64,000 nucleotides of DNA. Source: Radicibacter daui. Its GTDB lineage: Bacteria > Pseudomonadota > Alphaproteobacteria > Radicibacterales > Radicibacteraceae. The stretch spans positions 124,001-188,000 of the forward strand of contig CP131057.1 in assembly GCA_030657355.1 (NCBI GenBank). The letters run 5' to 3'. Of the stretch, positions 1 through 64,000 are shown piece after piece (within the stretch, counting starts at the first letter, position 1; each line of letters opens with the position of its first letter). The notes below the pieces were generated by a model. The model saw only the letters and a list, made by a program, of their open reading frames with translations, was not told the DNA's origin and did no database searches. The translations under genes and the position numbers were made by a program.

Positions 1-153
1 GCGACCGAGGTGCGGTTGTGCAGCCAGTATTCGTGTTTGTTGGCGTATTGCCTCAACGGCACGTCGTGCCGCATCGGGATCTTTAACAGCAAGAAAGCGA
101 TAGAGCCGCTGGATGTCGGTGAGCGCCCCGGCTGTCCAGATCAGTCGTGGCAA
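1..153 (-). CDS. ParE/RelE-family toxin, 5' part only (cut by window edge)
   Basis: Fifty-one codons are present before the window ends, reading from a TTG at 153-151. The translation begins MPRLIWTAGALTDIQRLYRF and continues with DPDAARRAVEAIRQQTRIL and a QPHLGR segment, the usual N-terminal helix hairpin of ParE/RelE plasmid-stabilisation toxins. The frame overlaps the last 13 bases of the antitoxin gene, which is the standard coupled arrangement for parDE/relBE operons. Toxins of this family inhibit DNA gyrase (ParE) or cleave mRNA on the ribosome (RelE); which one applies cannot be told from this fragment. The TTG start is inferred from the overlap and family N-terminus; no ATG lies in frame nearby. 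The C-terminal half with the catalytic residues is outside the window. Confidence 0.8.
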   Translation of the reverse strand, partial: MPRLIWTAGALTDIQRLYRFLAVKDPDAARRAVEAIRQQTRILAAQPHLGR

Positions 154-419
154 GAGGGCGGCTCCGCATCTTCCCCGGCTTCAAGCTTCTCCAGCCACGC
201 GTCGGCTTCTGCAGCAGTGACGTGCTTGCCGGTGCGCCTGTAATGTTCCCATGCGGAAAGGGCATCCTGCCGAAAGGCCTCCTGCTTTTCCTCCCGCTCG
301 ACATATTGCTCGATTGCCTCGCGCAAAACCCAATGGGTCGAGCGCTGCCGGCGGGCGGCAAGTTGCTGCACACGGTCCTTCAGCGCATCATCCAGTTTGA
401 CAGATGTGGGGGCAGGCAT
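141..419 (-). CDS. Ribbon-helix-helix (CopG-type) antitoxin
   Basis: A 92-residue protein whose N-terminus (PTSVKLDDALKDRVQQLA, then RRQRSTHWVLREAIEQYVE) fits the ribbon-helix-helix fold: a short beta strand that contacts DNA, then two helices. The acidic, poorly structured C-terminus (EKLEAGEDAEPP) is where such antitoxins bind the toxin. A strong AGGAGG ribosome binding site lies 6 bases before the ATG. The ParE/RelE-like toxin gene starts inside its last codons, so the pair is a type II toxin-antitoxin operon with antitoxin first. Autoregulation is likely; two TACCTT repeats spaced ten bases sit just upstream. The family (ParD, RelB-like or CopG) is not resolved further. Confidence 0.85.
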   Translation of the reverse strand: MPAPTSVKLDDALKDRVQQLAARRQRSTHWVLREAIEQYVEREEKQEAFRQDALSAWEHYRRTGKHVTAAEADAWLEKLEAGEDAEPPSCHD

Positions 420-438
420 CGAAGCCTCCTGAGGGTAA

Positions 439-454
439 TACCTTTGACTACCTT
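439..454 (-). promoter_or_regulatory. Candidate antitoxin operator: TACCTT direct repeat
   Basis: TACCTT occurs at 439-444 and again at 449-454, exactly ten bases (one helical turn) apart, 20 to 35 bases upstream of the antitoxin ATG. Ribbon-helix-helix dimers usually bind such in-phase short repeats cooperatively. That it is the operator is inference. Confidence 0.4.
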
Positions 455-474
455 ATCTCAACAGCACCGCATTC

Positions 475-3400
475 TCAATGATTGACCCTCAGCGTATCCG
501 TCAGGCGCTTGGCGAGGATGTGGGTGAGGTTGAGGGTGACGGCGGCGTTTTCCTGGATGAGCTTGAAGAAGAGCTCGCTGGTAATCACCATCGCCTCCAC
601 CTTCTCGCGGGCACGAATGGTGGCGGTGCGCGGGGCTTCCGTCAGCAGCGCCAGCTCGCCGATCAGCTCACGGCCCACGCGGGTGGCGATGGTCTGGATG
701 CCCTGATCGCTCTGCAGGATGATGTCCACGCTGCCATCCAGCACCACATAGGCGCGGTCGCCCTTTTCGCCCTGGCGCACGATGATTTCGCCGGGCTGAA
801 ACACACGCCGTTCGGCGGCGAAGGCCAGCAGCTTGAGGCGGGAGGCATCCATGCCCTTGAAGAAGGGAATGGCGGACAGCACCTCGACCTCGCGGCCGAG
901 GGCGGTGGACTGGCGTTGCGGCCGGCTGGCGTCATCCTGCTGCTCGGCGGCGGGTTCGGCCGCCATAAGCTCGCCCGAGCGCTCGATGCCGGCGATGCGG
1001 CCGCTATCCATACGGATGACGAGATCGAAGGAGATATTCTCCGGCAGGGCGCTCTCGATCCACAGCAGGCCGCGATCCTTCATCGTCTCGTCGAGGTCGG
1101 TGAGGATGGCTTCGCGCAGGGCGGGTTCCAGCGCGCTCAGCGCTTCGTTGATGATGAGAAGCTGCGGGCGCTTGAGGATGGCGCGGGCGAGCGCCAGCTT
1201 CTGGCGTTGCTCGACGGTAAGGCGTTTGCCGGCAATGCCGGTTTCCATCTCCAGGCCGACCTGCAGCACTTCCTCATAGACACCCTCTGACTGGATGAGG
1301 TCGCGCAGGGCGGCCCCGATGCGGGCACCGGCATCGGGGCGCAGGCTGTCCACCTTGCCGAAGAGGATGTTGTCGCTGATGGAGGCATCGGCCTTGAACC
1401 GGTCGACCTCGAAAAAGGCGACGGCGTCCTTCAGATCTTCCGGCAGGCGCTCGGCAAACAGGCGCCGGGCCTTGAGGACATCCTCCTCCATCGCCTCGTC
1501 GACGAGGCCGAGGCGGTGGCGGGCCGGCACCATGCGGAAGGTAAGGCTGATGAGCCGCGCGCGGTCCGGTGCCGGCAGCGCGGCAAAGCCGGACTGGCGC
1601 ACCACGCCCAGCATGCGCTGGAAATCGGGCAGGTCTTCATGATCGATGAAGCTGTAGCGCTCGAAGAATTCATGTCCCGGCGGCAGGTCGCGGAAGATTT
1701 CCAGCATCAGCCCGGCGATATCGTGGCCTACCCGCAGGAAACGCTCGCGCAGGCCGGCCGCATCGAGGATGTGCATGACATAGGCCTGCTCGGCGATGTG
1801 CTCCTGCCGCAAGCGGTCGTCGAGCGGGGTGCCGAACAGGATGTTCTCGGCAATCGAGGCGTTCTGGTTGAAGCGCTCGCGGTCGAACACTTCGACAAGG
1901 CCGGCAATCGCCGGATCGTCCAGCCTTTCGCGGAAGCCGCTGCGGATGGTCAGCAGTTTTTCGGCAAGAGCCGGATGGCGCTCCGGATTGACCGGGCTGC
2001 GCAGGCCGGCGCTGAAGATATCCTCCTCCAGCCGCACCAGCTTGAGCGCGGCTACGCCTGCTTGTACCAGTCCGTCGCGGTCGCCATATCCCAGCGCCTC
2101 GGTATCGATCCAGTCGGCATTGATGTCGAAGGCGCTGTTACCGGCGGCAAGGCTCTCATCAAGGCGCTTCAGCCGGTCGGCCGGCACACCGTCATTGCCG
2201 TGGCGGGGATAGTTGCGGATGCCATAGAGCAGGTTGTCGCGGATGGTGCCGGCGCGGATATAGGCCTCTGCATCAACATAGCCGATACGCCGGCCGGTGA
2301 CGGCCTCGGGCAGGGAGGCTAGGTCTGTCGACCCTACGGTCAGGCGCCCGCCCGTCGGCAGGAACTGGCGCGCCAGCAGCCGGGCGAGGTCGCCCTTGCC
2401 GCTGCCACCGGGGCCGATGATGGCGCCGTGGCAATCGAGCGGCATGGTGAAGGAAATACCGTCGAGCACGCGCCCGCCATCATCATCCGCCAGCTGAAGA
2501 TTTGTGGCGGTCAGCGGGCCTTCCAGCAGGGGCGGGTCTTCCTGCCCGTCGATCAGCAGGGTTTCGTCCATCAGCGTCGGCAGCTCGAACTGCTCGACCA
2601 GCTGGTCGTATTTGACCTTGGTATCCATCATGGTCTGGTACCAGGTCAAAAGCTCCTTCCATGGGGCTGACAGGTCCTTGTAGGCGGCGAGCACGGCAAC
2701 GAGCGCACCGAAGGACAGATCGCCGTCGATGACGAGGAAACCGCCGATCGAATAGAAGAAAAACGGCGTCAGCTGCCCAAGGAAGTTGTTGAGAAACTTG
2801 ATAAAAAACTTCTTGTTATAGATGTCGAAACGGACATCGTAGATCTCGCCGAGCTGGTCGGAAAAAGCAGCGAGTTCATAGCGGCTGGTATCGTTGGCAT
2901 GGATGTCGGGCGCGCCGGAGACCAGCTCGCCGATCCGCTCGGAAAGCTTGCGCACATGGCGCACGCGCTGCTTGCCCAGCTGGTTCACCCGGCGCTGGAG
3001 GCGCGGGATGATAAGGGCCTGCACCGGATAAAGCGCAATGGCGGCCAGACCCATCATCGGGTCCTGCTTGGCGATGAAAAAGAGGGTGGTGATCAGCACG
3101 CCGCCCTGGAAGGCCGGCACGGAAAAACTGTCACCGACGAAACCGCCGAGCGCCTCGGATTCCGTGGTGATCATCGCCACCATCTCGCCCTGGCTGACTT
3201 TCCGGAAATGCGGCAGCGGGAAGCGGATGATGCGATGAAGCAGCATGAAGCGCAGGCGGCGCAAAAGCCGCTCGGCCATCACGCCGGTATAGACGCTGAT
3301 GATGTATTTGAAGGCGCCATTGATCAGCACCAGCGCCAGGAACAGGCCGCTGAGGATCGCCAGATATTGCAGCTGGCTGAACTGGACACCCAGCAGCGGC

Positions 3401-3558
3401 TTGGGAAAGCCCGAGCCGCCGATGGCTTCGTTGACGATCTGCTTGGGCAGGTCGAGCGAATAATAAAGAAAGGGGAAGGAGCCGAAGATCAGGGCCAGCA
3501 GCACGATCTGCTGTGTGCGGCTGTATCTCAGCGTGAAGGAAAAAATACCTTTTTCCAC
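475..3558 (-). CDS. Giant ABC transporter-like protein with cyclic-nucleotide-binding C-terminus
   Basis: 1027 residues. About 1-320 is an ABC type 1 exporter transmembrane domain. A Walker A (GPGGSGKG, 382-389) follows. The ATPase part runs to about 860, twice the normal length, because the Q-loop-type module appears three times: GTIRDNLLYG (437-446), ASIAENILFG (567-576) and ASISDNILFG (725-734). The signature is LTVEQ (780-784) rather than LSGGQ, Walker B reads LLIINEAL with Asn for Asp but Glu805 kept, and the usual His-switch segment reads WIESAL. Residues about 895-1010 form a cNMP-binding domain with a canonical phosphate-binding cassette (GELALLTEAPRTAT, Arg977). It lies 88 bases downstream of a nucleotide cyclase on the same strand. 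Likely role: a membrane ABC protein controlled by cAMP or cGMP; substrate unknown. Whether it hydrolyses ATP is doubtful but possible. Confidence 0.85.
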   Translation of the reverse strand: MEKGIFSFTLRYSRTQQIVLLALIFGSFPFLYYSLDLPKQIVNEAIGGSGFPKPLLGVQFSQLQYLAILSGLFLALVLINGAFKYIISVYTGVMAERLLRRLRFMLLHRIIRFPLPHFRKVSQGEMVAMITTESEALGGFVGDSFSVPAFQGGVLITTLFFIAKQDPMMGLAAIALYPVQALIIPRLQRRVNQLGKQRVRHVRKLSERIGELVSGAPDIHANDTSRYELAAFSDQLGEIYDVRFDIYNKKFFIKFLNNFLGQLTPFFFYSIGGFLVIDGDLSFGALVAVLAAYKDLSAPWKELLTWYQTMMDTKVKYDQLVEQFELPTLMDETLLIDGQEDPPLLEGPLTATNLQLADDDGGRVLDGISFTMPLDCHGAIIGPGGSGKGDLARLLARQFLPTGGRLTVGSTDLASLPEAVTGRRIGYVDAEAYIRAGTIRDNLLYGIRNYPRHGNDGVPADRLKRLDESLAAGNSAFDINADWIDTEALGYGDRDGLVQAGVAALKLVRLEEDIFSAGLRSPVNPERHPALAEKLLTIRSGFRERLDDPAIAGLVEVFDRERFNQNASIAENILFGTPLDDRLRQEHIAEQAYVMHILDAAGLRERFLRVGHDIAGLMLEIFRDLPPGHEFFERYSFIDHEDLPDFQRMLGVVRQSGFAALPAPDRARLISLTFRMVPARHRLGLVDEAMEEDVLKARRLFAERLPEDLKDAVAFFEVDRFKADASISDNILFGKVDSLRPDAGARIGAALRDLIQSEGVYEEVLQVGLEMETGIAGKRLTVEQRQKLALARAILKRPQLLIINEALSALEPALREAILTDLDETMKDRGLLWIESALPENISFDLVIRMDSGRIAGIERSGELMAAEPAAEQQDDASRPQRQSTALGREVEVLSAIPFFKGMDASRLKLLAFAAERRVFQPGEIIVRQGEKGDRAYVVLDGSVDIILQSDQGIQTIATRVGRELIGELALLTEAPRTATIRAREKVEAMVITSELFFKLIQENAAVTLNLTHILAKRLTDTLRVNH

Positions 3559-3646
3559 TGCGGGTTTCCGCTTCCTGTTTTTCGCTTTGCCCCGGAGCCG
3601 GAGACGGGCCTTCGCCCGCCTTCATGCCCTGATCGATAAAGTGAAG

Positions 3647-4972
3647 TTAGTTCCGCACCACCGGCGCGAACAGCCCGACAGCGCCAGAAGTTCCGCGAAG
3701 GGCGTGATCGCCAAGGAAACGCCAGTGTTCGTTCGGCAGCAACGCGGCAAAATTGGCGCTGACGATGACGGGCTCTCCCAGCTCCTTGGTCAGGCTTTCG
3801 AGGCGGGAGGCGGTGTTGGCGGCATGGCCGATGACGGAGAATTCCAGCCGTTCCGGCACGCCGATATTGCCGAACATCACCTCGCCGCAGTGAAGGCCGA
3901 TGCCGATACCGATGGGCAGTTTGCCATGCTCGAGGCGGCGCTGGTTCCACTCCTCCAGCCGGCGCAGGGCTTCCTGCATGGCCCGGCGGGCCCGGCGGGC
4001 GCCTTCCTCGGCAGAAACCTGCGGGAAGATGGCGAGCACGGCGTCACCGATGAAACGCAGCACTTCACCGCCCTCCGCCAGCACGGCGCCGGCGGTACAT
4101 TCGAAATAGCGGTTGAGCAGGCGCAGGAAATTTTCCGGCGGCATGCTCTCGGCAAGGCCGGTGGAGTTGCGGAGATCCGAAAACCAGATGACGGCCGATA
4201 TGCTCTCGCCGTCACCGCGGCGGATTTTGCCGGCGAGCACCCGCTGGCCGGCATCGGGGCCGAGATAGGTGGTGGCGAGATTGTTCGCCATCTCCCACTT
4301 GATGCCGACATTGAGAGTGACGGCCATGCGGCGCTGCACGCGCATGATGTCGGCCAGATGCGCCTTGGTGAAGCCCTCCGGAGCATCGGTGGTCCAGGAG
4401 CAGATGACCCCGTGCTCCAGCATCGGGCCGGGATGTCCGGGCAGCGGGCGGCCGAGCTCGGTGGCGATGGCGAGATAATCGGTGTGGCCGTCCTCCGCCA
4501 GCTCCTCCAGCACCAGGAAATCGAGCATCTTTTCCGGGCCGGTGAGGCGCCGGCGCAGCATCGGGACCTTGTGCTCGAGGATGTAGCTCATCGGGCTGCG
4601 CGCCCATACGGCGCGGTCGTCGGTGCTCTTGTTGTCGCCGGGCTTGTCCAGTGGCTTGTCGAGGCGGCTGTCTTCGCCGTCGGCGAAATGGCGGTGGTCG
4701 AAAGATTCGATCTCCTTGCCGCGTTCCCATACGAAGCTGCGCGCCCGCAGCATCGGGTGCAGCGTGCGGTATCCCAGCATGACACGGCTGATCGGCACGC
4801 CGGCGGCATAAAGCCGCTCGCAGGTCCCGGCCACCACCTGGTCGAGCGCAGGGGTCGAGAGCGACTGATCGACCAGCCACTCCGTCAGCGCATCGACCAT
4901 GATGTTGGGCTGGCGCTCGGAAATGGCGCGCAGGGTGGCGGGGTCGGTCAGGAAACTCGTCTGGAGCGACAT
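3647..4972 (-). CDS. Class III adenylate/guanylate cyclase
   Basis: 441 residues from the ATG at 4972 (GGAAG eight bases upstream; a GTG 15 bases further up is less likely). The first 250 residues are an uncharacterised input region. The cyclase homology domain is about 255-440: FSDLRNST supplies metal-binding Asp266, GEVLRFIGDAVLAIFP supplies Asp310, and SVIGHAANTASRLE supplies Asn386 and transition-state Arg390. The residues that normally choose adenine, Lys and Asp, appear as Arg306 and His383, so ATP versus GTP specificity is open. No membrane segment is evident, so a cytosolic enzyme is likely. It precedes the ABC protein with a cNMP-binding domain in the same direction, which suggests that enzyme and receptor are made together. 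Confidence 0.9.
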   Translation of the reverse strand: MSLQTSFLTDPATLRAISERQPNIMVDALTEWLVDQSLSTPALDQVVAGTCERLYAAGVPISRVMLGYRTLHPMLRARSFVWERGKEIESFDHRHFADGEDSRLDKPLDKPGDNKSTDDRAVWARSPMSYILEHKVPMLRRRLTGPEKMLDFLVLEELAEDGHTDYLAIATELGRPLPGHPGPMLEHGVICSWTTDAPEGFTKAHLADIMRVQRRMAVTLNVGIKWEMANNLATTYLGPDAGQRVLAGKIRRGDGESISAVIWFSDLRNSTGLAESMPPENFLRLLNRYFECTAGAVLAEGGEVLRFIGDAVLAIFPQVSAEEGARRARRAMQEALRRLEEWNQRRLEHGKLPIGIGIGLHCGEVMFGNIGVPERLEFSVIGHAANTASRLESLTKELGEPVIVSANFAALLPNEHWRFLGDHALRGTSGAVGLFAPVVRN

Positions 4973-5126
4973 GGAGGCACTTCCCACGAAGGCGCAGCCT
5001 TGATGCTATCGCAACTGCCGGCACGGCGCCGTAACATTCCATACATCTGCCGGTAAGGATATGTCCGTTATCCGGCTAACTATGTTCTGCCGATGGCGTC
5101 AATAACCGCTCCGGCAAGTGGTCTGG

Positions 5127-5468
5127 TCAGTCGATGGCCGGCCCCTGGAACGGGTGCCAGCCCTGCCGGTGTTCGATCTCGACCACCCAGATGTCCGGGT
5201 CGCGTTTGATCGAGCGCTCGATATAGGCATCGGCATCCCGCTCGGGCTTCGGGCCTTGCGGATAAAGGCGCATCCAGCCGAGCCTGCCTTCGCCGTCGCG
5301 GGCCTGGGTCAGGATCTGGCAGGTGCCGTCCAGCAGGTTGAGCTTCACCACGATGGTGCCGCTGTTCGCCTCGCCCTTGTGCAGGAGCATGGCCGGCACG
5401 GCGGCAAGGTCGCACTCGCGCAGGGCGGCGCGGACAACAAAATCGGTCGGAAGGCGGTCATCGTCCAT
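5127..5468 (-). CDS. DUF1491 family protein
   Basis: 113 residues opening RLPTDFVVRAALRECDLAAV and containing GTIVVKLNLLDGTCQILTQ and a final WVVEIEHRQGWHPFQGP, which matches my knowledge of the small DUF1491 family that is common in Alphaproteobacteria. No function is established for the family and none is proposed here. It stands alone, upstream of the cyclase in the same direction but 154 bases away. No signal peptide or membrane segment is visible. Confidence 0.75.
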   Translation of the reverse strand: MDDDRLPTDFVVRAALRECDLAAVPAMLLHKGEANSGTIVVKLNLLDGTCQILTQARDGEGRLGWMRLYPQGPKPERDADAYIERSIKRDPDIWVVEIEHRQGWHPFQGPAID

Positions 5469-5689
5469 GAGTGCTCGGCCTGAAAGCGCGGGAAGCGGGC
5501 TTCGGCCCCCGCATGATTGGTATTATGGTATCTGGACTTGTTCTGGTGGTTTTGCTATCGTCGGATACGACTGCGGATTGCATTATTCCAGTAACCATCT
5601 TCGTTTCGCTTGATGTCCGCCACCCCCGGGGCGGGCCTGTTTGGTCTCTCGTCTGCCAGCCACCCCTCAATGGCAAAAAGGGATAACTG

Positions 5690-6163
5690 ATGGGCCGTAT
5701 CGCCAAGGCTGCCATGCAACCCGACCGGGAACTGCTGCCCTCCGAGCGGGAGAGGGTGGATGAACATGTCGGCACCCGCGTCCGGGTGCGGCGCAAGCTG
5801 CTGGGCATGTCGCAGACGGCGCTGGGTGATGCGCTGGGCATCGCCTTCCAGCAGGTGCAGAAATACGAGCGCGGCTCCAACCGCATTTCCGCCAGCACGC
5901 TGTTTGCCATCAGCCGGGTGCTCGGGGTTCCTGTCTCCTACTTCTTTGAAGGGCTGCCGATGCCGGGCATGGCGCCGGTGGTCGAACTGGCGCCGGGGCC
6001 GGGCGGGGACGCGGGACGTCCGGGCGGGCGCTCCGGGCTGGATGATCCTGACACGCTGAAGCTGATCAGCGCCTATTATCGTATCCCTGACCGGAAATTA
6101 CGGGAATATCTGCTCAATCTGGTGAAGGCGATTGCCACCCGCGACGAGCAGGCTGGCGGATAA
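5690..6163 (+). CDS. XRE-family helix-turn-helix regulator
   Basis: 157 residues. About 24-82 is a classic Cro/CI helix-turn-helix: [20 protein letters not shown], then [20 protein letters not shown], then [18 protein letters not shown]. The C-terminal part ([20 protein letters not shown], then [12 protein letters not shown]) is a short helical tail found in the common alphaproteobacterial group of these regulators. Such proteins control processes from motility to stress; the target here is not shown by context, as the neighbours are DUF1491 and a TetR gene facing the other way. The ATG follows a weak AAAGGGAT stretch. Confidence 0.85.
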
Positions 6164-6292
6164 GGCGCGAGGTGGCCGCTTTCTCCCCCGCCAGATGGGG
6201 CAGAAAGTGTGGCGCTTCAAGGGCCGGCAGGCCAGAATATCTAAAAAAATCAAGGGTCAGACCTGACGGCCGGCAAAAACTCGCAAGCCTGC

Positions 6293-6925
6293 TTAGCGAT
6301 GCTGCTGGATCTGCAGCCAGGCACAGAACATGTCTGCCATGGCATTGGCCTGGGCGTCGATCTCCACCGCCTCGTGCGGCGCTTCGGAGAATTGTTTGCC
6401 CACGGCGCTGAGCGTGGTGGTGATGAGGTCACCGGCCTGCCGGCGCGCCGGCTCCGGGGCGTCCGGCAGAACCTCCTGCATGAAGCGCTGCATGATGTCC
6501 TCCGCTGCGGCCCGCGCCTCCTGCGCTTCCGGCGCATCGCGATAGAGCGGGGCGGCATCGGCAAGTGCAACGCGGATTGCCGCTTCCTCGCATTCCGAGC
6601 GGATGAAGGCGAGCGTCAGCGCCCGCAGCCGTTCAAGCGGCGGTTTTTCCCGTTCGCCGAGGATGTCGCGCAGCAGCGTAGAGGTTTGCCGCCATTCGTC
6701 GCTTTGCAGACGAAACAGGATGGCCGCCTTGTTGGGGAAATACTGATAGAGCGAGCCAACACTGACGCCGGCCTTTTCCGCCACGCGCGCGGTGGTGAAA
6801 CGCTGCGCGCCCTCCCGCGCCAAAACCTGAACAGCAGCCTCCAGGATGGCACTTACCAGTTCGGTGGAGCGGGCTTGCCGGGGTTGTTTTCGTGAGGAAA
6901 TCCGCGCGGATTTACGGTCGGTCAT
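6293..6925 (-). CDS. TetR-family transcriptional regulator
   Basis: 210 residues from the ATG at 6925. The N-terminal DNA-binding domain reads ILEAAVQVLAREGAQRFTTA, RVAEKAGVSVGSLYQYFPNK (helix-turn-helix, about residues 18-65), the strongest signature of the family. The rest is the helical ligand-binding domain. A longer frame to 7009 exists but would run into the divergent promoter, so the shorter start was chosen. The gene diverges from an O-methyltransferase gene and a perfect 13-base palindrome lies between them, which suggests it represses both. Confidence 0.9.
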   Translation of the reverse strand: MTDRKSARISSRKQPRQARSTELVSAILEAAVQVLAREGAQRFTTARVAEKAGVSVGSLYQYFPNKAAILFRLQSDEWRQTSTLLRDILGEREKPPLERLRALTLAFIRSECEEAAIRVALADAAPLYRDAPEAQEARAAAEDIMQRFMQEVLPDAPEPARRQAGDLITTTLSAVGKQFSEAPHEAVEIDAQANAMADMFCAWLQIQQHR

Positions 6926-6957
6926 GGCGGCATTCCGGGATGCGAATAGTGAAACTG

Positions 6958-6970
6958 ACGAATTATTCGT
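6958..6970. promoter_or_regulatory. Candidate TetR operator palindrome
   Basis: ACGAAT-T-ATTCGT is a perfect palindrome in the 99-base gap between the TetR gene (start 6925) and the methyltransferase gene (start 7025). A further GCGAATA half-site lies at about 6942. Placement between divergent regulator and target fits a TetR operator; binding is inferred. Confidence 0.5.
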
Positions 6971-7024
6971 ATTTTTGCCGCGAGGGCGCAACAGGGCGCC
7001 TTTCTTCAACTATCGGAGACCCGG

Positions 7025-7726
7025 ATGACCACCCTGACCTCCCGCCCGGTGGCCGCCCTTATCAACCGGCTGTTCGAGGCTGCGGCCGACGCCGCTCCGC
7101 TCAGCGTGCCCGAGGTGGAGGCGCTGTCGCCGGAAGAGCGCGGACGCCTGATGCGCAGCAAGACGGACTATCTCGACCTTTATGGCTGGCTGAAAGACAT
7201 GCCGCTGGCGGTCTCGCGCGAAACCGGCACTCTGCTTTACATGCTGGCGCGCAGCTGCCGGGCTCGCACCATCATCGAGTTCGGCACTTCCTTCGGCATT
7301 TCGACCCTGCATCTGGCAGCGGCCCTGCGCGACAATGGCGGCGGCCACCTGATTACGACCGAGTTTGAACCCTCGAAGGTCAGGCGGGCCCGTGCCAACC
7401 TGACGGAAGGCGGGCTTATCGATCTCGCGGAAATCCGCGAAGGGGATGCGCTGAAAACGCTGGCCGTCAATCTGCCGGAGACGGTGGATATGCTGCTGCT
7501 GGATGGCGCCAAGGCGCTTTATCCGGACATTCTGAGCCTCATCGAAAGCCGCCTGAGGCCGGGTGCCATCGTTGTTGCCGACAATGCGGATTATTGCCCG
7601 GACTATGTTGCCCGCGTGCGCTCCGTGGAGCGGGGCTACATGTCCATGCCGTTCGGCGAGGATGTCGAGCTTTCCATGTGGCTCGGCTCCGGCCGCGTCC
7701 AGGCGGAAGTCGGCCACAGCTTCTAG
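7025..7726 (+). CDS. SAM-dependent O-methyltransferase
   Basis: 233 residues. The Rossmann SAM-binding motif I is IIEFGTSFGISTLHLAAAL (about 82-100), followed by the acidic end of strand 2 (TTEFEPSK), a GDALKTL segment, and VDMLLLDGAKALYPDI with the aspartate that in catechol-type O-methyltransferases binds metal, then PGAIVVADNADY. This is the MdmC/caffeoyl-CoA type O-methyltransferase fold. The substrate is unknown. It is transcribed away from the TetR gene and probably repressed by it. A GGAGA ribosome-binding site sits at about 7014-7018. Confidence 0.85.
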   Translation: MTTLTSRPVAALINRLFEAAADAAPLSVPEVEALSPEERGRLMRSKTDYLDLYGWLKDMPLAVSRETGTLLYMLARSCRARTIIEFGTSFGISTLHLAAALRDNGGGHLITTEFEPSKVRRARANLTEGGLIDLAEIREGDALKTLAVNLPETVDMLLLDGAKALYPDILSLIESRLRPGAIVVADNADYCPDYVARVRSVERGYMSMPFGEDVELSMWLGSGRVQAEVGHSF

Positions 7727-7853
7727 GCGCGAACAAGGCGTTTGAACCTCTTGCGCGGGGCCTTGCCAGGGCCACCCGCGAAACTCCCGGCCGTAAGCGT
7801 TCACGTCAGCCAACGCACCCACCGACCCCGCCTGTCCGCAAGGCAGCAGGCCC

Positions 7854-7894
7854 AATGAAAAGGCCGCCGGAAGGTTTCCGGCGGCCTTTTCATT
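7854..7894. terminator. Bidirectional terminator between methyltransferase and tctA
   Basis: A perfect inverted repeat with 19-base arms and a 3-base loop: the core AAAAGGCCGCCGGAA pairs with TTCCGGCGGCCTTTT. A and T runs flank the stem, so it can stop transcription from both convergent genes. Confidence 0.9.
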
Positions 7895-7916
7895 TGCTCG
7901 CAGATCGAAGTGTTCG

Positions 7917-9434
7917 TCAGGCCGTTCCTGCTCTGGCTTCTGCTTCGGCCTGCTTGCGCTGACGACGCTTGATATAGAACGGCATGACCGCAATGGCCGC
8001 TGCCATGACCCAGAGGATGATGCAGATGGTGCTGCTGAACAGGATGCCCAGCTCGCCGCCGCTGAGGGCGAGCGCGTTGCGCAGGTTCGTTTCCGCCACC
8101 TTGCCCAGCACGAAGCCGAGAATGATGGGCGCAAGATCGAACCCGGCTTTGCGGGCCAGGTAACCCAGCACACCGATGCCCAGCATCAGGTAGATCGAGA
8201 ACACATCCTGGTAGGTGGAGTAGATGCCGAGGAACGACAGCACCAGGATGCCCGGGATCAGCAGCCAGTTCGGGATCTGCAGGATGCGCACGAAGAGCTG
8301 CACCATCGGCAGGTTCATGAGCAGCAGCAGGATGTTGCCGATGAACATGGAGGCGATGAGGCCGCCACCCAGTTCCGGATGCTCGACGAAGAGCTGCGGA
8401 CCCGGCTGGATGTTGTAGAGCATCAGTGCGCCCAGCATCACCGCCGTGGTGCCGCTGCCCGGCACGCCGAGGGTAAGCATCGGCACGAAAGCACCGCCGG
8501 CGGCGGCGTTGTTCGCCGCTTCCGGCGCGGCAAGGCCGCGGAAATCGCCCTTGCCGAAGGTGCCCTTGCTGTCAAGCAGGCGCTTTTCGGTGGTGTAGGC
8601 AATCGCGCTGGAGACGGAAGCACCGGTGCCCGGCAGAACGCCGACGATGAAGCCAATGACCGAGGCGCGCAGCGTGGAGGGGATGCAGAACTTGATGAGG
8701 CTCCAGCTCGGAAAACCCTTGTTGACCTTGATCGGCTGCAACGTGCCGTGGTGCGTGTGCTCCAGCATCGTCAGCACTTCGCTGACGGAGAAGAGACCGA
8801 TCACCAGCACGATGAACTCGATGCCGTCATTGAGTTCCGGCACATCGAAGGTGAAGCGGTAGGCGCCGGAGGTGGGATCGATGCCCATCGTGGCGCCCAT
8901 GAGGCCGATGGCGCAGCCGATGAGGGTCTTGACCGGCTGGTCGCCGACCATCGAGCCGAGTGTGGCGAAGGCGAACACCATCAGCACGAAATATTCGGCC
9001 GGGCCGAAGCCGATGGCGATCTTGCCGAGCAGCGGGGCGAAGATGGCAAGGCCGATGACCGCCAGGATGCCGCCGGTAAAGGAGCTGAGGCCGGAGATCG
9101 CGAGCGCTTCGGCAGCCTTGCCCTGACGGGCGAGCGGGTTGCCGTCAAGCGCAGTCATCACCGCGCCGGCATCGCCGGGCACGTTGATGAGAATGGAGGA
9201 AATGCGTCCGCCGTACTCGGCGCCATAATAGATGCCGGCGAGCATGATGAGCGTGCTCTCGGCCGGAACGCCGAAGGTGTAGAGCAGCGGCAGCAGCAGG
9301 GCGATGCCGTTGATCGGACCGATGGCCGGCAGGGCGCCGACGATGGTGCCGAGGAAACAGCCGGCAAGACCGAACAGCAGGTTGTACCAGATGAGGGCTG
9401 TTTCAAAGCCCGTCCAGAGATAATCAAGGGACAT
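7917..9434 (-). CDS. tctA: Tripartite tricarboxylate transporter, large permease TctA
   Basis: 505 residues with about a dozen hydrophobic segments, the size and pattern of TctA. The conserved N-terminal motif GALPAIGPINGIALLLPLLY and the second-half GVLPGTGASVSSAIAYTTEK are the paired substrate-site loops of the family. TctA is the inner-membrane channel of a cation-coupled importer that receives its ligand from TctC. It is the last gene of tctC-tctB-tctA and starts 4 bases after tctB, so it is almost surely co-translated. The ligand is a carboxylate, probably citrate or another tricarboxylate judged by the TctC type. Confidence 0.95.
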   Translation of the reverse strand: MSLDYLWTGFETALIWYNLLFGLAGCFLGTIVGALPAIGPINGIALLLPLLYTFGVPAESTLIMLAGIYYGAEYGGRISSILINVPGDAGAVMTALDGNPLARQGKAAEALAISGLSSFTGGILAVIGLAIFAPLLGKIAIGFGPAEYFVLMVFAFATLGSMVGDQPVKTLIGCAIGLMGATMGIDPTSGAYRFTFDVPELNDGIEFIVLVIGLFSVSEVLTMLEHTHHGTLQPIKVNKGFPSWSLIKFCIPSTLRASVIGFIVGVLPGTGASVSSAIAYTTEKRLLDSKGTFGKGDFRGLAAPEAANNAAAGGAFVPMLTLGVPGSGTTAVMLGALMLYNIQPGPQLFVEHPELGGGLIASMFIGNILLLLMNLPMVQLFVRILQIPNWLLIPGILVLSFLGIYSTYQDVFSIYLMLGIGVLGYLARKAGFDLAPIILGFVLGKVAETNLRNALALSGGELGILFSSTICIILWVMAAAIAVMPFYIKRRQRKQAEAEARAGTA

Positions 9435-9438
9435 GGCT

Positions 9439-9906
9439 TCAGCCTCCGAAAACCGAGCCGAGCGGCAGCGGGATGTCGAGCAGAATGGTGAAGATGAAGT
9501 ACCAGAACGCGGCGTTGCCGACGCCGGAGATCACCGCGTTGCGGAGGCTCGCTTCAAACATCAGCGCCACACCGACGCACAGGATGAAGGTGGAGACCGG
9601 GAAGCCCAGAACCGGATAGGTGGAGGCTGTCAGGAAGCAGAGCGCCAGCAGGACGACGATCTTGAGGAGAAGGCGCCCCTGCGGCCAGGAGACCTGCGGA
9701 CCCGGAACGGCGATCTGCCAGAGCGACAGCACGGCGAGAATGCCGGCGAGCAGCAGCGGGAAAGCCGTCGGTCCGAGCGGGTCGGAGGAGAAGCTGTATT
9801 CGATATTCCAGGAGCCAATGCCGAAGATAATGGCAAAGACGAACAGGACGATGCCAGGAACCCTCTGCCCAAAGGGCACGGGTCCTTCAATGGCGGATTT
9901 GGACAT
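9439..9906 (-). CDS. tctB: Tripartite tricarboxylate transporter, small permease TctB
   Basis: 155 residues from the ATG at 9906, which has GAGG ten bases upstream; the open frame continues further up without a better start. Four hydrophobic segments, for example VPGIVLFVFAIIFGIGSW and ILKIVVLLALCFLTASTYP-like stretches, match the four-helix TctB subunit. A typical motif GPTAFPLLLAGILAVLSL follows the first helix hairpin. TctB is the poorly conserved small membrane partner of TctA. It is separated from tctC by 124 bases that contain a hairpin with a T run. Confidence 0.9.
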   Translation of the reverse strand: MSKSAIEGPVPFGQRVPGIVLFVFAIIFGIGSWNIEYSFSSDPLGPTAFPLLLAGILAVLSLWQIAVPGPQVSWPQGRLLLKIVVLLALCFLTASTYPVLGFPVSTFILCVGVALMFEASLRNAVISGVGNAAFWYFIFTILLDIPLPLGSVFGG

Positions 9907-9969
9907 GATGCTAGCGCCTCGGGGGGAGGACATGGGTGGGCCCTGGGGGCAACCCGCCCGTGATTTATC

Positions 9970-10018
9970 TTGATAAAAAATGTGCCGGTGCGGATGGGCA
10001 TCAGCCCTCCGCACCGGC
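9970..10018 (-). terminator. Hairpin with T run between tctC and tctB (attenuating terminator)
   Basis: GCCGGTGCGGA at 9984-9994 pairs with TCCGCACCGGC at 10008-10018, and on the minus strand the stem is followed by ACATTTTTT. It lies after the tctC stop and before tctB, so it may stop most transcripts and make the binding protein more abundant than the permeases. Confidence 0.75.
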
Positions 10019-10030
10019 TGGCCTCATGAC

Positions 10031-10996
10031 TTAGAGGCCGGCTTCCTTGGCCAGCTGCTTGAAGCGGGCAACGTCAGCCTTGACCTGCGCGTCATAGTCG
10101 GCGCCGATCTTGTTGTACGGGAACAGGCCACGGTCCTGGCGAGCCGCCTGGAACTCGGGGGTGTCCACCAGCTTCTTGAACGCATCGACCCACCAGTTGT
10201 AGTCAGCGTCGCTGACATTCGGGCCGACATAGAAGCCGCGCCAGATCGGCCAGCTGATGTCGAAGCCCTGCTCCTTGGCAGTCGGCAGTTCGCTCATGTC
10301 GCCCGGCAGGCGCTCATCGGCCAGAACCGCGAGGATGCGGATCTTGCCGGCGAGGTGGTGCTGCCACATTTCCGAAGCGTCGCCGGAGGCGATCTTCACA
10401 TGGCCACCCTGCAGGGCGGTGAGAACGGCGCCGCCGCCTTCGAGCGCGGCGTAGCGCATTTCCTTCGGCGCAACGCCGGCCTGCTGGGCGATGAGGGCCA
10501 GCTTCATCCAGTCCTGGCTGCCGACGGCACCGCCGCCGCCAACCGGGAAGTCAGCCGGATTGGCCTTGTAGGCGTCGATCAGGCCCTTGAGGTCCTGGAT
10601 CGGGCTGTCGGCGGCAACGGCGAGCACGCCGTAGTCGGCGCCGATGGCACCCAGCCAGCGCACGGCGTTTTCGTCATACTTGCCGAACTTGCCCTGCGAG
10701 ATGAGCAGCGCGGAGCCGGAAGAAGCGGCCACGATCAGGTTCGCATCGTTGTTGCGGCTGCCGATGACGTGGTTGTACGCAGTAGCGCCAACGCCGCCTT
10801 CCATGTAGTTCACGGCCATCGGCTTGCTGATGGCGCCGGTGGACAGCAGGGTTTCGGCGGCAAGGCGGCAGGTCAGGTCAAAGCCACCGCCGGGCTTGGC
10901 ACCGGCAAGGCATTCCGGCTTGTCGGGGGCCGCAACGGCACCGGTGGCGACCAGCGCCGTAACGGCCAGAGCCGCAAGTGAAGACAGGAAACGCAT
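10031..10996 (-). CDS. tctC: Tripartite tricarboxylate transporter, periplasmic binding protein TctC
   Basis: 321 residues with a Sec signal peptide (MRFLSSLAALAVTALVATGA, cut near VAA/APDK). The segment PECLAGAKPGGGFDLTCRLA is the ligand-binding loop that marks the true TctC group, which includes citrate-binding members, rather than the broader BugT group. VGGGGAVGSQDW and WRGFYVGPNVSD are further family blocks. It captures a carboxylate in the periplasm and passes it to TctAB. It is the first gene of the operon and is divergent from tctDE across 250 bases, where the TctD binding sites would be expected. Confidence 0.93.
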   Translation of the reverse strand: MRFLSSLAALAVTALVATGAVAAPDKPECLAGAKPGGGFDLTCRLAAETLLSTGAISKPMAVNYMEGGVGATAYNHVIGSRNNDANLIVAASSGSALLISQGKFGKYDENAVRWLGAIGADYGVLAVAADSPIQDLKGLIDAYKANPADFPVGGGGAVGSQDWMKLALIAQQAGVAPKEMRYAALEGGGAVLTALQGGHVKIASGDASEMWQHHLAGKIRILAVLADERLPGDMSELPTAKEQGFDISWPIWRGFYVGPNVSDADYNWWVDAFKKLVDTPEFQAARQDRGLFPYNKIGADYDAQVKADVARFKQLAKEAGL

Positions 10997-11246
10997 TTGG
11001 CTATTTCTCCCTGGTTTTCCTATTTCGTGGCGTTTCGCCCGTTATTGGCCACTCCGGAGACGAAAAGGCCCGGACGGGGCGCCGGCTGGCAGTCTACTGG
11101 TCGAAGCTGTCATTAACCTTTCATTGCTGCCCGCTTTCGCGCATGACTATGCCATAAAATTGCCGTAGCTCCGACACGGGAAGTTGCAAGGGGCTGTTTT
11201 CTTGGCGAAAAGAGCAGTTTGTCGCCGGATGGCCGAGGGTTTTTGA
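10997..11246. promoter_or_regulatory. Divergent tctC / tctD control region
   Basis: This 250-base gap separates tctC (minus) from tctD (plus) and must hold both promoters. GGGAGAAAT near 11010-11002 on the minus strand is a good ribosome binding site for tctC. I could not define a convincing TctD repeat by eye. Confidence 0.5.
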
Positions 11247-11927
11247 ATGCGCATCATGGTGGTCGAAGACGATCCGGACCTGTCAGCGAACCTGTCGCGG
11301 GCGCTGAAGGCGGGAGGATATGCCGTCGATCTTTGTATGGATGGGGAGGAAGCCGATTCCATCCTGCGCCATGAGCGCTATGACCTCGTGCTGCTCGATC
11401 TCGGCCTGCCCGGTTGCTCCGGTCTTGAGGTGCTGCGCCGGCTGCGCCAGCGCCGCGATGCGGTGCCGGTGATCATGCTGACCGCTTCCGGCGGACTGCC
11501 GCAGCGGGTGGCGGGGCTTGATGCCGGGGCGGATGATTATCTCGCCAAACCGTTCGACCTGCCGGAGCTGGAGGCGCGGGTGCGCGCCCTGCTGCGCCGC
11601 AGTGCCGGCCAGGGTGACAACCGGCTGGTGCATGGCCGCATCGAGCTGGACCGGCGGGCGCGCACCGTGACGGTGGACGGGGCGCTCATCGACCTGCCGC
11701 GCCGGGAAATGGGCGTGCTGGAAGTGCTGCTGAGCCGGGTGGGCGAGGTGGTGGCCAAGGAGCAGATTGCCGGCCACATCTTCGATTTCGGCGACGATGC
11801 CTCGCTTGCCTCCATCGAAATCTATGTCCACCGTCTGCGCAAGCGGCTGGCGGCGGCCGGGCTTTCCATCCGCACCGTGCGCAGCCTCGGCTATTACCTC
11901 GATCCGCCGGAGGTGGCGGTTTCATGA
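11247..11927 (+). CDS. tctD: OmpR-family response regulator TctD-like
   Basis: 226 residues. The receiver domain has the acidic pair Glu7-Asp8-Asp9, phospho-acceptor Asp51 (VLLDLGLPG), Thr79 and Lys101 (DYLAKPF). The C-terminal half is a winged helix (RREMGVLEVLLSRVGEVVAK, SIEIYVHRLRKRL, IRTVRSLGYYL). It overlaps the sensor gene by 4 bases (ATGA) and faces tctCBA, which is the arrangement of the tricarboxylate-responsive TctD/TctE system. It most likely activates tctCBA. Confidence 0.92.
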   Translation: MRIMVVEDDPDLSANLSRALKAGGYAVDLCMDGEEADSILRHERYDLVLLDLGLPGCSGLEVLRRLRQRRDAVPVIMLTASGGLPQRVAGLDAGADDYLAKPFDLPELEARVRALLRRSAGQGDNRLVHGRIELDRRARTVTVDGALIDLPRREMGVLEVLLSRVGEVVAKEQIAGHIFDFGDDASLASIEIYVHRLRKRLAAAGLSIRTVRSLGYYLDPPEVAVS

Positions 11928-13348
11928 TACGGCGCGGCTGGTCGCTCAAACGGCGCCTGCTGATCTGGCTGCTGGTGCCGCTGCTGACCCTGACCGCGGC
12001 GATGCTGGTGGATGCCAGCCGCGGTGCCATCAATGCTTCCGACCGGGCCTATGACCGTCTGCTGGGTGCTTCTGCCGCGGCGATTGCCGAGCGTATCATC
12101 TTTGGCGATAGCGGACTGGAGGTGGACTTGCCGTCGGTCGCGCTGGAGATGCTGGGCTCGACGGCGCAGGACCGTGTCTTTTATCGCGTGCAGGGGCCGG
12201 GCGGCGCCTTCATCACCGGCTATCCGGACCTTCCCCATGAGCCGCAGGCGGGCAAGTTCCGCGCTGACGGTAATGCGGTGTTCTTCGATGCCGTTTATCG
12301 CGGCGAGCCAATCCGTGTGGCGGTGCTGAAGCAGCCGATCCTGCTCGGCCGCCAGGCCGCCGACGCCGAAGTGGCGGTGGCGCAGACGCGCGGCGAGCGC
12401 GACCGGCTGGCGAGCGACCTTGTGGTCGCCAGCGGCGTGCGCTTTGCCCTTCTGGTGGCGGCGACCTGCGTCATCGCCTGGTTCGGTATCAGCCGTGGCC
12501 TTGCCCCGCTCGGCCGCCTGCAGGCAGCGATCCTCGCCCGCAGTCCGGACAATTTTTCTCCCATCGAGGCCAATGTGCCGAGCGAGGTCCGCCATGTGGT
12601 GGCGGCGGTCAACACCGTGATGCAGCGCCTTGCCCACAGCATTGCGGTGACGGAGCGCTTTATCGCCGATGCCTCGCACCAGTTGCGTACGCCACTGGCC
12701 GCCATCCAGACCAGCGCGCAGCTGGCGCTCCGGGAGCGGGATGAGGCGCGCCTGCGCTCCAGCGTGGCAGAACTGCTGGCAACCACCCAGCGCACCAGCC
12801 GTCTTGCCACCCAGCTTTTGACCCATGCGCGTGCCAGCGACCAGACGGTGGGCGTGGCGCAGGAGGCCGTGGCCATCGATGCCCTGGCGGCCGATGTGGT
12901 GCGCGAGATGGTGCCGGCCGCCGCATCACGCGACATCGATCTGGGGCTGGAGGGCAGTGCCGCGGGCCGGCAGCTCATCGGTGATGCCGTGCTGCTCCAT
13001 GAAATGCTGACCAATCTTGTTGATAACGCTCTGCGCCATGGCCGCGAGCGCGGCGTGGTGACGGTGCGGCTTTCGCCTTACGGACAGGAGGGGGCGCTCA
13101 TCGAGGTGGAGGACGACGGACCCGGCATTCCGGCAAACGAGCGGCAGCGGGTGTTCGAACGTTTCCGGCGGCTCAGCGGGCGGGGCGATGGCGCCGGGCT
13201 CGGTCTGGCCATCGTGCGCCACATTGTCGAGCGGCATGGCGGCTCGATCATGCTGGGCGATGCGCCGCATCCGGGGGGGCTGCTGGTGCATGTGGAATTG
13301 CCGCACGGCTTCAGGGATCGTAGCGGCAGCAGGGAGGCGGCGGAATGA
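11924..13348 (+). CDS. tctE: Sensor histidine kinase TctE-like
   Basis: 474 residues. Two membrane segments, about 11-28 and 172-190, enclose a periplasmic sensor region of about 140 residues that corresponds to the TctE N-terminal domain. A HAMP linker leads to the dimerisation and phosphorylation helix with His252 (DASHQLRTPLAAIQTSAQLA). ATP-binding boxes follow: N (LTNLVDNALRHG), G1 (VEDDGPGIP), F (FERF) and G2 (GDGAGLGLAIV). It overlaps tctD and the next gene by 4 bases each. It senses carboxylate in the periplasm. Confidence 0.92.
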   Translation: MIRRGWSLKRRLLIWLLVPLLTLTAAMLVDASRGAINASDRAYDRLLGASAAAIAERIIFGDSGLEVDLPSVALEMLGSTAQDRVFYRVQGPGGAFITGYPDLPHEPQAGKFRADGNAVFFDAVYRGEPIRVAVLKQPILLGRQAADAEVAVAQTRGERDRLASDLVVASGVRFALLVAATCVIAWFGISRGLAPLGRLQAAILARSPDNFSPIEANVPSEVRHVVAAVNTVMQRLAHSIAVTERFIADASHQLRTPLAAIQTSAQLALRERDEARLRSSVAELLATTQRTSRLATQLLTHARASDQTVGVAQEAVAIDALAADVVREMVPAAASRDIDLGLEGSAAGRQLIGDAVLLHEMLTNLVDNALRHGRERGVVTVRLSPYGQEGALIEVEDDGPGIPANERQRVFERFRRLSGRGDGAGLGLAIVRHIVERHGGSIMLGDAPHPGGLLVHVELPHGFRDRSGSREAAE

Positions 13349-14430
13349 AGACCCGGCTGGCTTCGCGCCGGCGCTTTGTCGCCGGAATGGCCGCAGGCGC
13401 GGCGATGGGCGCCGGTTTCGCCGCGGGTATCCGCCCGGCGCGTGCGCTCACCTTTGCCGGCGGTCCGCGGCGGCTGCGCATTGATGCCGCCACCGATATC
13501 GAGGCGATGGTGCCGGTGATCGAGGCTTTCCAGCAGGCCAATCCGGATATCACCATCGATTATTCCGATCTCGGCACGCGCGATCTTTATGAGGGCTTTC
13601 TCGACGCCACGGCAAAAGGCCTGCCGGTGGCGGATGTGATGATGAGCTCCTCCATGGACCTCCAGATCAAGCTGGTGAATGACGGTTATGCGCTGCATCA
13701 CTCCTCTGCAGCCACGGAAGGGTTGCCGGACTGGGCGGTGTGGCGCAACGAGGCTTTCGGCTTCACCTTCGAGCCGGCGGTCTTTGCCTATAACCGCAAG
13801 TTCTTCGGCAAGGTGGAGCCGCCGCAATCGCGTTGGGAACTGATCGACCAGCTGCATGAGCATCCTGAAATTTACGAAGGGCGCATTGCCACTTACGATA
13901 TCGAGGATAGCGGCGTCGGTTATCTGATGGCGACGCAGGACAGCCGCCAGACCCCGGCCTTCTGGGACCTGATGCTGGCGATGGCCGAGCGTGAGCCCCA
14001 ACGCCTCGGCACCACCTCGCGGATGATGGACGGCCTTGCCGAGGGGCGCTATGCGCTGGCCTATAACGCGCTCGGCTCCTATGCGCAGCGCTGGGCGGAG
14101 CGCAACCCGGATATCGGCATCGCCCTGCCATCCGACTATATGCTGGTGCTCTCCCGCATCGCCTTCCTGCCCAAGGCTGCGCCGCACCCGGAGCTCGGGG
14201 CGCGTTTCCTCGACTTCGTGCTGTCGCTCACCGGCCAGCAGGTACTGGCAAACCAGTCCTCCCTCGGCGCCGTGCGCCCCGAAGCCGCCTCCGCCCATGA
14301 TCTCGTCGCCGCCGCCAAGGGGCCGCTGCGCCCGATCCGCCTCGGCCCCGGGCTGCTGGTGCATCTCGACGATGTGAAGCGCCGGATTTTCCTGCGGCAA
14401 TGGCGTACGACGCTGGGGTTACGCTCCTGA
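13345..14430 (+). CDS. Tat-exported ABC-type substrate-binding protein linked to TctDE
   Basis: 361 residues with a twin-arginine signal (SRRRFVAGMAAGAAMGAGFA, mature chain from about ALTFAGG). The body has the two-lobed iron/thiamine/polyamine-type binding protein pattern: VIEAFQQANPDITIDYSDLG, LPVADVMMSSSMDLQIKLVN, FAYNRKFFG, PSDYMLVLSRIAFLPK, HPELGARFLDFVLS. It starts inside the last codon of tctE (ATGA) and has no permease or ATPase nearby. It may work as a periplasmic co-receptor for TctE rather than as part of an importer; that is inference. Its last 12 bases overlap the convergent LysR gene. Confidence 0.85.
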   Translation: MKTRLASRRRFVAGMAAGAAMGAGFAAGIRPARALTFAGGPRRLRIDAATDIEAMVPVIEAFQQANPDITIDYSDLGTRDLYEGFLDATAKGLPVADVMMSSSMDLQIKLVNDGYALHHSSAATEGLPDWAVWRNEAFGFTFEPAVFAYNRKFFGKVEPPQSRWELIDQLHEHPEIYEGRIATYDIEDSGVGYLMATQDSRQTPAFWDLMLAMAEREPQRLGTTSRMMDGLAEGRYALAYNALGSYAQRWAERNPDIGIALPSDYMLVLSRIAFLPKAAPHPELGARFLDFVLSLTGQQVLANQSSLGAVRPEAASAHDLVAAAKGPLRPIRLGPGLLVHLDDVKRRIFLRQWRTTLGLRS

Positions 14431-15393
14431 AGCGGTAAGCCCGCCGTCCTTGTGGTCGGTGGGTAGCGCGGCATCCAGCGGGGAAAGTTTGCCCATCAGG
14501 GACAGGAAATGCCGGATGTCCGGGCGGTCCTGCCGGGTTTGCAATACCAGCGCCCGGTAAGGATGGCCAAGGCGCAGCGAGATTGAGGACAGCGCAACCA
14601 GTTGTCCCGCCTCAAGATCGTTCAGCGCCATGCTGCGCTGGCCGAGGGCAATGCCGAGGCCCAGCCGGGCAGCACTGATGGCAAGGCTGGAGAGGCCGAC
14701 CCGTCGCCCCTTGGCGGGGTCTGGCCGCCGTTCGATATTTGCCCGGGCAAACCAGTCTGCCCAGCTTGGGTGCGATGCGTAGGCCTCCCCCCATTTTGTG
14801 TGGATGAAGAGATTGTCCGTCACCTGTGCAAGGCCAGTGCTGGCCAGGTCATGACGGCGCCAGAAAGATGGGCTGCAGACCGGCAACACATCGTCATGCA
14901 GCAGGGGTACGGCAACCAGGCCAGAATAGGGGAACTCTCCATAGCTGATGCGGATGTCGATATTGTGCCGCTGCAGGTCAATGGGATCGTCCTCCACACG
15001 TAGGTCGAAGGTCATCTGTGGATAGAGCTCGATCAGACGCACAAGTCGCGGTGCCAGCCATGTCTCTGCCAGAGAAAAGGGCACGCTCACCACGAGGCGC
15101 GGCCGGCTTTCCCCTTCCGTAATGCGGCGGGCCATGTCGGCCAATTCGCCAAAGGCGTGAGCTGCCTGTGCAAAAACCAGATGTCCGGCGTCGGTCAGGG
15201 CGATCCGGTTGCCGGTTCGCCGGAACAGCTGCTTGCCGAACCAGCGCTCCAGATTGCGGACCTGCAAGCTGACTGCGGCTGCGGAGACACCCAGCTCACG
15301 CGCGGCCAGCGCGAAACTGCTGGTGCGGCCGGAGACCACGAACGCCTTCAGGGAATTGAGGGGAGGTAATCTATCCAAGGCAGCATCCAGCAT
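14419..15393 (-). CDS. LysR-family transcriptional regulator (GcvA-like)
   Basis: 324 residues. The winged helix at about 13-75 reads LNSLKAFVVSGRTSSFALAA, RELGVSAAAVSLQVRNLERW, FGKQLFRRTGNRIALTDAGH. The remainder is the two-lobe effector domain (PFSLAETWLAPRLVRLIELY, LRVEDDPIDLQRHNIDIRIS), which follows the GcvA/AmpR-type group. It is divergent from the 2-oxoglutarate oxygenase gene, so these and the downstream binding protein are the likely targets. The effector is probably a small molecule related to the amino-acid-type ligand of that binding protein. Confidence 0.9.
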   Translation of the reverse strand: MLDAALDRLPPLNSLKAFVVSGRTSSFALAARELGVSAAAVSLQVRNLERWFGKQLFRRTGNRIALTDAGHLVFAQAAHAFGELADMARRITEGESRPRLVVSVPFSLAETWLAPRLVRLIELYPQMTFDLRVEDDPIDLQRHNIDIRISYGEFPYSGLVAVPLLHDDVLPVCSPSFWRRHDLASTGLAQVTDNLFIHTKWGEAYASHPSWADWFARANIERRPDPAKGRRVGLSSLAISAARLGLGIALGQRSMALNDLEAGQLVALSSISLRLGHPYRALVLQTRQDRPDIRHFLSLMGKLSPLDAALPTDHKDGGLTASGA

Positions 15394-15399
15394 AAGTTT

Positions 15400-15419
15400 T
15401 TATAGAGGGATGCTAATAA
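15400..15419. promoter_or_regulatory. Candidate LysR box (TTAT-N12-ATAA)
   Basis: TTAT at 15400-15403 and ATAA at 15416-15419 form an inverted repeat that contains the T-N11-A core expected of LysR sites. It lies only 7 bases before the LysR start codon and about 68 bases before the oxygenase start. The motif is short, so the call is tentative. Confidence 0.35.
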
Positions 15420-15486
15420 TTTCTGCCGTTGTCGCAAGGTTTCCTTTTCAATCACCCTGTGCGCCCATCTCTTGAGGAAGGCACAT

Positions 15487-16275
15487 ATGGACCAGATCAT
15501 TGACCTTGAGCGTTATCCACTGGACCGGCCCGGCAGTGCCGACTGGACAAGGCTGGTGGAGCGGTGCCGGGCGGAGCTTGCCGGGGACGGCATGTATAAT
15601 CTGGACGGTTTTTTGCGGCCGGGCGTTGCGGAAAAAGCTGTCGGCCAAATCCGGCCGGTAATGGACCGCGAGGCATTTACCCATAAGCGCAGCCACAACA
15701 TTTATTTCCGTCGGGAAATGCCGGGCCTTGAGCCGGACCACCCGGCGTTGCGTCAGGTAGAAACCGTAAGCCACACCCTGTGTGCCGATCAGCTCCAGAA
15801 CAGCCTCGTCCTGACGATCTACGAGTATGAGCCGCTGGCGGTTTTTTTGGCGGCGACCATGGACAAGCCGGTTCTCTACCGGATGTCAGATCCGCTGGCG
15901 CGAGCCAACGTCATGTCCTATCGCGATGGCGAGGCCCTGAACTGGCATTTCGACCGCTCGGAATTTACCACAACTTTGCTGCTTCAGGCCCCGCTGGCTG
16001 GCGGGCAGTTTGAGTATCGAACCGACCTGAGGAGCGACGATAATCCGAATTACGCCGGTGTGGAGCGTTTGCTGGCCGGACTGGATCCGGAAGTAAAAGC
16101 GCTGACCGCAATGCCGGGCGTGCTGAATGTCTTCCGAGGCAAGAACACGGCCCATCGTGTGACACCGGTTTCCGGAGCGCTCGACCGGATGATCGCCGTC
16201 TTCTCTTTCTATGAGCGGCAGAACGTCACGATGAATGCCGACGAACAGGTTGGCTTTTACGGTCGGGCAGCCTGA
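15487..16275 (+). CDS. 2-oxoglutarate/Fe(II)-dependent oxygenase, possibly acting on an amino acid
   Basis: 262 residues from the ATG at 15487, which has GAGGA seven bases upstream. The facial triad is visible: HFD at 153-155 (His153, Asp155) and His223 (FRGKNTAHRVTPVSG), with Arg234 in MIAVFSFYER as the likely 2-oxoglutarate anchor. The region YRDGEALNWHFDRSEFTTTL starts the jelly-roll core. Size and layout resemble the small amino-acid hydroxylase/halogenase group, but the Asp of HxD is kept, so hydroxylation rather than halogenation is expected. It faces a LysR gene and is followed after 44 bases by an amino-acid-type binding protein, which hints at a free amino acid or related substrate. 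The substrate is not known. Confidence 0.8.
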   Translation: MDQIIDLERYPLDRPGSADWTRLVERCRAELAGDGMYNLDGFLRPGVAEKAVGQIRPVMDREAFTHKRSHNIYFRREMPGLEPDHPALRQVETVSHTLCADQLQNSLVLTIYEYEPLAVFLAATMDKPVLYRMSDPLARANVMSYRDGEALNWHFDRSEFTTTLLLQAPLAGGQFEYRTDLRSDDNPNYAGVERLLAGLDPEVKALTAMPGVLNVFRGKNTAHRVTPVSGALDRMIAVFSFYERQNVTMNADEQVGFYGRAA

Positions 16276-16319
16276 CCGTCTTCTGATCGCGTCCTCCCCT
16301 CTTTTTCCGGAATTCAGCA

Positions 16320-17162
16320 ATGCGTTTATTCTCTTGGGTTGTCTGTTTACCTGCCGTCGCAGCTCTTCTGGCGGGCCCGGTTTCCGCCAAGGAATGGAAG
16401 ACGGTTACCATTACGCTTGAAGGGGCTTACGCCCCGTGGAACACGACCAATGCGGATGGCACTCTCGGTGGCTTTGAGCCGGAACTGGCCAAGGTTCTGT
16501 GCGCCCGCATGAATGTTGAGTGCAAACTGGTGGCCTCTGACTGGGACGGCATGATCACCGCCCTGAATGCCGGCAAGTTCGATGTCATCATGGACGCGCT
16601 GGCTATTACGGATGAGCGCCGGCAGGTGATTGATTTTTCAATACCCTACGCTTCCACGCCGGCCGGCTTCGCGACAGCGAAAAACGGATCGCTGGCGAAT
16701 ATCTCTGGCACCGGAACCACCGTTTCACTGGACGTCGGCGAGAACAAGGGGGCTCCGGCAATCAAGGCACTGCGCACCGCCCTCAAGGGCAAAGCCATCG
16801 GCATCATGACGGCAACCGCCTATGCGGGGTTTATCCGGGACAATTTCGGCGATGTCGCGGACATTCAGGAATACAAGACCGGCCCGGAACGCGATCTCGA
16901 TTTGCAGGCTGGCCGTATTGATGTCGGCTTCGACGATGCGGTCTATTTCTCCAGCGCCTTTGACGAGATGGGCGGGGAACTGGTTTTCACCGGACCGCTG
17001 ATCGGCGGGCCCGTCTGGGGAGAGGGCGAAGCGCTGGGGTTGCGCAAGAGCGACACGGACTTGCGTGACATGTTCAATGCCGCAATACGTTCCGCGCTTG
17101 AGGACGGCACCGTGCGCACCCTGTCGGAGAAGTACCTGAAGACGGATGTGACGCCGAAATGA
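16320..17162 (+). CDS. Amino-acid-type (HisJ/ArgT) periplasmic binding protein
   Basis: 280 residues with a signal peptide (RLFSWVVCLPAVAALLAGPV, cut near VSA/KEW). The mature protein has the family-3 solute-binding pattern: TITLEGAYAPWNTTNADGTL, GFEPELAKVLCARMNVECKL, DWDGMITALNAGKFDVIMDA and MTATAYAGFIRDNFGD. Such proteins bind polar or basic amino acids, opines or related compounds. No permease or ATPase gene lies next to it, so it would have to use a transporter encoded elsewhere. It sits behind the oxygenase gene in the same direction and is likely co-transcribed. Confidence 0.9.
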   Translation: MRLFSWVVCLPAVAALLAGPVSAKEWKTVTITLEGAYAPWNTTNADGTLGGFEPELAKVLCARMNVECKLVASDWDGMITALNAGKFDVIMDALAITDERRQVIDFSIPYASTPAGFATAKNGSLANISGTGTTVSLDVGENKGAPAIKALRTALKGKAIGIMTATAYAGFIRDNFGDVADIQEYKTGPERDLDLQAGRIDVGFDDAVYFSSAFDEMGGELVFTGPLIGGPVWGEGEALGLRKSDTDLRDMFNAAIRSALEDGTVRTLSEKYLKTDVTPK

Positions 17163-17169
17163 AAAGAGC

Positions 17170-17205
17170 CGGGTAGCGGCCTTGGGATAATCCGGCCGCT
17201 ACCCG
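17170..17205. terminator. Hairpin between convergent binding-protein and AsmA genes
   Basis: CGGGTAGCGGCC (17170-17181) pairs perfectly with GGCCGCTACCCG (17194-17205) around a 12-base loop. There is no long T run on either side, so termination may be weak or Rho-assisted. Confidence 0.6.
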
Positions 17206-17223
17206 CTTCCATCGGACTACTCC

Positions 17224-19284
17224 CTAGTTCCCGAACAGCCCCTTGAGCGCCCCGCCGATGGCATCCACCGGGTTGCTGGACGAGCCGGAGGTGCTGCTGC
17301 CGCTGTCGGTTCCGGAGCTGGAGGAGCTGCCACTATCCTGCATGCAGGGCTGGCCGTCCGAGCCGGCGCCGAGGTCGCCGAGGCCGAGCAGCAGGGCCGG
17401 CGGGAACGCCGCACCGCCCAGCAGGCCGCCAAGGCGTTTGATGGTGGCGGTGGTGTCGGGCCGGAAGCTCGGTTTCGTCAGCGGACCGGTGACGTTGATC
17501 GGCACGGCGGTGGTAAGGGTGGTGGATTTCGGGCGCGGGTCGATCTGGAGATCGAGCTGCTCCTTGCCCAGATCGATGGTGCCGGTGACCCCGATCAGCA
17601 CGTTCGTGGTGTCGATGGCCGCCGGCTTCAGTTCGGCAATGCCCTTGTTGATGGGGATTTGGGCTGCGGCGCACTGGATGACGGTGTAGCCATTGGAGCT
17701 GCCGGGCAGCAGCGAGGACAGCATGGTGGTGGCACCGCCCACCCATTCGTCGAGCGCGCTGGTCTGCAGCTTGCCCTTGCCCATCAGCAGGCTGCCATTG
17801 CCATTCAGCGAGGCCATGATGTCATGCACCGAGGCGCCGCGGCCCTTGACGTCGAAGCTGGTGTCGACCGTGCCTTCCAGCTTGTCGGTGACCTTGAGCT
17901 CCTTGAGCAGGCGGCCGAGATCGACATGTTTGGCATCGCCGGCAAGGGCGACGGCCGCCGGGCTCGTATGGCCATCAACGGTGCCATTGCCGGTAATGGC
18001 CGCCCCATAGATGCTGGTGGAAAGCTTGCTGATCGTGAGCTTGCCGCCACTGAGGGTGGCGGCCACATCCAGCGGTTCGGCCGTCAGCTTGCGAGCGATC
18101 AGCTTGCCGGCCTTCAGCGAAAAATTGCCATCCACCAGCCGCAGCGCTGTGAGATCCAGCGGGCTCGTGGGGAATACCTTGCCGACGGGTGTGCCGGACT
18201 TTGCCGCATCCGTGCCACCGCTGTTGGCGCCCTTGTCGCCGAGATCGAGGAACGGGTCCAGCGTCAGCGTGTCGGTCGTCAGCGCAAGATTGACCCTGGC
18301 CGGCATTGTCTGGGCTTCCAGAGAACCGGAACCCTTGAGGCTGTTGTCGCCGAGCGTGAGGGCAAGGTTAGAAATATCTATCTTTTTGGCCAGATCGCCC
18401 GCGAGATCGGCGCTCAGCTTGTAGGCGCCGAGATCCGGCGGGACACTGCCGATCACCGGAGCAAGAGCACTGAAATCATCAGCGCTCGCCGCCAGGCTCA
18501 GCTTGAGGCCGGCCATGGAAAGCGGCTTTGCCAGTGTGCCCTTGAGGCTGGTTTTCGAATTGCCGAGCTTGACCGTCAGATCAACGCTGGCCGGCTGGTC
18601 GTCCAGAAGCGCGGCGAGCGGGCCGGCAGATCCTTCGGCGGAAAGGTCGAGCGCGGCGCTGCCCTGGCCCAGTTTTCCTGCAAGGTCGATATCGAGCGGT
18701 TCGTCATCGGCATCCGCGCCGAGGGTCAGCTTGTCGATGGTGAGGTCGATCGAGCGGCCCGTCACCTGGTTGTCGACGACGATATGCGTGTCGGTGACGC
18801 TGACTTCGCGGATATCGGGAGACACCTGGAAGCCGCCGCTTTCATTGCCGGCCTGCTGCAGGCTCTGTTTGGCGGCCTGTTTGTCGCCGGTGCTGAAATC
18901 CAGATTGCTCTTGCCGGCCTTGTTCGTCTCGACGCGAATGATGCCGCCATCGAGCACGACGCTGTCGATCTGCACCTCCTTGTGCAGAAGGGGCATCAGG
19001 GAAAACGTGACTTCCAGGGAGCCGATCTGCAGCATGGTTGGCTGCTTGCTCCACGAGGCGTTGGAGAGGGTGACGGAGGCGATGCTGACCGTCGGGACCA
19101 GTGAGGGCGTAAAGGAAATCTCGCCATTCAGTTCGGCGGTGCGGCCGGTGGCTTTTTCAATCGCCTCGGTGATACGCGGCTTCAGCCGGTTGAGATCGAA
19201 GGTGGTGATATAGACGGCAAGGCCGCCAATGCTGACGACCAGCAGGCCGGCGATAACACCGACGATCCACAAAAAGCGCCGCAT
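17224..19284 (-). CDS. AsmA-family envelope protein
   Basis: 686 residues from the ATG at 19284, chosen for the AGGAGAGG site just upstream and because it puts the membrane anchor at the N-terminus. Residues about 4-26 are that anchor (FLWIVGVIAGLLVVSIGGLA), followed by the AsmA hallmark FDLNRLKPRITEAIEKATGR. The rest is a long run of beta-rich, repeat-like segments typical of the AsmA/TamB superfamily, proposed to shuttle phospholipids to the outer membrane. The C-terminal 40 residues are a Ser/Gly-rich tail with one Cys, ending in IGGALKGLFGN. It is alone in its transcription unit. Confidence 0.88.
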   Translation of the reverse strand: MRRFLWIVGVIAGLLVVSIGGLAVYITTFDLNRLKPRITEAIEKATGRTAELNGEISFTPSLVPTVSIASVTLSNASWSKQPTMLQIGSLEVTFSLMPLLHKEVQIDSVVLDGGIIRVETNKAGKSNLDFSTGDKQAAKQSLQQAGNESGGFQVSPDIREVSVTDTHIVVDNQVTGRSIDLTIDKLTLGADADDEPLDIDLAGKLGQGSAALDLSAEGSAGPLAALLDDQPASVDLTVKLGNSKTSLKGTLAKPLSMAGLKLSLAASADDFSALAPVIGSVPPDLGAYKLSADLAGDLAKKIDISNLALTLGDNSLKGSGSLEAQTMPARVNLALTTDTLTLDPFLDLGDKGANSGGTDAAKSGTPVGKVFPTSPLDLTALRLVDGNFSLKAGKLIARKLTAEPLDVAATLSGGKLTISKLSTSIYGAAITGNGTVDGHTSPAAVALAGDAKHVDLGRLLKELKVTDKLEGTVDTSFDVKGRGASVHDIMASLNGNGSLLMGKGKLQTSALDEWVGGATTMLSSLLPGSSNGYTVIQCAAAQIPINKGIAELKPAAIDTTNVLIGVTGTIDLGKEQLDLQIDPRPKSTTLTTAVPINVTGPLTKPSFRPDTTATIKRLGGLLGGAAFPPALLLGLGDLGAGSDGQPCMQDSGSSSSSGTDSGSSTSGSSSNPVDAIGGALKGLFGN

Positions 19285-19562
19285 GGGCCTCTCCTGCATT
19301 TTTTCCCGGCGGCCGGCAGCCCTTGTGCCGGAACCGGCCTTCTCAGGATCCAAACCTAAAGGTAATGCCTAAGGTTGCGATGACAAGCCACGGAGGCCAT
19401 TTCATGGCGATGAAACTGGCCGCCGCCGCGTCCCTCAGACCCCCTTATGCAGAAGGAACGACCGGCGTGTTCAGTTGTTGGATGAGCATGGTTTCGGGCA
19501 GCGTTACGACAGCGGTGCCCGATGCCGGACGCTCTATCCAAAATCATCGGAGGAATAGGAAA

Positions 19563-20063
19563 ATGGCTTTGTTCTCCAAAGACATCAAGTCGATGGATGA
19601 TCTTTTCATGCACACGCTGCAGGACATCTATTACGCGGAGAAGCAGATCGAAAAGGCGCTGCCGAAGATGATCAAGAAGGCCAGTGATGGCCCGCTGAAA
19701 GATGGGTTCTCCCTGCACCTCGAGGAGACCCATGGCCATGTGAAACGGCTTGAGCAGGTGTTCGAGCTCCTGGGCATGGAGCCGAAGGGCGTCACCTGCC
19801 CGGCCATCGATGGCATCATCAAGGAGGCCGACGAAATTGCCGGTGACATCGGCAACTCCGAAGTGATGGACGCGGCACTTGCCGCCGCGGCGCAGGCCGT
19901 GGAGCATTATGAGATGACCCGCTACGGCACTCTCATCGCCTGGGCCGGTGAAATGGGCCGTCAGGACTGCCAGCGTCTGTTTGAGGCCACGCTGCAGGAA
20001 GAGCGGGCTGCCGACGAGAAGCTGACCAGGCTGGCGGAGAGCCGCCTTAACCGCGCCGCCTGA
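19563..20063 (+). CDS. DUF892 (YciF-like) ferritin-fold protein
   Basis: 166 residues from the ATG at 19563, preceded by GGAGGAATAGG. The sequence SMDDLFMHTLQDIYYAEKQI, then EKALPKMIKKAS, then HLEETHGHVKRLEQVFELLG, then AVEHYEMTRYGTLIAWA, is the DUF892/YciF four-helix pattern, with Glu and His residues placed as in a di-metal ferritin-like site. Members respond to stress; the biochemical role is not settled. The gene diverges from asmA over 278 bases that hold its promoter; I saw no other feature there. Confidence 0.88.
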   Translation: MALFSKDIKSMDDLFMHTLQDIYYAEKQIEKALPKMIKKASDGPLKDGFSLHLEETHGHVKRLEQVFELLGMEPKGVTCPAIDGIIKEADEIAGDIGNSEVMDAALAAAAQAVEHYEMTRYGTLIAWAGEMGRQDCQRLFEATLQEERAADEKLTRLAESRLNRAA

Positions 20064-20107
20064 GCTTTTCTTCCGGCAGGCGGTTGAAAGCGACGCGCCC
20101 GGTCCCG

Positions 20108-20458
20108 TCAGTCGTCCTTGCGGTCGATCAGATCCTCGACGGCACGGCGGGCCTGGGCGTGGCTCGCATGCGGAAAACGCCGGCGATAGGCTTCAATGGC
20201 CTTGTTCATCAGCTCAGTGGTCTCGTCCAGCGGTTCCGCTTCCATCGGGGTCCATTCCGGGGCCTCAAGGTCGCGTTCCGGCTCGCTGGCCGGATGGGGA
20301 CGCCATTCGGCGCACCAGTCGGTTGAAAGCGTGCGCGGGAACTTGCCATCCGGGTAGCGGTCGGTCACGACCGGCGGAAAACGATGGCAAATGCCATGCG
20401 GCCCCCGTTCTCTCACACCTTCTCCGGCCCACAGGCGGCAGCTGTAACAATTATTCAT
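20108..20458 (-). CDS. Small conserved-looking protein with four Cys, function unknown
   Basis: 116 residues from the ATG at 20458; the longer frame upstream lacks protein-like composition and overlaps the start of the next gene's leader. Four cysteines, C4 and C7 (NCYSCRLW), C24 (GICHRFPP) and C48 (DWCAEWRP), could bind a metal such as zinc. The C-terminal third (MNKAIEAYRRRFPHASHAQA, then RRAVEDLIDRKDD) is a charged helix. It is convergent with the DUF892 gene. I do not recognise a named family and propose no function. Confidence 0.6.
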   Translation of the reverse strand: MNNCYSCRLWAGEGVRERGPHGICHRFPPVVTDRYPDGKFPRTLSTDWCAEWRPHPASEPERDLEAPEWTPMEAEPLDETTELMNKAIEAYRRRFPHASHAQARRAVEDLIDRKDD

Positions 20459-20586
20459 CGGATAACCCGTAAGGGAGTGACGGTGGAGAAGCCTCGCGGC
20501 TAACTTAGCGGGCGAGGCGGGCGCTCGCCAAGGGTGAAACCGGGTGGCCGTCTGCTTCCGTCTGACCTCTTTTCTCCCCGTGTCCG

Positions 20587-21234
20587 ATGCCGCGCCTCGC
20601 CTTCTTCCACACCGGCGACGTTCATGTCGCAACCTTCACTGCCCTGATGGCCGAGCTTGCCCCCCAGGTTACGCTGCAGCACCGGGTTCGCGCGGACCTG
20701 CTGGCGGCGGCGCAGCAGCCGCAAGCCGATCTCGCGGCTATCGGGGTGGAGCTTGGGCGCGAGCTCGCGGCTCTCGATGGCGCCGATCTGGTGGTCTGCA
20801 CCTGCTCTACGCTGGGCTCCCTGGCGGAGGCAGCGACCGGTATGGCCGCGCCAGTCTGGCGGGTGGACCGGCCGATGGCCCGGCAAGCCGTTCGTCTGGG
20901 GCCGGAGCTTCTGGTGGTGGCCTGTGTTGCCTCCACGCTCGCCCCTACCCTGGCGCTGCTGGAAGAGGAGGCGGCCAGGGCCGGCGTGCCTCTCGGGGCC
21001 CGGACGCTGGTGCTGGACGATCTCTGGCCTTTGTTTCTGGCAGGCCGGCAGCAGGAGTATGTGAGCGCCATTGCAGCGCGGGCGGAGGCGGCGTTTGACG
21101 CAGAGGGGGCGGTAATACTGGCGCAGGCGTCGATGGCGCCGGCCGCCGGGTTGATGAGTGTGCCGGTGCCGGTTTTCTCCAGCCCGCGCAGTTGTGCCGA
21201 GGCGGCGGCTTCGTTTCTGGCCGCGAAGGTCTGA
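20587..21234 (+). CDS. Asp/Glu/hydantoin racemase-like protein
   Basis: 215 residues. The N-terminal half matches the Asp/Glu racemase fold, with FFHTGDVHVATFTALM at the start and DLVVCTCSTLGSLAEAATG at about 68-86, where Cys73 occupies the place of the first catalytic cysteine. In the second half the equivalent of the other catalytic cysteine appears as VILAQASMAPAAGL, with no Cys. True racemases use two cysteines, so this may be a one-sided enzyme (decarboxylase- or isomerase-like) or non-catalytic. The ATG has no strong ribosome binding site. It stands between convergent and divergent neighbours as a single gene. Confidence 0.7.
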   Translation: MPRLAFFHTGDVHVATFTALMAELAPQVTLQHRVRADLLAAAQQPQADLAAIGVELGRELAALDGADLVVCTCSTLGSLAEAATGMAAPVWRVDRPMARQAVRLGPELLVVACVASTLAPTLALLEEEAARAGVPLGARTLVLDDLWPLFLAGRQQEYVSAIAARAEAAFDAEGAVILAQASMAPAAGLMSVPVPVFSSPRSCAEAAASFLAAKV

Positions 21235-21264
21235 TCTTGCCGGCGTGAATGCAGGGAAAGATCA

Positions 21265-21298
21265 GGGCGGCATGCACAGCATGCCGCCCGTTTTCTTC
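21265..21298. terminator. Terminator between racemase-like gene and acyl-CoA ligase
   Basis: GGGCGGCATG (21265-21274) pairs with CATGCCGCCC (21280-21289) and is followed on the plus strand by GTTTTCTTC. It ends the racemase-like gene and may act on the convergent ligase as well. Confidence 0.75.
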
Positions 21299-21309
21299 AG
21301 CGCAGGCGC

Positions 21310-22992
21310 TTACGCCGCTGGCAGTCGCAGTTCCTTGCGCAGAATCTTGCCGACCGGCGATTTTGGCAGTTCCTCACGGAACTCGAACCGCTTGGGCAGC
21401 TTGTAGGAGGTGAGTTCCTTGCGGCAATGGTCGCGGATCATCTCGGCGGTCAGGTTCTGGTCCCGCCGGACGATGAAGGCCTTGACGCATTCGCCGGTCG
21501 CTTCGTCCGGTACGCCGATGACGGCGACTTCCGCGACACCTTCGAGCCTGGAGATGCAGTCCTCCACCTCGTTGGGGTAAACATTGAAGCCGCTGACGAC
21601 GATCATGTCCTTCTTGCGATCGACGATATGGAAGAAGCCTTCCGGATCCATCGTCGCCACGTCGCCGGTATAGAGCCAGCCGTTGCGGATGCTCTTTTCC
21701 GTCTCGTCCGGCCGGCGCCAGTAACCCAGCATCACCTGCGGCCCGTGGATCAGCAGCTCGCCGGGCATGCCGGCGGCGACATCCCGGCCTTCATCATCCA
21801 CGATGCGGCAATCGGTGCCCGGCAGCGGCACGCCGATGCTGTTTTCCTTCACCAGCGAGCCCAGCGGGTTGAAGTGGGTAACCGGCGAGGCTTCGGTAAG
21901 GCCATATCCTTCGATGATGGCGCTCTGGGTCAGTTCCCGCCAGCGGATGGAGACGGCCTTATGCAGCGCCATGCCGCCGGCAACGGAGAATTTCAGCGTC
22001 CTGGGCGGCGCTTCGCGGAACCAGGGCTCGTTGAGCAGCGCGGCGAAGAGCGTGTTGACGCCCGTCATCAGCGTGATCGGGTAACGCGCCAGCGCGGCCT
22101 TCATGTTGGTGAGCGGACGCGGTGACGGGATCAGGATATTGGTGCCGCCGATATGGAAGATGCCGAGCAAATTCACCGTGAAGGCGAAGATGTGGTAGAC
22201 AGGCAGCGCCGTCAGGCAGATTTCGCCGCCCCAGGTCAGCGGCTGGCTCATGAACTGGAAAGATTGCAGCGTGTTGCTGACGAGGTTGCCGTGCGAGAGC
22301 ATGGCGCCCTTGGCGATGCCGGTGGTGCCGCCGGTATATTGCAGCGCCGCCAGGGTCCCGAGTTCAATGCCTTCATCATACGCTGCCGCCTTGCGCGGAT
22401 CGCCGCCAAGCGTCTTCAGGAAAGACGTGTGGGCAAAACCGGCGACGGGAATCTGTTTGCGCACATGGCGCATGACGAAGGAAACCAGATAGCGGCGCAG
22501 GGTCGGGAGCAGGTCGCTCACGCAGGCGAGTACGACATGTTTGAGGCCGGGTATCTTTTCCGGATGCAGCCTGTCGGCGAAGAGATTGATGACAACCGCG
22601 GCCCGCACGTCGGCATCGTTGAACTGCCGTGTCACCTCCGGCTCGGTATAGAGCGGGTTGGTGTTGACGATGACGCAGCCGGCCTTGGCGATGCCGAAGG
22701 CGACGACCGGGTAGGCCAGACAGTTCGGCATCTGCACGCCGACACGCTCACCGGCGGCAAGGCCAAGCGTCTCGCGCAGATAGACGGCGAAGCGGTCGCT
22801 GAGCTCATCCACCTCGGCGAAGGTCAGGCTGCCTTCGGTGCCGTTGGGCAGCACGATTGTATAGGCGATGCGCTGGCCGTATCGGGCGGCGGCATTACGA
22901 ACAAGTTCGCCGATATTGCGTACCGGCGGACCGGCAAAGTCAGGACTCACACCAGGGGGATAGTAGGGGCGCCAAAGCTGTCCCTGAAGCAT
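21310..22992 (-). CDS. Long-chain-fatty-acid--CoA ligase (FadD-type)
   Basis: 560 residues of the adenylate-forming superfamily. The AMP/phosphate loop is YTGGTTGIAKGAMLSHGNL (about 217-235). IEGYGLTEASPVTHFNP is the A5 motif, GWLYTGDVATMDPEGFFHIV with DRKKDMIVVSGFNVYPNEVE covers A7-A8, and LPKSPVGKILRKELR carries the A10 catalytic lysine. The N-terminal WRPYYPPGVSPD segment matches the FadD subgroup. It activates fatty acids with ATP and CoA for beta-oxidation or lipid use. The gene stands alone. Confidence 0.92.
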   Translation of the reverse strand: MLQGQLWRPYYPPGVSPDFAGPPVRNIGELVRNAAARYGQRIAYTIVLPNGTEGSLTFAEVDELSDRFAVYLRETLGLAAGERVGVQMPNCLAYPVVAFGIAKAGCVIVNTNPLYTEPEVTRQFNDADVRAAVVINLFADRLHPEKIPGLKHVVLACVSDLLPTLRRYLVSFVMRHVRKQIPVAGFAHTSFLKTLGGDPRKAAAYDEGIELGTLAALQYTGGTTGIAKGAMLSHGNLVSNTLQSFQFMSQPLTWGGEICLTALPVYHIFAFTVNLLGIFHIGGTNILIPSPRPLTNMKAALARYPITLMTGVNTLFAALLNEPWFREAPPRTLKFSVAGGMALHKAVSIRWRELTQSAIIEGYGLTEASPVTHFNPLGSLVKENSIGVPLPGTDCRIVDDEGRDVAAGMPGELLIHGPQVMLGYWRRPDETEKSIRNGWLYTGDVATMDPEGFFHIVDRKKDMIVVSGFNVYPNEVEDCISRLEGVAEVAVIGVPDEATGECVKAFIVRRDQNLTAEMIRDHCRKELTSYKLPKRFEFREELPKSPVGKILRKELRLPAA

Positions 22993-23491
22993 TCTCGGAC
23001 CTTTCTTCCCTATGACCTGGCCGCTTTTCTCATTCTAGCAGAGATTGTCGGCTGTACCGGGGTCATTCATCCGCGCCCCGATTTCCTTTCCACAATGATA
23101 CTTAGATTTCGATTGGTCCAGGGTTTCTGCGCCCTGAGGACAAAAGGGAGCAATAAATACCCGGTCCGCCATCCCGTTAACCAAGCCATGCGCCCCACTC
23201 ATGCTGCACTGCGAAAAACGCAAGGGGACACTCAGCTGGAAGCGGTTACCTTTTTCGAGGCGAGGGTAGTGATGAGGAGCTGCTCGCGCCGGCGGACCCG
23301 CCGCGTGCCGGACATTCCGGCATCGGGTTCCGATCCTGTGGCCCTTCGGCCAGAGGCTGCGAAAACGGTAAAAGCCGGTCGCGCCCGTCAACAATCCTGG
23401 CTCCGCTCCCGATCAGGGAGGTGGAGTGACCCGTCAAAGGGTTCCGGCCGGTTCGACCGCCGGGACCGACAGACAGCAAGGAGCAGTCGAC
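22993..23491. other. 500-base gap with no convincing gene
   Basis: Open frames here on both strands lack protein-like composition and ribosome binding sites, and extend into genes on the other strand. The stretch must hold the promoters for the acyl-CoA ligase (minus) and the DUF1127 gene (plus). I see no RNA gene or repeat. Confidence 0.6.
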
Positions 23492-23815
23492 ATGCTGACC
23501 CGCATCGTGAATTCCCTGAGCCAGTCCCTCCAGCTGTACCGCGAGCGTGCGGCGACCATTGCCCGCCTTGAGGCGATGCCGGACCGCGCCCTTGCCGATA
23601 TCGGCGTGCCGCGCGCCCGCATCCGTCAGGTCGTCAAGCTGGCGCAGCTGCGCCGCATGAGCCTGCCGGGCCTTGTCGCCGCCGATGCGCCGAGCCTGCT
23701 GCAGACCATCTATAGCGGCGAAGAACTGACCGTCGACGAGGCGGTGTTCTCGCGTTTCGGCGTCGGCAATCTCTTCGAGCAGGCCGCCCGCCGCCCGGCC
23801 GATCACGCTGCCTGA
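23492..23815 (+). CDS. DUF1127-containing small protein
   Basis: 107 residues from the ATG at 23492, with AAGGAG nine bases upstream. Residues about 17-50 (LYRERAATIARLEAMPDRAL, ADIGVPRARIRQV) are the DUF1127 motif, found in small Arg-rich alphaproteobacterial proteins, some of which affect RNA turnover and phosphate or stress responses. The domain is followed by about 55 extra residues (MSLPGLVAADAPSLLQTIYS and so on) that I do not recognise; many family members end shortly after the motif. It is a single gene closed by a strong terminator. Confidence 0.82.
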   Translation: MLTRIVNSLSQSLQLYRERAATIARLEAMPDRALADIGVPRARIRQVVKLAQLRRMSLPGLVAADAPSLLQTIYSGEELTVDEAVFSRFGVGNLFEQAARRPADHAA

Positions 23816-23850
23816 AGCCGTAACGGACAGGCACCTTTCAAAAAGCAGCA

Positions 23851-23886
23851 AGGCCCGGACGATGATCGTCCGGGCCTCTTTTTTTG
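23851..23886. terminator. Strong terminator after DUF1127 gene
   Basis: AGGCCCGGACGAT (23851-23863) pairs perfectly with ATCGTCCGGGCCT (23865-23877), followed by CTTTTTTTT. It also lies downstream of the convergent hook gene. Confidence 0.92.
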
Positions 23887-23912
23887 GCGTCCGCTCGGTG
23901 GCAGTGCGTTTC

Positions 23913-25220
23913 TTACTGCTTGGAGTTCACCGCCGTCTGGGTCATCTGGTCGGTGGTCGTGATGATCTTCGTCGCCATCTGGTAGGCGCGCTGACTGATG
24001 ATCAGGTTGGAGAATTCGCTGGCGATATCGGTCGTGGAAGCTTCGACGGCATAGGGGGTGACACCGCCAAGCGGCTCCTGGCCGTCCGGTGTGGTGCCGC
24101 CGGAATAATAGTAACTCATGTCACCGGCATCAGCCGTGTAGGAGAAATCCTGCCCTTCAGCCGGTTTCAGCCCGTCATCATTGTTGAAGAACATGATGGG
24201 CAGTCGATAGAGCTTCAGCTCTTGGCCGTTGGAATAGCTGCCAACCAGGAAGCCCTGATCATCGAAGCCGATATCCTCAAGGTCCCCAGGTGGATAGCCA
24301 TTATCAGTCGTGCGTGGCGGAATAAAATCGCTCGCATACTGTGTTGTCTTGCTCAGATCCATAGTGATCTGCTGGCCGTTACCCAGGGTGACGGTAAAGT
24401 CTGACGGGGTCGGGGTGTTGCCCTGTCCCGAAGCCTCGGCGCTGGAGCCGGCGGCGGGTGTTTCGAAAGTGACGTCCTGCGATGCCAGGATCGTTCCGCC
24501 TTCGGTGTCGCGGGCCTGCACGGTCCAGCCATTGTCATCGGCAGTCTTGACCCACTCCACCCAGTATTTCGACGGGCTGGATGAGTTGGCGGCATAATAG
24601 GTGACGTTGGTGCCAATTGAATCCCCGGTCTCGGTCGCGCTGGGAATGTTGGCCTGATAGGTCATGGTCGTCGTCGCGCGGCCGGCAAGCTCGGGCGCAG
24701 CGGTCGAGGTGTTGATCTCGATGGGCTGAAGGACGGTTGTCGTCTGGCCGGTGAGGCTTACCGGATACCCCATGAGATAGTTACCGGAATTATTGACCAG
24801 CCGCATGATGCCGTTGGTCTGGTCCGGGGCGTTCGGATACTCCATCTTTTTGACGAAGTTGCCGTCGCGCGTATAGCGCAGGTCCGATACATCCGTGCTG
24901 CCAGGGGTCGTTTCGGTCGGGAAGAATCCGCGTCCTGAAATGGCGATGTCCAGCGAACGGTCCGTCGGGGTGATCGTGCCCTGGTTGCTGATCATATAGT
25001 CGGCGGTTGCACGCATGCCGTGGAAGAAGCTGCGCTGTTCGGGCGCGCTGACCCCGTACTGGTCGCCATGCGATGTCAGCAGGTCGGAAAAGAGAATGCG
25101 CTCGGACTTGTAACCGACGGTCTGGGAGTTGGAGATGTTGTTGCTGATCGCGGAGAGCGCCTTGCTCTCCCCGTTCAGGGCATTTACCCCAACTGCAAAA
25201 TTGCCGAACAATGTACTCAT
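23913..25220 (-). CDS. FlgE-type flagellar hook protein paralog
   Basis: 435 residues. The N-terminal heptad-rich rod/hook motif is complete (GVNALNGESKALSAISNNIS, NSQTVGYKSERILFSDLL), as is the C-terminal one (EASTTDIASEFSNLIISQRA, YQMATKIITTTDQMTQ). The middle contains the hook D1 signature ISGRGFFPTE and RYTRDGNFVKK. It is about the size of ordinary FlgE, yet a second, 998-residue hook protein precedes it in the same direction, 82 bases away. It may be the second subunit of a mixed hook, a hook-length variant or a rod-hook junction protein. It has no signal peptide, as expected for export through the flagellar type III system. Confidence 0.88.
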   Translation of the reverse strand: MSTLFGNFAVGVNALNGESKALSAISNNISNSQTVGYKSERILFSDLLTSHGDQYGVSAPEQRSFFHGMRATADYMISNQGTITPTDRSLDIAISGRGFFPTETTPGSTDVSDLRYTRDGNFVKKMEYPNAPDQTNGIMRLVNNSGNYLMGYPVSLTGQTTTVLQPIEINTSTAAPELAGRATTTMTYQANIPSATETGDSIGTNVTYYAANSSSPSKYWVEWVKTADDNGWTVQARDTEGGTILASQDVTFETPAAGSSAEASGQGNTPTPSDFTVTLGNGQQITMDLSKTTQYASDFIPPRTTDNGYPPGDLEDIGFDDQGFLVGSYSNGQELKLYRLPIMFFNNDDGLKPAEGQDFSYTADAGDMSYYYSGGTTPDGQEPLGGVTPYAVEASTTDIASEFSNLIISQRAYQMATKIITTTDQMTQTAVNSKQ

Positions 25221-25267
25221 CGCATCCTCGTTCCGGCCTGGGCTGGCAAAGCCAGCAACAGGAAATC

Positions 25268-25291
25268 GGCCCGGACCTCAGTGTCCGGGCC
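25268..25291. terminator. Hairpin between the two hook genes
   Basis: GGCCCGGAC (25268-25276) pairs with GTCCGGGCC (25283-25291). There is only a weak T stretch after it on the minus strand, so it may reduce rather than stop read-through into the second hook gene. Confidence 0.5.
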
Positions 25292-25302
25292 GCTCCTCAT
25301 CT

Positions 25303-28299
25303 TCAGCGAACCAGATTGACCGTTTCTTCCAGCATGCTGTCGGACGTCGTCACGATACGGGCGTTGGCCGAGTAGGAACGCTGGGTCACGATCAGCTTGG
25401 AGAATTCGTCGGCGATATCGACGTTGGAACCTTCAAGGCTGGAAGCCGAGATGGTTGCCGCGCCGCTGCCGCCGGGGTTGGTGTAGGCCGCCTCGCCACT
25501 GTCGAAGGTGGATTTGTAGGCGTTGCCCTGGGTCAGCTGCAGGGCGTTGGGGTTGTCGAAGACCGCGACCGGGATCTGGTAGACGGTCTTCTTGCGGCCG
25601 TTGTCGTAGTTGATGGTGACGTAACCGAGTTCGTCGATCGTCAGCTCGCGGAAGGAGCCGGGCGGCACGCCGTCCTGGTTGGTGCGCAGGAAGTCGATCT
25701 CGGTGCCGGCATACTGGGTAAGGCCGGTGCTCTTGCCATAGTTGCCGAAGCTCATGTCGATGGTCTGGCGCGCCTCGTCCGGCAGCACGCCGTCGGTGAG
25801 GTCGGAGCCGGCAGCGGCAAACACGACATTGAGAGGCAAGGTAGCTTCCGCACCCACCGTATTGGTGATGTCGACGCCGTCGATATCCCAGGGTTCGTCG
25901 AAGTGCAGCAGGAAGCTCTGCGTGCCATCTGCGCTGGTAAGGGCGACCGGATCGACCGTGATGTTGCCGGCGGCATCCACGGTGTAGTTGATGCGGCCTT
26001 CACTGTTGAGTGGCAGCATGCCGGTATAGACGGTGTCGCCGATGGTCATGGTGACGCGGCCATCGCTGTCGATGCTGTTCACCTCGATGCCGCCCGCCGT
26101 CACATTGTCCGGCACGGCAGTGGCGTGAACGCTGAGCGGGGCGGTGCCGGAGCTCATGGTCGCGCCAGAGCCGCTGTAGGTAGCGTTCTTCGCGAAGGCC
26201 TGCAGCACCTTGTCGTAAGCCGTGGTCGGGATACCAGTGCTGGCGGTGATGACGTTGTCGGTGGAGTTGTCACCGCCCCAGGCCACGCCCGTCGTTGCAC
26301 CCTGGAAGCTCACCACCAGCGAGCGCTGCTGCGTGAAGGAGAGCGAACTGTCGGAGGTGTCCACCAGGCGCACTTCATTGGTGCCGGCCGTGCCACCACC
26401 GAAGGTGCCCGTATAGGTGCGGCCACCGGCCTGCACGGTAATTTCACCGCTGGTGGCGTTGTAGCTGGTAACGGTGAAGCTGCCGGCAGTGAAGGCCGAG
26501 GGCGACGCCGAAGTCGCAAAGGTCACGCTGTCAGCGGCCGCCGTACCGGCAAGCGACAGGGTGTTGCCGGTGAGGTCGACCGAGAGGTTACCCGCACCAA
26601 CGACAGCATCGACCGCTGACTGCAGGTTGGCCGTGGTGATGGTGGTCGGGACCGTCACACTGAAGGTGGTGGTGGTGCCGCCGATTGTGGCGTCGAAGGT
26701 CAGCGTCTGGCCGGCGATGAGGCCGGTAACATCCAGACCTTCACCGGCACCGGCGCCGGCCGGCGCGGCACCGGCGGCGTAGCTGGTGACGGTCTGGCCC
26801 ATGCGGACACTGAGCGCATCGTCGGAGGTGATGCCGGCGAGATCGCCATTCACCACGTCCTGATCGGAGGCAAGGCTGTCGGCGCCCAGCATCGTGTTGA
26901 GAACCGCGGTCACGTCCGAGGAGGCGAGGCGGTCCGGCAGATTGATGCTGAAGGCATCCTGAGAATTGCCGGTGGTGGTGGAGGAGGTGATAGTCTTGGC
27001 GCCCGTCACATCGTCCACGGTGCCGGTCTCTGTGCCGACATTGATCAGCGTCACCGGGCCGTTGACCTGGCCGCTGCTGTTGAGCGGGATCTTGCCGCGG
27101 TAAATCTTGTCGACATAGCTTTCGTCGAGGCCGTCAGCCACCGCGCCGGAGGCGGTGATGTTGGACAGGCGAACGGTGATCTCGCCGGTCGAGGCATCGT
27201 AGCTGTCGAGGATGAACTGGCCATCGGCAAGCGCGCTCGAGGTGGTGTCGAGATCGGCGCCATCACCGACATCCTGGAAGGCGCCATTGAAGCTGGCAAC
27301 CTTGAGCGCGTTCTCCAGTACGCTCTGGGCGGCATAGTTCTGCATCTCGGTGATGCTCTTGATCGAACCGGCGGAAACACCGGCCGCAGCATCATCCTCG
27401 CCGTAGAACTCATAGCGATAGCGGATACCGCTGACCGACAGATTGGTGGTTTCGTTATTGAGCAGCGTCGGCGCGAAGGAGAAGTCGCTGCCGGTTGCCG
27501 TGGCATACCACACATTGGTGTTGATGTAGGGAGTGCCGCCGTCGCTGCCGAGCTCGCCCAGCACCGTGGTGGTGTTGCCGGCGGCATCGGTGGTGATGGT
27601 GGTCGGGTGGCTCCACGCGTAGTTCAGCGTATGCGCGCTGCCGAGCGCGTCATAAATCTTGACCTGCGTGGGGGAGAGATCGATGAGGTCGCCGATCTTC
27701 GACACGCCCTTGGGCGGAGCGGTGACGGCATTCTCGCTGACGTCATCATCGGTCGTGATGTTGGCCGGCAGGTTGGCGCTGTAGTCGATGGTGGTGGTTG
27801 CCGACGGCGCATCGCGCAGCTGGGAAATCTGGATCGGCTCCAGCGTCGTGCGGTCGACGATCAGCTGGTTGCCGTTCTGCGTCGCAGACCAGCCGTTGAG
27901 GAAATACCCGCCGGTGTTGACGAGGTACCCATCCTTGTCGAGCGTGAAGTCGCCGGCGCGGGTGAAGTAGGGGTCGTTCTCGAAGGTCGGGTTGCCGCTG
28001 GCCTCGCCGTTCTGCTTGGAGACGGAGAAGAAGCCCGAGCCGGAGAGCGCCATGTTCGTCACCTGCGAGGTGCTGGTGATGGTGCCCTGGAGGTCCGTTG
28101 CGCGGAAAGGCGTCGCGACCACGCCGCCCGGCTCATGCGTGCGGGCGTTGGAGACGCTCACCAGCGTGGTGAAGCGGCTGTCGACCTTCTTGTATCCGGT
28201 CGTCTGGCTGTTGGCGACGTTGTCGGAAATGATGCCGAGGGCCTTGCTTTGGGCCTGCAGGCCGGACACTGCGGTATTGAGAGCGCCAGAGAGCGACAT
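25303..28299 (-). CDS. flgE: Flagellar hook protein FlgE, enlarged (998 residues)
   Basis: Both terminal motifs of hook proteins are intact: GALNTAVSGLQAQSKALGII with SDNVANSQTTGYKKVDSRF at the start and NVDIADEFSKLIVTQRSYSA, NARIVTTSDSMLEETVNLV at the end. ALSGSGFFSVSK marks D1. Usual FlgE is about 400-450 residues, so about 500 residues are inserted as surface domains. The insert holds three related segments at about 360-407, 605-633 and 736-768, each with an S-Y/I-D/N-x-x-(T/S)-G-E/R-(I/V)-T core and then (Y)xG(x)LPLNS-like text. The first gene after a sigma-54 promoter, it builds the extracellular universal joint of the flagellum. Confidence 0.93.
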   Translation of the reverse strand: MSLSGALNTAVSGLQAQSKALGIISDNVANSQTTGYKKVDSRFTTLVSVSNARTHEPGGVVATPFRATDLQGTITSTSQVTNMALSGSGFFSVSKQNGEASGNPTFENDPYFTRAGDFTLDKDGYLVNTGGYFLNGWSATQNGNQLIVDRTTLEPIQISQLRDAPSATTTIDYSANLPANITTDDDVSENAVTAPPKGVSKIGDLIDLSPTQVKIYDALGSAHTLNYAWSHPTTITTDAAGNTTTVLGELGSDGGTPYINTNVWYATATGSDFSFAPTLLNNETTNLSVSGIRYRYEFYGEDDAAAGVSAGSIKSITEMQNYAAQSVLENALKVASFNGAFQDVGDGADLDTTSSALADGQFILDSYDASTGEITVRLSNITASGAVADGLDESYVDKIYRGKIPLNSSGQVNGPVTLINVGTETGTVDDVTGAKTITSSTTTGNSQDAFSINLPDRLASSDVTAVLNTMLGADSLASDQDVVNGDLAGITSDDALSVRMGQTVTSYAAGAAPAGAGAGEGLDVTGLIAGQTLTFDATIGGTTTTFSVTVPTTITTANLQSAVDAVVGAGNLSVDLTGNTLSLAGTAAADSVTFATSASPSAFTAGSFTVTSYNATSGEITVQAGGRTYTGTFGGGTAGTNEVRLVDTSDSSLSFTQQRSLVVSFQGATTGVAWGGDNSTDNVITASTGIPTTAYDKVLQAFAKNATYSGSGATMSSGTAPLSVHATAVPDNVTAGGIEVNSIDSDGRVTMTIGDTVYTGMLPLNSEGRINYTVDAAGNITVDPVALTSADGTQSFLLHFDEPWDIDGVDITNTVGAEATLPLNVVFAAAGSDLTDGVLPDEARQTIDMSFGNYGKSTGLTQYAGTEIDFLRTNQDGVPPGSFRELTIDELGYVTINYDNGRKKTVYQIPVAVFDNPNALQLTQGNAYKSTFDSGEAAYTNPGGSGAATISASSLEGSNVDIADEFSKLIVTQRSYSANARIVTTSDSMLEETVNLVR

Positions 28300-28370
28300 G
28301 GGACGACCTCACGAGACTAGAGCGGTTGGCGGCAAAGAACGCCGGGTTGCGTTCGTGTTGCCAAAATAAA

Positions 28371-28386
28371 AGCAATCTCTGTGCCA
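28371..28386 (-). promoter_or_regulatory. Sigma-54 promoter upstream of flgE
   Basis: On the minus strand the sequence is TGGCAC-N5-TTGCT, a full match to the -24/-12 consensus for RpoN. It lies 72 bases upstream of the flgE ATG, giving a leader of about 60 bases. Sigma-54 commonly drives hook genes (class III) in flagellated Proteobacteria. Confidence 0.85.
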
Positions 28387-28605
28387 GGTTTCGGCAGCTG
28401 GTCCGTATAAAGAGATTTTCCCGCTTTTGCTGGGGTTTAACCCCCTGTCGATGCCGGCCAGGCCCGGTACGACGCGGTTCGGGCCCCCTTGCCTGGCGGA
28501 GATTTTCCTGCCTGCGGCAGAAATTGCCGTGACGCGGCGGGGTGCCGAACGGCGGCGTTTTTGACCCTGCAAAGATTTGGCCGAGGCGGCGCTGTCTAAA
28601 AGGAA

Positions 28606-28640
28606 AAAGGCCCGCCTGCGGGGAGCAGGCGGGCCTTTCA
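28606..28640 (-). terminator. Terminator after flgK
   Basis: AAAGGCCCGCCTGC (28606-28619) pairs perfectly with GCAGGCGGGCCTTT (28625-28638); on the minus strand a TTTTTCC run follows. It separates flgK from the flgE unit, which then relies on its own sigma-54 promoter. The rest of the 28300-28682 gap shows nothing else to me. Confidence 0.9.
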
Positions 28641-28682
28641 GTCTGTGTCAGCGGAAGGGTAAACCTCCCGGCCGAAGAGGCT

Positions 28683-31600
28683 TTACTGCACCATCTGGAT
28701 AACGGTGTCGTACATCTGCTGCACAGCTGTCACCACGCGGGCGGAGGCGGAATAGGCGCTCTGGAGCGTGATCAGGGCGGAAAGTTCTTCGTCCATATTG
28801 ACCCCCGAGATGGATGAAATCTGGTCCTGCAACGTGTCGACCAGGTTCTGCTGGTAGGAATACTGGGTGGAGAAGTTGTTTGCCTGCGTGGCGTTTTCGG
28901 CCACGATCTGGCCGGCATAGGAAATGATCGAATTCTGCGTGGCGCCGCCGATCACGACCTTGCTGGTCAGCGCGGCATCCATGGCGGTGGCGGTGGTGCC
29001 ATCGCCCGGCAGCACGCGGAAGATACGGGTCTGCGGATTGCCGGAAAGGTCGGTGCGCAGCACGCCGTTGGAGAGGTGGCCGGGGTCGGCCACCAGATCG
29101 TCGCGTACCTTGATGAGCTGCGAAATCGTGCCGTTGGGCGTGCCGGACGTATCGGCCACGAAAAAGTCGTTGAGGCCGAAGAAGTAGCTGACATTGCCCT
29201 GGCGCGGGTTGTTGGGGTCGACGCTGACCGTGGCCGGCTGGGTGCTCTTCATGGTCACGCTGGTGACCGTGGGACCGGTGGTGAAGCTGTTGGCTTCAAA
29301 CGGGTTGCGCACGACGGAGATCGACGAGGTATCGCTGTCGGAGAGGATCGTCAGCTTGCCGTCCTGAATGGTCATGCGACCGCCGACAAGACCGGGTCCG
29401 CCTTCTGTGCCCGGGGACGTGGGCAGCGGAGTCTTGAGGCTCGGGAACTGGGAGGAGATAACCCCCTGGCCATCCGAGAAGCCGTTCACCGCATTCATCA
29501 GGTCGGCAATGGTGACAGGCACCGTCGGCGGGTTCTGGTCGATATTGACCGAGCGTTGCAGCGCGCCGATGTCCACGCTGATGCGGGAGACGACGCTGCC
29601 GTCGGTGCGGTCCTTGATCTCGACTTCGTAGAAATAGGTATTGAGCGGCAAAAGGCCGGCCGACGGATCGACCAGCGTATCGGCGGCCGAGACACTGGCG
29701 GTGCTGGTAGAGGCGACCGAGGTGCTGGCAAGGCCGATATGGCCCGAACCGCCGACGGAGGGGGACGGGAAATCGAGCTTGCCGCCGAGATCGTTCTCGC
29801 TGACGGCAAGCTGGAAGTTCTTGTCGAGCGACGTGATCTTGATCTGGCCGGTCGCGCTGTCGAGCGAGGCGGTGATGTTGAGATCGGCAAGGCCGGGCTG
29901 GCCGCTCACCGTCGAAGGCACCGGGTAGCCGAAGCTGGTGTTGAGCGGCGGGTCCTGCGAGGTGATGACCGCCTGCACCTGCGCGAGCGAGGTGATGGTG
30001 TTGGTTTCCACCGGTGTGCCGAAGGTCGCCGGGTTGTTAGCCTGGCGATAGGCATCGAGCGTGGTGAAGTCGCCGTTGATGGCGGCAATGATCTGCTTCA
30101 CTTCCAGTGCCGGCGGCGTATAGACGCCGCCCGACTGGTAGGCGGGGTTGTCGGGGTCGTAGATCAGCTCCTGCAGGGCGCGCAGGTTGATCGTCATCGA
30201 GCCGGCCTTGCTGGAGGCGTCGGTGCTGGGGTCGGTGACGTCGAGCGTAAAGACGGCGTCCGTTGCCAGCGCACCGCCATTGAAGGCCTCGGCACTGATG
30301 TTGGTGGTGGTGCCCGCCGGGGTGAGCGTGATCTGCGTGCCGGCCAGTGAGGCCGCGATCGGGTTATTGCTGTTGCTGTCAGTGAGCGCGTTGATATCGG
30401 CCACCAGCTGGGCAAGGTCCGGTGCGCCGGCACCATCATCCTTGACCACGACGCTGAAGAATTCCGAGCTCGGCAGCTGGGCGCGCAGCACGATGGTGTC
30501 GCCGACCGACAGCTCGTTGGTGTTGGAAAGCAGGAGCTCGCCCGGCGTGGCCGTGGAGGCCGTGGTGATGGTCTTGGCCGTGGAGGTCACCGGCAGCGAG
30601 CTGTCGGGAATGCCGGAGGTGAGGAAAGTCTGGGGGCTTTCCAGCTCATAGGCCGAGGTGACGGTCGGGTTGCTGTTGACGATGACGCCCTTGCCCGGCG
30701 CCGTCGATTTGACCTCGAGGCGGCCGTTGGGGTCGACCGTCGCCTGGATCGGCACGGTGGTGCCGGCCGGTGTCTGGTAGGTGACGAGGCTGGAGGGCGG
30801 CGCCGAGCCGGTGCCGTCCCAGGTCGCGGGCGGATCGCCATAAAGATTGATGAGGTAAAGCACGTCGCGCATCGTCGGCAGATTGTCATCCGTGCCGTTC
30901 TGCGCGCTTTGCGTCGCTTTCCACTTGGCGAGCTGGTCCAGGTCGATCTGGATCATGTTGGAGACCTGGCCGGTCGCCTGGTCGGTGATGGCGAACTCGA
31001 CCAGCCCCTGGGCGAAGGGCAACTGCGCATCGAGAATGTCGCCGCGGGTGGCGCTGCCGTCGCCCGTCAGCAGCGCGCCCAGCTGCACCGTGCCGACAAG
31101 ATCGGAGGCGGGATCGGTGGAGGCACCGTCATTATGGACGCGGTTGACCGTTTCCTTGATCGAGGAGGCGAGGTCCTCGATCTGGTCCTGAAGGCCCGGC
31201 AGTACATTGTCGCGCAGGTCCAGCAGGGCGCGCAGCTTGCCGTCGGAAATGAGGTTGGTGATGTTGAGGGTCTGCGTGCCGTCATCCAGGAAGATGCCGT
31301 AGGGCGGCGTGCTGACGCCATCTGTGTAGGCCATGCCGGGCTGGATGTTCGAGGTCTGCTGGAAGGTGACCTTGACCGCGGTTTCGCCATCCGTCAGCAC
31401 CTGTCCGGTGGAGAGATAGACCGCCAGACCATCAGAATTGGTGCTGATCGCCTTGACGCCGAGGATCTCGTTGATCGACTTGATGGCGGCGTCGCGCTTG
31501 TCCTCGATATCGCTGCGACCGGAATTGGCGCCGCTCGTCATCGACTGCAGGGCATCGTTGGTCTGCAGCACGATCTTGAGGCTGTCGTTCAGCTTCGTCA

Positions 31601-32093
31601 CCGCATCGGCTATCTGCTGATCGGCGTCGTTGCGCATGTCCTGCAGCGAGGTGGAAATGTTGCGGATATCGTTGGTCAGCACCGAGGCAGCGTTCACCAC
31701 CTGCTGTTTGTTGCCGGCGGCGCTGGGGTCGGTCGCCATATATTGCAGCGATTCCGTCAGCGCGCTGATGCGCGCATCAAGGCCGGTGGTGCTGTCCGGC
31801 GTGCCGAACAGGTTCTGAATCTGGGTGAAGTAGGTGTCCATCGTATCCAGACGGGACAACGTGGCCGTCTGGATATTCATCTCCGAGGTCAGCTGCGTGG
31901 AGACCACGCGCTCGATGGAGCTGATGGTAACGCCCGAGGACTGGTTGCCGGCCAGCAGCGCGTTGTAGGAGACGACCTTGCGGCTGTAACCGTCGGTATT
32001 GGCGTTGGCGATATTCTGCGAGACAACCGCAAGCGCAGCCTGCTTGGCAGCGAGGCCGGACATGGAAATGCTGAGGGCTTGCGAGATGCTCAT
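28683..32093 (-). CDS. flgK: Flagellar hook-associated protein FlgK, enlarged (1136 residues)
   Basis: The ATG at 32093 starts the family N-terminus MSISQALSISMSGLAAKQAA, LAVVSQNIANANTDGYSRKV. The C-terminus SISGVNMDEELSALITLQSA, YSASARVVTAVQQMYDTVIQ is equally typical. FlgK is usually about 500-650 residues; here the exposed middle has at least 450 extra residues, rich in Ser, Thr, Asp and Pro and almost free of Cys. FlgK forms the first hook-filament junction ring. It has its own upstream sigma-54-like site and is followed by a terminator. No flgL is visible in the window. Confidence 0.92.
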   Translation of the reverse strand: MSISQALSISMSGLAAKQAALAVVSQNIANANTDGYSRKVVSYNALLAGNQSSGVTISSIERVVSTQLTSEMNIQTATLSRLDTMDTYFTQIQNLFGTPDSTTGLDARISALTESLQYMATDPSAAGNKQQVVNAASVLTNDIRNISTSLQDMRNDADQQIADAVTKLNDSLKIVLQTNDALQSMTSGANSGRSDIEDKRDAAIKSINEILGVKAISTNSDGLAVYLSTGQVLTDGETAVKVTFQQTSNIQPGMAYTDGVSTPPYGIFLDDGTQTLNITNLISDGKLRALLDLRDNVLPGLQDQIEDLASSIKETVNRVHNDGASTDPASDLVGTVQLGALLTGDGSATRGDILDAQLPFAQGLVEFAITDQATGQVSNMIQIDLDQLAKWKATQSAQNGTDDNLPTMRDVLYLINLYGDPPATWDGTGSAPPSSLVTYQTPAGTTVPIQATVDPNGRLEVKSTAPGKGVIVNSNPTVTSAYELESPQTFLTSGIPDSSLPVTSTAKTITTASTATPGELLLSNTNELSVGDTIVLRAQLPSSEFFSVVVKDDGAGAPDLAQLVADINALTDSNSNNPIAASLAGTQITLTPAGTTTNISAEAFNGGALATDAVFTLDVTDPSTDASSKAGSMTINLRALQELIYDPDNPAYQSGGVYTPPALEVKQIIAAINGDFTTLDAYRQANNPATFGTPVETNTITSLAQVQAVITSQDPPLNTSFGYPVPSTVSGQPGLADLNITASLDSATGQIKITSLDKNFQLAVSENDLGGKLDFPSPSVGGSGHIGLASTSVASTSTASVSAADTLVDPSAGLLPLNTYFYEVEIKDRTDGSVVSRISVDIGALQRSVNIDQNPPTVPVTIADLMNAVNGFSDGQGVISSQFPSLKTPLPTSPGTEGGPGLVGGRMTIQDGKLTILSDSDTSSISVVRNPFEANSFTTGPTVTSVTMKSTQPATVSVDPNNPRQGNVSYFFGLNDFFVADTSGTPNGTISQLIKVRDDLVADPGHLSNGVLRTDLSGNPQTRIFRVLPGDGTTATAMDAALTSKVVIGGATQNSIISYAGQIVAENATQANNFSTQYSYQQNLVDTLQDQISSISGVNMDEELSALITLQSAYSASARVVTAVQQMYDTVIQMVQ

Positions 32094-32137
32094 GGTGCTT
32101 GTCCGTGACGCGGAAGACACTGGTCCGCTGCCGAACA

Positions 32138-32153
32138 AGCAAGCTCCGGGCCA
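32138..32153 (-). promoter_or_regulatory. Candidate sigma-54 promoter upstream of flgK
   Basis: On the minus strand TGGCCCG-N4-TTGCT matches TGGCACG-N4-TTGCW with one change (A to C). It is 45 bases before the flgK ATG. The strength of the flgE site and the shared function support the call. Confidence 0.65.
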
Positions 32154-32295
32154 TTCGTTACCAGGCGCGGAAAAACTGGGCTGTGACGAAAGGGCGCGGC
32201 GCGCTGCGGGCGGCTGGCGGCAGAAAATGCCCCGCCACACCCGTCAGGATTTGCCGCCCTCCCGGCGCAGGGCCGGCAGGGTGCCGGCGCGGCCT

Positions 32296-33201
32296 TTATT
32301 GCTGGGGGATGTTTTCGCCGACAAAGTCGCTGGGCGCACAATAGAGCCCGCGCTGGCGCACCTTGCGGCAAAGCTCGGTGGCTGAATCCTTGCTGGGCAG
32401 CGGCCCGGCTTTGATGCGGTAGAAGGTGCCGCGCCCGTCGCCGAAATCGATGGCGGATTCCCGGGCGCTGAGGCCGGAAAAGAGATCGGGGTACTGGCTG
32501 CGCATTTCCTGCCAGGCGCGGGCAGTATCGGCTTCCTTGCGCAGGGAAACAAGGTGGATGCCAACCCCGCCCGACGGCACGCCGGCGGTGGAGCTCACCT
32601 CCGAGGGCTGGCTTTCGGTAGAGGGTGCGGGGGCCGGGGGCTGGGCCATGGGCGGTGCCGTCATGGTGGCCGCCTCCTGCGCTGTCTTGGCCGGGGCCAT
32701 GCCGGGGGCCGGCAGCAGATCATCTGCCTCCTTGTGGCGGCTGCCGGTGGTGCCGGGCGCAATCGGCGGCAGGACGGCATCGGCCGGCAGGATGGAGCGG
32801 GGCACCGCTTCATTGCCATTGAGCACCACACCCACCGGCGGTTTGGCAGGTATCTGCGCAGCAGCGGCGGGGGCCGGCGTTGCTGGCCTGGGGGGCACTG
32901 CTGGCATCGCGGCGGCAGGCTTGGGGGCTGCGGGCTTGCTGGCTGGCGGCAATGGCTTTTGCGCAATCGGCGGCTTCATGCCCTCCAGCGCGGCGCGCAG
33001 GGAATGCACCTCGTCGGTGAGGTCGGCCAGCGCCGTGCGCAGCTCTTCATTCTGCTGGGCGGTCTCTGCGGCCATCTTCTGCGCCGCCATTTCTTCCGGA
33101 CCCGGCTGGCTGGCGCAGCCGGCAAGGCCCGCCGCGGCGAGCGCGGCTCCTGCGAGCAGCAGGACCTTCAGCGCCGATCGGTGAGCTCCAACAGCAGCCA
33201 T
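32296..33201 (-). CDS. SPOR-domain lipoprotein
   Basis: 301 residues from the ATG at 33201 with AAGGA eight bases upstream. A lipoprotein signal peptide ends in the lipobox LAGC (ALAAAGLAGCASQPGPEE). A coiled-coil-like stretch follows (AAETAQQNEELRTALADLTD, EVHSLRAALEGM), then a Pro/Ala-rich linker of about 130 residues, and a C-terminal SPOR-type domain (GVGIHLVSLRKEADTARAWQ, IKAGPLPSKDSATELCRKVR, QRGLYCAPSDF). SPOR domains bind denuded peptidoglycan at division or remodelling sites. It sits upstream of flgK on the same strand; a link with flagellum placement in the wall is possible but unproven. Confidence 0.85.
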   Translation of the reverse strand: MAAVGAHRSALKVLLLAGAALAAAGLAGCASQPGPEEMAAQKMAAETAQQNEELRTALADLTDEVHSLRAALEGMKPPIAQKPLPPASKPAAPKPAAAMPAVPPRPATPAPAAAAQIPAKPPVGVVLNGNEAVPRSILPADAVLPPIAPGTTGSRHKEADDLLPAPGMAPAKTAQEAATMTAPPMAQPPAPAPSTESQPSEVSSTAGVPSGGVGIHLVSLRKEADTARAWQEMRSQYPDLFSGLSARESAIDFGDGRGTFYRIKAGPLPSKDSATELCRKVRQRGLYCAPSDFVGENIPQQ

Positions 33202-33257
33202 CCCCAAATTCCTTATTGTGTTCCGGGCTTTGCGACCCCCCGTCGCCCAGCTTCACG

Positions 33258-33278
33258 CCGGTATCGTTACGATGCCGG
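33258..33278. promoter_or_regulatory. Imperfect inverted repeat upstream of IclR gene
   Basis: CCGGTATCGT (33258-33267) and ACGATGCCGG (33269-33278) are inverted copies with one mismatch, in the divergent gap between the SPOR lipoprotein and the IclR gene. It could be an IclR operator. Confidence 0.35.
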
Positions 33279-33373
33279 AGAGCGGGGCCTGACCGCAAGC
33301 CCCGTTGCAGGCGCGGGCATTTGGTCTAAAACGGAAGTCATGCCGCATAATGGAAGCGGTGGATGGGGCGAGC

Positions 33374-34204
33374 ATGATGACGGATGAACAGGCAGAGGCC
33401 GCAAAGCCTGAGCGCGGGGCTAAATCGACGGACCGGTCGGGGCAGGTACAGAGCCTCGTACGGGCTCTGCGGTTGCTCAGCCTCGTCTCCGAAGCGGAGG
33501 AGGGGGCGAGCCTTACCGAGCTTTCCAACAAGGCCGGCCTTGCGCCTTCTACCTCGCACCGGCTGCTCTCCACCCTGCAGCAGGAAGGTTTCGTGCGGTT
33601 TGACCAGGAACGCACGCGCTGGCTGGTGGGGGTGAATGCCTTTATCGCCGGCGCCGCCTTCATGCGCACGCGCGACCTCTCCCGCATCGCCCGCCCGCAT
33701 ATGCGCCACTTGATGGAAGAGACCGGCGAGACGGTGAACCTCGCCATCCATGATCGCGGCGAATGCGTTTATGTAAGCCAGGTGGAATGCCGGCAGATGA
33801 TGCGCGCGCTGGCGAGCCCGGGGGCGCGTGTGCCGATGCATGCCAGCGCCGTGGGCAAGGCCCTCCTGGCCGCGATGGAGCCGGCGGAAGTGGAAGCCAT
33901 CCTTGCCCGCCACGGCATGCCCCGGATCACGGCCCGCACCATCGCCAGCCCGCAGGCACTGGCGCAGGAACTGGAACAGGTGCGCCGGCTGGGATATGCC
34001 GTGGATGACGAGGAACATGCGCAAGGTCTGCGCTGCGCTGCCGCCCTCGTCTGGGACGAGAATGGCGAGCCGGCCGCCGCCCTGTCACTCTCCGGCCCGC
34101 TGGTACGTATCTCAAGCCCGCGTCTGGCCGAGCTCGGCCGTCAGGTCGGGCTGGCCGCGCGCAAGGTAACGGCGAGTTATGGTGGTTCTGCCGGATCTTT
34201 CTGA
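33374..34204 (+). CDS. IclR-family transcriptional regulator
   Basis: 276 residues from the ATG at 33374; in-frame starts up to 69 bases earlier cannot be excluded. The winged helix is at about 25-90 (VQSLVRALRLLSLVSEAEEG, LTELSNKAGLAPSTSHRLLS, TLQQEGFVRFD). The effector domain shows the family blocks HLMEETGETVNLAIHDRGEC, PGARVPMHASAVGKALLAAM and GYAVDDEEHAQGLRC, the latter with the conserved Cys/Glu ligand-site residues. It is followed, convergently, by a PhzF gene. The regulated pathway is not evident. Confidence 0.9.
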   Translation: MMTDEQAEAAKPERGAKSTDRSGQVQSLVRALRLLSLVSEAEEGASLTELSNKAGLAPSTSHRLLSTLQQEGFVRFDQERTRWLVGVNAFIAGAAFMRTRDLSRIARPHMRHLMEETGETVNLAIHDRGECVYVSQVECRQMMRALASPGARVPMHASAVGKALLAAMEPAEVEAILARHGMPRITARTIASPQALAQELEQVRRLGYAVDDEEHAQGLRCAAALVWDENGEPAAALSLSGPLVRISSPRLAELGRQVGLAARKVTASYGGSAGSF

Positions 34205-34210
34205 GCGGCT

Positions 34211-35086
34211 TCAGTCGCCAGCCTCGATCCAGCCCTCCGAGACCAGGACGCAGTCCCCACCAAGCCGCACCTTCAGCGCGTGGCCGAACTGGACCTCGGC
34301 TGAAAGGCGCAAAAGGCTCGGCCGGCCCATGGCAACCCCCTGGCGCAACTGCCAGTGCGTGGTGCCGTCTGTTGCCGTGGCGGCAAGATAACCGGCGGCG
34401 GCGCAGGCTGCGGAGCCGGTGGCGGCATCCTCATGATGCTGGGAGAACATACGGGCATAAAGCGCGTGCGGGCCGCCCTCGTCCGGCGTCAGCAGATAAA
34501 GCGCATAGGCTCGGCCGGTTGCCGCCGCGATGCGGCGCCAGGCGGGCAGATTGAAAGAGGCGGCATCGACAGCCTCCCGGCTGCGCAGCGGAACGATGAA
34601 ATAGGGAACGCCGGCACTCCAGAGCGGCGCGGAAGCGCTGATATCCTCGACCGGGACATTGAGGATTTCGGCGGCTTCAGCTTCGGTAAGCCCGGGTTCG
34701 TCCCGGCGAAACGGGGCCAGCGGCGCGGTGAAGGTTGCGCTCAGCAGCGTGCCCTTGCGGCTCACGTCGGCGGGGACGAGGCCGACCTTTTCCTCCAGCA
34801 CGACCGAGGCTTCGTTTTGCTCCTCCGCCAGCAGCAGGCTCGCCGTGCCGACAGTCGGATGCCCGGCAAAGGGCATTTCATGGACCGGCGTGAAGATGCG
34901 GACCTTATGTGTTGCCCCGGCAGCCTCCGGCCTCAGGACAAAGGTTGTTTCGGAGAGGTTGAACTCCCGGGCGATCTTCTGCATCTGCGCATCGGACAGT
35001 CCTTCCGCTTCGGGCAGCACGGCGAGCGGGTTGCCGCCAAAGCGCTCCGCGGTGAAGACATCGAGCGTGACGAAACGATAGCGCAT
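34211..35086 (-). CDS. PhzF-family isomerase/epimerase-like protein
   Basis: 291 residues from the ATG at 35086. The start YRFVTLDVFTAERFGGNPLA and the motif EFNLSETTFVLRPE carry the family's catalytic Glu. MPFAGHPTVGTASLLLAEE is the central signature and DAATGSAACAAAGYLAA is its counterpart in the second lobe. PhzF proteins are diaminopimelate-epimerase-like; most are of unknown substrate, with phenazine biosynthesis as the namesake. No phenazine genes are near. It ends 6 bases from the convergent IclR gene. Confidence 0.9.
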   Translation of the reverse strand: MRYRFVTLDVFTAERFGGNPLAVLPEAEGLSDAQMQKIAREFNLSETTFVLRPEAAGATHKVRIFTPVHEMPFAGHPTVGTASLLLAEEQNEASVVLEEKVGLVPADVSRKGTLLSATFTAPLAPFRRDEPGLTEAEAAEILNVPVEDISASAPLWSAGVPYFIVPLRSREAVDAASFNLPAWRRIAAATGRAYALYLLTPDEGGPHALYARMFSQHHEDAATGSAACAAAGYLAATATDGTTHWQLRQGVAMGRPSLLRLSAEVQFGHALKVRLGGDCVLVSEGWIEAGD

Positions 35087-35228
35087 GGAAGCCTCTTTTC
35101 TCCATCGGCGAGGGCAGCTCGGACGGTGACCGTCCGCAGCGGCCATGTTAAACCGAAAATCCTTTCAGACCGGTAACGCCGCTCACAACGCGCTACGCCG
35201 CCCCAACCGCGCAAGACAGAAAAAGCCG

Positions 35229-36071
35229 ATGGAAGACCGCCTCAAAGCCTTTGCCGACGAGCTTGCCCGCGACGTCGCCTATGTCACAGCGGCTGACGAG
35301 CGTACGGATGCCGATTCCGTGCTGAATACCGCACCTTCGGCAGCGCCGGTCTTCATCCTGCGCGCCAAGGACCGGCTGGCGGTTTCGGCGATCGATTTCT
35401 GGCTGATGCTGGCGGAGAGTTACGGGCTGCCGGCGGAAAAGCTGGACTCCGCGCGCCGCCAGCGCGAGGCCTTCAGCCGCTGGGTGGAGCGCGAACTGCC
35501 GATGCCGCCGCTGCTGGGCGCCGGCGAGCGCGCCCGCACGGCGCGCGACGAACTGACGGATGCAGCCTCCGTGCTCTCCCGCATGCATCCACGCGAGCCC
35601 ATTTTTGTCCTTTCCCCCGCTGACCTTTTTGCAGGACGTACGGTGCAGTTCTGGGCCTGGTCGGCCATGCGGGCCGGCACGGCGCCGGAGAAGGTCCGCA
35701 CTGCCCTTTCTATCGCCCGTGCCATGGATGAATTCCCCGGCAAGCGCCTTGTCGGGCGCGGCAAGGCGCTTGTGATCGAGATGCAGGAGGGCACGGAAGA
35801 AGATGCCGTGCTGCCGGCGCCGGAAAAGGTGAAGCTGGTCGACAAGAAACCATCCGCCAGCTTCGTGACCGCCATTCGCTGCAAATCCTGCGGTTATCAC
35901 GAGATTCTGGTGCGCGGTGGCCGCCGTACGCCGGAAGCCAATGCGCTGGTGCAGGAAGCGCTCAAGGAAAACTGCCCGAGCTGCAAAACGCCGCATAGCT
36001 TCATGCTGGAAACGGAAGCTGACCAGGGCGGCCCGGCGCGCATCGATACGTCGGTTGCGGCCGGGAGCTGA
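35229..36071 (+). CDS. Unknown protein: internal tandem repeat plus C-terminal zinc ribbon
   Basis: 280 residues from the ATG at 35229. Residues about 23-86 and 107-170 are two diverged copies of one unit: ERTDADSVLNTAPSAAPVFI against ELTDAASVLSRMHPREPIFV, each followed by IDFWLMLAESYGLPAEKL or VQFWAWSAMRAGTAPEKV and then a charged helix. After a linker, Cys218 and Cys221 (RCKSCGYHE) and Cys249 and Cys252 (NCPSCKTPH) form a likely zinc ribbon. I do not recognise the family. A nucleic-acid or protein-binding adaptor is conceivable from the ribbon, but no function is assigned. It diverges from the PhzF gene across 142 bases. Confidence 0.75.
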   Translation: MEDRLKAFADELARDVAYVTAADERTDADSVLNTAPSAAPVFILRAKDRLAVSAIDFWLMLAESYGLPAEKLDSARRQREAFSRWVERELPMPPLLGAGERARTARDELTDAASVLSRMHPREPIFVLSPADLFAGRTVQFWAWSAMRAGTAPEKVRTALSIARAMDEFPGKRLVGRGKALVIEMQEGTEEDAVLPAPEKVKLVDKKPSASFVTAIRCKSCGYHEILVRGGRRTPEANALVQEALKENCPSCKTPHSFMLETEADQGGPARIDTSVAAGS

Positions 36072-36107
36072 AGGCTGAAATAATCAACTCTTGAGCATAA
36101 CAGATTG

Positions 36108-36143
36108 ATAAGGCGGCTCTTTGAAAGGCCGTCTTATTTTTTA
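36108..36143 (+). terminator. Terminator after repeat/zinc-ribbon gene
   Basis: ATAAGGCGGC (36108-36117) pairs with GCCGTCTTAT (36128-36137) with one G-U pair, followed by TTTTTTA. Confidence 0.8.
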
Positions 36144-36153
36144 TAAACCAGAT

Positions 36154-36174
36154 AATATCATACGTTATGATATT
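36154..36174. promoter_or_regulatory. AT-rich perfect palindrome upstream of SDR gene
   Basis: AATATCATA (36154-36162) and TATGATATT (36166-36174) are exact inverted copies around CGT. It lies in a conspicuously AT-rich part of the 332-base gap 36072-36403, about 230 bases before the SDR start. It looks like a dimeric regulator site; the regulator is unknown. The remainder of the gap shows only a possible TATATT at about 36293. Confidence 0.5.
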
Positions 36175-36403
36175 TCGCAGATGCGAGATACAGGTTATCA
36201 TCAAGTCGGGATGTGGCAGCCTGCGGCCCATCCTTTGGATCCTATACCGGAGAAGTGTGGTGAATTTTGCAGTGCGAGGGAGCTTTCCTTTGCTATATTG
36301 CATTGCACAAGCAGGGGCGTGCGCCTGTTGATCTGCCGATGCAGATCGGCCCCGTACGAGGGCCGGCGCCGCCATCCAAGAATTTCTGGAGGAGTACCCG
36401 CGG

Positions 36404-37315
36404 ATGAGCATCCGTCTCGACGGCAAGGTCGCAATCGTTACCGGCGCCGGTGGTGGTCTCGGCAAGGCCTACGCCAAGCTGCTGGCGGCGCGCGGCGCCA
36501 AGGTCGTGGTCAATGATTTCGGTGGCAAGACCGACGGCACCGGCGGCTCCCAGGGCCCGGCGCACCAGACGGTGGACGAGATCATCGCGGCCGGCGGCGA
36601 AGCAGCGGCCGACGTCAACAACGTGGCGACGCAGGACGGCGCCAAGGCCATCATCCAGAGCGCCATCGATGCCTTCGGCACCGTTGATATCCTCGTCAAC
36701 AATGCCGGCATCCTGCGCGACAAGTCCTTCCACAAGATGGAACTGTCGGACTTTGAGGCGGTGATCGGCGTGCATCTGATGGGTACGGTCTATTGTACCC
36801 ATGCCGCCTATCCGGTCATGCGTGACAAGGAATATGGCCGCATCGTTTGCATCACGAGCGGTTCCGGCCTGTTCGGCAATTTCGGCCAGACCAATTATGG
36901 CGCGGCCAAGCTCGGCATCGTTGGCTTCATGAACTCGCTGAAGCAGGAAGCCTCGGCCAAGAACGTATTCATCAACTGCGTGGCGCCGCTGGCGGCAACC
37001 CGCATGACCGAAGGCCTGCCGCTCTTCTCTGAAGAAGCCTTCTCCTATATCAAGCCGGAAGTGATTGCGCCGGTGGTGGCCTATCTCGCCTCCGAGGCCT
37101 GCACCTCGTCGGGCGATATCATCTCCGCCACCGCTGGTTATTACGCCAAGGCCCAGATCGTGGAGGCCGAAGGCTTCCGCGTGCCGCTCGGCAGCGACGT
37201 GACGCCGGAGATCATCGCCAGCAATTTCGGCACCATCGCCGATATGGAGGCAGCACGCCCGTATCCGAACCTGGTGGAAGAGATCAAGGCAGCACTGGCG
37301 CCAGTGATGAGCTGA
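36404..37315 (+). CDS. SDR dehydrogenase of the MFE-2 / hydroxyacyl-CoA type
   Basis: 303 residues. TGAGGGLGKAYAKLLAARGA is the NAD(P)-binding motif, VVVNDFGGKTDGTGGSQGPA the long loop typical of the dehydrogenase domain of peroxisomal multifunctional enzyme 2, NNAG is at about 103-106, and the catalytic set is Ser (ITSGSG), Tyr (TNYGAAK) and Lys. ATG is preceded by GGAGGA. The extended C-terminal tail (ASNFGTIADMEAARPYPNLV) matches bacterial homologues that stand alone. The likely reaction is oxidation of a 3-hydroxyacyl-CoA or a steroid-like alcohol. Confidence 0.88.
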   Translation: MSIRLDGKVAIVTGAGGGLGKAYAKLLAARGAKVVVNDFGGKTDGTGGSQGPAHQTVDEIIAAGGEAAADVNNVATQDGAKAIIQSAIDAFGTVDILVNNAGILRDKSFHKMELSDFEAVIGVHLMGTVYCTHAAYPVMRDKEYGRIVCITSGSGLFGNFGQTNYGAAKLGIVGFMNSLKQEASAKNVFINCVAPLAATRMTEGLPLFSEEAFSYIKPEVIAPVVAYLASEACTSSGDIISATAGYYAKAQIVEAEGFRVPLGSDVTPEIIASNFGTIADMEAARPYPNLVEEIKAALAPVMS

Positions 37316-37339
37316 TCTGCCGGCTATAATTGATTGAAC

Positions 37340-37375
37340 AAAAAGGGCCGGGCGCAACAGCGCCCGGCCCTTTTT
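37340..37375. terminator. Bidirectional terminator between SDR and pterin dehydratase genes
   Basis: AAAAAGGGCCGGGCGC (37340-37355) pairs with GCGCCCGGCCCTTTTT (37360-37375) around a short loop, with T runs on both strands. Confidence 0.92.
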
Positions 37376-37402
37376 GCTGTCTGCCAGCGGGGGAATGCGG
37401 TT

Positions 37403-37663
37403 TCAGGCAGCGAACTTGCCAAAAATCTTGTCCATATGGGCGGCCAGTTCATGGTCCTTGCCGGTAACGGCGCCGGCATCGTGGGTGGTGAGCTCAACCT
37501 CCACCTTGCGGTAACTGTTTTTCCAATCTGGATGGTGGTTGTTCTTCTCACAAAAGAAGGACACCTCGACCATGAAGGCGAGGGCCGCGGGGAAGGAGCT
37601 GAAGGTGAAGCTTTTTGAAAGCTTGCCATCTGCTTCCGTCCAGCCGGATTCCGGGAGCGCCAT
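37403..37663 (-). CDS. 4a-hydroxytetrahydrobiopterin dehydratase (PCD)
   Basis: 86 residues from the ATG at 37663 with GAGGAG upstream. The PCD active-site pattern is intact: CEKNNHHPDWKNSYRKVEVE followed by LTTHDAG, including the His-His-Pro core and the second His. The enzyme dehydrates the 4a-carbinolamine formed by phenylalanine hydroxylase so that the pterin can be recycled; in some bacteria it also works in molybdopterin-linked processes. No phenylalanine hydroxylase gene lies within the window, so its partner must be elsewhere. Confidence 0.92.
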   Translation of the reverse strand: MALPESGWTEADGKLSKSFTFSSFPAALAFMVEVSFFCEKNNHHPDWKNSYRKVEVELTTHDAGAVTGKDHELAAHMDKIFGKFAA

Positions 37664-37796
37664 CTTTTTCTCCTCAATGCCAGGGCGTCTGATCTTCAAG
37701 GGAAGATAAGGCGGCAAAGGGCGCAGAAAAGGCAAAGGGTGCAACCGGCACCCCGGTTACACCCTTGCTTATGCGTTTTCCGAACAGGGTCGGAGG

Positions 37797-39449
37797 TCAG
37801 GCGGCAGCCTTGATGACCTGTTCCAGTAGTTCCTTGATCTGCTTGCCGGTTTCGATCACCGGCCCGACAAGGCCGTTGGCCGCGCCACCGCCATCAATGA
37901 TGTCCTGCTTGCTAAGCTTGCGCAGCTTGCTGGCACACTCCTGAAGCTTGTCGAGGCTGGTGTCATTGCTGGTCGGAATGCCCAGAGCCACGATTTTGGC
38001 GCGGGCGTTTTCGGCATAAGTCTCACGCTGGCGAAAGCCGTCCTTGGCCTGCTTGCAGGCCCTGCCGAAAGCCTTGACCGAGCCGAACAGTTTCACCGCG
38101 TCCTTGAGCGTGGCGTTCTTGAGGGCGACGCTCTGCTTTTCCAGCGTCGCGAAATCCTTCTCCAGCTGAACCAGCAATTTGCCGAGTTCTACCAGGTAGC
38201 GCTTGCGGGCTTTTTCGACCGGGTAGTCGTCAAAGCTGAGGCCGGTAAGATTCTTGAGCTTGCTGATGATTTCGCCTTGGACCCGGTCTCCGATCGAGGC
38301 GGCTTTCCCGCCCAGATCGGCAATGCGGCTTCCGGCATCGGTAAAAAAGCCCTTGATGGCCTCGAACTTCGTCTCACGCGGTAGCGTGACGCCTTCATAG
38401 GGCTTTTCATAGATCTTGATGCAATCAGCCAGCACGCTCTCTGTCTGTTTGGTCAGCGCGGCGATGGCTTCGTCGAGGCTTTTGGCCACGGCCTCTTCCG
38501 TCTTGGCGATATCGCGCACGGTCAGGCCAATTTTAATCACGGATTGCAGGATCGACTTGTAGGCCGTGATGTCGGCGCCGGACGAGGCAACCGCCCGGGC
38601 GACGCCGGCGGCGGTGGCAATCGTGCCGGTAATGATAGAGAAAGCGCTCTTGAACTGCCATTCGCGCAGATGGCCCTTGTAGTTCTGGTTCTTGGCCAGC
38701 CGCTCCTTGACGCGCTTTTCAAACTCCGCCGTGATCACCTTCTCATTGAGAAGGGCGACGATGTCCTTTTGCGCCTGGGCATTAAGCTTGGTGATTTCCG
38801 AGGGTTTGCCGGCAGCTTTCTCCATATCGGAGGCCAGCCGCTCGAAGATTTTCTTGCCTTCGGCGCGCAGCTCTTCTTCGTATTCGCTGGCAATGCCCTT
38901 GATGTCGTCAGCCAGGTTGGCGTTGACGCCGGGGCCGCTGATCTCGATCTGGAACTTGCCCGGATAACCTTTGCTCGGCAGCTCGGAGTAGACGAGCAGA
39001 TCGCGGGGATATTCCTTCTGACCGATGATGATGCGGGTACCGCTGTCGAACTTGTATTTACCATCCTCGACTTCGGACACGGCCATCTTGACCGGTGCGA
39101 GCTTGGCGCCCTTCACCAGGATCACATCTTCCTCGGTATGGGGGAACAGGCTGGCAAAAGTGCCGGTGCCCTTGCTCTTCACACGGAAGACAAGATCGGC
39201 GCCGATGAGGCCGATCTTCCAGTAGGTCTCCTTCGGGTCGAGCTTCTTGATGTCCTTGAGCTTGTCATTGATGAGCTTGCTGGCGCCGCTCCAGTTCACC
39301 CCTTCGATCCGGTCGCCATTGGCCTTGAGGACACGGTTGTAGATTTCCTTGTCGGCACTGCTCTTCAGCGACGAGAACATGCTGAGGAGAAGATGCGCAT
39401 TGCTCTTCTCCGGCATGATCACGTTCTTCTTGTCCATCGTCTTGCCCAT
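37797..39449 (-). CDS. Orphan 550-residue helical protein, function unknown
   Basis: 550 residues from the ATG at 39449, preceded by GGGGGAGAG. Residues about 1-170 are mixed alpha/beta with a beta-rich stretch (YWKIGLIGADLVFRVKSKGT, RIIIGQKEYPRDLLVYSE). From about 175 on the protein is mostly charged helix (SEYEEELRAEGKKIFERLAS, LNEKVITAEFEKRVKERLAK) broken by one Ala/Gly-rich apolar segment (FSIITGTIATAAGVARAVAS, about 275-295) that could be a membrane hairpin or helix-packing core. It is unusually Lys-rich for this GC-rich genome. There is no signal peptide, and no family I recognise. It is a single gene between pterin dehydratase and a dehydrogenase gene. Phage- or effector-like origin cannot be shown. 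Confidence 0.75.
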   Translation of the reverse strand: MGKTMDKKNVIMPEKSNAHLLLSMFSSLKSSADKEIYNRVLKANGDRIEGVNWSGASKLINDKLKDIKKLDPKETYWKIGLIGADLVFRVKSKGTGTFASLFPHTEEDVILVKGAKLAPVKMAVSEVEDGKYKFDSGTRIIIGQKEYPRDLLVYSELPSKGYPGKFQIEISGPGVNANLADDIKGIASEYEEELRAEGKKIFERLASDMEKAAGKPSEITKLNAQAQKDIVALLNEKVITAEFEKRVKERLAKNQNYKGHLREWQFKSAFSIITGTIATAAGVARAVASSGADITAYKSILQSVIKIGLTVRDIAKTEEAVAKSLDEAIAALTKQTESVLADCIKIYEKPYEGVTLPRETKFEAIKGFFTDAGSRIADLGGKAASIGDRVQGEIISKLKNLTGLSFDDYPVEKARKRYLVELGKLLVQLEKDFATLEKQSVALKNATLKDAVKLFGSVKAFGRACKQAKDGFRQRETYAENARAKIVALGIPTSNDTSLDKLQECASKLRKLSKQDIIDGGGAANGLVGPVIETGKQIKELLEQVIKAAA

Positions 39450-39600
39450 GACTCTCCCCCATCTTGCCGCCGGCGCGGCCAAAATCCGCCGGTGAACACA
39501 CCGGCATGTGGGCGGGAGCCTATAATTTTCCAAAAGGCCGGGCAATCTCCCTTGAACTTAAGGTGCTAACGGCCCGGCCTTTCTGGAAACGGGGGCGTGA

Positions 39601-40476
39601 TCAGCTGCGCTTCAGCCGGGCAACGAGGCTGGAGGTATCCCAGCGATTGCCGCCCATGGCCTGCACATCGGCATAGAACTGGTCCACAAGCGAGGTGACG
39701 GGAAGCTGGGCGCCGTTGTTGCGTGCTTCGGCAAGGCAGATGCCCAGATCCTTGCGCATCCAGTCGACGGCAAAGCCGAAATCAAACTTGCCGGCATTCA
39801 TGGTCTTGCCGCGGTTTTCCATCTGCCAGGAGCCGGCAGCGCCCTTGGAGATGACATCCAGCACGGCCTCGACATCGAGCCCGGCCTTCTGGGCGAAGGC
39901 GACACCTTCGGACAGCGCCTGAACGAGGCCGGCGATGCAGATCTGGTTGACCATCTTGGTTAACTGGCCGCTGCCCACGGGCCCGAGGCGGCGCACGGAG
40001 CGGGCATAGACGGCCATCACAGGTTCGGTAGCGGCATAATCAGCCTCGCTGCCGCCACACATGATGGTGAGCACGCCATTTTCGGCGCCAGCCTGGCCGC
40101 CGGAGACGGGGGCATCGACAAAACCGAGGCCAAGGCCGCTGGCAGCTGCGGCAAGTTCACGCGCCACATCGGCGGAAGCGGTGGTGTGATCGACAAAAAT
40201 CGCCCCTTCGGACATGGCGCTGAAAGCGCCGTCCTGGCCGATGGTCACCTGACGCAGATCGTCATCATTGCCGACGCAGGCAAAGACGATGTCCTGACCC
40301 TTGGCGGCAACGGCCGGGGTGGGTGCGGATTTGCCGCCATGGCGTTCCACCCACTGGGCGGCCTTGCTGGCGGTGCGGTTATAGACGGTGACCTCATGGC
40401 CGGCCTTGAGCAGATGCGCCGCCATGGGGAAGCCCATGACACCAAGACCAAGAAAAGCAATGCGACGGGAACTCAT
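39601..40476 (-). CDS. Beta-hydroxyacid dehydrogenase (3-hydroxyisobutyrate / tartronate semialdehyde reductase family)
   Basis: 291 residues from the ATG at 40476. The dinucleotide-binding motif is IAFLGLGVMGFPMAAHLLKA with VTVYNRT, which favours NADP (Arg/Thr after strand 2). The substrate block is FVDAPVSGGQAGAENGVLTI, and the catalytic lysine is in GSGQLTKMVNQICIAG. These enzymes oxidise 3-hydroxyisobutyrate or reduce tartronate semialdehyde. The context does not choose between them; the gene lies next to a MocR-type regulator transcribed in the same direction 45 bases away. Confidence 0.9.
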   Translation of the reverse strand: MSSRRIAFLGLGVMGFPMAAHLLKAGHEVTVYNRTASKAAQWVERHGGKSAPTPAVAAKGQDIVFACVGNDDDLRQVTIGQDGAFSAMSEGAIFVDHTTASADVARELAAAASGLGLGFVDAPVSGGQAGAENGVLTIMCGGSEADYAATEPVMAVYARSVRRLGPVGSGQLTKMVNQICIAGLVQALSEGVAFAQKAGLDVEAVLDVISKGAAGSWQMENRGKTMNAGKFDFGFAVDWMRKDLGICLAEARNNGAQLPVTSLVDQFYADVQAMGGNRWDTSSLVARLKRS

Positions 40477-40521
40477 GGGTAACAACCTCTGTCTTGCGGG
40501 ATCGGGATAAGGGAAAGGGGA

Positions 40522-41970
40522 TCAGACGGGAGGCGCTGCGCGGGCAGTGGCCTGGCAGGCGCGGCGCAACACCTCGAAGATTTTGGGCGGCGAGCATTGC
40601 GCCGCGTTGAAACGCAGATAGCTGCCGGCACTGCCTGACGGGCTGAAGACGCTGCCGGGCGCAAGCACCACACCTTCTTCCAGCGCCTTGCCGGCAACGG
40701 CCTCGCTGCTGAGGCCATCCGGCAGCTCGGCCCAGAGGAACATGCCGCCGCGCGGCTCTGTCCACAGCGAAAGGCCAAGCTTGGCAAGGCGCCGCGCTGT
40801 GAGGCCGCGGGCATCGGCAAGCCGGCTGCGCAACCCCTCGACATGGCGGCGATAACTGCCATCCAGAAGCATGGCCAGCACCAGCTGGGCGGAGAGCGCG
40901 TTGTTGCTGAAGCTGGTGGCGAGTTTCAGCGCAACCAGCCCTTCAATCCATTCTGACCTGGCGGCGATATAGCCGCAGCGGGTCGCTGCCGTCAGCGTCT
41001 TGGAAAAGCTGCCGATGTGGATCACCCGCTCCAGCCCGTCGAAGGCGGCAAGGCGCGCGCCATGCTCGGGCTCGAAATCGGCGAAGATGTCATCCTCGAC
41101 GATGGTGATGTCATGCGCTTCGGCAAGCTTCAGCAGCCGGAAGGCGGTGGTGGCGGCAAGGCTGGCGCCGGTCGGGTTATGCAGGGCCGAATTGGTGATG
41201 TAGAGGCGCGGCCTGTGCTGGGCGGCAAGGCGGGCAAAAGCCTCCAGATCCGGCCCGGCGGGCGTATAGGGCACGGCGATGACCGGCACCCGGTGCGCGC
41301 GCAGGAGGGCCTGGAAGTTGAAGTAACAGGGATCGTCCAGCATCACGCAGTCGCCGCTCTGCAGCAGGAAGCGGCAGATCAGGTCTATGGCCTGGGTGCT
41401 GCTGTCGGTGAGGATGAGATTGCCGGGCTCGGCGCCGATGCCGCGGTCGGCAAGGCGCAGGGTAAGATGCTGGCGCAGGGCCAGAAGGCCGGCCGGCTCG
41501 TCATAATTCATGCGGTTGTGCGGCGCGCGGGCAACGGCGCGCAGCGCCTTCTGCATCGCTTCCTCCGGCATCCAGTCTTCCGGCAGCCAGCCGCAGCCGG
41601 GCATCAGCCGGCCGGGGGTTGGCTCCAGCGACTGGCGCATGATCCAGAGCGGGTCGACTTCCGGCGCAGAGGCCGGGCGGGTGGGCTCCAGCGACAACGG
41701 GCGGGTGCGGGCGCTGACGAAGTAGCCTGAGCCGGCACGGGCAGAAATCTCCCCTTCGGCCACCAGCCGATCATAAGCCTCCACCACGGTGGATTTGGAG
41801 ACGCCAAGCCCGGCGGCCATCTGGCGGATGGAGGGCAGGCGTGCGCCCGGGGCGAGGCTGCGGGTTGCCATGCGCCCGCGCACCGTTTCCATGACCAGCC
41901 CCACGCGGCTTGTCGCGGCGGGGGAAGGCTGGTTTGCCGAATTTTCCGGCTCGGTGGTTGTCAGGCTCAT
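40522..41970 (-). CDS. MocR/PdxR-type regulator (GntR helix-turn-helix fused to aminotransferase fold)
   Basis: 482 residues. About 20-95 is a GntR winged helix (LAPGARLPSIRQMAAGLGVS, KSTVVEAYDRLVAEGEISAR). From about 125 on it is a fold-type I aminotransferase: NLILTDSSTQAIDLICRFL, TNSALHNPTGASLA, IVEDDIFADFE, and the PLP lysine in HIGSFSKTLTAATRCGYI. MocR proteins sense PLP or its adducts and do not usually transaminate. It is divergent from an EamA exporter gene, a common pairing in which the regulator controls the exporter. An inverted repeat lies in the short gap. Confidence 0.92.
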   Translation of the reverse strand: MSLTTTEPENSANQPSPAATSRVGLVMETVRGRMATRSLAPGARLPSIRQMAAGLGVSKSTVVEAYDRLVAEGEISARAGSGYFVSARTRPLSLEPTRPASAPEVDPLWIMRQSLEPTPGRLMPGCGWLPEDWMPEEAMQKALRAVARAPHNRMNYDEPAGLLALRQHLTLRLADRGIGAEPGNLILTDSSTQAIDLICRFLLQSGDCVMLDDPCYFNFQALLRAHRVPVIAVPYTPAGPDLEAFARLAAQHRPRLYITNSALHNPTGASLAATTAFRLLKLAEAHDITIVEDDIFADFEPEHGARLAAFDGLERVIHIGSFSKTLTAATRCGYIAARSEWIEGLVALKLATSFSNNALSAQLVLAMLLDGSYRRHVEGLRSRLADARGLTARRLAKLGLSLWTEPRGGMFLWAELPDGLSSEAVAGKALEEGVVLAPGSVFSPSGSAGSYLRFNAAQCSPPKIFEVLRRACQATARAAPPV

Positions 41971-41975
41971 CCACT

Positions 41976-42005
41976 AACTGTCCTGCTGGTCGTATCGGTA
42001 CAGTT
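41976..42005. promoter_or_regulatory. Candidate MocR operator (AACTGT-N18-ACAGTT)
   Basis: AACTGT at 41976-41981 and ACAGTT at 42000-42005 are exact inverted copies, with the centres 24 bases apart, directly before the MocR start at 41970. A second GTAC-N14-GTAC pair overlaps on the exporter side. Binding is inferred. Confidence 0.4.
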
Positions 42006-42121
42006 TGGCTGAATTGTACTTCCCCTTCTCTGGCCTGCGCAAGGAGTTTCCGTCACAAGGCGGGTATCGCCGGAGGCACTTGTCGCCGGCGCGGGCGATC
42101 CTCATGGAAGGCGTTAAGGCT

Positions 42122-42985
42122 ATGGCGGGCAAGAGTTCTGGCTGGATTTATGGCGCGGCGGGCATGCTGATTTTCAGTGCGTCGCTGCCGGCAACCAAGC
42201 TGGCGGTAACCGGGTTCGACCCGGTTTTCCTGACGCTTGCCCGCGCCGCCATTGCCGGCCTGATTGCCGGGTTGTTGCTGCTGATTGACCGCGCCGCCCT
42301 GCCGCAACGCGGGGAATGGGCGCGGCTTGGCATCGTCGCGCTCGGGGTGGTGGCGGGCTTTCCGCTGCTGACGGCGCTGGCACTCAAGTCCATCAGCAGC
42401 ATTCATGCCGTGCTTTATACCGGCCTCCTGCCGGTGGCGACCGCTTCCTTTGCCGTGCTGAGGGCCGGGGAGAAACCCCGGCCCGTCTTCTGGCTCTGTG
42501 CGCTTGCCGGCAGCCTTGTGGTTGCCGTCTATGTGCTGCGGCAGGAGGCGCTATTTTCACCGGTTGGCGACGGGCTGATGGTGCTGGCCATTCTGGTGTG
42601 CGGGCTTGGTTATGCCGAAGGCGCGCGTCTTTCGCGCAAGTTTGGCGGCTGGCGCGTCATCTCCTGGGCGCTGGTGCTGACGTTGCCCGTCAGCCTTGGC
42701 GGCGCGCTGCTGCGCTGGCCGGGCGATCTGGCGGCTGTCGGCAGCAGCGCCTGGCTGGGGCTCGCCTATGTCAGCCTCTTCAGCATGCTCATCGGCTTTT
42801 TCTTCTGGTATCGCGGCCTTGCCGAGGGCGGGATTGCCGCCGTGGGGCAGTTGCAGCTGCTGCAGCCCTTCTTCGGCGTACTTCTGGCGGCGGCCCTTTT
42901 AGGCGAGCCGGTGCGGCTCATGCTGTTCGTCACCATGGGCATCGTGGCGGCCTGCGTGGCCGGGGCGAGGCGCTTTGCGAGCTAA
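42122..42985 (+). CDS. EamA/DMT-family membrane exporter
   Basis: 287 residues from the ATG at 42122 with GGAAGG ten bases upstream; an ATG 18 bases earlier is also possible. Ten hydrophobic segments in two repeated halves, with IFSASLPATKLAVTGFDPVF at the start and AVGQLQLLQPFFGVLLAAAL near the end, give the two-EamA-domain layout of drug/metabolite transporters. They export amino acids, nucleobases or vitamins. Regulation by the divergent MocR gene suggests a vitamin B6- or amino-acid-related substrate, which is inference. Confidence 0.88.
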   Translation: MAGKSSGWIYGAAGMLIFSASLPATKLAVTGFDPVFLTLARAAIAGLIAGLLLLIDRAALPQRGEWARLGIVALGVVAGFPLLTALALKSISSIHAVLYTGLLPVATASFAVLRAGEKPRPVFWLCALAGSLVVAVYVLRQEALFSPVGDGLMVLAILVCGLGYAEGARLSRKFGGWRVISWALVLTLPVSLGGALLRWPGDLAAVGSSAWLGLAYVSLFSMLIGFFFWYRGLAEGGIAAVGQLQLLQPFFGVLLAAALLGEPVRLMLFVTMGIVAACVAGARRFAS

Positions 42986-43156
42986 CTGTTGTGCCATAAG
43001 CGCAAAATCACCCTATACTTGCGCATGAAACCGAAGATGCATGTTGGACAGACTCGGTCGATCGGATAGAATTGCGGGAACTTCCGGGCAGTGAAACTTC
43101 ACTGCCGTTCTTGAAAGCGCCGGCCGTTGTTGCCGGCCACGGGAACCGCCAGGCCG

Positions 43157-44179
43157 ATGGCTCAACGTATTCGCGACGATTACCGCTCCCTGACCGGCCC
43201 GGACAAGGCCGCGGCGCTGCTGCTCGCTCTTGGCGAGGAATATGCCGCCAAGCTCTTCGAACATATGGATGACGAAGAGATCAAGGAACTCTCGCAGGTG
43301 ATGGCCAGCCTCGGCACCGTCTCCTCGCAGGTGATCGAACGCATCTTCGTCGAATTCGCCGAGCAGATGTCGTCCACCGGCTCGCTCGTCGGTTCCTACG
43401 ACAGCACCGAACGCCTGCTGATGAAGGTCCTGGACAAGGATAAGGTCCAGGAGATCATGGAGGATATCCGTGGTCCGGCCGGCCGAACCATGTGGGACAA
43501 GCTCTCCAACGTGAATGAGAGCGTGCTCGCCAACTACCTGAAGAACGAATATCCGCAGACCGTCGCCGTGATCTTCTCCAAGATCAAGGCCGAGCATGCC
43601 GCCCGCGTGCTGGCGATGCTGCCGGAAAGTTTCGCCATGGAAGTGGTCATGCGCATGCTGCGCATGGAGGCGGTGCAGAAGGAAGTGCTCGACGATATCG
43701 AGCGCACGCTGCGTACCGAGTTCATGACCAACCTTGCCAAGACCTCGCGCCGCGATGCGCATGAGATGATGGCGGAAATCTTCAACTTCCTCGACCGCAA
43801 TACCGAGAACCGGTTCCTGGCGGCGCTGGAAGAGCGCAACCGCGACAGCGCCGAGAAGATCAAGGCGCTGATGTTCACCTTCGACGATCTGGGCAAACTC
43901 GACCCGGCCGGCGTGCAGGCGCTGCTGCGCGCGGTGGAGAAGGACAAGCTGGCAACCGCCCTCAAGGGCGCGTCGGACGATCTCAAGGATCTCTTCTTCA
44001 CCAACATGTCCGAACGTGCCGGCAAGATCCTGCGCGAGGACATGGCCGCCATGGGCCCGATCCGCGTCAAGGATGTGGACGAATCCCAGATGTACATGGT
44101 GCAGCTGGCCAAGGACCTCGCCGCGCGCGGCGAAATCGTCATCTCCGAAGGCAAGGGCGAGGACGAGCTGGTCTACTGA
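43157..44179 (+). CDS. fliG: Flagellar motor switch protein FliG
   Basis: 340 residues from the ATG at 43157. The three FliG domains are present: N-terminal ([20 protein letters not shown]), middle with the EHPQT-like motif ([20 protein letters not shown]), and C-terminal with the charged torque helix region ([40 protein letters not shown]). FliG sits at the cytoplasmic face of the motor, contacts FliF and MotA, and sets rotation sense. No other motor or basal body gene is next to it, so flagellar genes are scattered in this genome. The 170-base upstream gap shows no sigma-54 site. Confidence 0.95.
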
Positions 44180-44205
44180 CCGCGGTCCTGCGCAAAAAAA
44201 TTCGA

Positions 44206-44235
44206 AGCCCCGAACCGCTGGTTCGGGGCTTTTCT
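44206..44235. terminator. Terminator after fliG
   Basis: AGCCCCGAAC (44206-44215) pairs with GTTCGGGGCT (44221-44230), then TTTCT. It also precedes the convergent end of the next gene. Confidence 0.85.
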
Positions 44236-44249
44236 GTTTCGGAGCTCTC

Positions 44250-45428
44250 TCAATAAGCCGGTTTCACAGGGAACCAGCCGGGTTTGCCGGGGTCGAGATA
44301 GGCGCCGGAGATGCCGTCCACCCGGTAGCGTTCGAGTGCTGCGATGTCGGGCGTGACACCGAGGCCGGGGCGCTGCGGCACCGGAAATTTGCCGCCCTCA
44401 AGGCGGGGGCCATCCGGGGCGATGTCGCCGGCGAGATAGGTTTTCTCGGTATCGATGGCGAGACCCATGTTGGGGATCGAGGCGGCGAGGTGGACATAGG
44501 CAGCCTGTGAGAGCGCCAGCTCTCCGCCAGAATGCAGCGTAACGGGAATGCCCACCGCCTCGCAGATCGCAGCCTGCTTGATAACCTGCCAGCAGCCGCC
44601 CGCCTCATGCGGGTCGAGCAGAACGACATCGGCGGCGCCGGCGCGCACGATGTTGCCGACGTCGCTCAGCGTATAGGCGCTTTCATCAAGGGCGATGGGC
44701 ACCAGCTGGCACTGGCGCAGTTCGGCATGGCCGGCAAGATCGTCCAGCTCCAGCGGCTGTTCGACATAGGCGAGATCGTAAGGCGCAAGCCGCGCGAGCT
44801 GGCGCCTTGCGGTGCCCGGCGTCCAGGCGCCGTTGACGTCGGCGCGGATATCGCGACCGCCGACAACGGACCGGACGGCCTCCACCAGCGGAATGTCGCT
44901 TTCCTTGCTGACGCCGATCTTGATCTTGAAGGTCTCGAATCCCTGATCCAGAAAGCGGCGGGCGGTGTCAGTTACCCGTGCCGGGTCGCTGACGAAGATG
45001 TAGGCGGAGGCCTCGACGGCACTGCGCCACTTGCCGCCCCAGAGCGCCCAGAGCGGCAGGCCGGCCTTGTGGCCGAGCGCATCCCACATCGCCATTTCAA
45101 CGGCTGCCATCGCCATCACCGCGGCGCGCTTGTGGTGATAATAGCCGGCGCCCAGCACATTGCGGTGCAGCCGCTCGGCGTCGGAGATTTCGTACCCGAT
45201 GGCGAGCGGGATGACGATGCGTTCCAGTACCGCCGGCACGGTGTCGATGAGCGAGATGGTCTCGCCCCAGCCGATAATGCCGTCCTCCGTCTCCAGCCGC
45301 ACGACGAGCCGGGTGGTGCCCGAGCGTTTGCCGGAGCCCCACAGGATGACTTCTGCCAGCGGCATGCGGACAAGCCAGTGATCGATGCGGGCGATGCGGC
45401 TGCCGCGCCAGGAAGCGGTGTCGGTCAT
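44250..45428 (-). CDS. Enolase-superfamily (mandelate racemase/muconate lactonizing) protein
   Basis: 392 residues from the ATG at 45428. The N-terminal cap has WGETISLIDTVPAVLERIVI. Catalytic KIKIG (K-x-K) ends strand 2; metal ligands are in IRADVNGAWTP (Asp), YVEQPLELDD (Glu) and PIALDESAYTLSD (Asp/Glu); the C-terminal PVTLHSGGELALSQAAYVHL carries a His. The metal ligands are complete, so a hydratase/dehydratase or racemase of a carboxylate is expected. It is divergent from the IclR-lactonase fusion gene, and the shared gap holds two like palindromes, so it likely belongs to the same sugar-acid regulon. The substrate is not identified. Confidence 0.88.
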   Translation of the reverse strand: MTDTASWRGSRIARIDHWLVRMPLAEVILWGSGKRSGTTRLVVRLETEDGIIGWGETISLIDTVPAVLERIVIPLAIGYEISDAERLHRNVLGAGYYHHKRAAVMAMAAVEMAMWDALGHKAGLPLWALWGGKWRSAVEASAYIFVSDPARVTDTARRFLDQGFETFKIKIGVSKESDIPLVEAVRSVVGGRDIRADVNGAWTPGTARRQLARLAPYDLAYVEQPLELDDLAGHAELRQCQLVPIALDESAYTLSDVGNIVRAGAADVVLLDPHEAGGCWQVIKQAAICEAVGIPVTLHSGGELALSQAAYVHLAASIPNMGLAIDTEKTYLAGDIAPDGPRLEGGKFPVPQRPGLGVTPDIAALERYRVDGISGAYLDPGKPGWFPVKPAY

Positions 45429-45465
45429 GATGGGAAAGGCCGATGTGGTTGCGATTTCCAAAAAG

Positions 45466-45480
45466 TGGATACGCGTTCCA
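45466..45480. promoter_or_regulatory. Candidate IclR operator 1 (TGGAT-N5-TTCCA)
   Basis: TGGAT at 45466-45470 and TTCCA at 45476-45480 form a TGGAW-N5-WTCCA palindrome 38 bases before the start of the enolase-superfamily gene. A second copy of the same pattern lies 200 bases away, next to the regulator gene. Confidence 0.6.
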
Positions 45481-45665
45481 AAAATAGAGTCAAGTCTCCG
45501 GATTCTTGGGCGAGTCGGGATTGAATCCTATGTTGCGACGCCAAATCCGGATACTTCTTCGCGCCCGTTGATGACGGAAGAAATCGCAGTTTTCTTACCA
45601 AAATTTATGAATCTGCGTTGCTGCGATGCGAAACCATAGGCGGGATTGATCGCCCTTCGCTTGAC

Positions 45666-45682
45666 GTGGAATAGCTTTCCAC
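45666..45682. promoter_or_regulatory. Candidate IclR operator 2 (GTGGAA-N5-TTCCAC)
   Basis: GTGGAA at 45666-45671 and TTCCAC at 45677-45682 are exact inverted copies with a 5-base spacer. The site overlaps TTGACG at 45661, a possible -35 element, and is 43 bases before the fusion-gene start, a good place for autorepression. Confidence 0.65.
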
Positions 45683-45724
45683 ATATTGGGTTTGATCAGA
45701 ACAAAACGGTCCCGGGAGGACATT

Positions 45725-47458
45725 TTGAAACTGGCTGCCGCAACCGAAGGGGCGGATCGCCCGGCCGGCAAGGCCGAGGATGCGATGCGGGAGATCCCCG
45801 GCGCACAGGCGCTCCGGCGGGGTCTTTCCCTGCTCGACATCGTCGCTGACGAACCGGGGCTGCGCTTTAGCGAGATTGCCGAGAAGGCGGGTCTGGCCAA
45901 GGGCACGGCGCACCGCATGCTCTCCACGCTGGTGGAAGCGGGGCTGCTGCGCACGGATGACCGCGACCAGAGCTATCATCTGGGCTTTCGCCTGTTCGAG
46001 ATGGCCCACCGGGTGTGGGACCAGTTTGACCTGCGCAGCGCGGCCGAACCGGAACTGGAGCGGCTTTGCACGCTTGCCGGCGAAACGGTCCGGCTCGCCA
46101 TTCTGGATGAAGAGCAGATCCTCTATGTCGACCAGCGCGAGGCGCTGCAGACCGTGAGGCTCGGCAACGGGGTTGGCGCGCGGGCCTTCAGCTATGCCAG
46201 CGGCGCCGGCAAGGCCATCCTTGCCCATCTCGATCTTCTGGAGCGCGAGCAGCTGCTCAACCGGCTCAACCTGCAGCGCTTTACCCCCAACACCATCACC
46301 GACCGGGCCTCGCTTGCCCAGCAGCTCGACCTGACCAAGGCACGCGGATACGCCGTCTCGGTCGAGGAGCAGCATGTCGGTGTCAGCTCCGTGGCGGCAG
46401 CCATCCTCGACCATCGCGCCCGGGCCATCGGGGCGGTTGCCATTGTCGGCCCGTCCTACCGGCTGACGCCGGACCGGCTGCATGCGCTTGGCCGTGATGT
46501 GATGGAAGCCGCGCGGCGCATCTCAGGCAATGCGGGTCAAGTCGCCATGTCGATCAGCATCAACCCGCGCCCGCTGGGGCCGGACCGTTCGGACGTCGTC
46601 TCGGTTGTGCCGACATCAGCCTTTCTGGGCGAGGGGCCAAGCTGGATACCGGCCGAGCGCAAGCTCGCTTTCGTCGATATTCTGGCCCCCGCCATCATCA
46701 CCGCCGATCCGAAGGATGGCTCGTTCCAGACCTGGCCGATGCCGGAACTGGTCAGTGCGGTGGTGCCGCGCAAACGCGGCGGCGTGCTGGCGGCAATGCA
46801 ATCCGGCCTCAAGGCGGTTGATCTGGAAACCGGCGCCGCCACGCTGATTGCCGCGCCCGAGGCGGGCAAGCCGGGCAACCGGTTCAATGATGGCAAATGC
46901 GACCGGCGTGGACGCTTCTGGGCCGGCACGCTGGCCATCGACACCACCCCCGGCCATGGCAGCCTTTACCGGCTGGATCCGGACGGGCGGTGCCAGGAAA
47001 TGGACCGGGGCTTCCATATCTCCAACGGCCTTGGCTGGAGCCCGGACGAGACGCGTTTCTATTTCACCGACAGCGGCCCGCGCCGCATCTATGTCTATGA
47101 CCATGACGGCGAGCGTGGGGAGATTGCCAACCGGCGCACTTTCGTGCAGCTGCCCGACGGCGTGGGTATCCCCGACGGGCTCGCCGTCGATGCCGAAGGG
47201 TTTGTCTGGTCCGCCCACTGGGATGGCTGGTGCATCACCCGCTATGACCCGGACGGCAAGGTAGACCGGGTGATCAATCTGCCGGTGCCGCGCCCGACGA
47301 GCTGCGCTTTCGGTGGCCCGGATTTCTCCACCCTCTACATCACCACCGCCCGTATCCGGCTTTCGGCCCAGCAGCTTGCTGCCGCGCCGCTCTCCGGCAG
47401 CGTGTTCGCCTTCCAGCCCGGCGTGCGGGGCCTGCCCGAAACGCCGTTCGCGGGATGA
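45725..47458 (+). CDS. IclR regulator fused to SMP-30/gluconolactonase domain
   Basis: 577 residues from a TTG at 45725, chosen because GGGAGGA lies 4 bases upstream; an ATG at 45782 is the alternative. Residues about 28-270 are a complete IclR protein: helix-turn-helix ([34 protein letters not shown]) and effector domain ([40 protein letters not shown]). From about 290 to the end is a six-bladed SMP-30 lactonase: GEGPSW metal Glu, [33 protein letters not shown] and [15 protein letters not shown] supply the metal-site Glu, Asn, Asn and Asp. The fusion may couple lactone hydrolysis and gene control. It is the first gene of the sugar-acid operon. Confidence 0.9.
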
Positions 47459-47472
47459 GGAAAGACGGTTTT

Positions 47473-48564
47473 ATGTCCAGCATCAGCCTCAAGAACGTCA
47501 AGAAATCCTTCGGCGCCGTGGACATCCTCCAGGGTATCGATCTGGAAATCGCCGATGGCGAGTTCACCGTGTTCGTCGGCCCGTCGGGTTGCGGCAAATC
47601 CACGTTGCTGCGCCTGATCTGCGGGCTCGACGAAGTGTCGGCGGGCGAGATCGTCATTGATGGCGAGATCGTCAACGATGTGCCGCCGGCCAAGCGCGGC
47701 ATCGCCATGGTGTTCCAGAACTACGCGCTCTATCCGCATATGAGCGTGGCGCAGAACATGGGTTATTCGCTGCGCCTTGCCGGCACCGACAAGGCAGAGA
47801 TCGAAAAGCGCGTGGGCGACGCGGCCGCCGTGCTGCGGCTCGACAAGCTGCTGGACCGCAAGCCGCGCCAGCTCTCCGGCGGCCAGCGCCAGCGTGTTGC
47901 CATCGGCCGCGCCATCGTGCGCAAACCGCAGGTTTTCCTGTTCGACGAGCCACTCTCCAATCTCGATGCGGCGCTGCGCGTTGACATGCGGGTGGAAATT
48001 GCCTCGCTCAAGGAGCGGCTTGGCACCACCATGATCTATGTGACGCATGATCAGGTCGAGGCGATGACGCTCGCCGACAAGATCGTCGTCATGCATGCCG
48101 GCCGGGTGGAGCAGGTGGGAAGCCCGCTGGAGCTCTATCGCCGTCCGGCCAATCTTTTTGTTGCCGGCTTCATCGGCTCGCCGCGCATGAATGTGCTGCG
48201 TGCGGAGGCGGATGAGCGGGGAACCCTGCGGCTTGAAAATGGCACTGTACTGCCGGTCACGGCGCCGGCGGGCGCGCGGCAGGTAAGTGTCGGCATCCGC
48301 GCCGAACATCTCAGCCTGTCGGACGATCCTGGCGCGTTTGTCCTGCGCGGCAGGGCGAGGGTCGTCGAGCATCTGGGCTCCGACATGTTCGTGCATGTGA
48401 GCGTTGACGGCGCCTCCGACCCGGTGATCGTGCGCTGCCCGGACGAGATGGAGCTGGCCATAGGCTCGGCCGTCAGCGTCGGTTTCGAGGCAGCGAACGC
48501 CCACCTGTTTGCTCCCGACGGGCAGCGGATCGTGAGCGCGGATGCCCGCAGGAGTGCGGCATGA
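47473..48564 (+). CDS. CUT1-type sugar ABC transporter ATPase (MalK/UgpC-like)
   Basis: 363 residues from the ATG at 47473, behind GAGGAAAG. Walker [10 protein letters not shown] (about 36-44), Q-loop [18 protein letters not shown], signature LSGGQRQR, Walker [13 protein letters not shown] and switch His in VTHDQ are all intact. The C-terminal 120 residues are the TOBE/OB regulatory part ([11 protein letters not shown]) that marks MalK-type ATPases. It powers the importer formed with the binding protein and two permeases encoded just downstream. One SDR gene is inserted between it and those partners. Confidence 0.93.
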
Positions 48565-49328
48565 GCGCGATTTATCCAGACCTCAAGGGCATGCCGGTGC
48601 TGATTACCGGAGCCGCTTCCGGCATCGGTGCCAGTGTTGCCGCGCATTTTGCCGGGCAGGGCGCCCGCCTTGCGCTTATCGACCTTAATGGCGAGGCGCT
48701 GGCGGCAACGGCAGGGGCGATCGAGAAGGAAACGGGTATGGTGGCGGATTGCGCCACCGTTGATCTGCGTGACATCACCGCCCTCCAGCAGGCCATCGCC
48801 ACGCTGGCGGCGAAAACCGGCCCGTTCCGTGCCCTCATCAACAATGCCGGCGACGACAGCCGCCGCCCTTGGGACGAGGTGACGCCCGACTATTGGGACG
48901 ACCGCGCGGCGGTGAACCTCAAGCACCAGTTCTTTGCCGCCCAGGCGGTGGCAAAGCCGATGGCGGAAGCCGGGGGCGGCGCCATCATCAATCTCGGCTC
49001 CATCTCGTGGATGTTCGGCGCTGCCGGGCTCATTCACTACACCACCGCCAAGTCCGCGATCATGGGCCTTACCAAATCGCTGGCGCGGGAGCTCGGCGGC
49101 CTTCGTATCCGGGTCAACTCCATCGCGCCGGGCATGATCTGGACGGAAAAGCAGATTGCCCGCGCCCGGGCCGACGATCCGGAAAAGTTCGACCGGTATC
49201 TCGACCGGCAATGCCTCAAGGAACATCTGGAGCCCGCCGACATCGCACGCCTTGCGTTGTGGCTGGCCTCCACTGAATCGCGCCACTGCGCCGGACAGAC
49301 CTTCATCGTCGATGGCGGGGTGGTCTGA
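48561..49328 (+). CDS. SDR-family sugar dehydrogenase
   Basis: 255 residues. The cofactor motif is [20 protein letters not shown] with Asp41-type acidic residue ([11 protein letters not shown]) that favours NAD; NNAG, the catalytic Ser (LGSISWMFG) and YTTAK follow; ends with [10 protein letters not shown]. It overlaps the ATPase gene by 4 bases. Within this operon the best guess is oxidation of an aldose such as galactose, arabinose or fucose to its lactone, which the lactonase half of the fusion protein would open. The exact sugar cannot be read from the sequence. Confidence 0.88.
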
Positions 49329-49441
49329 CGCCGCAACGGAAAAGGCGAAAACCGCGGCAAATAACAAAAACGGGCCGGCCGCGCGGCCCCCAAGCCAGAA
49401 GCCTCATAAAAGCCAAGAGCCTTCAAAGGGAGAAGCGCACC

Positions 49442-50725
49442 ATGTCTATCTCACGCCGTAGTTTCAATCTCATGATGGCGAGCGGCGCCACCGCCGCCAT
49501 GATGGCGCGGCCGGGCCTTGCCGCGGCAACCGACGTCAGTTTCCTGAGCTTTACTTACGCCGAGGACCCGAACCGGCCGCATGTGCAGGCACTGCTCGAT
49601 GGCTTCAAGGCCAAAAGCGGTATCGCTGTCGAGCCCATCGGCTCGGCCTGGGGTGATGTGCAGAAGAATGTTCTGCTGCGTGAACGCTCCCGCACGCTGC
49701 CGACGACGGCGCAGCTTTCCGAGCGCTGGCTGCCGGCGATGTCCAAGCTGCCGGAAGTGGTGAACCTCGACGATGCCATCGGCCGCGATGTGCTGGAAGC
49801 GGCCATCGACCCGAAAGTGCTGGCCATGGGGCAGGCAGGCGGCAAGACGCTTGCACTGCCGCTTATCACCGGCTCCATCGGCATGGTTGCCAACAAGGAA
49901 GTGCTGGAGAAGGCAGGCGTCGGCGCGCCGCCGGAAACGCTCGACGACTTCCGCAAGGTACTGGTCGCGATCCGCGACAAGGTGCCGAACTCCGTACCCT
50001 TTGCCGCCGCGACCAAGAACCCGAACTCCATCCCGCTCGACTTCATGATCATGGTGTGGGCCCATGGCGGCCGCATCATCACCGAAGAAGGCAAGGTGGT
50101 GGTGAACAGCGACGCCGCCAAGGCTGCGCTCGGCCTGATGACGGACTTCATGAAGGACCGGCTGATTGCGCCGGAGCTCGATCGTCCGGACTCCCGCCGC
50201 CTGTTTGCGCAGGGCGCCAGCGGCTTCTATTTCGATGCTCCGCAGGCGCTCAGCTTTGCCCGCACCCTGTCAGGCCGTGGCAACCAGGCTGACGGCATGG
50301 TGCTGCCGATGAAAACCCCGGTCCTGAAGGCAGGCGATACCGCCCACTCCATCCAGTGGGGCCATTTGGTCATCGCCTTCAAGGGAGCGGCGACCGACGG
50401 CAAGGACGCGGCGGGCATCGAGTGGCTCAAATATCTGATGTCGGACGAGGTGCAGCTGAGCTTCCCGCCCTCGCTCTCCGCCCTGCCGGTCACAAAGACG
50501 GCCGTCGCCTCGCCCAAGGTGCAGAACGACCCGTTCTTCAAGGCCTGGGCGAACGCCACCGGCGTGCCGCTGACCAACGAGGTGGGGGTGTGGGGCAACG
50601 CGCCCGAGCTTTCCACCATCATCTCCGAAGAAGTGCAGGCCTCGCTCCTGGGACAGAAGAAGCCGGATGCGGCGATCGGCTCCATGGCCGAGCGGCTTGA
50701 AGCTTCCATGGCCAAGGGCGGGTGA
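49442..50725 (+). CDS. ABC sugar-binding protein, Tat-exported
   Basis: 427 residues. The N-terminus has a twin-arginine signal (MSISRRSFNLMMASGATAAM, cut near LAA/ATDV). The mature protein is a family-1 (MalE/UgpB-like) solute-binding protein: ALLDGFKAKSGIAVEPIGSA, TLDDFRKVLVAIRDKVPNSV, IEWLKYLMSDEVQLSF. It binds a sugar or sugar acid in the periplasm for the permeases that follow 9 and 7 bases later. AAAGGGAGAAG serves as ribosome binding site. The 113-base leader to the SDR gene shows no terminator. Confidence 0.9.
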   Translation: MSISRRSFNLMMASGATAAMMARPGLAAATDVSFLSFTYAEDPNRPHVQALLDGFKAKSGIAVEPIGSAWGDVQKNVLLRERSRTLPTTAQLSERWLPAMSKLPEVVNLDDAIGRDVLEAAIDPKVLAMGQAGGKTLALPLITGSIGMVANKEVLEKAGVGAPPETLDDFRKVLVAIRDKVPNSVPFAAATKNPNSIPLDFMIMVWAHGGRIITEEGKVVVNSDAAKAALGLMTDFMKDRLIAPELDRPDSRRLFAQGASGFYFDAPQALSFARTLSGRGNQADGMVLPMKTPVLKAGDTAHSIQWGHLVIAFKGAATDGKDAAGIEWLKYLMSDEVQLSFPPSLSALPVTKTAVASPKVQNDPFFKAWANATGVPLTNEVGVWGNAPELSTIISEEVQASLLGQKKPDAAIGSMAERLEASMAKGG

Positions 50726-50734
50726 GACCGGATA

Positions 50735-51682
50735 ATGGCGTTTGCAGTTCAAGATTCAGGAAAGGGGCCCGCAGCTGCGCTGCGGGTCTCCCCCCATGCC
50801 GAACGGGGCGGGCTCAAGGCACGGGAGCGGCGGGTTGGCTGGCTGTTTCTGGCCCCGGCGCTCATTGCCTTTGTCGCGGTCATCCTCGTGCCGTTCCTGC
50901 GGGCACTGGGGCTTGCCTTCACCCGGTATGATCTGCAGACGCCGGTGCCGGAATTCATCGGGCTCGGCAACTTCCACGCCATCCTGACCTCACCGGAAAT
51001 TCTCGGCTCCTTCGTCACCACGGCGATCTATGTCGTGCTGGCAACGGCAGGGTCGGTGCTGCTGGGCCTCAGCTGGGCGCTCATCCTCAACCAGCCTTTC
51101 CGGGGGCGGGCGGCGCTGCGCGCCATGTCTCTGATCCCCTGGGTGCTGCCCAGCACGGTGACGGCCTTTGTCTGGGGCTGGATTTTTAACAGCCGCTTTG
51201 GCGTGCTTAACGCGCTGCTCACCAGTCTTGGCGTCATCGACTATCCGACGGCCTGGCTTTCCACCAGCGGCGGGGCGATGACCGCCATCGTCATCACCAA
51301 AGTGTGGTTCTCGGTGCCGCTTTTCATGTCCTTCTTCCTGGCCGGGTTGCAAAGCCTCGACAAGGAGCAGCTGGAGGCGGCGCGGGTGGACGGGGCGCAT
51401 AACCTTGCCCTGCTGCGCGACCATATCCTGCCGCACCTGAAGCCGGTGATGCTGGTGGTGATCGTGCTCGGCGTCATCGGCAACCTGCAGCATTTCGACA
51501 CCATCTTTGCGCTCACCGGGGGCGGACCGGTACGGGCGACCTCCGTGCTTTCCATAGAGGTTTACCGCCGCGCCTTCGACCAGTGGGATATCGGCATGGC
51601 GTCTGCTGTCGGCCTTCTATGGGTCGCGACCATCCTGCCGGCTGCCTGGTTCTATCTGCGCCACCTGCTGAAGGGGGCATGA
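50735..51682 (+). CDS. ABC sugar transporter permease (MalF/UgpA-like)
   Basis: 315 residues with six hydrophobic segments after a polar N-terminus of about 35 residues (first helix GWLFLAPALIAFVAVILVPF). The coupling-helix motif for the ATPase is EAARVDGAHNLALLRDHILP, the standard EAA-x3-G loop. It pairs with the second permease 7 bases downstream and with the MalK-like ATPase upstream. Hydrophobic pattern and EAA loop leave little doubt about the family; ligand by context is a galactose-like sugar or sugar acid. Confidence 0.92.
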   Translation: MAFAVQDSGKGPAAALRVSPHAERGGLKARERRVGWLFLAPALIAFVAVILVPFLRALGLAFTRYDLQTPVPEFIGLGNFHAILTSPEILGSFVTTAIYVVLATAGSVLLGLSWALILNQPFRGRAALRAMSLIPWVLPSTVTAFVWGWIFNSRFGVLNALLTSLGVIDYPTAWLSTSGGAMTAIVITKVWFSVPLFMSFFLAGLQSLDKEQLEAARVDGAHNLALLRDHILPHLKPVMLVVIVLGVIGNLQHFDTIFALTGGGPVRATSVLSIEVYRRAFDQWDIGMASAVGLLWVATILPAAWFYLRHLLKGA

Positions 51683-51689
51683 GAAGAGA

Positions 51690-52526
51690 ATGTTCGACCT
51701 TTCAACGCCGCTTGCCCGCGCCGTCTTTGCCCTGATGATGGGCCTGATCGCGCTCTTTCTCTTCTTTCCGATCTACTGGCTGGTCATTTCCGCCTTCAAG
51801 GGCAATGCCGAGCTCTACCAGATCATCCCGACGCTTTATCCCCACAAACTCTCGCTCGGGCATTTCACCAATGCCTTCGAGCAGGGGCACCTGCTGCGCA
51901 ACCTGCGCAACAGCCTGATCGTCTCCTGTTCGGCGGCCGCGCTCAACACGCTGCTGGCGCTTTATGCCGGTTATTCCTTCGCCAAGTTCCGCTATGCCGG
52001 GCGGCGGGGGGTGATGATCCTGCTTTTGTCGGCGCAGGTCTTCCCGTTCGGGCTTTTGCTGATCAGCATCTATCCGATCATCACCGATCTCGGCCTTATC
52101 GACACGCGCCTCGGCCTCATCCTTTCCTATATCGTCTTCGCGCTGCCGGTCTCCACCTACATGCTCTACAGCTACTTCAGCCAGGTGCCTTCGGAGATCA
52201 TCGAGGCGGCGCGGGCTGATGGCGCCAGCGAGCTGCGCATCTTCCACACCATCGTCATGCCGGTCTCGATCCCGGCGGTGGTCACGGTGTTTCTCTACGG
52301 CTTCATGTGGTCGTGGAACGATCTGCTCTATGCCATGACCCTTATCGTGTCGGAGGAAAAGCGCACGCTCGGGCCGGGCATGCTGCTCAGCTACCTCAAC
52401 GAGGTCAATTCCGACTGGGGCGGGGCCATGGCGGCGTCCATCGTCGCTTCCGCGCCCATCGTGCTGGCCTTTGCCTTTCTCCAGCGCTGGTTCATCCAGG
52501 GCGTTACCGCCGGATCCGTCAAATGA
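51690..52526 (+). CDS. ABC sugar transporter permease (MalG/UgpE-like)
   Basis: 278 residues with six membrane segments, first about 9-31 (AVFALMMGLIALFLFFPIYW). The EAA loop is EAARADGASELRIFHTIVMP, and LPVSTYMLYSYFSQVPSEII leads into it, as in MalG-type subunits. The gene overlaps the next one by 4 bases (ATGA). It completes the ABC importer of this operon. Confidence 0.92.
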   Translation: MFDLSTPLARAVFALMMGLIALFLFFPIYWLVISAFKGNAELYQIIPTLYPHKLSLGHFTNAFEQGHLLRNLRNSLIVSCSAAALNTLLALYAGYSFAKFRYAGRRGVMILLLSAQVFPFGLLLISIYPIITDLGLIDTRLGLILSYIVFALPVSTYMLYSYFSQVPSEIIEAARADGASELRIFHTIVMPVSIPAVVTVFLYGFMWSWNDLLYAMTLIVSEEKRTLGPGMLLSYLNEVNSDWGGAMAASIVASAPIVLAFAFLQRWFIQGVTAGSVK

Positions 52527-53458
52527 CCAAGCTCAGCGGGGTCTTTCCCGTCCTGCCCACGCCTTTTTCTGCCGAGGGCGCCATCGATCCGGCAGCTCTT
52601 GGCCGGCTGGTTGATTTTGTGGTCGAGGCCGGGGCCGACGGGCTCGTCTATCCCGGCATGGCAAGCGAGGTGGAAACCCTCTCTCCTGAAGAGCGACTGA
52701 CGCTAGTACAGGCGCTGGGCACCGCCCTTGGCGGGCGGCTGCCCTTTATTGTCGGTGCCAGCGATGCCGACCCTGCCGCCGCCGCCGCACGGGCGGAAGA
52801 GGGGCGGCTGGTGGGCGCCCGGGCCGCGATGATCATGGCGCCGGCGGGCCGGGGCAGTGATGTTGCAGCCCATATCGAGTTCTACCGCGCGGTCGCTGCC
52901 GGCACTTCCCTTGCCATCATGCTGCAGAACGCCCCGCAGCCGATGGGCGCCGGCCTCAAGCCCGAACTGGTGAGCGAGATTGTGAAGGCGGTGCCGCAAA
53001 TCCGCTACGTGAAGGAAGAGACACTGCCTTGCGGGCACAATGTCAGCGCCATTTCCGCTTCGGTCGGGGACCGGCTTGACGGCGTCTTCGGCGGCGCCGG
53101 GGCGCGGTATGTGATGGATGAGCTGGCGCGAGGGGCCGCCGGCACCATGCCGGCGAGCGAAATGACGGACCTTCATGTCCGCCTCGTCCGGGCGTTTCGC
53201 GCCGCAGACATCAAGGAGGCGCGGCGGCTCTATTCCCGCTCCCTGCCCCTCCTGCTGTTCCAGGCCGTGTTTCGTGTGCGCCTGACCAAGGCGGTGCTGG
53301 GCGCAAGGGGGCTGCTGGCCTCGACCGAAGCCCGCGCCGCCGGACCGCGCCTCGATGCTCATGACCGGCAGGAGCTGGCCGCCCTGATGGCGGAAGCTGC
53401 CGATCTTTTCACCCTCCATCCCGTCACCTTGCCGCAGGCCGATCATGTTGCCGCTTGA
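52523..53458 (+). CDS. DHDPS/NAL-family aldolase or dehydratase, copy 1
   Basis: 311 residues from the ATG at 52523, which overlaps the permease stop. The TIM-barrel family blocks are GVFPVLPTPFSAEGAID, GLVYPGMASEVETLSPEERL, AIMLQNAPQPMG and IRYVKEETLPCG, whose Lys is the Schiff-base lysine. GGAGARYVMDELARGAAGTM follows. The usual active-site Tyr of YN(V)P is replaced by Gln (LQNAP), as in some 2-keto-3-deoxy sugar acid enzymes. Likely substrates are 2-keto-3-deoxy-sugar acids, as aldolase or dehydratase. It overlaps the following gene by 14 bases. Confidence 0.88.
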   Translation: MTKLSGVFPVLPTPFSAEGAIDPAALGRLVDFVVEAGADGLVYPGMASEVETLSPEERLTLVQALGTALGGRLPFIVGASDADPAAAAARAEEGRLVGARAAMIMAPAGRGSDVAAHIEFYRAVAAGTSLAIMLQNAPQPMGAGLKPELVSEIVKAVPQIRYVKEETLPCGHNVSAISASVGDRLDGVFGGAGARYVMDELARGAAGTMPASEMTDLHVRLVRAFRAADIKEARRLYSRSLPLLLFQAVFRVRLTKAVLGARGLLASTEARAAGPRLDAHDRQELAALMAEAADLFTLHPVTLPQADHVAA

Positions 53459-54617
53459 TGCCATTACCCGGGTTGAATGTTTCATCATCTCCCTGCCGCG
53501 CGAGGTTCCCTATCTCGGGCCGCTGCGGGAGGGGGAGAACATCAATGAAAAAGGTTATGTGATCCGCAGCGGTAACCGCTCGATCTATCCGACCTCCGAC
53601 ATGTCGGTGCTGATCAAGGTGACGGCGGAAAGCGGCAAGGTCGGCTGGGGCGAGACCTATGGCATCGTCGCGCCGCAGGCGGTCAAGGCCATCATCGACG
53701 AGGTGCTGGGCCCGGTGATGATCGGGCGAGACCCCTGCGCGCCGGTGGTGCTGCATGAAGACCTTTATGACCTGATGCGCGTGCGCGGTTTCTTCGGCGG
53801 TTATTATGTCGATGCGCTGGCCGGCGTGGACATTGCCGTGTGGGATCTCTTCGGCAAGATCACCGGCAAACCGGTCGCGAGCCTTCTGGGCGGCCAGCGC
53901 CATACGCAGCTGCCGGCCTATGTTTCCGGCCTGCCGAAAGCGACGCTCCAGGAGCGCTGCGACCTTGCTGCCAGCTGGGTTGCCAAGGGCTATCGCGGCG
54001 TGAAATTTGCCGCCGCCGTCTCCGACGGGATCGAGCGCGAAATGGCGGCACTACGCGAGGCGGTCGGGCCGGATGTCGACCTGATGGTCGACCTGCACTG
54101 GAAATTTACTTCCGGCGAAGCCATCCGCCTCATCAAGCGGCTGGAAGCCTACAATCTCTATTTCGCCGAAGCGCCTTGCGAGCCGGAGGATATGGAAGGG
54201 CAGAAGCTGGTGGCGCGCGCCATCGGCTCGCCCCTTGCGCTGGGCGAGGAGTGGCGCACCAGCTTTGAATATCGCCCGCGCTTCGAGGCGCGCTGCATGA
54301 GCATCATCCAGCCGGAAATGGGCCATACCGGCATTACCGAGTTCCTGCATATCGGGCGCATGGCCCATGCTTTCCATGTCGACACCATTCCGCATGCCTC
54401 CATCGGCATCGGCATCTTCATGGCGGCCAGCCTGCAGGCGTCCGCCGCCTTGAAGCGGGTGCCCTATCACGAATACCAGCATTCCATTTTTGACGGAAAC
54501 CTGCGGTATGTGACCGGCGATATGGGCTGCGCTGCCGGCTTCTATCAGGTGCCGACGGGGCCCGGGCTTGGCGTCGAGCCGCGTGAGGAAGTCTTCAACT
54601 ACCTCCTCAAGGCATAA
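53445..54617 (+). CDS. Sugar-acid dehydratase of the enolase superfamily (galactonate-dehydratase-like)
   Basis: 390 residues. GWGETYGIVAPQ and VDIAVWDLFGKITGKPVASL cap and open the barrel. Metal ligands are in DLMVDLHWKFTSG (Asp), YFAEAPCEPEDM (Glu) and ALGEEWRTSFEYR (Glu), and VDTIPHASIGIGIFM carries the C-terminal His base. The layout fits the galactonate/mannonate-dehydratase side of the family, though the metal-site tryptophans are unlike the textbook D-galactonate dehydratase. In this operon it should dehydrate a sugar acid to its 2-keto-3-deoxy form. Four catabolic genes follow with little or no spacing. Confidence 0.87.
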   Translation: MLPLDAITRVECFIISLPREVPYLGPLREGENINEKGYVIRSGNRSIYPTSDMSVLIKVTAESGKVGWGETYGIVAPQAVKAIIDEVLGPVMIGRDPCAPVVLHEDLYDLMRVRGFFGGYYVDALAGVDIAVWDLFGKITGKPVASLLGGQRHTQLPAYVSGLPKATLQERCDLAASWVAKGYRGVKFAAAVSDGIEREMAALREAVGPDVDLMVDLHWKFTSGEAIRLIKRLEAYNLYFAEAPCEPEDMEGQKLVARAIGSPLALGEEWRTSFEYRPRFEARCMSIIQPEMGHTGITEFLHIGRMAHAFHVDTIPHASIGIGIFMAASLQASAALKRVPYHEYQHSIFDGNLRYVTGDMGCAAGFYQVPTGPGLGVEPREEVFNYLLKA

Positions 54618-54631
54618 GGCGGGCCGGCGGG

Positions 54632-55579
54632 ATGGAGCGGCGCTTTCAGGGGGTTTATCCGGTTCTCTATGCCTTCTTCGATGCGGACGGGCGGCTTGAT
54701 CACACGGCGATGAAGGCCGAGGTGGAACATTGCCTTGCCGCCGGGGCGCAGGGTGCGGCCGTGCTGGGCCTCGTCAGCGAAGTGCACCGGATGACGACGG
54801 CCGGACGGCAGGAATTTGTCGAGCTGGTCGGCACCCTGATCGCGGGCCGCGTACCTTATGCGGTAACGGTGGCGGAAGAGGATGTGCCGGCGCAGATCGA
54901 GTTTGCGCGCATGGCGGAGCGTGCCGGGGCGGACTGGGTGATCCTGCAGCCGCCGCCCGGCCCCCGGCGCGAGGAAGCAGAACTTTTCCGCCATTTCGGT
55001 GCTATTGCCGACGCGGTGCCGTTGCCGGTGGCGATCCAGAACAATCCGGTCAATCTCGCCAGTTTTCTCTCGCCGCAAGGGCTGGTGGAGCTGGTGCGCG
55101 CCCATGAGAATATCCGGCTTCTGAAGGCCGAAGGCTGGTCGGTCGAGATCGCCGGGGCGCTGGCGGCGCTGGCGGGCCGGGTGGATGCCTTCGGCGGGCA
55201 CGGGGGGCTTGAATATCTTTCTTTCCTGCGGGCAGGCGGGGCCGGCCTCATCCCGGCACCGGACTGCCTTGCCCTGCAGGTGGCGATGCATCGCGGCCTG
55301 ACCTCCGGCAATCCGGATGCGGAGCAGCTTGCCGGGCGCATCCACAAGGAGGTGCTGCCGCTCGTCGTTTTCATGACTCGCTCGCTGCCAGGGCTCCTCT
55401 GTTACGGCAAGCGGGTCATGGCGGCCCGGCTGGGGCTGGAGGTGGTGCATGACCACGCCTCGGGCATGAAGCCCACTGCTTTCGGCCTTGCGGAAATGAC
55501 GCGGCTGCTAGTGGATATCCAGAACAGGGAAGCCGGCCTGCTTGCGGAAATGCAGGCCCTTCTGGGGAGTGAAGCATGA
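54632..55579 (+). CDS. DHDPS/NAL-family aldolase or dehydratase, copy 2
   Basis: 315 residues. GVYPVLYAFFDADGRLDHTA, AAVLGLVSEVHRMTTAGRQE and VAIQNNPVNLASF are the family blocks, and the Schiff-base lysine is in NIRLLKAEGWSVEI. The strand that usually holds the catalytic Tyr reads IQNNP. It is a clear paralog of the copy 1 gene less than 2.2 kb upstream, but diverged, so the two probably handle different 2-keto-3-deoxy acids or different steps. It overlaps dgoK by 4 bases. Confidence 0.86.
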   Translation: MERRFQGVYPVLYAFFDADGRLDHTAMKAEVEHCLAAGAQGAAVLGLVSEVHRMTTAGRQEFVELVGTLIAGRVPYAVTVAEEDVPAQIEFARMAERAGADWVILQPPPGPRREEAELFRHFGAIADAVPLPVAIQNNPVNLASFLSPQGLVELVRAHENIRLLKAEGWSVEIAGALAALAGRVDAFGGHGGLEYLSFLRAGGAGLIPAPDCLALQVAMHRGLTSGNPDAEQLAGRIHKEVLPLVVFMTRSLPGLLCYGKRVMAARLGLEVVHDHASGMKPTAFGLAEMTRLLVDIQNREAGLLAEMQALLGSEA

Positions 55580-56496
55580 GTGCTGGTGTCGGGGCCGAAG
55601 GCCCCATCGTCGTTGACTGGGGGTCGAGCAATTTCAGGGCCTACCGGTTTGATGCCGGCGGCGCCCTGACCGAGACGCATCAGGCTGCCGCCGGCATTCT
55701 GAGCGTCAAGGACGGGGCTTTTGAGGCGGCGCTTTACCGCGAGATCGGCAACTGGATCAGCGCCGGCCGGCAGCTCTATCTCTCCGGCATGATTACCAGC
55801 CGCAATGGCTGGGTGGAGACACCCTATGCCGAAGCGCCGGCAAGGCTGGCCGATCTGGCGGCGCAGGCGGTAAGGCGCGGCGGAAGCCGCGGCGAAAAGC
55901 TTTATTTCCTCCCCGGTGTCTGCGCACGGGCGCCGCTGCCGGATGTGATGCGCGGCGAGGAAATCCAGGTGTTCGGCACCGTGGGGCCGCAGCAATCGGC
56001 AACCGTTGTGCTGCCGGGCACCCACAGCAAATGGGTGCAGGTGGAAAAGGGCGCCATCACCGGTTTTCGCACCTTCCTGACCGGGGAGGTCTATGCCCTG
56101 CTGAAAGCTCATTCCATCGTCGGCCGCCTGATCCCTGAGGGGGCGGCGCCTTTTGATGAAGCAGCCTTTCTGGCAGGCGTAGCCCAGGCGCAGGACAGCC
56201 GCTCCGCCGGGCTGCTCAATGATGCGTTTACCACCCGCAGCGGCGCTCTGCTGGGCAATTTCCCACCCGCGGAAATCGCCGACCGGCTCTCCGGCATGCT
56301 GATCGGCCATGAAATTCGTGAAGGCCTCACTCTGGGACCGATCAGCGGTGCGCTCTATCTGGTGGGGGAAGAGAGCCTGTGCGGCAAATACAGGCTGGCG
56401 CTGGAAGCGAGCGGGCAGGAAGCTGTGCTTGGCAGCGGCCATGCCGCTGTGGAAGGCTTTCGCCGCTTGAGTGCACTTCCGGAGACTGCGGCATGA
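55576..56496 (+). CDS. dgoK: 2-dehydro-3-deoxygalactonokinase
   Basis: 306 residues. VVDWGSSNFRAYRFDAGG is the phosphate-binding start of the DgoK kinase family, SGMITSRNGWVETPYAEAPA the sugar-binding block, and VLPGTHSKWVQVEKGAITGF, then RTFLTGEVYALL, are further family blocks. The enzyme phosphorylates 2-keto-3-deoxy-D-galactonate with ATP in the cytosol. The stop overlaps the dgoA start (GCATGA), so the last two steps of the route are coupled. Confidence 0.93.
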   Translation: MSAGVGAEGPIVVDWGSSNFRAYRFDAGGALTETHQAAAGILSVKDGAFEAALYREIGNWISAGRQLYLSGMITSRNGWVETPYAEAPARLADLAAQAVRRGGSRGEKLYFLPGVCARAPLPDVMRGEEIQVFGTVGPQQSATVVLPGTHSKWVQVEKGAITGFRTFLTGEVYALLKAHSIVGRLIPEGAAPFDEAAFLAGVAQAQDSRSAGLLNDAFTTRSGALLGNFPPAEIADRLSGMLIGHEIREGLTLGPISGALYLVGEESLCGKYRLALEASGQEAVLGSGHAAVEGFRRLSALPETAA

Positions 56497-57143
56497 CGAG
56501 GCTTGAGGAGTTCGATGCGGCGCTGGCGGCCTGCCCGCTGATTGCCATTCTGCGCGGGCTGGAGCCGCAGAATGCCCTTGCCGTGGCGGACTGCCTGATG
56601 GAGGCGGGTTTTACCTTTATCGAGGTGCCGCTGAACTCGCCTGATCCTTTCACCAGCATTGCCGCGCTGACGCAGCATTGCGCCGGGCGGGCTATGATCG
56701 GGGCCGGTACAGTTACCAGTACGGATCAGGTGGCTGAGCTGGCGCGTACCGGCGCCGCCCTTGCCATCTCCCCGCACACCGACGCCGCCGTCATCCGCGC
56801 CAGCCGTGATGCCGGACTGTTTTCAATGCCCGGCGTGCAGACGGCCAGTGAGGCCTACGCCGCCATCAATGCCGGGGCCCAGGCTCTCAAACTCTTCCCG
56901 ATGGAAGTCATCGGCCTTGCCGGCTTCAAGGCATTGCGCGTGGTGCTGCCCAAGGGCCAGCGGCTGATTGCCGTGGGCGGCGTAGCCGAAAAAACCTTGC
57001 CGGCCCTGCTCGAGGCCGGGTTTCACGGCTTTGGTGTAGGCAGCGCGCTCTTTACGCCGACAAAGCGGATTGAGGAGGTTGCGGCGGCGGCACGCGGCAT
57101 GGTGCGGGCGCTGAAGGAAGCGCAGGGCGCGGCCTTCTGCTAG
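56493..57143 (+). CDS. dgoA: 2-dehydro-3-deoxy-6-phosphogalactonate aldolase
   Basis: 216 residues from the ATG at 56493. ACPLIAILRGLEPQNALAVA supplies the catalytic Glu/Arg strand, FTFIEVPLNSPDPFTSIAAL the second, MIGAGTVTSTDQV the third, and ALKLFPMEVIGLAGFKALR the Schiff-base Lys. This is the DgoA aldolase, which splits KDPGal into pyruvate and glyceraldehyde 3-phosphate. It is the last gene of the operon; only 21 bases separate it from the convergent PAS-REC gene, and no clear terminator lies between. Confidence 0.93.
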   Translation: MTRLEEFDAALAACPLIAILRGLEPQNALAVADCLMEAGFTFIEVPLNSPDPFTSIAALTQHCAGRAMIGAGTVTSTDQVAELARTGAALAISPHTDAAVIRASRDAGLFSMPGVQTASEAYAAINAGAQALKLFPMEVIGLAGFKALRVVLPKGQRLIAVGGVAEKTLPALLEAGFHGFGVGSALFTPTKRIEEVAAAARGMVRALKEAQGAAFC

Positions 57144-57164
57144 GTCCGGCCATCCCGAAGCGTT

Positions 57165-57956
57165 TCAGTTGGGCTGCAATTGGCCGCGTTTCAGGAAGCG
57201 CCGGGTGATCTCCAAAAGGTCCAGCGGCTCCACCGGCTTTACCAGATAGTCGCTCATGCCGGCGGCGAGGGCACGCCCGCGCGCCTCGGGAGAAGCATCA
57301 CCACTGAGGCCGATGATGGCGGGCGGGTCATGCGGCTGGGCGGAGAGAATCTCGTCCGTTATCCGGCAGCCATCGGCACCATGCAGGTGCAAATCCATGA
57401 AGATCAGGGCGTAGGAAGCCATGCGGCAGGCGGTGACCGCTGCATCGCGGTCGCCCACCACATCCAGCCTTACGCCGGCCTTGCGGGTCAGCACCGCGCG
57501 CATCATCACCTGCGTCAGGTGATTGTCCTCCACCACCAGCACGCGCGGCTCCGGTGTGCCGGCCGGGTCAAGGCTGGCGGTGAGCTGATCCAGCGCTTCG
57601 GCTGTGCGGGTATCGGGGTCTGCGAGCGGGTGGCCGGCGAGCAGGAAATTGCCGCTGCCGATCTCCAGCAGGCTCCAGTAGGCATAGCCCTCATGGCAGG
57701 CGCCGGCAGGCTGTCCGTAGATGCGCCCATTGGCCAGCAAGGAGGCGGCAAGCGGCGCGGTGAAGAGTTCGCCCAGACCCAGTACATCCATCATTTGCAG
57801 GGCGCCGGGGATCAGCCGGCAGAATTCGGCATTGACGGCCATCGCCTCGCCATCCGGTCCGACCAGCGCCAGCGGCAGCGGAAACCGCGCAGCAACGGCC
57901 GATCCGCCAAGATTGGCGGGCCAGAGCGAAACACAGGCATCGAGCAGGGGCTGCAT
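57165..57956 (-). CDS. PAS-like plus receiver-domain protein without kinase or output domain
   Basis: 263 residues. The first half (PLPLALVGPDGEAMAVNAEF, then LIPGALQMMDVLGLGELFTA) is PAS-like. After a linker comes a receiver domain at about 138-258: RVLVVEDNHLTQVMMRAVL (acidic pair), YALIFMDLHLHGADG (phospho-acceptor Asp), GLSGD in the Thr/Ser position, and YLVKPVEPLDLLEI (Lys). It looks like the C-terminal part of hybrid sensor kinases. No histidine kinase domain or DNA-binding domain is present. A signalling protein that accepts phosphate from a separate kinase is the natural reading. The FecR gene is transcribed toward it, 159 bases away. Confidence 0.8.
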   Translation of the reverse strand: MQPLLDACVSLWPANLGGSAVAARFPLPLALVGPDGEAMAVNAEFCRLIPGALQMMDVLGLGELFTAPLAASLLANGRIYGQPAGACHEGYAYWSLLEIGSGNFLLAGHPLADPDTRTAEALDQLTASLDPAGTPEPRVLVVEDNHLTQVMMRAVLTRKAGVRLDVVGDRDAAVTACRMASYALIFMDLHLHGADGCRITDEILSAQPHDPPAIIGLSGDASPEARGRALAAGMSDYLVKPVEPLDLLEITRRFLKRGQLQPN

Positions 57957-58074
57957 GCCGGGTGGCTCTCCGTTACCAGGCCGGCCGCCGGGAAGCGGCT
58001 GCTTATGACAAAAATGTTATTGCGGCGGTGGGAGAGTCCGCAAGGAAAAGTACTCCCTTTGGAGAGGGGCGGGC

Positions 58075-58100
58075 GAAAAAACCTGGCCTCCAGGCCAGGT
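58075..58100 (-). terminator. Terminator after fecR
   Basis: ACCTGGCC (58081-58088) pairs with GGCCAGGT (58093-58100) and on the minus strand runs into TTTTTT. Confidence 0.88.
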
Positions 58101-58115
58101 CCGTCCGGGGCGGGG

Positions 58116-59072
58116 TTATCTTTTCTGGATGATGACCAGCAGGTCGGTGGCATAGGTCACGCGGATCGGCAGGCGCGCCGCAAGGGCACGCAGGGCCTGA
58201 TCTGTATCGGCGAGATCGAAGATACCGCTGACAAGCTGATCGCCGGTCTGGTCATCCGTAAGGACAATTCGCCCAAGACGGTATTTTTCCAGCGACGCCA
58301 GGACGGAGCGTAGCGGGCGCCTGGAGAAGACCAGTTTGCCGGTACGCCATGCCGTCTGGTTGACCACATCGGTTGTCTCGACCGCGAGGGTGCCATTACC
58401 CTCCAGGGAGGCCGACTGCCCGGCATGCAGCAAGGCGTGATCGTCGCCATGCTGCACTTCTACCAGCCCTTCCTCGACCCTGACATTGGCCGTGGTGTTG
58501 CCGGACCCTGCGCGGACGCTGTATCGGGTGCCGACGGCGCGCGCTCTCAGATCGTTATCCTCAACGATGAAGGGGCGCGCAGCATTGTGGCTGACCTCAA
58601 AGAAAGCTTCGCCGCGCAGCAGCTCAATCTCGCGGCGTTCGGGAGTGTAGTGCACCCGGATTGCCGTATCGCTGTTGAGCGATACGATCGTCCCGTCCTC
58701 CAGCGTGACATGATCGACAACGCCGACGCCGGTATAATAATCGGCCCGATAGCGATCATAGAGCCCGGCGCGATAAAGGCCGGCGAACAGCAGAAGGACG
58801 GCGAGGCTTGTTACAAAGCCGGCACGCCGAACCGTCCGGGCCCGGCGGATCTTTTGCAGGCGTCCCGGCTGCAGGGGGAGCTGTTCCAGATCGGCCCAGA
58901 GATCCTGAAACTCGGCATAGGCGGCGGTGTGCCGCGGGTCCTGTGCCAGCCAGTCTTCAAAAGCAGCGATATCCTCTTCGCTCGCATCGCCGGATTGCAG
59001 GCGCGCGGCCCAGAGAGCTGCTTCTTCGGCCAGTTTGCGGGGCATATCCGGCTTGAGGGTCGCGGCTGTCAT
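58116..59072 (-). CDS. fecR: FecR-family anti-sigma / sigma regulator
   Basis: 318 residues. The cytoplasmic N-terminus (EEAALWAARLQSGDASEEDI, AAFEDWLAQDPRHTAAYAEF) is the FecR sigma-binding part, a membrane segment lies at about 86-105 (AGFVTSLAVLLLFAGLYRA), and the periplasmic domain at about 110-225 carries VTLEDGTIVSLNSDTAIRVH, LLRGEAFFEVSHNAARPFIV and GTRYSVR. The C-terminal STN-like stretch contacts the receptor signalling domain in FecA-type systems. It overlaps fecI by TAATG and is co-translated with it. Confidence 0.92.
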   Translation of the reverse strand: MTAATLKPDMPRKLAEEAALWAARLQSGDASEEDIAAFEDWLAQDPRHTAAYAEFQDLWADLEQLPLQPGRLQKIRRARTVRRAGFVTSLAVLLLFAGLYRAGLYDRYRADYYTGVGVVDHVTLEDGTIVSLNSDTAIRVHYTPERREIELLRGEAFFEVSHNAARPFIVEDNDLRARAVGTRYSVRAGSGNTTANVRVEEGLVEVQHGDDHALLHAGQSASLEGNGTLAVETTDVVNQTAWRTGKLVFSRRPLRSVLASLEKYRLGRIVLTDDQTGDQLVSGIFDLADTDQALRALAARLPIRVTYATDLLVIIQKR

Positions 59073-59596
59073 TATGGCGCGCCGCCTTCGGCCGTCATCA
59101 GTGCGACGCGAACATCCCGGCAGGTGACAAGCGCCCGCATGATGTGCTTTTCCACCATGTTGCGGCTGATCCCGAGCTGTGCCGCTATGTCGCCATTGGC
59201 CATGTGGTGCAACCGACTGAGGATGAAGACTTCCTGGCAGCGGGCAGGCAGGCGCTCGATGGCGTGCACCATGATTGCCAGATGCTGGCGGGCGGTGACG
59301 ATGCGGTCCGGAGTGGGGCTGTCCTCGGCAATGTTTTCGATATCGGCGGCAGCGACAAAGACGTGCCGATCTGCCCGCAGGCGGGCGATGTTGCGCGCTG
59401 CAACGGTCTTGGCGATCTGGAAAAGATAGGCCTGTGGGTTTTCGATTTCGGTTCTGGGGGCGATGCCGATCAGGCGGGTAAAGGTTTCCTGCGTGGCGTC
59501 GAGCGCGTCGTCATGGTTGCGCAGCCTGCGCATGAAGAAACGCCGAAGCCGTCCTTCTTCCTTGCGGTGCAATTCTTCGAACAGAAGAAAGCTCAT
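59072..59596 (-). CDS. fecI: FecI-type ECF sigma factor
   Basis: 174 residues from the ATG at 59596; the longer frame to 59710 runs through the Fur-box-like promoter and is unlikely. Region 2 reads FFMRRLRNHDDALDATQETF, TRLIGIAPRTEIENPQAYLF; region 4 reads IERLPARCQEVFILSRLHHM, ANGDIAAQLGISRNMVEKHI. This is the iron-starvation ECF group, which FecR activates when the outer membrane receptor is loaded. It probably drives the siderophore receptor or transport genes upstream. Confidence 0.92.
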   Translation of the reverse strand: MSFLLFEELHRKEEGRLRRFFMRRLRNHDDALDATQETFTRLIGIAPRTEIENPQAYLFQIAKTVAARNIARLRADRHVFVAAADIENIAEDSPTPDRIVTARQHLAIMVHAIERLPARCQEVFILSRLHHMANGDIAAQLGISRNMVEKHIMRALVTCRDVRVALMTAEGGAP

Positions 59597-59671
59597 TGCC
59601 GTGCCTGCCCAAAAGCCATGAGAAATCCGGTGGCTACTCTTCGGATCATTCGTCAGGGGAGTACAGGTATC

Positions 59672-59690
59672 GATATTAATAATCATTTGC
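59672..59690. promoter_or_regulatory. Fur box upstream of fecI
   Basis: The 19-base site starts GATATTAATAATCATT and ends TGC; it matches the classic Fur consensus at 15 of 19 positions. It is 76 bases before the fecI ATG, so Fur would hold fecIR off when iron is plentiful. Confidence 0.8.
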
Positions 59691-59802
59691 AAATAGAATG
59701 ACGGTCGCATCGGCCGGACTGGGTGGAGCAGAGAAGGCAGTAAACGGGCCTCGCCGACCTTCCTTGAGAACCGGCGGGAGAACCGGAGAAGTCAGGGGCT
59801 TC

Positions 59803-60579
59803 TCAGGCTAGCGCAGTCGGTAGTCCGGTTTTGGGGTGGGAGATGATCTCCATGTCGACCCCATAGATCGATTTCATCCGCCCGGATGTCATGATGGTTG
59901 CGGCGTCACCCTGATCGATCAGGCCTCCCTGCTTCAGGGCGACGATCCTGTCGCAAAAACGGGCCGCCATGTTGATGTCGTGCAGAACGATGATCACGCC
60001 GGTATCGCGCTTGTCGCAAAGCTCGCGGATGAGCCCCATAACCTCGATCTGATGGGCAATGTCGAGGGCGGAGGTGGGCTCGTCAAGCAGCAGGCATTCC
60101 GACCCCTGAGCTACAAGCATAGCCAGCCAGACACGCTGGCGCTCTCCGCCGGACAGCGTTTCGACCGGCCGTTTGCGCAAGGCGCCAATGCCGGTGAGGG
60201 TAATAGCCTCCTCAACTCTGTCGCGGTCTGCCTTGCCGAAGCGGCCGAGTGCGCCGTGCCAGGGATAACGGCCGAAGGCGACAAGTTCTTCCACCAGCGT
60301 GTCGCTGGCGATGGACGGCGTTTGCGGCAGATAGGCGACCTTGCGGGCAAAGTCGCGTGGCCGCCACTCGGGCAGGGGCCGGCCGGCAAAGGTAATCGTG
60401 CCGCTCGTCGGCAGCTGCTGGCGGGCCAGCAGTTTGAGCAGCGTCGATTTGCCTGATCCGTTATGGCCGACAAGCGCCGTTATCCGGCCCGCCGGGAAGG
60501 TGAGATTGATCCCTGACAGCAGCTCCTGTTCGCCCAGGCGAAAACCGGTGCCAGACAGGGAAAACAGCGCATCACTCAT
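59803..60579 (-). CDS. fhuC: Siderophore ABC transporter ATPase (FhuC/FecE-like)
   Basis: 258 residues. Walker A GHNGSGKSTLLKLLARQ (about 39-55), Q-loop KVAYLPQTPSIASDTLVEEL, signature LSGGERQRVWLAMLVAQ, Walker B CLLLDEPTSALD and switch His VLHDI are all intact and have the wording of iron-siderophore ATPases (LVEELVAFGRYPWHGALGRF). It is 54 bases downstream of the double permease gene and last in the receptor-D-B-C order. Confidence 0.93.
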   Translation of the reverse strand: MSDALFSLSGTGFRLGEQELLSGINLTFPAGRITALVGHNGSGKSTLLKLLARQQLPTSGTITFAGRPLPEWRPRDFARKVAYLPQTPSIASDTLVEELVAFGRYPWHGALGRFGKADRDRVEEAITLTGIGALRKRPVETLSGGERQRVWLAMLVAQGSECLLLDEPTSALDIAHQIEVMGLIRELCDKRDTGVIIVLHDINMAARFCDRIVALKQGGLIDQGDAATIMTSGRMKSIYGVDMEIISHPKTGLPTALA

Positions 60580-60633
60580 CGCAGAAAATCCTGAATAAGA
60601 AGGGTCGGGAGAAACACTGCGACAGGAGGGCGG

Positions 60634-62619
60634 TCAGGAACGCCGCCGGGCTATCAGCCACAGCATGAAAGGCCCGCCCAGGACTGTGGTGGCGAGCCCT
60701 GCGGGGATCTGGAACGGAAAGATTAGATTGCGGCCCAGCCAGTCAGCGATCAGCAGGATTGCGCCGCCGCACAGCGCGGCGGCCAGAAGCTGTTCGCGGG
60801 CCCGGTGGAAGCCGAGCATGCGGGCAATATGCGGCCCCATAAGCCCGACAAAACTGAGCGGGCCGATAACGATGGTGGCCGTTGCCGTCAGGATGGCTGT
60901 CAGGGCGAAGAGCAGATAGCGCATCATCGCAACCGGAACACCAAGACTGAAGATCGTGACCTGCCCCAGCGGCATCAGGTCAAGCCAGCGGAAGATCAGC
61001 GGGCTGCCTGCCAGGGCAAGCAGGCAAACCGTTGCCGTAAATCCGGCTTCGGCCATGGTGGCGTGATAGGTCGAGCCGGCGACCCATGACAGCAACTGCC
61101 CGAGGCGCGGGTCCTGTGCTGTCATCAGGACGGCCATGATCAGCCCGGTGGCAGAGCTGAGCGCCACGCCGGTCAGAAGCAGCCGGTCACCGGAAAATCC
61201 GGACCGCCTTGAAAGGGCGATCATGAACAGAAGCACGGCCAAAGCGCCGGCGCCGCCAGCAGCAATCTGCATGCTGCGGCTGGCGGTGGCGGTCGAAAAC
61301 ATCAGCACGATAACCCCGAGCATCGCGCCTGAAGAAATGCCAAGAATCTCCGGGCTTGCCATCGGGTTGCCCGTGCCGCGTTGCAGGATGCAGCCGGCCA
61401 TCGCCAGAATGGCACCGGCGCAAAGGGCTGCGAGGGACCGCGGCAGTCGCCAGTCGATCGCGCCCTGCATCTGGTTGACTGATGAGGCAGCCCAGTGGGT
61501 GCCGTCATGCCCGACCACCAGCGTTGCAATGAAGATGGCGGCAAGGATCAGGGTTGCCACGGCGAGCACGATACCAGGACGCGCCCTGCGCGCTGAAGGC
61601 AGGCTGGTGGCCGTCGGCGGAGCGCAGGAGGCGCGAAGGCGTGGCAAAAGATAGAGCAGAAGCGGCGCTCCCAGCAGTGCCGTTGCCGCTCCTGTCGGAA
61701 ACAGGCGATAGGTCGTCGGCAGCAGCTGGATCAGCTGGTCTGTCGTCAGCAGCAAAAATGCGCCAACCAGTGTGGAAAGCAGGAGGTAAAGGCCCGTTCG
61801 CCGCACGCCGAGCGAGCGGACCAGAGCCGGTCCGGCGAGCCCGACAAAGCCGAACACGCCGGCCGCGGCCGTCGTGAAGCCGATGGCGACAACGGCGATC
61901 ACCAGCGCGGCTATCCGGGCTCCGGCGACGGAAAGACCGAGGCTGCGCGCACCTTCATCCTCAAGTCCCAGAAGGGTGAGCGGGCGGATGATGAGGCCGG
62001 AGGCCAGCGCTACGACCAGTAGCCGGGGCGCAAGGAAATTTACCTGTGCCCAGTCCTGCTGGCCCAGATTTCCGGCCCCCCAGAAAAACAACCCGATCAG
62101 CAGATCATGATTGAAGAGGGTGATGATCGCGGCAAAGGCCCCGCAATAAAGACTGACCAGCAATCCTGAAAGGATAACGGTTACCGGCGAGAGCGCCCGC
62201 CGCCAGCTGAGTGCCATGACGGCCGCAAGGGCGAGCCCCGCTCCGATCAGCGCCACGCCTTCACGCCCCAGAACCAATGCGCCGGGAAACCAGACGGTGG
62301 CGATGGCGAGCGCCAGGTGGGCGCCGGCAGAGATGCCGAGGGTTGCCGGTTCGGCAAGCTGGTTGCGCAGCGCCCGTTGCAGAATGGCGCCGGCAAGGGC
62401 AAGCGCGGCGCCGACCAGAAGGGCCATGGCGACCCGGGGCAGGAACGAGAAGCGGAACATCAATGCACGTGTTGCATCGGGCGGAGCCGCCAGCGCGGCG
62501 TCTATCCATCCGCCGACCGGAACAAGCGCGGCGGCATTGAGGGCAAAAAGCGTCGCGCCAAGCAGACTGAGGACTGCGAGCAGGACGAGGGCGGCGGGCA
62601 GTTTCAGATCAGTTATCAT
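60634..62619 (-). CDS. fhuB: Double-length siderophore permease (FhuB-like)
   Basis: 661 residues from the ATG at 62619, which overlaps the fhuD stop (ATGA). The open frame continues further up but out of phase with any homologous sequence. Two FecCD-type halves of about 10 helices are fused: FSFLPRVAMALLVGAALALA with ILQRALRNQLAEPATLGISA in the first, and LPRSLAALCAGAILAMAGCI with LQRGTGNPMASPEILGISSG in the second. A single-chain double permease is the mark of FhuB, the ferric hydroxamate channel. It works with the FhuC ATPase and FhuD binding protein next to it. Confidence 0.93.
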   Translation of the reverse strand: MITDLKLPAALVLLAVLSLLGATLFALNAAALVPVGGWIDAALAAPPDATRALMFRFSFLPRVAMALLVGAALALAGAILQRALRNQLAEPATLGISAGAHLALAIATVWFPGALVLGREGVALIGAGLALAAVMALSWRRALSPVTVILSGLLVSLYCGAFAAIITLFNHDLLIGLFFWGAGNLGQQDWAQVNFLAPRLLVVALASGLIIRPLTLLGLEDEGARSLGLSVAGARIAALVIAVVAIGFTTAAAGVFGFVGLAGPALVRSLGVRRTGLYLLLSTLVGAFLLLTTDQLIQLLPTTYRLFPTGAATALLGAPLLLYLLPRLRASCAPPTATSLPSARRARPGIVLAVATLILAAIFIATLVVGHDGTHWAASSVNQMQGAIDWRLPRSLAALCAGAILAMAGCILQRGTGNPMASPEILGISSGAMLGVIVLMFSTATASRSMQIAAGGAGALAVLLFMIALSRRSGFSGDRLLLTGVALSSATGLIMAVLMTAQDPRLGQLLSWVAGSTYHATMAEAGFTATVCLLALAGSPLIFRWLDLMPLGQVTIFSLGVPVAMMRYLLFALTAILTATATIVIGPLSFVGLMGPHIARMLGFHRAREQLLAAALCGGAILLIADWLGRNLIFPFQIPAGLATTVLGGPFMLWLIARRRS

Positions 62620-63551
62620 GGGAGCAGGTCCGGGGCGGCCAGAGCCTCGGCGGCCAGCCGGGCGAACCGCGCGGCGCAGGGAAGGCCACCATAAAAAAGG
62701 ATGTCTGGCAGGAGCCGGATGCGTCCCTGGCGGATGGGCGCCAGACTGGTCAGCACTGGAATGCGGGCTTTCAGCGCATAGGCCATTCGCGCCGGGGCAC
62801 CGATATTGACGATCCGGGCATCCGGCGCACCCATCAGGCGATCGAGCGTGATGGTGGCATGGCCGAAGATGGATGTTTCGCCGCTCCAGCCATTCCGGAT
62901 GTTCCATCGGTCCAGTACGTTCTGGAACAGGCTGTTGGTGCCGAAAACAAGAGCGCGGTTGGCATCGACAAGGCTGATGATGAAGAGCGGCCGCCCGTCA
63001 TACCGGGCGAGCTTTTCCGTCCCCGCAGCGATGTCGGCGTTTACGCGGTCGACATAGGCAAGGGCGGCCTGATCCGCGCCGATGGCCTGCGCCATCTTTT
63101 CAAGCTGCTCCGCTCCATGGGTCAGGTGATCCGGGTGCAGCAGGCCGGCGGCCAGCAGGTGCGGCTCGAACAGGATGACCTTGCCGATTGGGGCCAGACG
63201 CGGCGCCAGCGCGGCAAGCTGCGGATTCATGATGATGAAGTCCGGTCCAAGCGCGTCGATCAGTTCCAGGTTCGGTTCGGAGCGCAGGCCGAGTTCGCGC
63301 ACATCGGCCGGAATGTCTGGCTCGACCATAAGCCGCCTGTAACGCTCGATTTCGGGAGCGGCGAGGGGGTGGATGCCGAGTGCCAGGATGTTGGCGGCGC
63401 TGCCCCAGTCCAGAGTGGCGATCCTTGGGCGGTTGCTTAGCCCTTGGGCAGAAGCGAAAGCGGGTATTGCCAGCGCGAGGCTGGCAATACCGGTAGCAAA
63501 TCCGCGCCGCGTGACCGGGGCGGAAACAAGAGAGGCGGAAGGCATCGCCAT
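62616..63551 (-). CDS. fhuD: Ferric siderophore periplasmic binding protein (FhuD-like)
   Basis: 311 residues. The N-terminus has a twin-arginine signal (PVTRRGFATGIASLALAIPA, cut near ASA/QGL). PRIATLDWGSAANILALGIH, EPNLELIDALGPDFIIMNPQ and APIGKVILFEP are typical of class III binding proteins with a rigid helix. It binds the iron-loaded siderophore in the periplasm. Its start codon overlaps the receptor stop (TAATG) and its stop overlaps the permease start, so the four genes are translationally coupled. Confidence 0.9.
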   Translation of the reverse strand: MAMPSASLVSAPVTRRGFATGIASLALAIPAFASAQGLSNRPRIATLDWGSAANILALGIHPLAAPEIERYRRLMVEPDIPADVRELGLRSEPNLELIDALGPDFIIMNPQLAALAPRLAPIGKVILFEPHLLAAGLLHPDHLTHGAEQLEKMAQAIGADQAALAYVDRVNADIAAGTEKLARYDGRPLFIISLVDANRALVFGTNSLFQNVLDRWNIRNGWSGETSIFGHATITLDRLMGAPDARIVNIGAPARMAYALKARIPVLTSLAPIRQGRIRLLPDILFYGGLPCAARFARLAAEALAAPDLLP

Positions 63552-64000
63552 TACCAGCGATAGGTCAAGGTTGCCAGGACCGTGCGGCGCTTGCCGGCAA
63601 AGACCGAGTTCGAATAGAAGCCCGGTGTATAATATTCCTTGTCGAGCAGGTTGGTGCCGCTGAGCTGGACCGAGGTGCCGGTGAACTGTGGCCCGAGCTC
63701 GCCAAGATCATAGGAGACCGAGGCATCCAGCAGGGTATAGCCCGGGATTTCCGTTTGTTCGCCGGTGGTGCTGCTCATGACGGTATAGGAACTGCCGACA
63801 TAACGGACACCTGATCCGGCGCTGAAGCCGCGCAGGTCACCCTCGAAGTCGTAATTCAGCCAGGCCGAGGCCATGTGATAGGGCACAGAGTCTGCCTGCG
63901 TGCCGACCTTGCTGTACCCGCTGGTGTTTGCGTTGTCCTTGGTGACGCGGGCATCGGTATAGGTGTAGCTGGCGGCCAGGTTCCAGCCGTCCCACAGCTG
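63551..64000 (-). CDS. TonB-dependent siderophore receptor, C-terminal part (cut by window edge)
   Basis: 149 residues before the stop; the frame is open to the window end. The last strands of the beta-barrel are clear: LAASYTYTDARVTKDN, ASAWLNYDFEGDLRGFSAGS, GVRYVGSSYTVMSS, YTLLDASVSYDLGELGPQFT, then LSGTNLLDKEYYTPG and the terminal TVLATLTYRW, which ends in an aromatic residue for BAM recognition. It is the outer membrane entry point of the Fhu system. The N-terminal signalling domain that would tell whether FecR listens to this receptor lies outside the window. Confidence 0.93.
   Translation of the reverse strand, partial: QLWDGWNLAASYTYTDARVTKDNANTSGYSKVGTQADSVPYHMASAWLNYDFEGDLRGFSAGSGVRYVGSSYTVMSSTTGEQTEIPGYTLLDASVSYDLGELGPQFTGTSVQLSGTNLLDKEYYTPGFYSNSVFAGKRRTVLATLTYRW

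Follow-up and report, generated by a model that had tools for sequence, protein, structure and literature searches.

The window analysed here is a 64,000-nucleotide stretch of Radicibacter daui DNA (contig CP131057.1). The gene under study (475..3558) is an ORF encoding an ABC-like protein of 1027 amino acids with a C-terminal cNMP-binding domain; it lies on the minus strand, an orientation that the original prediction had not given, and so do all the parts of this gene located below. Directly upstream, separated by a gap of 88 bases, lies a gene for a class III adenylate/guanylate cyclase of 446 amino acids (3647..4987, minus strand). Two ORFs abut the ABC gene at its 3' end: one encodes a ribbon-helix-helix protein (141-419 of the window, minus strand), and the other, short and resembling RelE/ParE toxins, extends across the window's left boundary (G000:C2:123860-124153). 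An annotated RelE/ParE toxin likewise adjoins the cNMP gene of Rhizobium 3841.

An exporter-type TMD occupies residues 1-325 of the protein (2584..3558), with a match to Pfam ABC_membrane (PF00664) over residues 64-291 (E-value 1.9e-20). In the NBD, the match to Pfam ABC_tran (PF00005) is split. The first part of the NBD (residues 345-446, 2221..2526; ABC_tran at 365-458) runs up to a first Q-loop module, DNLLYG (residues 441-446, 2221..2238). The insert that follows (residues 447-728 here, 1375..2220) is about 285 residues long and lies in the helical subdomain of the NBD. The C-terminal cNMP-binding domain spans residues 890-1022 (493..891), of which residues 918-1004 match Pfam cNMP_binding (PF00027; E-value 6e-19). 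It contains a phosphate-binding cassette, GELALLTEAPRTATIRA (residues 967-983, 610..660), that is canonical, as had been read from the sequence at the outset.

The original prediction had described an ATPase region of about twice the normal length containing three modules of the form (D/E)N(I/L)L(F/Y)G, and both observations hold. The distance from Walker A to the signature is 398 residues, where six exporter loci of Radicibacter daui have 104-109. The protein contains the pattern [DE]N[IL]L[FY]G at exactly three places (residues 441-446, 571-576 and 729-734), well beyond the mean of 0.0004 occurrences per sequence obtained when the protein is shuffled. Modules 2 and 3 belong to a true internal repeat of about 47 columns with 43% identity: its profile score is 79.7, and none of 100 column shuffles scored above 19. 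Module 1 matches modules 2 and 3 more weakly, with scores of 29.5 and 32.1 that were reached in none of 100 shuffles. These scores were computed from separate, non-overlapping segments of the alignment. Residues 529-576 (copy 1, 1831..1974, including module 2, ENILFG) and 687-734 (copy 2, 1357..1500, including module 3, DNILFG) are homologous repeats, and module 1 is the ordinary Q-loop, situated in its usual helix and separated from the signature by some 285 additional residues. In a phmmer search, stretches 363-447 and 706-858 both align to a single P-glycoprotein NBD, over regions that overlap and share the Q-loop.

We then examined the predicted structure. A model of residues 335-866 has a pLDDT of 64, with values of about 80-90 in the core and about 40-78 in the insert. 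It aligns to known NBDs with Z-scores of about 22-23 (23.1 for the ComA NBD, with an rmsd of 2.6 over 228 residues), figures to be read with the modest quality of the model and a possible bias in mind: two of the sequences in the underlying alignment were canonical ABC proteins encoded in the window, and their presence may have drawn the core towards a normal fold. The insert is predicted, at modest confidence, to be mostly helical and looped out of the NBD core. It had been suggested that the extra sequence might form partial ATPase lobes; the model of residues 335-866 has a normal core and a mostly helical insert, and contains no second or additional lobe. A full-length AlphaFold model, for which the alignment consisted of near-identical Inquilinus proteins only, reached a pLDDT of only 38. 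The profile search of the insert that had been proposed was also run, and gave no credible match in either Pfam or the PDB (best PDB E-value 0.85, to a cytoglobin), a result that does not itself indicate a new fold.

A normal NBD carrying unrelated loops was the outcome that the original prediction had set against its own reading. The predicted core does appear normal, and a normal core plus loops is what would be expected of a decaying or ordinary exporter in which the extra residues are unrelated loops. However, the insert holds duplicated Q-loop segments forming a true internal repeat, its length is nearly constant among 50 members of the family (272-294 residues, with two longer exceptions of 319 and 357), and invariant residues are retained in it across divergent members. 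Moreover, the ORFs are intact across members drawn from a third of the class sample. Judged by this conservation, the idea of unrelated loops is largely refuted and we consider it very improbable.

The catalytic motifs of the window protein are extensively altered. Walker A (GPGGSGKG, residues 382-389, 2392..2415) is substituted at the S/T position. The signature is a degenerate LTVEQ (residues 780-784, 1207..1221). Walker B (LLIINE, residues 800-805, 1144..1161) has exchanged its Asp for Asn, although the catalytic Glu805 is intact, and in the H-loop segment WIES (residues 833-836, 1051..1062) the His position, as placed by the family alignment, is Ser836. The changes originally reported in signature, Walker B and His-switch are thus all borne out. 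Only one of the five motifs scored, the catalytic Glu, is canonical, so that the protein lacks a complete, intact set of Walker A, Walker B, signature and His motifs; exporters encoded in the same genome have canonical ATPase motifs.

Is this decay peculiar to one protein? Five motifs were scored in 51 aligned members of the family. Lys plus S/T in Walker A is found in a single member, the LSG signature in four, the Walker B Asp in seven, the H-loop His in 22 and the catalytic Glu in 29. No more than three of the five occur together in any member; L083, L084 and L026 retain none. Loss of the canonical ATPase motifs is therefore well supported as a property of the whole family. Because the Walker and signature halves are both altered on the same chain, no canonical ATP site would be formed, whether the protein were a homodimer or paired with a normal half. 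This favours a messenger-regulated, ATPase-impaired protein derived from an exporter, and the earlier view that this is no ordinary pump is a reasonable one, based on the family-wide degeneracy together with the conserved cNMP cassette.

One could nevertheless argue that the protein is still an ATP-driven glycan exporter with an unorthodox but working ATPase, in which the insert and an acidic residue immediately C-terminal to the Walker A Lys make up for the lost motifs. In 42 of the 51 members, an Asp or Glu comes next after the Walker A Lys/Arg; the Lys itself persists in 34 and the D-loop Asp in 46. The frequencies of the catalytic Glu and His given above, the predicted normality of the NBD core, and the fact that the nearest curated models are the MsbA and HepA exporters would all suit such a pump. 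Some weak ATPase activity is possible, since about half of the members retain the catalytic Glu or His. Against an active pump stands the joint absence, from nearly all members, of the Mg-binding Ser/Thr, the Walker B Asp and the signature, as well as the single canonical motif of the window protein and the complete loss in L083, L084 and L026. Overall, we regard an active pump as rather unlikely, though with a real chance of being correct.

Unlike the decaying ATPase motifs, the cNMP cassette is canonical at nearly all loci of the family, and the closest PDB chains to the domain include the regulatory domains of PKG and PKA. In most relatives, the domain is encoded by a separate gene of about 150 codons immediately after the ABC gene. 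The fused ABC-cNMP form makes up one clade of the tree (10 of 54 rows, support 96/89), which supports a single fusion or split event, in either direction. Within this clade, the cNMP cassette of L083, L084 and L026 is more degenerate, as are their ATPase motifs, and this subgroup may therefore have lost ligand control as well.

Next, we asked how widely the family is distributed. At a threshold of E<=1e-60, matches are present in 96 of the 289 alphaproteobacterial genomes sampled, about a third, a few of these matches covering only part of the query. Rhizobium, Sinorhizobium and Azospirillum are among the genera concerned. In a sample of the phylum, 28 of 398 genomes gave matches, of which 27 are Alphaproteobacteria and the remaining one is TMD-only. 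No relatives were found among viral contigs. One near-identical, Inquilinus-type copy comes from a record titled Mycobacterium sp. KBS0706 (L013), a label that is probably wrong unless the assembly is mixed. Searches of the open-licence literature found no paper on the family, none on redA/redB (gene names taken from an R. etli record), and no phenotype under the locus tags that we guessed for S. meliloti and pRL11. The proteins are best explained as an uncharacterised alphaproteobacterial family derived from ABCB-type exporters.

What do the relatives of this gene have as neighbours? The usual order is a peptide-type ABC importer, a protein designated c4, GT28, a histidine phosphatase, GT4, GT4 and a GT28-like gene, followed at most loci by the divergently oriented ABC-like, cNMP and methyltransferase (PF12692) genes. 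The cluster comprises four glycosyltransferases, the histidine phosphatase, c4, the methyltransferase and the importer. No Pfam family matches c4; from the look of its sequence, this protein might conceivably be a deacetylase. Neighbours of the ABC-like gene include the cNMP gene at 46 of 51 loci, GT4a at 35 and GT28a at 33. On pRL11 of Rhizobium 3841, the locus contains a cyclase, importer genes, three glycosyltransferases and the ABC-like and cNMP genes. Members of the fused clade possess the glycan genes mostly unlinked to the ABC-like gene; in Radicibacter daui they occupy C2:73448-86333, on the same replicon as the ABC gene and about 38 kb away from it.

Linked or not, the two are kept together. 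Among the 289 genomes, 90 contain both ABC-like and GT28a genes, out of totals of 96 and 91, respectively; the ABC-like gene occurs alone in six and GT28a alone in one (Fisher p ~2e-66, a value that overstates independence as the genomes share ancestry). These genomes are scattered over about 70 genera. The association of the family with a glycan-type gene cluster is, on this genomic evidence, well supported, and the enzyme classes suggest that the product is a surface glycan. The original prediction of a ligand-gated scaffold rather than a pump was made without sight of this neighbourhood, whose genes point to a part in exporting or assembling a surface glycan.

The cyclase encoded next to the ABC gene is 37% identical over 432 amino acids to that of the equivalent pRL11 locus, the N-terminal part being the same in both. 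The Radicibacter daui genome encodes two or more paralogues related to it. The cyclase was considered as an obligatory partner and rejected: few of the loci have it as a neighbour, and its family is large and multi-copy.

Of the large regions of the ABC-like protein, the TMD is the most conserved, with a mean pairwise identity of 0.555 versus 0.37-0.43 in the NBD core and inserts, and many of its polar and charged positions are invariant. A TMD-only relative of 434 amino acids without an NBD is encoded on pP66_b of Phaeobacter inhibens (L096:9773-11077), within a group of copper oxidase and cytochrome c genes; it is 42% identical to residues 1-324 of the window protein. Further TMD-only relatives were identified in G106, G396, G616 and G619. 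In these, the TMD apparently functions without an ATPase domain.

Such relatives, together with the degenerate NBD, the large conserved insert that matches no known relative and the retention of unlinked glycan genes in the same genomes, would be consistent with a protein that transports nothing, i.e. a membrane scaffold or signal relay whose exporter fold recruits or switches glycosyltransferases upon binding of cyclic nucleotide. But the conservation of the TMD and its invariant polar and charged positions suggest that a substrate path is under selection, and we consider a scaffold without transport unlikely.

Taken together, these results lead us to propose, at a little under an even chance, that the family consists of cyclic-nucleotide-regulated, ATPase-impaired ABCB-type proteins serving the export or assembly of the cluster's glycan; both the ligand gating and the choice between transport and scaffolding are inferred. 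A more specific version is put forward tentatively, as possible but doubtful: that ATP-driven pumping has been given up, and that the protein acts in surface glycan export as a conduit or switch gated by a cyclic nucleotide, the insert linking ligand binding to the TMD. Mechanistically, the regulated ABCB-type protein would form a dimer in the inner membrane, with the lipid-linked or oligosaccharide product of the glycan cluster as its substrate. The cNMP part would bind a cyclic nucleotide, for which the neighbouring cyclase is a plausible source at this locus, and the binding would move the NBD/insert assembly from one state to another. The protein would thereby let the product across the membrane, or hand it on. 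ATP, if bound at all, would serve as a structural or slow ligand and would not drive each cycle. If this is true, a bacterial ABC exporter has been converted into a messenger-controlled gate or switch that is widespread in Alphaproteobacteria, and would provide a model for an ABC fold working after the loss of its ATPase chemistry. It might also provide a direct link from cyclic nucleotides to an envelope polysaccharide, the glycan concerned being apparently uncharacterised.

The nearest published design that we found in the open-licence literature is HetC of Nostoc PCC 7120, a peptidase-containing ABC exporter with a cNMP domain that is N-terminal, binds ppGpp in vitro and is needed in vivo, and in which an ATPase residue is essential (PMC10986499). 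HetC and the window protein both combine an exporter-type TMD, an NBD and a cNMP-binding domain in one chain. However, a Pfam scan found no peptidase domain in the window protein, the cNMP domain of the present family is C-terminal or separate, and it is this family that has degenerate ATPase motifs and an insert of about 285 residues. MsbA- and HepA-type ABCB exporters, which are associated with glycan or lipid export, likewise have an exporter TMD and an NBD on the same chain, but the match of the window protein to them is interrupted by the insert and its catalytic motifs are changed. It scores 156.5 bits with the MsbA equivalog model TIGR02203, far below the cut-off of 602, and 143 bits with the HepA model NF045513 (cut-off 725). 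Sinorhizobium meliloti MsbA2 (SMb21191) has been described as an ABC exporter whose gene lies beside glycosyltransferases on pSymB (PMC3687685, PMC12239276). It was considered as a possible member of the family and rejected: the S. meliloti 1021 member lies at 841,723-844,945, and the MsbA2 operon is near 938 kb, about 95 kb away. Finally, CFTR and SUR, of the ABCC group, are ABC proteins with the role of a gated channel or regulator. They are eukaryotic, at least one of their ATP sites is closer to canonical, and they have no cNMP domain; the likeness that we draw is one of analogy, to a role other than pumping, and implies no kinship with the family described here.
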